Part shown: positions 1-20,011 of the stretch, in pieces
Layout: each line of letters begins with the position of its first letter
How positions within the stretch are numbered: the first letter of the stretch is position 1
DNA from: Cellvibrionales bacterium UBA4495
Lineage (GTDB): Bacteria; Pseudomonadota; Gammaproteobacteria; Pseudomonadales; Porticoccaceae
Direction: 5' to 3'
Assembly: GCA_002388905.1 (NCBI GenBank)
Contig: DGNJ01000095.1
Span: forward strand, 306 to 20,316
DNA length: 20,011 nucleotides
Notes under the pieces: model-generated
What the model saw: only the letters and a program-made list of their open reading frames with translations
Databases searched by the model: none
Told to the model about the DNA's origin: nothing
Position numbers and translations under genes: made by a program

Positions 1-95
1 GTCTGCGGATCTGGTGTGGCGCCACAGTCACTGGCGAGGACCTGGAAAAGCTGATGCCCTGGATCGAGTGGGCCTACGGTGAAGTCAACCGTTGA
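1..95 (+). CDS. serC: Phosphoserine aminotransferase, C-terminal end (partial)
   Basis: The first 95 bases hold the last 30 codons of a gene that begins outside the window; the reading frame starts at base 3 and ends at TGA 93-95. The peptide begins LRIWCGATV and ends [12 protein letters not shown], which resembles the C-terminus of the alphaproteobacterial/archaeal branch of SerC rather than the E. coli branch. SerC is a cytoplasmic pyridoxal-phosphate enzyme that converts 3-phosphohydroxypyruvate and glutamate to phosphoserine. The next gene, serA, makes its substrate and starts 58 bases downstream on the same strand, which supports both the assignment and an operon. Only a short tail is visible, so the identification rests on these residues and the neighbour. 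Confidence 0.75.
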
Positions 96-153
96 CGCAA
101 ACGGCCAGTTAGGCAACCGCAATTCATTGAAACCACTATCGGGATACACGCCA

Positions 154-1323
154 ATGTTCAAAGTGCGCACCTACAACCAGATTTCGCCCCGCGGCCTGGA
201 CCGCTTCCCCCGGGACCGCTATGAGATTGCCAGCGAGTTTTCCAGTCCCGATGCCTTTATTCTGCGCAGCCACAAGCTGCACGGCGAGCCGGTGCCGGAA
301 AGCGTGATGGCGGTGGCCCGGGCGGGAGCCGGCGTCAACAACATCCCCGTGCAGGAATACACCAAACAGGGCATCGTCGTATTCAACAGCCCCGGCGCCA
401 ACGCCAATGCCGTCAAGGAGCTGATTGCCGCGGCCCTGTTGCTCAGTTCCCGGGATATTTTCGGCGGCATGTCCTATGTCCAGACCCTGACAAATATCCG
501 GGACGCCGGCGAAATGTCCAAGCTCCTGGAGAAGGAAAAGAAACGCTTTGCCGGCTCCGAGCTGTACGGCAAGACGCTGGGTGTCGTGGGCCTGGGCGCC
601 ATCGGCTCCATGGTGGCCAACATGGCCCTGGGCCTGGGCATGAAGGTGGTGGGTTTCGATCCGGCCATCTCCGTGGAAGCGGCCTGGCGGTTGTCCAGCC
701 AGGTGGAGAAGATGGAAAACCTGTCGACGCTTCTGGGTCGCTCCGATTACGTGACCCTGCACGTGCCCGCCGTCGAGGCCACCCGTCACCTGATCAACAG
801 CGAGACCCTGCGCAGCATGAAAGAAGGAGGTGTGCTGCTCAACTTCGCCCGGGAGGAGATCGTCGACAACGACGCGCTCGTGCAGGCCCTGGACGACGGT
901 ACCCTGGGGGGCTACACGGCGGATTTCCCCACCCCGGAACTGCTCGGCCGCAGGAACGTGCTGCTGATGCCTCATATCGGCGCCAGCACCCAGGAGGCCG
1001 AGGAAAACTGTGCCATCATGGCGGCCGACCAGCTCATGGATTTCCTGGAAAACGGCAACATCGCCAATGCCGTCAACTTCCCGCCCACCAGCATGGCCCG
1101 CAGCGAGGGGCACCGCATTACCATCAGCAACGACAATGTCCCCAAGGTGTTGGGCAATATCCTGGCGATCCTCTCCGAGAGCAACAACAATGTCATCGAC
1201 CTGGTCAACAAGAGCCGGGACGATATCGCCTACAACATTATCGATGTCGAAGAGGCGCCCAGTGCCGCCACCGTCGACAAGATCCGCGCCGTGGAGGGTG
1301 TAATCCGGGTGCGGCTGCTTTAA
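154..1323 (+). CDS. serA: D-3-phosphoglycerate dehydrogenase with C-terminal ACT domain
   Basis: SerA oxidises 3-phosphoglycerate to 3-phosphohydroxypyruvate with NAD, the first step of serine synthesis. The ATG at 154 gives 389 residues beginning MFKVRTYNQI. An in-frame GTG at 79 lies inside serC and would add 25 residues unlike the family, so it was not used. The sugar-acid binding segment (ARAGAGVNNI, about 55-64) is followed by a Rossmann GLGAIG (146-151). The catalytic residues appear as Arg233, Glu262 and His274 in PHIGAST. Residues from about 320 to the end form an ACT domain, the usual serine-sensing module. The glycine that normally follows the catalytic Arg is Glu here (FAREEIVD). 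The stop codon overlaps the stop of the opposite-strand kinase by 4 bases, leaving no room for a separate terminator. Confidence 0.93.
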   Translation: MFKVRTYNQISPRGLDRFPRDRYEIASEFSSPDAFILRSHKLHGEPVPESVMAVARAGAGVNNIPVQEYTKQGIVVFNSPGANANAVKELIAAALLLSSRDIFGGMSYVQTLTNIRDAGEMSKLLEKEKKRFAGSELYGKTLGVVGLGAIGSMVANMALGLGMKVVGFDPAISVEAAWRLSSQVEKMENLSTLLGRSDYVTLHVPAVEATRHLINSETLRSMKEGGVLLNFAREEIVDNDALVQALDDGTLGGYTADFPTPELLGRRNVLLMPHIGASTQEAEENCAIMAADQLMDFLENGNIANAVNFPPTSMARSEGHRITISNDNVPKVLGNILAILSESNNNVIDLVNKSRDDIAYNIIDVEEAPSAATVDKIRAVEGVIRVRLL

Positions 1324-3995
1324 TCGTCCCCCGGAGGCTGGTCTAGCCCCGCTTCCAGGGCCTCCACCTCCGCCACCAGGGTTTCCATGGAGGCGGCGAT
1401 GATTTCCTCGTCCGACTTCTTCGCCGCCGTATGTAACCCCCGGACCGCCCGTTCCAGGCCCGGTGCCTTGAAGACACCGGCCACGCCCAGCAACTGATGC
1501 AGGGCCTCCCGCAACAGGTCGTTGTCTCCACGATCCAGGGCCCGCCGGGCTTCCCGGGTCAGTTTTACCACCTCCCCGACGAAGGCTTCGCGCGGCAGTC
1601 TTGTCCTGGCTGCCGGCCTTGGGCCTTCTCCTGGTTCCAGGGTCTTGTGGGCGTGGCGAAGGATCAGTTTGTATAACCTGTCTTCCTCGATGGGCTTGAA
1701 GACAAGCTCATCGGCGCCCGCTTCGAACAGCGCCGTTTCTTCCTGCTGGAGGATGTCGGCGGTGAGCATGACAATGGGGGTTTTCCGGTTCACGCCTTCC
1801 TGCCGGAGTCCGCGGATGGCCTCCAGGCCGCTGACCTCGGGCATATGGACGTCCAGGAGGATCAGGTCGAAGTGCTGGCGCTGGCCGAGGGAGACAGCTT
1901 CCCGGCCGTTCTGTGTCAGGGTGCACCGACAGCCACAGCGCTCGAGGTAGGTGGTGAGCAGCAGGCGCATGAACTCGTTGTCCTCCGCCACCAGGATTCG
2001 GGCGTCCAGATCACGGGGGGTGCCGGCATTGGCATCGCCGCCCTCGCCCCGTTCTCCGCTGAGGACACCCGCCAGTTCCCCGATGGTGGGCGGCTTGTCG
2101 ATAACCAGGGTGTCGTGGGGGTCGGCACCCTCGTAGTCCGCGTGACCGTGAAAATCCTGAAGCGGGGCGATCATGACAATGGGGCTACCCGGGAAGAGCC
2201 GTCTCAGGTATTGCAGGGTCAGGCGAATCCCCTCCTCGTTTTCCTCGACGTGGGGAGAATAAAAGACGATTTCCGGTAAAGCCGTCTCGCTGGAAAATTC
2301 CACCTCGGCGCGATTTTCGCAGGAGTCCACCTCCTCCACGAAGCGCGCCAGCAGGTGTTCCAGGGCCTGCCGGCTGCGGGGGTGGGCATCGTAGAGAAGA
2401 ACTCGCCGATAGACGGCTCCCGGGTATCGGGGTTGGTCCGTGCTCTGGGCCAGGGGGATCGTCACGGAAAATATCGAGCCCCGCCCGGCGGTGCTTTCGA
2501 TATCCACCGATCCGCCCATCAGGGAAACCAGGTTCTTGACGATGGAGAGGCCAAGGCCGGAGCCGCCGAACTGTCGCGAGACGGAAGTATCGGCCTGGGC
2601 GAAAGCCTCGAAGATCTGCTGGCGGTGTTTCTCGGGGATGCCGATACCGGTATCGATCACGTCGATGGTGAGAACCGGATTGTTGCCGCTTCCCACCTGG
2701 CGGATTTGCACGGTGATATCGCCCTTGTGGGTGAATTTGATAGCGTTGGCGACCAGATTGTAGACAATCTGGCGTATTCGCATGCTGTCCCCCACCAGCC
2801 CCAGGGGCACGTCCGGCGCGATGTCGAGAATCAGTTCCAGCCCCTTGCCCTGGGCGGTGGGTGCCATCAACGACAGTGGTGTTTCAAGGCACTCTGCAAG
2901 GTTGAAGGGCGCGTTCTCAATGGTGATTCCGTGGGACTGAAAGCGGGTGATGTCGAGAATGTCGTCAATCAACTGCAACAGTTGCAGGGATGCCTGGTGG
3001 ATAATCAGGCAGTAGCGCTTTTCAGCGGCGGTCAGGTTCTTCGTGTTGCCCAGCAGGTTGACGAATCCCTGTATCGCGGTGACGGGCGTGCGTAACTCAT
3101 GGCTCATCTGGGCCAGGAAATCCCCCTTGGCTTTGCTGCCGGCTTCCGCCTCCCGGCGGGCGACCTCCAGTTCCCGGTTCTTGCGGCGCAGGTCTTCCAG
3201 GGTCCACTGCAGCCGTTCGGTGGCTACCCGGATCTTGCCTTCCAGATCCTCGCGGCCTTCGGCGACGGAGCTTGCCAGGTGATTGATGCCGTTGGCGAGG
3301 GTGGCCAGTTCGTCGTCCGTGGAAGGCCGGGCCCGGGCTTCGAGGTCTCCCTCTTCCAGGCGCTTGACCGTCCGTGTCAGGTGCTTGATGGGAGAAAGCA
3401 GGGATGTGCTCAGGTAATAGGTGAACAGTGCCGCCCCCATAAAGACGAAGAAGCTGATCACCAGGTGCGTGACCAGGGTATTTTGCAACCGCTGTTGGAG
3501 AAGCCTCTTGTCCACGGCGACGATAACCCAGCCCAGCAGCGTTTTTTCCGCGGCTGCGGGCGGGTCTTCAAAATCCGTGACATCGGCGCCGGTGAGGTAA
3601 ACGGCCTGTTCGACGAACAGGTAGTCATTATTTTGCGTGGGGTAATGACCGCGCTTCATGTCCGCATCGGAAATCAGTTCAGGCAGGTTACCGGCTACCA
3701 GGGGGCGGCGTTCGGGATCAAGGAAGCCGACACCGTAAATGGTGGGAATGCTGCTCGTTGAGGTGGCCAGGGACTGGAGCAGGTCCATGCGTCCGGCGTA
3801 AAGAGCGAAGTCGGCGATATTGGCCAGGTAATTGGCGGTCTGGTGACCGACTTCCTGGAGAGTATAGGCCATTTCTGCCCGCCGGCTGGCAACGGTCTGC
3901 CAGGTGAGCAAAATCGTGATCAGTATCAGGGGCAGCAGGCCCAGGATAAACAGGCGGTTATTGATGGAACGCGTGAAGAAAGTGGGCGATTTCAT
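1320..3995 (-). CDS. BarA/GacS-like hybrid sensor histidine kinase (HAMP-HisKA-HATPase-pseudoREC-REC-Hpt)
   Basis: This 891-residue inner-membrane kinase passes phosphate through a His-Asp-His relay. A first membrane helix (about 15-33) and a second (about 175-197) flank a periplasmic sensor domain. They are followed by a HAMP segment, a coiled coil (about 250-290), the HisKA site His299 (MSHELRTP) and an ATP-binding domain with N417, DTGIGIP and GGSGLGLSIVK. Residues 530-645 look like a degenerate receiver without a phosphoacceptor Asp. The next receiver (665-780) is complete: Glu671/Asp672, Asp715, Thr745 and Lys767. A C-terminal Hpt domain carries His833 (LHQLLG). The order and N-terminus resemble BarA/GacS, but the gene sits behind a binding protein and a TonB receptor, so it is probably a paralogue with its own signal. 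Its ATG overlaps the upstream stop as ATGA, and a GGAGG lies 10 bases upstream of the ATG. Confidence 0.9.
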   Translation of the reverse strand: MKSPTFFTRSINNRLFILGLLPLILITILLTWQTVASRRAEMAYTLQEVGHQTANYLANIADFALYAGRMDLLQSLATSTSSIPTIYGVGFLDPERRPLVAGNLPELISDADMKRGHYPTQNNDYLFVEQAVYLTGADVTDFEDPPAAAEKTLLGWVIVAVDKRLLQQRLQNTLVTHLVISFFVFMGAALFTYYLSTSLLSPIKHLTRTVKRLEEGDLEARARPSTDDELATLANGINHLASSVAEGREDLEGKIRVATERLQWTLEDLRRKNRELEVARREAEAGSKAKGDFLAQMSHELRTPVTAIQGFVNLLGNTKNLTAAEKRYCLIIHQASLQLLQLIDDILDITRFQSHGITIENAPFNLAECLETPLSLMAPTAQGKGLELILDIAPDVPLGLVGDSMRIRQIVYNLVANAIKFTHKGDITVQIRQVGSGNNPVLTIDVIDTGIGIPEKHRQQIFEAFAQADTSVSRQFGGSGLGLSIVKNLVSLMGGSVDIESTAGRGSIFSVTIPLAQSTDQPRYPGAVYRRVLLYDAHPRSRQALEHLLARFVEEVDSCENRAEVEFSSETALPEIVFYSPHVEENEEGIRLTLQYLRRLFPGSPIVMIAPLQDFHGHADYEGADPHDTLVIDKPPTIGELAGVLSGERGEGGDANAGTPRDLDARILVAEDNEFMRLLLTTYLERCGCRCTLTQNGREAVSLGQRQHFDLILLDVHMPEVSGLEAIRGLRQEGVNRKTPIVMLTADILQQEETALFEAGADELVFKPIEEDRLYKLILRHAHKTLEPGEGPRPAARTRLPREAFVGEVVKLTREARRALDRGDNDLLREALHQLLGVAGVFKAPGLERAVRGLHTAAKKSDEEIIAASMETLVAEVEALEAGLDQPPGDD

Positions 3996-4984
3996 GGCTC
4001 GGCCGCCTCCTCCAGCTTTTCAATGGCCAGGCGCAAGGTTTCCGGCGTGGGCAGCTCCATATCCAGTGCTCGGGCCACGGCCGGATTGATTTCAATGGAA
4101 AAATAGGCCGGGTCGAACGACCGCCAGTGGAAGTCGGCCGGCGAGCGAAGATAGGACTCGGCCAGTTCCGCACCCTGTCGGCCAATATCTGCCGCCGAGG
4201 AATACAGGGAGGCCAGGGCGCCCGCCCGGGTGTAGGATTCGGAGAAACCGATAACCGGAATTTTGTTGCGGAAACTCAGGTAGAGTATCCACTTGGCAAC
4301 ATTGCGGTTGAAGAAAGCCCGATCCGGCAGCGCCAGGAAGAGGTCGCTGTTTTCGATGACCGGGGTCAGCCTGGCTACGGGATTGTCCTGGTGAGTGAGG
4401 TCGGCGGCGATCAACTGGTAATGGGTGCCCGCCATGGCGTCGCGCAAAGGCCTTTTGTAGGCCTGGGAAACGGGACCGAATACGGTACCGATGCGCCTGG
4501 CCTCGGGCTTGATAAGGGACGCCAGGTAAAAGAGTCGTCGGGGCGGGTTGTCCAGAAAAACCACCGCCCGGCGTCCATCGGCTCCAGCCTCCTCACTGAG
4601 GTTCCGCCAGGCGGACCGGGTCAGGAACAGGCTTAACAAGGGCTTTCCGGGATGCTCGGTGATGGCCCGCCGGGTGGCCTTGGTGCCCACCGCAATGATT
4701 AGTGTATCGCCATTGAGGGCGATCGGGGGGGTCCCCATCAACGTGCCGATGGCAACGCTGCCTTCAGCATGTTGTTGCTTCAGGGTATCCGCGATGGTGC
4801 GGGCGACCAGGGAATAGTGGCTGGAGACATCAGAAAGCAGGATGTAGACGTTCCTGTCCGGCTCGGGTTGTGCCAGCGGCGGGGCGCCCAGTAGCAGTGC
4901 CGCCAGTGTCGCACCAAGCCACATAATCAAGGGCTTACGCCCGGCGTGGGGGCAATGATGAGCTTTCCGTGCCTGAAACTTCAT
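3992..4984 (-). CDS. ABC-type periplasmic substrate-binding protein (ABC_sub_bind-like, PF04392 type)
   Basis: The 330-residue product begins with a basic stretch and a hydrophobic helix (about 21-38, MWLGATLAALLLG) ending in PPLAQ, which reads as a signal peptide. There is no lipobox cysteine. The mature part has the alternating two-lobed pattern of periplasmic binding proteins of the ABC_sub_bind type, for example ARRIGTVFGPVSQ near the middle and a late NKIPVIGFSESYTRAGALASLYS segment. No permease or ATPase gene accompanies it, so it is more likely to present a ligand to the kinase than to feed a transporter. It lies 38 bases after the TonB receptor and overlaps the kinase start by 4 bases. 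The start has only a weak ribosome site. A second Met at residue 21 would shorten the basic N-terminus but keep the helix. The ligand cannot be told from the sequence. Confidence 0.8.
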   Translation of the reverse strand: MKFQARKAHHCPHAGRKPLIMWLGATLAALLLGAPPLAQPEPDRNVYILLSDVSSHYSLVARTIADTLKQQHAEGSVAIGTLMGTPPIALNGDTLIIAVGTKATRRAITEHPGKPLLSLFLTRSAWRNLSEEAGADGRRAVVFLDNPPRRLFYLASLIKPEARRIGTVFGPVSQAYKRPLRDAMAGTHYQLIAADLTHQDNPVARLTPVIENSDLFLALPDRAFFNRNVAKWILYLSFRNKIPVIGFSESYTRAGALASLYSSAADIGRQGAELAESYLRSPADFHWRSFDPAYFSIEINPAVARALDMELPTPETLRLAIEKLEEAAEP

Positions 4985-5022
4985 TGTTTTCGATCAATAG
5001 TCCATTATGCTGCCGGTATTCA

Positions 5023-7158
5023 TCAGGGCAGGTTGACCCTGGCTTCCAGAAACAACCGGGTTTCAAAGCGGTTGTTGATATTGAATTCCGGGTAATCGCC
5101 GCCCAGATTCTGCGCCACCACGCGCAGATGTCCCCGACTACTGCCCAGAGAGAAACGGTAAGTGACCTGGGCGTCGACACGCGTGAAATCGTCGATGGTG
5201 TTGCCGTCTTCCCAGCGAACCTCCGACTGGTGGTAACTGAATACCGAAGCCGACCATGCGGGGGTGAAGGAGTGGCCGATAAGCAGCCCGCCGCTGTGGC
5301 GCACCATGCGCCGGTCTATGGTCCGGTAGTGTACCGGCATACGGTTGCGCAACAACCGGCTATCCGCCTCGGTGTTACTATAGTGCAAACGGATTAAAGT
5401 GCGTTGCCAGGGGCGGTAGCTGAGTTCGAATTCGGCGCCCTGGAGAGTCCAGGAGCCGACGTTTTCGTAGGTTTTCACTTCGTCGTCGAAATACAGGGTG
5501 GGTGGCGAGGTGGGCATTTCCACCTCGTCGATAACGTCTTCGATCTCCTCGCGGAATATGCGCACGTCCAGCTTGATTGCCGGATCGTTCCAATGGAGCA
5601 GGTAGCCCACTTCGTAGCTGTCTATCGTCTCCTCTTTCAGATCCGGGTCCGAAACCCGGAAAATGTTATAGATGAGGTCCCCGATTTCCTCGGTGGTGCG
5701 CTCGTTGGCCTCCTGGAGAGACGGCACCCGGTGGCCCCGGGCGATGCCGATGCGAAGGGTGTTGTGGTCGTCAAGGCGGAGATTGGCGCCGAACCGGGGG
5801 GAGGCGAAGCTGCCCACAAAGGTATCCTCGACCATGGCACCGACATTGACGGTCAGCCGGGGCAAAGCCTGCCATTCGGTGTGGCCAAAAAGGCGCAGGT
5901 AATGTTCTGTCGCTTCCTGGTCCGTGCTCTGGGGGTGGGCGTATTCCAGCTTGTCCCACCGGGAGCCGATCCCCCAAACGCCCTGAATCGTCCGGCCGGG
6001 CCTGACTTGGTGGCTGATCTCGATATCGTAGCGCTCGGATTGCAGGGTTCCGAAGCCGGAAATGAGCTGGTTGCTGATGTTGTCGAGAAGGGTTGCCGAA
6101 GTACCGCTGTCCAGGCCGCTGCGGGCGGCGAAATCCGCCACCAGTGCCGGAGGGACCGGGTCCAGGGCGGCAATCTGCTGGGCCGTTGTCGCATCGATAC
6201 CAATAAACTGGTAGACCGGCCCGAGCGGAACGCGATTCCGGGCCCGCAGGCGGCTATGATAGGCCTGGACCCGGAGGGCGTCTTCGCCGGCCAGATCCCG
6301 GGACCAGTTCAGGGATTGGAACTGATAGTCGAACCGCGACTGGCTGAACTCGTCCGGCCGGTCCCCGTCACCCCAGCCCAGGCGCTGATAGGCATAGCCC
6401 AGGGACAGGTCAAGCGTGTCGGAAAGAGTGGGGGTCACGATACTGCGAAAGTTGGCATGATAACTCTCCACACCGTCTTCCATGGGGCCCTCCCCGTCCA
6501 CTGCGGGAAAGCCGCTGTTGTGGTCGTAGCCCAGTGACAGCCGGTAGTGGGTGGTGCCCAGTTTGCCGCCGTAGCTGAGTGTGCCGTCGCGCGTACTCAG
6601 GTCGCCCATGGTCGCCTGGGCAGTCAGGCCCTGGTACTCGAACGGTTTGCGGGTGACGATATTGACCGCGCCCAGAAAGGCGTTGGAGCCCTGGGCAGGC
6701 GCGTTGGAGCCGCGCACCACCTCGATGTAGTCGATATCCGCCAGGTCGATGCCCAGAGTTCCCCAGTGGACGCTGGCAAACAGGGATTCATACACGGAGC
6801 GACCGTCGATGGTTACCTCCAACTGGTTGGGAAACTCCCGGCCGATGCCGTGGTAACTGACGCCGTAGCGGTTGTTGTTGATGTAATAGGAGCGCATGCC
6901 CGGCACCAGGCGGAAGATATCGGCGAATGTCCGTGCCCCGGAAAGTTCGATCAGTTCCCGGTCGATAACCGTGACACTCGCCGGCGCCGCTTCGAGTTGC
7001 TGTTCGAACCGGGAAACGGCGCTGACAACAGGGAGTTCCTGGAGCAGGTCTGTCTCGGTGGAATAGGGTTTCCCGCTCTGGGCCAGGCCGCTATCAGTAG
7101 CCAGTAGAAGCCAGATGGCACAAAGCGCGATGTCTGGATGGAGTCTTTTGCCACGCAT
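5023..7158 (-). CDS. TonB-dependent outer-membrane receptor
   Basis: The product is 711 residues from the ATG at 7158, which has a good ribosome site (AAGGGA) 6-7 bases upstream. A longer reading from 7221 would put 21 residues before the signal peptide and was rejected. A signal sequence (about 9-27, ending GLAQ) is followed by a TonB-box-like stretch (ELPVVSAVSR, 41-50). A plug domain (about 55-175) includes LVPGMRSYYINN, VTIDGRSVYE and the closing IEVVRGSNAPAQGSNAFLGAVNIVTR region. The rest is barrel-like, rich in alternating aromatic and polar residues. The chain ends VNLP rather than in the terminal aromatic that most outer-membrane barrels show. The family imports scarce ligands such as metal chelates or vitamins by TonB energy; the ligand here is unknown. 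Its downstream partners suggest that the ligand is also sensed. Confidence 0.9.
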   Translation of the reverse strand: MRGKRLHPDIALCAIWLLLATDSGLAQSGKPYSTETDLLQELPVVSAVSRFEQQLEAAPASVTVIDRELIELSGARTFADIFRLVPGMRSYYINNNRYGVSYHGIGREFPNQLEVTIDGRSVYESLFASVHWGTLGIDLADIDYIEVVRGSNAPAQGSNAFLGAVNIVTRKPFEYQGLTAQATMGDLSTRDGTLSYGGKLGTTHYRLSLGYDHNSGFPAVDGEGPMEDGVESYHANFRSIVTPTLSDTLDLSLGYAYQRLGWGDGDRPDEFSQSRFDYQFQSLNWSRDLAGEDALRVQAYHSRLRARNRVPLGPVYQFIGIDATTAQQIAALDPVPPALVADFAARSGLDSGTSATLLDNISNQLISGFGTLQSERYDIEISHQVRPGRTIQGVWGIGSRWDKLEYAHPQSTDQEATEHYLRLFGHTEWQALPRLTVNVGAMVEDTFVGSFASPRFGANLRLDDHNTLRIGIARGHRVPSLQEANERTTEEIGDLIYNIFRVSDPDLKEETIDSYEVGYLLHWNDPAIKLDVRIFREEIEDVIDEVEMPTSPPTLYFDDEVKTYENVGSWTLQGAEFELSYRPWQRTLIRLHYSNTEADSRLLRNRMPVHYRTIDRRMVRHSGGLLIGHSFTPAWSASVFSYHQSEVRWEDGNTIDDFTRVDAQVTYRFSLGSSRGHLRVVAQNLGGDYPEFNINNRFETRLFLEARVNLP

Positions 7159-7189
7159 TGGTGTCCCTTTATTATGCTTTGCGAGAGCG

Positions 7190-7207
7190 GTCAGTTTAAC
7201 GACTGAC
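7190..7207. promoter_or_regulatory. Candidate operator dyad upstream of the TonB receptor
   Basis: A perfect 6-base inverted repeat, GTCAGT then six bases then ACTGAC, lies 32-49 bases before the receptor start, in the 226-base divergent gap (7159-7384) between the receptor and pdxH. Its position suits control of the receptor operon. I see no convincing -35/-10 pair for either gene in this gap. A CATAAT on the minus strand is too close to the receptor ribosome site to be its -10. No Fur-box-like sequence was recognised, so iron control is not indicated by eye. Confidence 0.3.
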
Positions 7208-7384
7208 AAGCGAAAAAACATGACGGGACTCCGCTTTTACCGTTCCGGATCTGCCGGTTGATCGAGATTGCACTATCGTCGCCGGCCTGTCATTTTCCAA
7301 AAGACAAGCCCACCAATAATGCCGATGAACGTCGAAAGCGGTTATCATGCCCCGCTCACTCCGGATTCTGGCAAGGTGGCGCTA

Positions 7385-8020
7385 ATGAGCCTTGAGCAGC
7401 AGCGCAGGGAATACCGTTACGGTCGCTTGACACGGGAATCTCTCGACGATTCCCCGTTCGAGCAGTTCGATCGCTGGTTGCGGCAGGCCATTGATGGGCC
7501 CATTACCGACCCCACCGCCATGAGTCTGGCCACCGTGGACCGGGCGGGCCGTCCCTGGCAGCGCATCGTGCTGCTCAAGCACGCCGATTCCCGGGGGTTT
7601 GTTTTTTATACCAACCTGGGCAGTCGCAAGGCCGAGGATATCGCCCACAACCCGGAAGTGAGTCTCCACTTTCCGTGGCTGGCAATGGATCGTCAGGTGG
7701 TCATCGGCGGTCGCGCCGAGCGCTTGGGCTTCCGGGAAGTGGTCAGCTATTTCGCCAGCCGGCCCCGGGAAAGCCAGCTGGCCGCCTGGGCATCCCGCCA
7801 GAGTCGACGGATCGGTTCGCGCCAGGCCCTGGAAGCACAATTCACGGCCATGAAGGAAAAGTTCGGTCGCGGCGAGGTGCCGCTGCCGGATTTCTGGGGC
7901 GGTTACCGGGTGGTGCCCCGGGAGTTTGAATTCTGGCAGGGGGGCGAGCGGCGCCTCCACGACCGCTTCCAGTATCTGCGGGCTGACGACCAGTGGCAGA
8001 TTGCACGGCTGGCCCCCTGA
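7385..8020 (+). CDS. pdxH: Pyridoxamine/pyridoxine 5'-phosphate oxidase
   Basis: PdxH is an FMN enzyme of the cytoplasm that oxidises pyridoxamine or pyridoxine phosphate to pyridoxal phosphate, the last step of the DXP-dependent route and of salvage. The ATG at 7385 gives 211 residues, close to the 218 of E. coli, and follows AAGGTGG at a proper distance. The open frame runs 39 codons further upstream but that part is not family-like. Family motifs are plain: [10 protein letters not shown] (43-52), the FMN-binding RIVLLK (60-65) and RKAEDIAHN (81-89), [10 protein letters not shown] (169-178), and RRLHDRF near residue 190, with the C-terminus ARLAP. A small membrane-protein gene follows after 20 bases. 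Several products in this window (SerC, SpeA, NspC) use pyridoxal phosphate. Confidence 0.95.
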
Positions 8021-8040
8021 ACGGCGAGGATGTGTCGAAC

Positions 8041-8436
8041 ATGATTTCAAAATGGATGAAAGTTTTTGCCGCCGGAGCCCTGGCCGGGCTGGCCAACAGC
8101 CTGGTGGTCTGGCTGTTCGGCCAGTACGGGATCAGCCAGGCCCTCGGGGTGGCGATTTCGCCAGCGCTGAGCCCCTCCTGGCTCTATCCCCGCATCGTCT
8201 GGGGCGGCCTGTGGGGCTTCCTCTTCCTGATACCGGTGCTTAACAGCCGGCCCTGGTCCAAGGGACTGCTCTTGAGTCTGTTCCCGACACTGGGACAACT
8301 CCTTGTCGTTTTCCCCTACCAGACCGGCCACGGTGTCGGCGGTCTGCAACTTGGGCTGCTGACCCCGGTCCTGGTTGTTTTCTTCAATGCCGTCTGGGGT
8401 GTGACGGCGGCCCTGGCGCTGCGCCTGGCCCGGTAA
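8041..8436 (+). CDS. Small four-helix membrane protein of unknown function
   Basis: I do not recognise this 131-residue protein. It shows four hydrophobic segments, at about 7-26, 48-66, 74-92 and 103-128, separated by short loops, with a basic C-terminus (LRLAR). The second loop contains SPSWLYPRIVWGG, where the Pro, Trp and Arg may be conserved features. The ATG at 8041 was chosen because the segment upstream of it (from an ATG at 7993, inside pdxH) is not hydrophobic and reads through the pdxH end; GAGG lies about 11 bases upstream. It follows pdxH by 20 bases on the same strand and is probably co-transcribed. The downstream regulator gene converges on it with only 15 bases between. Confidence 0.7.
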   Translation: MISKWMKVFAAGALAGLANSLVVWLFGQYGISQALGVAISPALSPSWLYPRIVWGGLWGFLFLIPVLNSRPWSKGLLLSLFPTLGQLLVVFPYQTGHGVGGLQLGLLTPVLVVFFNAVWGVTAALALRLAR

Positions 8437-8451
8437 CTCAGCCGGTGCCGA

Positions 8452-9450
8452 TCAGCCCGCGCTGAAAAGCTTGGCCCGCACGGTTTCCCGGTACTTGCCG
8501 GGGGTGGTCTGGAAATGTCGCTGGAAAAGCCGGGTGAAGTAGGCGATATCCTGGTAGCCGCTCAAAGCCGCCACTTCCTGAATGCTCAGGTTGGTTTTCT
8601 GGAGCAGGTCCCGGGCGTTCTTGAGACGCAGTTCCTGCAGGTAGGCGATGGGTGTGGTGCCCAGCGCGGCCTTGAAACGGCGGCCTAGGGTGCGCACGCT
8701 CATGTCGAACTGCCGGGCCAGTTGGGGAATCGACACCTTGCGGGCGAAATTATCCTGCAACCAGATTTGAGCCTGGAGTATATCCTCGTCGGGATGGAAC
8801 TCCACCTGCTCGGCAAAGTAGCGGCCGGGTTCGAACGTGCCCCGGATTTCGTGGAAAAAATTTCTTTCGACATTGTTGGCGACCGGCCGGCCGAACCATC
8901 GGTAGATAATGTGAACCATCAGTTCCGCCAATGTATTGACGCTGGCGGCGCAGTAGAGGCTGCCTGCCTGGGTAATGAAGTATTGCCGTTTCAGGTCGAC
9001 AAGGGGGTAATCCTTCTGGAACTGGTCGAAATAGTGCCAGTGGGTGGTGGCGGGCTTGCCGTCCAGCAGGCCGGCGGCGGCGGGAAAGCAGACGCCGGTC
9101 CCCACGGCGGTGATGATGGCGCCGCCGCGATGCTGCCGGCGCAGCCAGTCGCGGTGGTCGGGGTTGCGGCGGATCGCCCGGCGGGGATTGCGCCACTGGC
9201 CCGGTACGTGCACCAGGTCCAGCTGCGGCGCTGTTTCCATGGCGGTCGAGGGTGTCAGTCTGAAACCGGAGGCGGAATCGACGGGCGTGGCTCCCCGGCT
9301 CAGGGTCATGATATCGAGGGCCGGCGCCTCTGCCCGGAGTCCCTGTGCAGTCGCTTCCGCCGTGCGCAGCATCTCGATGGGCAGGGTGGCGCTTGTTGAA
9401 AGCAGGTTGTCGCAAAGCAGGATGCCCACCCGCTTGATAGAGGTGTTCAT
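8452..9450 (-). CDS. GlxA-type transcriptional regulator (DJ-1/PfpI-like domain plus AraC DNA-binding domain)
   Basis: The 332-residue protein joins an N-terminal DJ-1/PfpI-like domain (about 7-175) to a C-terminal AraC double helix-turn-helix (about 223-325). The second part is clear: IPQLARQFDMSVRTLGRRFK, then IQEVAALSGYQDIAYFTRLFQRHF and the TTPGKYR end. In related regulators the first domain binds a small molecule. The nucleophile elbow, usually a CTG triplet, reads VGTGVCF (116-122), so the usual cysteine is Gly118 and the domain should bind rather than catalyse. The gene is divergent from fabY across a 169-base gap. AraC-type regulators of this class often control the divergent neighbour or themselves, which makes fabY a candidate target, although the effector is unknown. 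Confidence 0.88.
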   Translation of the reverse strand: MNTSIKRVGILLCDNLLSTSATLPIEMLRTAEATAQGLRAEAPALDIMTLSRGATPVDSASGFRLTPSTAMETAPQLDLVHVPGQWRNPRRAIRRNPDHRDWLRRQHRGGAIITAVGTGVCFPAAAGLLDGKPATTHWHYFDQFQKDYPLVDLKRQYFITQAGSLYCAASVNTLAELMVHIIYRWFGRPVANNVERNFFHEIRGTFEPGRYFAEQVEFHPDEDILQAQIWLQDNFARKVSIPQLARQFDMSVRTLGRRFKAALGTTPIAYLQELRLKNARDLLQKTNLSIQEVAALSGYQDIAYFTRLFQRHFQTTPGKYRETVRAKLFSAG

Positions 9451-9527
9451 GGGTCGCTGCCCTGATTTGGTGCCGGATAGGCGGGTATCAAGAAGCCATC
9501 CGCTTCAGCATCCCGGCAGGTGGCCGA

Positions 9528-9556
9528 ATAATTAAAATATATGGCTGAATTGCCAA
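9528..9556 (-). promoter_or_regulatory. Putative sigma-70 promoter of the GlxA-type regulator
   Basis: On the minus strand TTGGCA (9551-9556, five of six consensus bases) lies 17 bases before AATTAT (9528-9533, four of six), in an AT-rich pocket of otherwise GC-rich DNA. It points toward the regulator gene, about 78 bases upstream of its start. No equally good pair was found for fabY in the opposite direction. Confidence 0.35.
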
Positions 9557-9564
9557 TTATGCAA
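9550..9564. promoter_or_regulatory. Candidate operator dyad between the GlxA-type regulator and fabY
   Basis: TTGC, seven bases, GCAA forms a short symmetric site lying over the -35 element proposed for the regulator and about 56 bases before the fabY start. It could serve autoregulation or fabY control. Short dyads of this kind also arise by chance. Confidence 0.25.
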
Positions 9565-9619
9565 CCCCCGCCTCTCCCATAGACTGGCTCGTCATGGACA
9601 AACCATAAGGGACGGGAGC

Positions 9620-11464
9620 ATGACAGCACTACCGGTCATAGTCGGTTACGGCGGCATCAATGCCGCCGGACGAAGCTCGTTCGATCAGGGCTATCGGCGC
9701 ATGGTCCTGGAAAGCCTGTCGGCCGCCGACCGGGACAAGACCCTGTCCGGCCTGGCTGCGCTGATGAACCTGGAAGGGGAATCCGCGGGGCTTGCGGAGC
9801 GCGTAACCCTGGGTACCCTGATCCGCCGGATCGAGGACAGCGCGTTCGATCCCGATGCGGCGCCCTGGAACAGTGCCCTGTCCGTATCGGCCGCGGACGG
9901 CGGCATGTCTTTCCGCCTACGACGGCGCAACCTGCCGGAGACGCTCCCCGACAACTGGCAGGTCCGTGAGCTGGATGGCGGCAAGGTGGAAGTGACCATT
10001 CACGGCCAGCAACGCATGTACGTGCCCGATTGCAAACCCTTTCCCGTCAAGGCCGCCGGCCAGCTGCCCACCGGCTTCGATCCGGGCGCCCTGTACAACT
10101 CCCGCTCCCAGCCCCGGGGCCTGCACATGGCGGTAATGGGTGCTTCCGATGCTCTCAACGCCATGGGTATCGACTGGCAGCACATCTGTCAGCAGGTGCG
10201 CCCCGATCAGGTGGGCATGTACGCCAGCAGCATTTTCGGCCAGTTGAGCGAGGAAGGGCTGGGCGGCATGCTCAAGGCCCGCTGGCTGGGTGCCCGGCCC
10301 ACTTCCAAGCAGGTGCCCATGGGCCTCAATACCATGCCCGCGGACTTCATCAACGCCTATGTCTTGGGCAGCATCGGCCACACCGAGGCCGTTGCCGGCG
10401 CCTGCGCCACCTACCTGTACAATTTGCATGCGGCGGTCAGGGACATTACCGCCGGGCGGCGGCGGGTCGCCATTGTCGGCACCAGCGAAGCCCCGGTGAC
10501 GGTGGAGCTCCTGGAGGGTTTCATGAACATGAGTGCTCTGGCCACCGACGAGGCCATGGCCAGGCTCGATGGTATCGACAATCCCGATCCCCGCCGCTAC
10601 AGCCGCCCTTTCTGCGGCAATGCCGGCTTTGTCATGGGAGAATCGAGCCAGTACACCATCCTCATGGACGACAGCCTTGCCGTGTCGCTGGGCGCGGATA
10701 TCCACGGCGCCGTGCCCGCTGTCCATATCAATGCCGACGGCATCAAGAAATCCATTTCCAGTCCGGGACCCGGCAATTACCTCACCTTTGCCAGATCCGT
10801 GGCCCTGGCCCGGTCCATACTGGGGTCCGAGGCGGTGCAGCGTCATAGTCTGGTCATGGCCCATGGCTCCAGTACGCCCCAGAACAGGGTGACGGAATCC
10901 CGGATTTTTGACCGGGTGGCCGAAGCCTTCGATATTACCGACTGGCCGGTTTGCGCCGTCAAAGCCTACCTCGGCCATACCATGGCCAGTGCCAGCGGCG
11001 ACCAGCTGGTGGCCGCCATTGGTGCCATGCGTCACGGCCTGGTACCGGGCATCAAGACCGCCGACCGCCTCGCCGACGATATTTACGGCGACCGCCTGGC
11101 GATTCCCCTGGGCGACCTGGATCGGCGCGACCGCTCTCTGGAGGCCGCCTTCATCAACGCCAAGGGCTTCGGCGGCAACAATGCCACCGGGGTGCTGCTC
11201 TCGCCGGCGCGAACCGAAGCCATGCTCGAGCGCCGCCACAGCCATGTCTGGCGCGAGTACTGCGCCCGCCGGGAACATACCCGGGACACCGCCCTGACTT
11301 ACGAAACAGCGGCGGACCGGGGCGATTTGCGCGTCAACTACCGTTTCGGCGACGGCCTGATCGATGAAGACAGCGTGACAATCGGCCGGGACAAAGTCGA
11401 GGTGCCGGGCTTTGGTCACCCCTTGTCTCTGGATCTGCCCAATCCCTACGACGATATGTGCTGA
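9620..11464 (+). CDS. fabY: Beta-ketoacyl-ACP synthase, FabY-like (initiating condensing enzyme)
   Basis: The 614-residue product resembles FabY of Pseudomonas aeruginosa, which condenses acetyl-CoA with malonyl-ACP to begin fatty-acid synthesis in place of FabH. The shared opening (VIVGYGGINAAGRSSF) and middle (GLNTMPADFINAYVLGS) are distinctive for this long branch of thiolase-fold synthases. The active-site triad is visible as Cys262 in GACATYLYN, His415 in AHGSSTP and His453 in YLGHTMASASGD, with a GFGGNNA loop at 516-522. It is a cytoplasmic enzyme. The ATG follows AAGGGACGGGAG, a strong ribosome site. A GlxA-type regulator is divergent upstream. An AT-rich hairpin lies just after the stop, and speA begins 163 bases later on the same strand. 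The C-terminal region after about 535 is less conserved by eye. Confidence 0.9.
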   Translation: MTALPVIVGYGGINAAGRSSFDQGYRRMVLESLSAADRDKTLSGLAALMNLEGESAGLAERVTLGTLIRRIEDSAFDPDAAPWNSALSVSAADGGMSFRLRRRNLPETLPDNWQVRELDGGKVEVTIHGQQRMYVPDCKPFPVKAAGQLPTGFDPGALYNSRSQPRGLHMAVMGASDALNAMGIDWQHICQQVRPDQVGMYASSIFGQLSEEGLGGMLKARWLGARPTSKQVPMGLNTMPADFINAYVLGSIGHTEAVAGACATYLYNLHAAVRDITAGRRRVAIVGTSEAPVTVELLEGFMNMSALATDEAMARLDGIDNPDPRRYSRPFCGNAGFVMGESSQYTILMDDSLAVSLGADIHGAVPAVHINADGIKKSISSPGPGNYLTFARSVALARSILGSEAVQRHSLVMAHGSSTPQNRVTESRIFDRVAEAFDITDWPVCAVKAYLGHTMASASGDQLVAAIGAMRHGLVPGIKTADRLADDIYGDRLAIPLGDLDRRDRSLEAAFINAKGFGGNNATGVLLSPARTEAMLERRHSHVWREYCARREHTRDTALTYETAADRGDLRVNYRFGDGLIDEDSVTIGRDKVEVPGFGHPLSLDLPNPYDDMC

Positions 11465-11475
11465 CGGTCCCGGCC

Positions 11476-11500
11476 GATAAAAACCCTTTTATCTGTTTTT
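11476..11500 (+). terminator. Possible weak terminator after fabY
   Basis: GATAAAA (11476-11482), a four-base loop and TTTTATC (11487-11493) form a perfect 7-base stem followed by TGTTTTT. The T-run suits an intrinsic terminator, but the stem has only one G-C pair, so it is at best weak and could let transcription reach speA. Confidence 0.3.
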
Positions 11501-11613
11501 GGAAACAGCGAAAATAGCGCTCTCTCGATCGCTGCTCCGGCGCCGGGCGGTGTCCTTGACCCGGGCCCGGTCGCGTTCCGGCGGTGATCTGTCTTTCAGC
11601 ACGCACAGCGCAT

Positions 11614-11630
11614 TAAGGACAACGTCATTG
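11614..11630 (+). promoter_or_regulatory. Ribosome binding site that sets a TTG start for speA
   Basis: TAAGGA at 11614-11619 lies eight bases before TTG 11628-11630, which is in frame with speA and gives an N-terminus (MTDSAVDDNW) of normal family length. No ATG or GTG in this frame lies close to a comparable site. Confidence 0.65.
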
Positions 11631-13547
11631 ACTGATTCGGCCGTTGACGACAACTGGACCTCCGAGGAATCGGCGGACTACTACGCGATTCGCGAATGGG
11701 GTGCGGGACTTTTCGATGTCTCGCCCCAGGGGGAGGTCACGGTAACGGTTGCCGGCAAGGACAAAGCCACCGCGGTATCGTTGCTCGATATCGCCGAGGG
11801 TCTCCAGCAGCGGGACTTGGCCATGCCGGTACTGCTGCGGGTGGAAAATCACCTGGATGCCGCTATCTCGCAGATCAATGAAACCTTCGCCAATGCCATC
11901 GGGGTAACCGGCTACCGCGGGGTTTACCGGGGCGTGTTTCCCATCAAGGTCAACCAGCAAAGCCACATCATCGAGGAGATCGCCCGCTTCGGCGAGCGCT
12001 ATCACCATGGTCTCGAGGCGGGCAGCAAGGCGGAGCTGCTGGTGGCCATGTCCACCCTGCGGGACCGGGAAAGCCTCATTGTCTGTAACGGTTACAAGGA
12101 TGCCGAGTTTATCGACCTGGGCCTGCGCGCCCGGCAGTTGGGCATGCCCTGTTTCTTCGTGGTGGAGACCCCCGAGGAAATGTCCCTGATCATCGAGCGC
12201 AGCCAGCTGCTGGATGTGGAGCCCCTGATAGGCGTGCGCCTGAAACTGGGCACCAAGGTGGACGGTCACTGGAGCGAGGACAGCGGCGACCGCAGCCTGT
12301 TCGGCCTTAACACCCAGCAACTGATCGAGGCGGTGGACCGGCTCAAGGGCGCGGGCATGCTCCACTGCCTGCGCCTGTTGCACTTCCACCTGGGCTCCCA
12401 GATTCCCAATATCCAGAATATCCGGGCCGGCATTCTCGAGGCCTGCCGCTACTACATCGACCTGATCGAGGAAGGGGCGCCCCTGGGATACCTGGACCTG
12501 GGCGGGGGCCTGGCGGTGGATTACGACGGCTCCCGGGGCGGCAGCATGCAGAGTCGCAACTACACCCTGGAGGAATACTGCGTCGACGTGGTGGAGGCCA
12601 TTCAGGAGTGCCTCGATCCGGAACAGGTCCCCCACCCGACCATCATCACCGAGTCGGGTCGGGCCACCGTGGCCTACACCTCGGTGCTGCTTTTCAACAT
12701 TCTCAACGTCAGCGATTTCGAGCCGGTCAGCCTGCCGGAAAAGCTGCCGGAGGGTGCACCCGAGCAGGTTCGCAACCTGGCCGCGCTATTCGACAACATC
12801 TCCCTGAAAAACCTCCAGGAGTGCTACAACGACGCCGTCTATTACCGGGAATCCCTGCGCGAACACTTTCGCCGGGGCGAGGTCAACCTGCGCATGCGCT
12901 CCGTGGGGGAAAACCTGTGCCTGGCGGTACTCCAGAAAATTTCCAGATTGATCCCCGAGCTGGATCGGGTGCCGGTTCGCCTCGAGAATCTCACCGAGCA
13001 ACTGGCGGATATCTACTACGGCAATTTCAGCGTCTTCCAGTCCCTGCCGGATTTCTGGGCCATCGGCCAGAGCTTCCCGGTGATGCCCATTCACCGGCTC
13101 AATGAACGTCCCACCCGGGAGGCGGTGATCGCCGATCTGACCTGCGATTGCGACGGTAAAATCGACCGGTTCGCCCACCCGGAAGGTGAGAAGCGCACCC
13201 TGCTGCTGCATCCTCTCGAGAAAGACCGGGAGTATCTGCTGGCGGTCTTCCTCGTCGGTGCGTATCAGGAGACCCTGGGGGACCTGCACAATCTGTTCGG
13301 CGATACCAATGTTGCCAGTGTCCGCATCAATGGTGACGGCAACTTCGATTTCGTCCACGAACTGCACGGCGATACCATTGCCGATGTGCTCAGCTATGTG
13401 GAATACGAGCCGGATTACCTGTTCCGGCGCTTCCGGGAGACGGCGGAGGACGCGGTCCGCGACGGCCGGATCTCGGTGGCCGAACGCCAGAAGATGCTCG
13501 GCGCTTTCAACGAGAGCCTGCGCGGCTACACTTACTTCGAACGCTAA
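11628..13547 (+). CDS. speA: Biosynthetic arginine decarboxylase
   Basis: SpeA removes CO2 from arginine to give agmatine, the entry to polyamines. The TTG start gives 639 residues, near the usual 630-660. The fold-III pyridoxal-phosphate barrel shows Lys107 in FPIKVNQ, then GLEAGSKAEL, LLHFHLGSQ (251-258), the phosphate loop LGGGLAVDYDGSR (291-303) and ITESGRA. The C-terminal domain supplies the second half of the dimer active site through LTCDCDGKID (Cys506), followed by AYQETLGDLHNLFGDT and the closing GYTYFER. The frame stays open for 43 more codons upstream (from a TTG at 11499), coding an arginine-rich stretch with no good ribosome site. A dehydrogenase of the carboxynorspermidine type follows 27 bases later and is almost surely in the same transcript. 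Confidence 0.95.
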   Translation: MTDSAVDDNWTSEESADYYAIREWGAGLFDVSPQGEVTVTVAGKDKATAVSLLDIAEGLQQRDLAMPVLLRVENHLDAAISQINETFANAIGVTGYRGVYRGVFPIKVNQQSHIIEEIARFGERYHHGLEAGSKAELLVAMSTLRDRESLIVCNGYKDAEFIDLGLRARQLGMPCFFVVETPEEMSLIIERSQLLDVEPLIGVRLKLGTKVDGHWSEDSGDRSLFGLNTQQLIEAVDRLKGAGMLHCLRLLHFHLGSQIPNIQNIRAGILEACRYYIDLIEEGAPLGYLDLGGGLAVDYDGSRGGSMQSRNYTLEEYCVDVVEAIQECLDPEQVPHPTIITESGRATVAYTSVLLFNILNVSDFEPVSLPEKLPEGAPEQVRNLAALFDNISLKNLQECYNDAVYYRESLREHFRRGEVNLRMRSVGENLCLAVLQKISRLIPELDRVPVRLENLTEQLADIYYGNFSVFQSLPDFWAIGQSFPVMPIHRLNERPTREAVIADLTCDCDGKIDRFAHPEGEKRTLLLHPLEKDREYLLAVFLVGAYQETLGDLHNLFGDTNVASVRINGDGNFDFVHELHGDTIADVLSYVEYEPDYLFRRFRETAEDAVRDGRISVAERQKMLGAFNESLRGYTYFER

Positions 13548-13574
13548 ATCCTAAACCCGAGCGGGAGCTTAACC

Positions 13575-14771
13575 ATGTCCAAAGTGGTCATTATCGGCGC
13601 CGGCGGTGTCGGCGGCGTGGTCACCCACAAGTGCGCCCAGTTGCCGGATGTCTTTCAGGAGATCGTGCTGGCCAGCCGCACCGAATCCAAGTGCCGTGCC
13701 ATCGCCGAGCAGGTGCCCAGGGCCATTCGTACCGCGCCCATCGATGCCGACAATGTACCCGAACTCTCCGCCTTTCTCGCCTCGGAGAAGCCTGATCTGG
13801 TGATCAACGTGGCTCTGCCCTACCAGGACCTGCACATCATGGACGCCTGCCTCAATGCCGGCGTCCATTACCTGGATACCGCCAACTACGAACCGCCGGA
13901 TACCGCCAGGTTCGAATACAGTTGGCAGTGGGCCTACCGGGAGAAGTTTGAAAAAGCCGGTCTCACGGCCCTTCTTGGTTCCGGCTTCGATCCCGGCGCC
14001 ACCAACGTCTTTACCGCCTACCTGGCCAGGCACTATTTCGACGAGATCCATACCCTCGATATCATCGACGTCAATGGCGGCGAGCACGGCTATCCCTTTG
14101 CGACCAATTTCAATCCGGAGATCAATATCCGGGAAGTCACCGCCGAATGCCGGCATTGGGAAGACGGCCGGTTTGTTGCCACCCCGGCCATGTCCACAAG
14201 GCAATCCTTCGCCTGTCCGGAGGGCGTGGGCACATACAATATCTACCGCATGTATCACGAGGAACTGGAATCCCTGGCCCAGAACTTCCCCAGTCTCAAG
14301 AAGGCCCAGTTCTGGATGAGTTTCGGCGACAGTTACCTGAAACACCTCGAAGTGCTGCAGAACGTGGGCATGACCGGTATCGAGCCGGTGGCATTCGAGG
14401 GCCGGGAGATTGTCCCTATCCAGTTTCTGAAAGCCCTGCTGCCGGACCCCGCCACCCTGGGACCCCGCACCCGGGGAAAAACCTGCATCGGCTGCGTGGT
14501 CACCGGCGTCAAGGACGGCAAAGAGAAAACCGCCTATGTCTACAATATCAAGGATCATCAGGACTGTTATCAGGAGGTGAAGTCCCAGGCCATTTCCTAC
14601 ACCACCGGCGTTCCCGCCATGATCGGTGCCAAGCTGATACTGGAGGGGAAATGGCGGCGGCCGGGGGTCTGGAATATGGAGCAGATGGACCCGGATCCCT
14701 TCATGGAGGACATGAACAAACACGGGCTGCCCTGGACAGTGATTGAGGATCCTGGGTTCAATTTGCTTTAA
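13575..14771 (+). CDS. Carboxynorspermidine/carboxyspermidine synthase-type dehydrogenase (saccharopine dehydrogenase family)
   Basis: The 398-residue protein starts with a Rossmann nucleotide site (KVVIIGAGGVGG, 3-14) followed by ASRTESKC and the family segments VINVALPYQDLHIMDACLNAGVHYLDTANYE and GFDPGATNVFTAYL. These mark the carboxynorspermidine dehydrogenase branch. Such enzymes reductively join aspartate beta-semialdehyde to a diamine with NADPH, giving a carboxylated polyamine that NspC decarboxylates. GGGAG lies seven bases before the ATG. The position directly after speA, with nspC 720 bases away, fits polyamine synthesis. The acceptor could be diaminopropane, putrescine or agmatine; sequence alone does not decide. 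True saccharopine (lysine) dehydrogenase is less likely because of the neighbours. Confidence 0.85.
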   Translation: MSKVVIIGAGGVGGVVTHKCAQLPDVFQEIVLASRTESKCRAIAEQVPRAIRTAPIDADNVPELSAFLASEKPDLVINVALPYQDLHIMDACLNAGVHYLDTANYEPPDTARFEYSWQWAYREKFEKAGLTALLGSGFDPGATNVFTAYLARHYFDEIHTLDIIDVNGGEHGYPFATNFNPEINIREVTAECRHWEDGRFVATPAMSTRQSFACPEGVGTYNIYRMYHEELESLAQNFPSLKKAQFWMSFGDSYLKHLEVLQNVGMTGIEPVAFEGREIVPIQFLKALLPDPATLGPRTRGKTCIGCVVTGVKDGKEKTAYVYNIKDHQDCYQEVKSQAISYTTGVPAMIGAKLILEGKWRRPGVWNMEQMDPDPFMEDMNKHGLPWTVIEDPGFNLL

Positions 14772-14819
14772 CCAGCATCCTCAGGCGGGGAAGTGGGCGC
14801 TCACTATGTAGCGCTTTGG

Positions 14820-15290
14820 CTAGTGATAGCGATGCCCTGCCGGGGCTTTCTCCCCTTCCTCGTCGGGTAGCAGGAAATCGAGCTGCTTGAGCTCGCCGGC
14901 GAGCTGGGTCATGGCTTCCTGGGCGGTGGCGGTGAAGAGGGCGAACTGGGCCTCGGTCATGCCGGCGCCGGTCAGGAAGGTGGCACCGGCGATCAGTTGC
15001 GGCATGGCATCGTCGACCACGTCCGGAAACAACTTGAGGATCGGGTAGTTTGCGTTCAGGTGGCCAAGGTCCGCCGCAATGGGCAACAGGGCCGTGGGAC
15101 GGATAAGGTACTCGGTGCTGATCAGCAGGCCCCACTCCTCCACCAGCAGGCGGCTTTCCACCACGCCCTCCAGACCCTGGAGTTCACTCAGGTGCAGGCC
15201 GTGGCACTGCCCGCACAGGTAGTGATCGACGCCGGCGTTGTGCATCCAGCTTTTGATGGTTGCGGGGTCCAGGGGTGACTTTTCAATCAT
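14820..15290 (-). CDS. ybjN: YbjN domain-containing protein
   Basis: The 156-residue product aligns by eye along its whole length with E. coli YbjN (158 residues), with matching stretches such as CGQCHGLHLSELQGLEGVV, RPTALLPIAADLGHLNANYP and MTEAQFALF. YbjN is a cytoplasmic protein of the type III secretion chaperone-like fold; its overexpression in E. coli affects motility, biofilm and stress responses, but its molecular role is not settled. A Cys-x2-Cys pair near residues 26-29 is present, as in E. coli. The gene runs opposite to the flanking polyamine genes and separates the dehydrogenase from its decarboxylase. It converges on the dehydrogenase gene with 48 bases between; a 5-base stem (GCGCT/AGCGC, 14797-14814) followed by TTT there is too weak to call a terminator. 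Confidence 0.88.
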   Translation of the reverse strand: MIEKSPLDPATIKSWMHNAGVDHYLCGQCHGLHLSELQGLEGVVESRLLVEEWGLLISTEYLIRPTALLPIAADLGHLNANYPILKLFPDVVDDAMPQLIAGATFLTGAGMTEAQFALFTATAQEAMTQLAGELKQLDFLLPDEEGEKAPAGHRYH

Positions 15291-15330
15291 GGTGGCGATC
15301 CGTTTGGGGTGCTGACGATTCAGGCCGCGA

Positions 15331-15359
15331 ATTTTACGCCTTTAGCGACCGCGGCCCAA
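15331..15359 (-). promoter_or_regulatory. Putative ybjN promoter with overlapping dyad
   Basis: On the minus strand TTGGGC (15354-15359) is 17 bases from TAAAAT (15331-15336), about 41 bases before the ybjN start. A 7-base inverted repeat, GGCCGCG (15323-15329) and CGCGGCC (15350-15356), brackets the -10 and touches the -35, so a regulator bound there would block the promoter. The symmetry is exact but GC-rich. Confidence 0.4.
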
Positions 15360-15408
15360 ATCTATTTGTGGCTAACTGCTATTTGCTTTAGCGGCGCAAT
15401 GAGCCGTC

Positions 15409-15414
15409 TATAAT
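15409..15414 (+). promoter_or_regulatory. Consensus -10 element (TATAAT) ahead of nspC
   Basis: A perfect TATAAT sits in the divergent ybjN-nspC region; the best -35 at 16 bases is a poor TTTAGC (15387-15392). Transcription would begin near 15421 and leave a leader of about 70 bases. The element overlaps the ATG at 15413, which therefore cannot be the translation start, so a shorter nspC reading is needed. Confidence 0.5.
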
Positions 15415-15437
15415 GGCGGCGCTATTGCAGGGAGAGG

Positions 15438-15457
15438 TTGTCCACGGAGAGGACAAT
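15438..15457 (+). promoter_or_regulatory. Leader hairpin holding the ribosome site of the nspC leader ORF
   Basis: TTGTCC (15438-15443) pairs exactly with GGACAA (15451-15456) around a seven-base loop, ACGGAGA; a G-U pair extends it to 15457. The loop and 3' arm contain the GGAGAGG ribosome site (15446-15452) and the A of the leader ATG. A second GGAGAGG at 15431-15437, fifteen bases earlier, is left free. Confidence 0.35.
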
Positions 15458-15494
15458 GGCTTCCATCCAATCGACAGCAGAGGTTTCCGTTTGA
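15456..15494 (+). CDS. Putative 12-residue leader peptide overlapping the nspC start
   Basis: An ATG at 15456, three bases after GGAGAGG, opens a short frame encoding MASIQSTAEVSV and ending at TGA 15492-15494. That TGA overlaps the TTG start of nspC as TTGA. A ribosome ending here would be placed to restart on nspC, the usual geometry of translational coupling. The ribosome site is better than the one directly before the nspC TTG (AGAGG at 15479-15483). There is no family to compare, so the support is layout only. It may instead be a chance frame. Confidence 0.4.
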   Translation: MASIQSTAEVSV

Positions 15495-16669
15495 AAGCAA
15501 TCAGTTTTCAAAATTTTGACCCCGCCCGTGTCCCTTCTCCGTGTTTTGTGGTGGATGTCGCCGCGGTGGAGGAAAACCTGAAAACCCTCAACCGGGTGCA
15601 GGAGGCCAGCGGTGCGAAAATACTGGCGGCCCTGAAGGCGTTTTCCCTCTGGCGGCTCGGGCCTCTCACGGGCCGGTACCTGTCCGGCACCTGTGCCAGC
15701 GGTTTGCATGAGGCCCGGCTGGGGCATGAGGAATACGGCGGCGAGGTGCATGTCTTTTCCGCTGCTTACAGTGAGGCGGATTTGCGTCGGCTTCTGGCGT
15801 TTGCTGACCACCTGGTGTTCAACTCCATCGAGCAATGGTTGCGTTTCCGGCCGTTGGCCCGAGAGGCAAAAGCGCGCCGTCCCGAACTGCACTTCGGCCT
15901 GCGCATCAACCCGGAGCATTCGGAGGGCACAGTGCCCCTTTACGACCCCTGCGCGCCGGGCTCGCGGCTGGGCATCCCCCTTTCGGAATTCCAGCGGCAC
16001 GAGGGCAGCGACTTTCTCGACGGCATTACCGGCCTGCATTTCCACACGCTCTGTGAGCAGGATTTCCCGCCGCTGGAGAGAACCCTGAAAGCGGTGGAGG
16101 AAAAATTCGCGGACTACCTGGCGCGCATGGAGTGGGTGAATTTTGGCGGCGGCCACCATATCACCCGACCCGACTACCAGGTGGAGCGACTGATCGACGC
16201 TGTCCGTTCCTTCGCTTCCCGTTATGGCGTGCAGGTTTACCTGGAGCCCGGCGAGGCGGTGGCGATCCACACCGGCGTGCTGGTGGCGGAAGTGCTCGAC
16301 ACCCCGTTCAGCAGTGTGCACCAGGCGATTCTCGACACCTCGGCCACCTGCCATATGCCCGATACCCTGGAAATGCCCTACCGGCCCGATATCTTCGGTG
16401 CCGGGGAACCCGGCGAACAGGCCCATACCTATCGGCTGGGCGGCATGACCTGCCTGGCCGGTGACGTAATCGGCGACTACAGCTTTACCGAGCCCCTCCT
16501 TCCGGGCCGGCGCCTGATGTTCGACGACATGGCCCATTACACCATGGTCAAGACCAGTACTTTCAACGGCGTGGGCCTGCCCGCCATCGCCCTGTGGGAT
16601 TCCCGTACCGGCGAGGTGGAAGTAATCCGGGAGTTCGGTTACGCCGACTTCCGCAATCGCCTCTCCTGA
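15491..16669 (+). CDS. nspC: Carboxynorspermidine decarboxylase-like enzyme
   Basis: NspC-type enzymes decarboxylate carboxynorspermidine or carboxyspermidine to the free polyamine. The TTG start at 15491 gives 392 residues and puts the first conserved segment (PSPCFVVD, 15-22) where the family has it. The longer reading from ATG 15413 is ruled out if the TATAAT there is the promoter. The pyridoxal-phosphate Lys49 lies in ALKAFS, followed by SGTCASGLHEARLG, GLHFHTLCE, FGGGHHIT (phosphate loop, 218-225), YLEPGEAVA (250-258), GMTCLAGD (Cys321) and KTSTFNG. These are hallmarks of the alanine-racemase-fold decarboxylases nearest to NspC. Its partner dehydrogenase is 720 bases upstream beyond ybjN. 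The start codon, the hairpin and the leader ORF suggest translational control. Confidence 0.88.
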   Translation: MKAISFQNFDPARVPSPCFVVDVAAVEENLKTLNRVQEASGAKILAALKAFSLWRLGPLTGRYLSGTCASGLHEARLGHEEYGGEVHVFSAAYSEADLRRLLAFADHLVFNSIEQWLRFRPLAREAKARRPELHFGLRINPEHSEGTVPLYDPCAPGSRLGIPLSEFQRHEGSDFLDGITGLHFHTLCEQDFPPLERTLKAVEEKFADYLARMEWVNFGGGHHITRPDYQVERLIDAVRSFASRYGVQVYLEPGEAVAIHTGVLVAEVLDTPFSSVHQAILDTSATCHMPDTLEMPYRPDIFGAGEPGEQAHTYRLGGMTCLAGDVIGDYSFTEPLLPGRRLMFDDMAHYTMVKTSTFNGVGLPAIALWDSRTGEVEVIREFGYADFRNRLS

Positions 16670-16699
16670 GCGTGGGGGCGCCCCAGGAATGACCGGGTA

Positions 16700-16713
16700 T
16701 TGATTTGCATCAA
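16700..16713 (+). promoter_or_regulatory. FNR/ANR/DNR-type binding site upstream of the P450 gene
   Basis: TTGAT, four bases, ATCAA is an exact match to the FNR-family consensus. Its centre lies between 16706 and 16707, about 43 bases before the transcription start predicted from the TATAAT at 16738, close to the -41.5 position of class II activated promoters. The weak -35 sequence under it fits activator dependence. Confidence 0.6.
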
Positions 16714-16722
16714 CATATAAAA

Positions 16723-16749
16723 AGTTGCATATGTTTCTATAATGCAACT
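16723..16749 (+). promoter_or_regulatory. P450 promoter: TATAAT inside an 8-base inverted repeat
   Basis: AGTTGCAT (16723-16730) and ATGCAACT (16742-16749) are exact inverted copies separated by 11 bases. The -10 element TATAAT (16738-16743) lies within and against the second arm. A third TTGCAT occurs at 16705-16710 inside the FNR-type box, 20 bases before the one at 16725. A repressor bound to the dyad would cover the start site. The leader then runs about 68 bases to the ATG, which follows a full AGGAGGT at 16805-16811. Confidence 0.5.
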
Positions 16750-16817
16750 ATGCGACAGGTGAACTATTCGCTGATCAGAAAAAATTTTTATATGAAGAGT
16801 TTCCAGGAGGTCCCAGA

Positions 16818-18035
16818 ATGAGCGCCGAAGCCCAAAACCAGCAGGATTTTGTCAAGTTCGATCCTTTTTCCACGGAGTTTCGCTCGGACCCAGCCGCTTA
16901 TCATAAGCAGCTACTGAATCATTCGCCTGGCTTTATGGTCATGGAGGGCGATGTTCCTTCCGCCTATGTGGCCAAATTCGACCAGTGCCTCGAGGTGCTG
17001 GGTGACTGGCAGCGCTTTTCCAGCGTCAAGCCGCCCAACCTGCCGGGTATGCAGCGCGTGGATTTTTTCAACGGCCAGCCGGTGATGAACTACTCGGATC
17101 CCCCCGAGCACGATCGCCGCCGTCGTGTGGTGAATCCGGCGTTCTCGCCGGGCCGGGTCCGGCAGTTGTCCGAGGCGACGGATCGGATCATTGATCAGTT
17201 GCTGACGCCGATCGAGCGGGGGCAGGCTTTTGACGGCTTCAAGGAAGTGGCCAACCCGCTGGCGGTCAGGGTGCTGTTCGATGAATTCCTGGGAATCCCC
17301 CCGGAAGACCAGGGCATCTTTTTCGAATTCGCCTCGACTTTCTATATGCTCGACGATTTGAAGCCCGGCGACCCGAAGCCCCCGGAATACCTGGCGGCCT
17401 GGGCAAAGGGCGAACAAGTCTGCCGCCGGTTGCTGAACGAGGCCAGGGAAGGCGGGAAGAAGAATGTGCTGGGCCTGATTGCCGCGGCCTCCGAGAGCGG
17501 TGATCTCTCCGACGCCGAAATGATGGCGATGGTCTGCGTACTGTTTACCGGCGGGGTTCCCACGGTCAGCGCCATGTCGGCTTCCGCCCTGCATTACCTC
17601 GCGGCAAACCCGGATATTGCCGAGCGGATCCGCCAGGATGAATCACTGGCCAAGCCGTTTGTGGAAGAGACGTTCCGCATCGATGCGCCGGTGACCCTGG
17701 TCATGCGCTTCTGCACGGAGGATACGAAAATCGGCGACCAGGTGATCAACAAGGGGATGCCGGTTTATACCATGATCTCGGTGGCCAACCGGGATCCGGA
17801 TCAATACGACAACCCGACGGAATTCAATATCGACCGGGAAAAGATGCAGCACCTGGCCTTCGGCAAGGGGACGCATGTCTGTGTCGGCAACTCCATCTCC
17901 CGCATGGTAATCCCCAAGCTGGTGGCCGTGGCGGTGAAGCGGTTCCCGGACCTCAAGGCAGATCCCTCGAAGGCAGGTTCCTGGTTGACCACGCCGCGCT
18001 CCCGGCACCGGGACGCCGTGCCACTGATCGCGTAG
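16818..18035 (+). CDS. Cytochrome P450 with an altered oxygen-activation motif
   Basis: This soluble 405-residue haem-thiolate protein is of bacterial class I size. The haem loop FGKGTHVCVG supplies the iron ligand Cys355. The K-helix EETFR gives Glu284 and Arg287, and the C-helix PEHDRRRRV has the usual His98 and Arg102. The I helix reads TGGVPTVSA (244-252); against P450cam (VGGLDTVVN) the acid Asp251 becomes Pro248 while the Thr is kept as Thr249. The acid normally delivers protons for O2 cleavage, so a standard hydroxylation cycle is doubtful. No ferredoxin or reductase gene is next to it. The gene stands alone behind its own promoter with an FNR-type site and a dyad. The substrate is unknown; peroxide-, NO- or rearrangement-type chemistry is possible. 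Confidence 0.92.
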   Translation: MSAEAQNQQDFVKFDPFSTEFRSDPAAYHKQLLNHSPGFMVMEGDVPSAYVAKFDQCLEVLGDWQRFSSVKPPNLPGMQRVDFFNGQPVMNYSDPPEHDRRRRVVNPAFSPGRVRQLSEATDRIIDQLLTPIERGQAFDGFKEVANPLAVRVLFDEFLGIPPEDQGIFFEFASTFYMLDDLKPGDPKPPEYLAAWAKGEQVCRRLLNEAREGGKKNVLGLIAAASESGDLSDAEMMAMVCVLFTGGVPTVSAMSASALHYLAANPDIAERIRQDESLAKPFVEETFRIDAPVTLVMRFCTEDTKIGDQVINKGMPVYTMISVANRDPDQYDNPTEFNIDREKMQHLAFGKGTHVCVGNSISRMVIPKLVAVAVKRFPDLKADPSKAGSWLTTPRSRHRDAVPLIA

Positions 18036-18054
18036 CGTTAAAGTCCCGGGCGCG

Positions 18055-18083
18055 GTGCCAGCCGATCATCCCGGCACTATAAT
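18055..18083 (+). promoter_or_regulatory. Putative promoter of the D-2-hydroxyacid dehydrogenase gene
   Basis: TATAAT at 18078-18083 is perfect, but no good -35 lies 16-18 bases upstream. GTGCC (18055-18059) and GGCAC (18073-18077) form a 5-base inverted repeat filling the -35 region and abutting the -10, which suits a regulator site. The leader to the ATG would be about 90 bases. Confidence 0.4.
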
Positions 18084-18179
18084 GGCCGTTGATGCGGTGC
18101 GTTCTGCCGGCGGGATTTAACCGGGGGATGCCTGCCGCATGTCCCCCCTTTGCGCGACCCGGAAATTCCGGAGGCCGGT

Positions 18180-19121
18180 ATGCGAGCAGTGATTCTGGAT
18201 GCGGCGACCCTGGGAGACGACATCGACCTCTCGACGATTCGGGAGGCCGTCGGAAACCTTGCGGTCTACTCCAACAGTAGCGCCACCCAGGCGGTGGAGC
18301 GTCTTGGCGGCGCGCGGATAGCGCTGGTCAATAAGGTAGTGCTGGATGAAGCCGCTCTGTCCGCCCTGCCCGGGTTGGAATTGATCTGTGTGCTGGCCAC
18401 CGGCACCAACAATATCGACCGGCGCGCGGCGCAACGGATGGGCATACGGGTGGCCAACGTCACCGGCTACGGAACCGCCAGTGTCGCCCAGCACACCCTC
18501 ATGCTGATGCTGGCACTGGCCGCCCGGTTGCCCTGTTATCAGCGGGATGTCGCCGCCGGGGCTTGGCAGAACGCGGATATCTTCTGCCTCCTGGATCACC
18601 GTACCATGCAGCTCGAAGGCAAGCGCCTGGTGGTTGTCGGGCAGGGGACCATCGGCGCCCGGGTGGGCAGCCTGGCGCAGGGCCTGGGCATGGAGGTGGA
18701 CTACGCCGCCCGGCCCGGCAATGAGCGAGGTGACCCGCGGCCTTCCCTCAACGAACTGGCCCGGAATGCGGACGTACTCAGCCTGCACTGTCCCCTCACC
18801 GAAGCCACCCGCCATCTGGTGAACGAAAGCCTGCTCGACCGGTTCCAACCCGGCGCGTTACTGATCAACTGTGCCCGCGGCGGCATCGTCGACGAAGAAG
18901 CAGCCCTCGCCGCCCTCAGGGAAGGGCGTCTTGGCGGCCTGGCCGTGGATGTCCTCCCGGAAGAGCCGCCCCGGCGGGGACACCCCTTGCTGGATGCCCT
19001 GCCCGAGCCACTCAACCTGATAGTCACCCCCCATAATGCCTGGATCGCACCCGAAGCCCGGCAACGCATTGTGGATCTGACGGCTGACACGATTCGGGCA
19101 TTTCTCCATCAGCGTGGCTGA
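18180..19121 (+). CDS. D-2-hydroxyacid dehydrogenase (hydroxypyruvate/glyoxylate reductase-like)
   Basis: The 313-residue protein belongs to the D-isomer-specific 2-hydroxyacid dehydrogenases, closest by eye to HprA-type glycerate dehydrogenases, which reduce hydroxypyruvate or glyoxylate. The substrate side shows VLATGTNNID (71-80) and VTGYGTASVAQHTLMLML. The Rossmann loop is VGQGTIG (153-159). The catalytic set is Arg233 (CARGGIVD), Glu262 (PEEPP) and His285 (TPHNAW). The end of the second Rossmann strand reads AARPGN without an acid, which weakly favours NADPH over NADH. The ATG at 18180 follows GGAGG by five bases; an in-frame TTG at 18150 was not used. It is a second family member besides serA and lacks an ACT domain. 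The P450 gene upstream is separated by its own promoter region. Confidence 0.88.
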   Translation: MRAVILDAATLGDDIDLSTIREAVGNLAVYSNSSATQAVERLGGARIALVNKVVLDEAALSALPGLELICVLATGTNNIDRRAAQRMGIRVANVTGYGTASVAQHTLMLMLALAARLPCYQRDVAAGAWQNADIFCLLDHRTMQLEGKRLVVVGQGTIGARVGSLAQGLGMEVDYAARPGNERGDPRPSLNELARNADVLSLHCPLTEATRHLVNESLLDRFQPGALLINCARGGIVDEEAALAALREGRLGGLAVDVLPEEPPRRGHPLLDALPEPLNLIVTPHNAWIAPEARQRIVDLTADTIRAFLHQRG

Positions 19122-19178
19122 AAACCCCAAACCCGGTTCCTTTCCGGCCCAGGGTATTGAGGCCGATTGAGAATTTGC

Positions 19179-19198
19179 GATAAGCTGGATGGCTTATC
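19179..19198. promoter_or_regulatory. Dyad in the gap before the molybdopterin oxidoreductase
   Basis: GATAAGC (19179-19185), six bases, GCTTATC (19192-19198) is an exact 7-base inverted repeat in the 214-base gap 19122-19335. No T-run follows, so an operator is likelier than a terminator. A third GATAAG stands at 19242-19247. The only -10-like sequence near the next gene is CATAAT at 19312-19317, without a clear -35. Confidence 0.35.
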
Positions 19199-19335
19199 AT
19201 GCTCTGTCGCGGTAGCGGGAGATGGCTTTTTTCGTACCATGGATAAGAAAGCCGACCCAGGAAGCCACTCAGGAGCTGCCAGAATAATCGTGTCGCATTC
19301 GGGCCGCACCCCATAATCATTACAGTGAAACCGAT

Positions 19336-20011
19336 ATGTCCGAGAACCGTTTAAGTATGTGCAAAACCTGCCTGGCGTACTGCCCCGTCGAGGTGACGGT
19401 GGAGAACGGCCGGGCGGTGAAAGTGGTCGGGGACCGCCAGTCGCCGCTTTACAAGGGCTATACCTGCCCCAAGGGCCGGGCGCTGCCCGAGGCGCACAAC
19501 CATCCGGACAGGCTCCTCCACAGTCGGAAGCGACGTGTCGACGGCACCTTCGAGCCCATCCCCACCGAACGGGCCATCGGGGAAGTGGCCGACAAGCTCA
19601 GGACCATTATCGACGAGCACGGCCCGGAGGCGGTGGCGGTCTACCCGGGTAACGGCGGCGTCAACAATCCCCTCAATATCAATATGGCCATGGCTTTCCT
19701 GCAGGCCATCGGCGCGGGCATGGAGCGGTTCTTCTCCGTGCAGACCATCGACCAGCCCGGCAAGGTGATTGCCCAGGCCCTGCACGGGCGCTGGATTGCC
19801 GGTCCGCAGCCCTTCCACAAGGCCGAAACCTGGGTACTGGTGGGCGCCAATCCGGTGATATCCAAAATGGGACTGGGTCAGAACCCGGGCCAGGTGATCA
19901 AGGAAGCGGTCAGGAATGGCATGAAGCTGATCGTGGTCGATCCCCGGGAGACGGAGTCGGCCCGCCACGCCCATATGCACCTGGCGGCCCAGCCGGGCCA
20001 GGATCCCACCC
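19336..20011 (+). CDS. Molybdopterin oxidoreductase, N-terminal part (runs off the window)
   Basis: An open frame from ATG 19336 continues to the window end (225 codons, no stop). Cys9, Cys12, Cys16 and Cys44 (C-x2-C-x3-C-x27-C, the last in TCPKGR) form the 4Fe-4S motif of the DMSO-reductase superfamily, as in formate dehydrogenases and periplasmic nitrate reductases. Lys46, two residues after the last Cys, is the usual electron-path residue. Later segments (VYPGNGGVNNPLN, TWVLVGANPVISK, LIVVDPRETESARHAHMHLAAQPGQD) match the pterin-binding domain. There is no twin-arginine signal, so a cytoplasmic enzyme is likely. The ribosome site is weak; an internal Met at residue 8 is an alternative start. 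The substrate cannot be assigned because the active-site ligand region lies at or beyond the edge. Confidence 0.85.
   Translation, partial: MSENRLSMCKTCLAYCPVEVTVENGRAVKVVGDRQSPLYKGYTCPKGRALPEAHNHPDRLLHSRKRRVDGTFEPIPTERAIGEVADKLRTIIDEHGPEAVAVYPGNGGVNNPLNINMAMAFLQAIGAGMERFFSVQTIDQPGKVIAQALHGRWIAGPQPFHKAETWVLVGANPVISKMGLGQNPGQVIKEAVRNGMKLIVVDPRETESARHAHMHLAAQPGQDPT

Follow-up and report, generated by a model that had tools for sequence, protein, structure and literature searches.

A solitary cytochrome P450 from a family lacking the I-helix acid, with an FNR-type box and a putative TetR-type operator in its promoter

The window, a 20,011-nucleotide stretch of contig DGNJ01000095.1 (positions 306 to 20,316, forward strand) from Cellvibrionales bacterium UBA4495 (Porticoccaceae), contains a complete open reading frame for a cytochrome P450 that stands alone downstream of nspC (carboxynorspermidine decarboxylase). 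The features of the gene and of the 148-bp intergenic region before it are as follows.

16700-16713, + strand: perfect FNR/ANR-type box TTGATTTGCATCAA, an exact match to TTGAT-N4-ATCAA
16723-16749, no strand assigned: dyad AGTTGCAT-N11-ATGCAACT, a putative TetR-family operator with perfect 8-bp arms that overlaps the -10
16738-16743, + strand: TATAAT, the likely -10 by sequence and spacing, inside the dyad
16818-18035, + strand: cytochrome P450 of 405 aa (open reading frame translation, Pfam, AlphaFold2)

Just upstream of the P450, positions 11499-16669 of the window form a polyamine block encoding a biosynthetic arginine decarboxylase, a carboxynorspermidine synthase-like protein that scores below its NCBIfam cut-off, and the carboxynorspermidine decarboxylase. 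Before this block, 9620-11464 encodes a protein of 614 aa that resembles beta-ketoacyl synthases, its matches to FabF being weak and partial; divergent from this gene, 8452-9450 encodes a regulator of the AraC family that has a DJ-1/PfpI domain.

The window protein has the hallmarks of the P450 superfamily. It scored 107.4 bits against the Pfam p450 model (cut-off 22.8), its K helix reads EETFR (intact ExxR), its haem loop reads FGKGTHVCVG with the haem-thiolate ligand Cys355 intact, and its AlphaFold2 model (mean pLDDT 91) has an ordinary P450 fold, with 19-28% identity to the chains listed among Foldseek matches. Pfam found p450 alone on the 405-aa protein, with no fused flavodoxin domain. 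The departure lies in the I helix, VCVLFTGGVPTVSAM, where residues 245-249 read GGVPT. Proton delivery by an acid-alcohol pair is the textbook route of O2 activation by P450s, and P450cam has Asp at the position of Pro248; in the window protein the Asp/Glu that canonically precedes the I-helix Thr is absent and the Thr is retained. An earlier sequence-only reading of this locus had likewise described an I helix without its acid beside an intact Thr, ExxR and haem Cys, and the motifs read here bear that out.

A protein search returned 114 relatives of the window P450. The family was defined as aligned sequences of at least 380 aa and at least 38% identity to the window protein, giving 98 members, including the window protein itself, a host paralogue, and P0002, a protein from another genome (G069) that was entered once; sequences shorter than 380 aa were left out of both the tree and the count. 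None of the 98 carries an acid at the position of Pro248, which is filled by Ser (39), Pro (28), Thr (15), Gly (12), Ala (3) or Asn (1), and the following residue is Thr in 91, Ser in four, Ala in two and Asn in one. This differs from ordinary bacterial P450 monooxygenases such as CYP142, CYP126A1, CYP199A4, CYP125 and CalO2, and 28 P450s outside the family, including 20 from the host, have Asp (16), Glu (10) or Gly (2) at the acid position. Five of the excluded short sequences are family fragments that span the site (Ser, Ser, Pro, Ser and Ser); two others have Glu. In the midpoint-rooted FastTree tree, family members group in a single clade (support 0.79), and all 14 sequences closest to the window protein (P0001-P0014) carry Pro. 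These sequences indicate that the acid loss is old and that Pro is one of several fillings. The host genome (3.38 Mb in 132 contigs, 92.8% complete) gave 25 P450 matches, and the I helix could be read in every one (L049 and L052 by eye): Asp/Glu is present in 21 and absent in four, namely the window P450 and its paralogue on contig C105 (both GGVPT), L003 (GGLGT) and L004 (AGLGS).

Family members are rare in the genomes searched, in searches whose E-value limits were strict and in which few candidates were scored for each genome. They were found in two of 112 genomes of the taxonomic family (E 1e-80; the host and G069) and two of 390 in an order sample (E 1e-80; the host and G140), while only the host itself was recovered in a class sample of 369 (E 1e-80) and a phylum sample of 398 (E 1e-70). 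Within the family of G140, represented by two genomes, the homologue occurs in G140 alone; a plasmid search gave a single match, at 28%, and a search of genome contigs returned a single locus, the G069 contig. Promoters could thus be compared at three other loci. The host paralogue is 66% identical to the window P450 and lies in an operon of TonB receptor, SDR and P450 genes followed by an MFS gene. G069 belongs to the same taxonomic family as the host and a different genus, and its homologue (GGVPT; 72% identical to the window P450, 76% to the paralogue) is encoded in a TonB-SDR-P450-CMD operon. The G140 homologue is 50% identical, reads GGVST and has the context CMD-SDR-P450.

The B-C loop is usually variable among P450s. 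In this family its mean conservation (residues 66-92) is 0.84 compared to 0.63 overall, a level that the stretch 290-298 also reaches. Lys71, Pro72, Arg80, Asp82, Phe84, Asn85, Asn91 and Tyr92 occur in 94-100% of members and in 0-19% of other P450s, a loop signature that separates the family from CYP142, CYP126A1, CYP199A4, CYP125 and CalO2; K71, D82, N85, N91 and Y92 are each conserved at 96-100%. Strong conservation of this first substrate-recognition region suggests that the family acts on a single conserved substrate. Judged by the same conservation, the loop residues are candidates for an alternative proton path. A bolder proposal, tentative and in our view rather doubtful, is that of a natural P450 family with at least 98 members in which the acid was lost, the site was refilled with Ser, Pro, Thr or Gly, proton delivery was taken over by an invariant network at the B-C loop (Asp82 together with Lys71, Asn85, Asn91, Tyr92 and Arg394), and one member newly came under oxygen control. 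Queries with three members and a profile found no close solved structure for the family, and in a limited literature search no paper was recognised as describing an acid-less, Thr-keeping bacterial P450 family. Such a family counts as a variant within a known class of enzyme, with a predicted chemistry. Having lost the acid throughout while keeping the Thr, it offers a natural experiment on whether the acid is dispensable.

The dyad across the -10, which the sequence-only reading had missed, connects the window promoter to the paralogue operon. Its core, GTTGCAT-N11-ATGCAAC (7-bp arms), occurs exactly at two places in the 3.38-Mb genome, where about 0.014 would be expected. The second, C105:14693-14717, lies upstream of the paralogue operon, 47 bp from the likely start codon of its first gene, which encodes the TonB receptor; on the dyad's other side a TetR-family gene (L023:14793-15635) reads away from it. 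The same intergenic region holds a further dyad with three mismatches, which is not significant alone, as 33 of 200 shuffles reached two matches. At G069, a TetR protein 71% identical to the C105 TetR is encoded divergently from the TonB-SDR-P450-CMD operon, and the region between them contains two similar dyads, both with N bases and mismatches and one with a 12-base gap; at G140 no comparable dyad with fewer than three mismatches was found in the stretch scanned. The TetR-dyad-operon arrangement is thus present at two of the three other loci. In an alignment of the window, paralogue and G069 promoters, the dyad of the window and the upstream dyads of the other two have in common a sequence resembling AAAAAGTTGCA and a right arm resembling a -10; the FNR box is confined to the window promoter. 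An inverted repeat common to TetR-adjacent and target promoters is one mark of a TetR regulon, and one is found here. The dyad is most likely a TetR operator, which would make the window P450 a member of the operon's regulon and subject to binding and repression by the regulator. Because the exact dyad is common to the window and the TetR-TonB-SDR-P450 locus, with a similar arrangement in G069, the gene most likely belongs to a TetR-controlled, substrate-induced catabolic regulon. The common operator also provides a practical handle, since the ligand of the candidate TetR should reveal the substrate of the pathway.

The exact TTGAT-N4-ATCAA box reported by the sequence-only reading was confirmed at 16700-16713. 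It is the one match within the window; none of 100 dinucleotide shuffles contained one, and when the 148-bp intergenic region was shuffled 20,000 times at the mononucleotide level, a perfect box arose in 6 cases. The box lies 24 bp from TATAAT, so that, with a transcription start 7 nt past the -10, its centre would fall at about -43.5 rather than near -42 as had been proposed. Between 16600 and 16900 no site was found with a -35 and a -10 both near consensus. The host encodes FNR (291 bits against an NCBIfam cut-off of 228; Cys cluster present, helix reading VETVSR), so that both the box and the genomic FNR by which an FNR/ANR promoter is recognised are present. The promoter therefore resembles class II FNR/ANR promoters (ccoN, oprG/ompW) in its exact box, in the lack of a detected -35 and in the presence of an encoded FNR. 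It differs in spacing and in having a TetR-type dyad over the -10: class II boxes are centred at about -41.5, 22 bp before the -10, and the host's own ccoN promoter has TTGATGCAAGTCAA (one mismatch) 22 bp from GATAAT, which places the window box about 2 bp further out, relative to a predicted start site. The oprG gene is of the ompW type. In the host, two one-mismatch FNR boxes (L056:9900-10120, contig C59) precede an ompW-like gene that is convergent with fnr and matches the OmpW model below its cut-off. For Pseudomonas, Anr boxes are reported in front of both ccoN and oprG (PMC6588701). Low-oxygen control by FNR/ANR, as proposed from the sequence alone, is thus plausible given the encoded FNR and the boxed ccoN and ompW-like genes; the 24-bp gap is the feature that fits it less well.

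The strongest competing account holds that the box is a chance palindrome and that the TetR-type dyad alone controls the promoter. Genome-wide there are four perfect boxes where about two are expected from a first-order model whose sample included loci picked for their boxes, and the 24-bp gap and the boxless promoters of the relatives point the same way. Against this, a perfect box is rare in shuffles of the intergenic region, it occupies the place of a -35 where none was found, and FNR is encoded by the host. Boxes with at most one mismatch number 101 in the genome compared to 11 for the reversed pattern, a weak control since that pattern contains TAG. We regard a chance origin as possible but unlikely, and consider it quite likely from the sequence that the box is functional and was added onto a TetR-controlled promoter. 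Among the other three perfect boxes, one lies between enoyl-CoA hydratase and flavin monooxygenase genes (C63:12987-13000; L013/L027), one upstream of a Rieske oxygenase gene (C71:9872-9885; L014/L028) and the last ahead of a gene that by eye is leuB-like. Three of the four (window, C63 and C71) thus adjoin catabolic oxygenases, and tuning of oxygenases to low oxygen may be a recurring pattern in this host, but the genome is oxygenase-rich and four boxes are few.

The sequence-only reading had further linked the loss of the acid to the FNR box, and had proposed that the Pro be examined for conservation together with the box. The two did not travel together. The paralogue and the G069 homologue both read GGVPT, and neither has a box with up to two mismatches, whether within 400 nt of the start of the P450 gene or ahead of the operon's first gene; the upstream stretches read for the G140 homologue likewise contain no such box. 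A scan over 300 nt upstream of 21 other host P450 open reading frames, which left out L049 and L052, gave a single Anr-like box with one mismatch, TTGATGTGGGTCAA at -179 of L041, a P450 that bears the Asp; L003 has a two-mismatch box upstream. A coupling of Pro with the box was therefore rejected. Because none of the 98 family members is acidic and Pro-bearing relatives are boxless, the acid loss is a trait of the family and is not tied to the window promoter.

These observations are best accommodated by a model in which the TonB receptor-SDR-P450 operon holds one copy of the P450 and the window gene is a second, solitary copy. A single TetR-family repressor would control both copies, from an operator that overlaps the -10 at the window, and would be released once the pathway substrate enters via the TonB receptor; the FNR box on the window copy would then probably raise its expression at low oxygen. 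The enzyme would be soluble, with electrons expected from a ferredoxin, and its reaction would most likely be the oxidation of one conserved substrate with O2, as the oxidation step of a substrate-induced uptake-and-degradation pathway. In place of the missing acid, protons might be delivered via the kept Thr and water, or via an invariant B-C-loop residue such as Asp82. We judge this reading as a whole, a TetR-controlled, substrate-induced oxidation enzyme with added low-oxygen tuning by FNR, to be on balance the probable one. The solitary, FNR-boxed copy would then be a test case for whether an oxygenase can usefully be induced at low oxygen.

On the chemistry, the best rival is a P450 of the XplA (CYP177A1) kind that works reductively instead of activating O2 and that FNR would induce for use at low oxygen. 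In published work, XplA appears to have lost the Asp/Glu-Thr motif, acts reductively with or without O2 and has a flavodoxin domain fused at its N-terminus (PMC8081977). Its departure from the motif and its activity in the presence or absence of oxygen make XplA the best chemical parallel, and the lost acid and the exact FNR box of the window gene would suit such an enzyme. The XplA haem domain ranked 49 among the Foldseek matches listed for the window model. The window P450, however, keeps the Thr linked to O2 activation, as do 91 of the 98 family members, has no flavodoxin domain and lies in a different gene context; the box is absent from the relatives read, and the SDR in the operon would suit oxidation. 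We give such a reductive enzyme a small chance.

A natural H2O2 peroxygenase, for which the acid would be unnecessary, has a slim chance. In CYP152 an Arg-Pro replaces the acid-alcohol pair. The likeness is that CYP152 peroxygenases (OleT, P450-BS-beta) are reported to lack this pair (PMC10988616), but GGVPT has no Arg and keeps its Thr, and the window protein scored 19.1 bits against the CYP152 CypC model NF053744, far below the cut-off of 600; assignment to CYP152 was rejected.

A role in NO metabolism, among the possibilities raised earlier, that of an NO reductase or NO-responsive enzyme like fungal P450nor (CYP55) under DNR or FNR, is highly improbable: P450nor also lacks an acid before the I-helix Thr and an FNR-type box is present, but the relatives sit in bacterial TonB-SDR-P450 operons, the host has norC and norB, and no DNR-like helix was seen among seven Crp/FNR matches. 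These two genes were named from strong PDB matches (L068, C123:5000-18000), NCBIfam giving no NorB or NorC match, and are followed by genes that we take to be norQ/norD-like. No box with at most one mismatch was found in the 13-kb stretch around them, a nearby multicopper oxidase (L068:9152-10192) scores below the Cu-nitrite-reductase cut-off, and nirS was not found in the host genome at 92.8% completeness. The Crp/FNR helix model gave seven host matches in this 92.8% complete genome, the seventh below cut-off in a protein that is MarR-like by eye, and ExxSR occurs in FNR alone; because norB and norC are present and only FNR has this helix, NO reduction by the window P450 is unlikely. P450nor was absent among the Foldseek matches listed, which is uninformative on membership, and it is set apart here by gene context and the host's norCB rather than by sequence comparison.

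The two remaining host P450s without an I-helix acid, L003 (G000:C104:30607-31743) and L004 (G000:C75:18402-19442), are about 30% identical to the window P450; given these two, P450s without the acid may extend beyond the family of 98.
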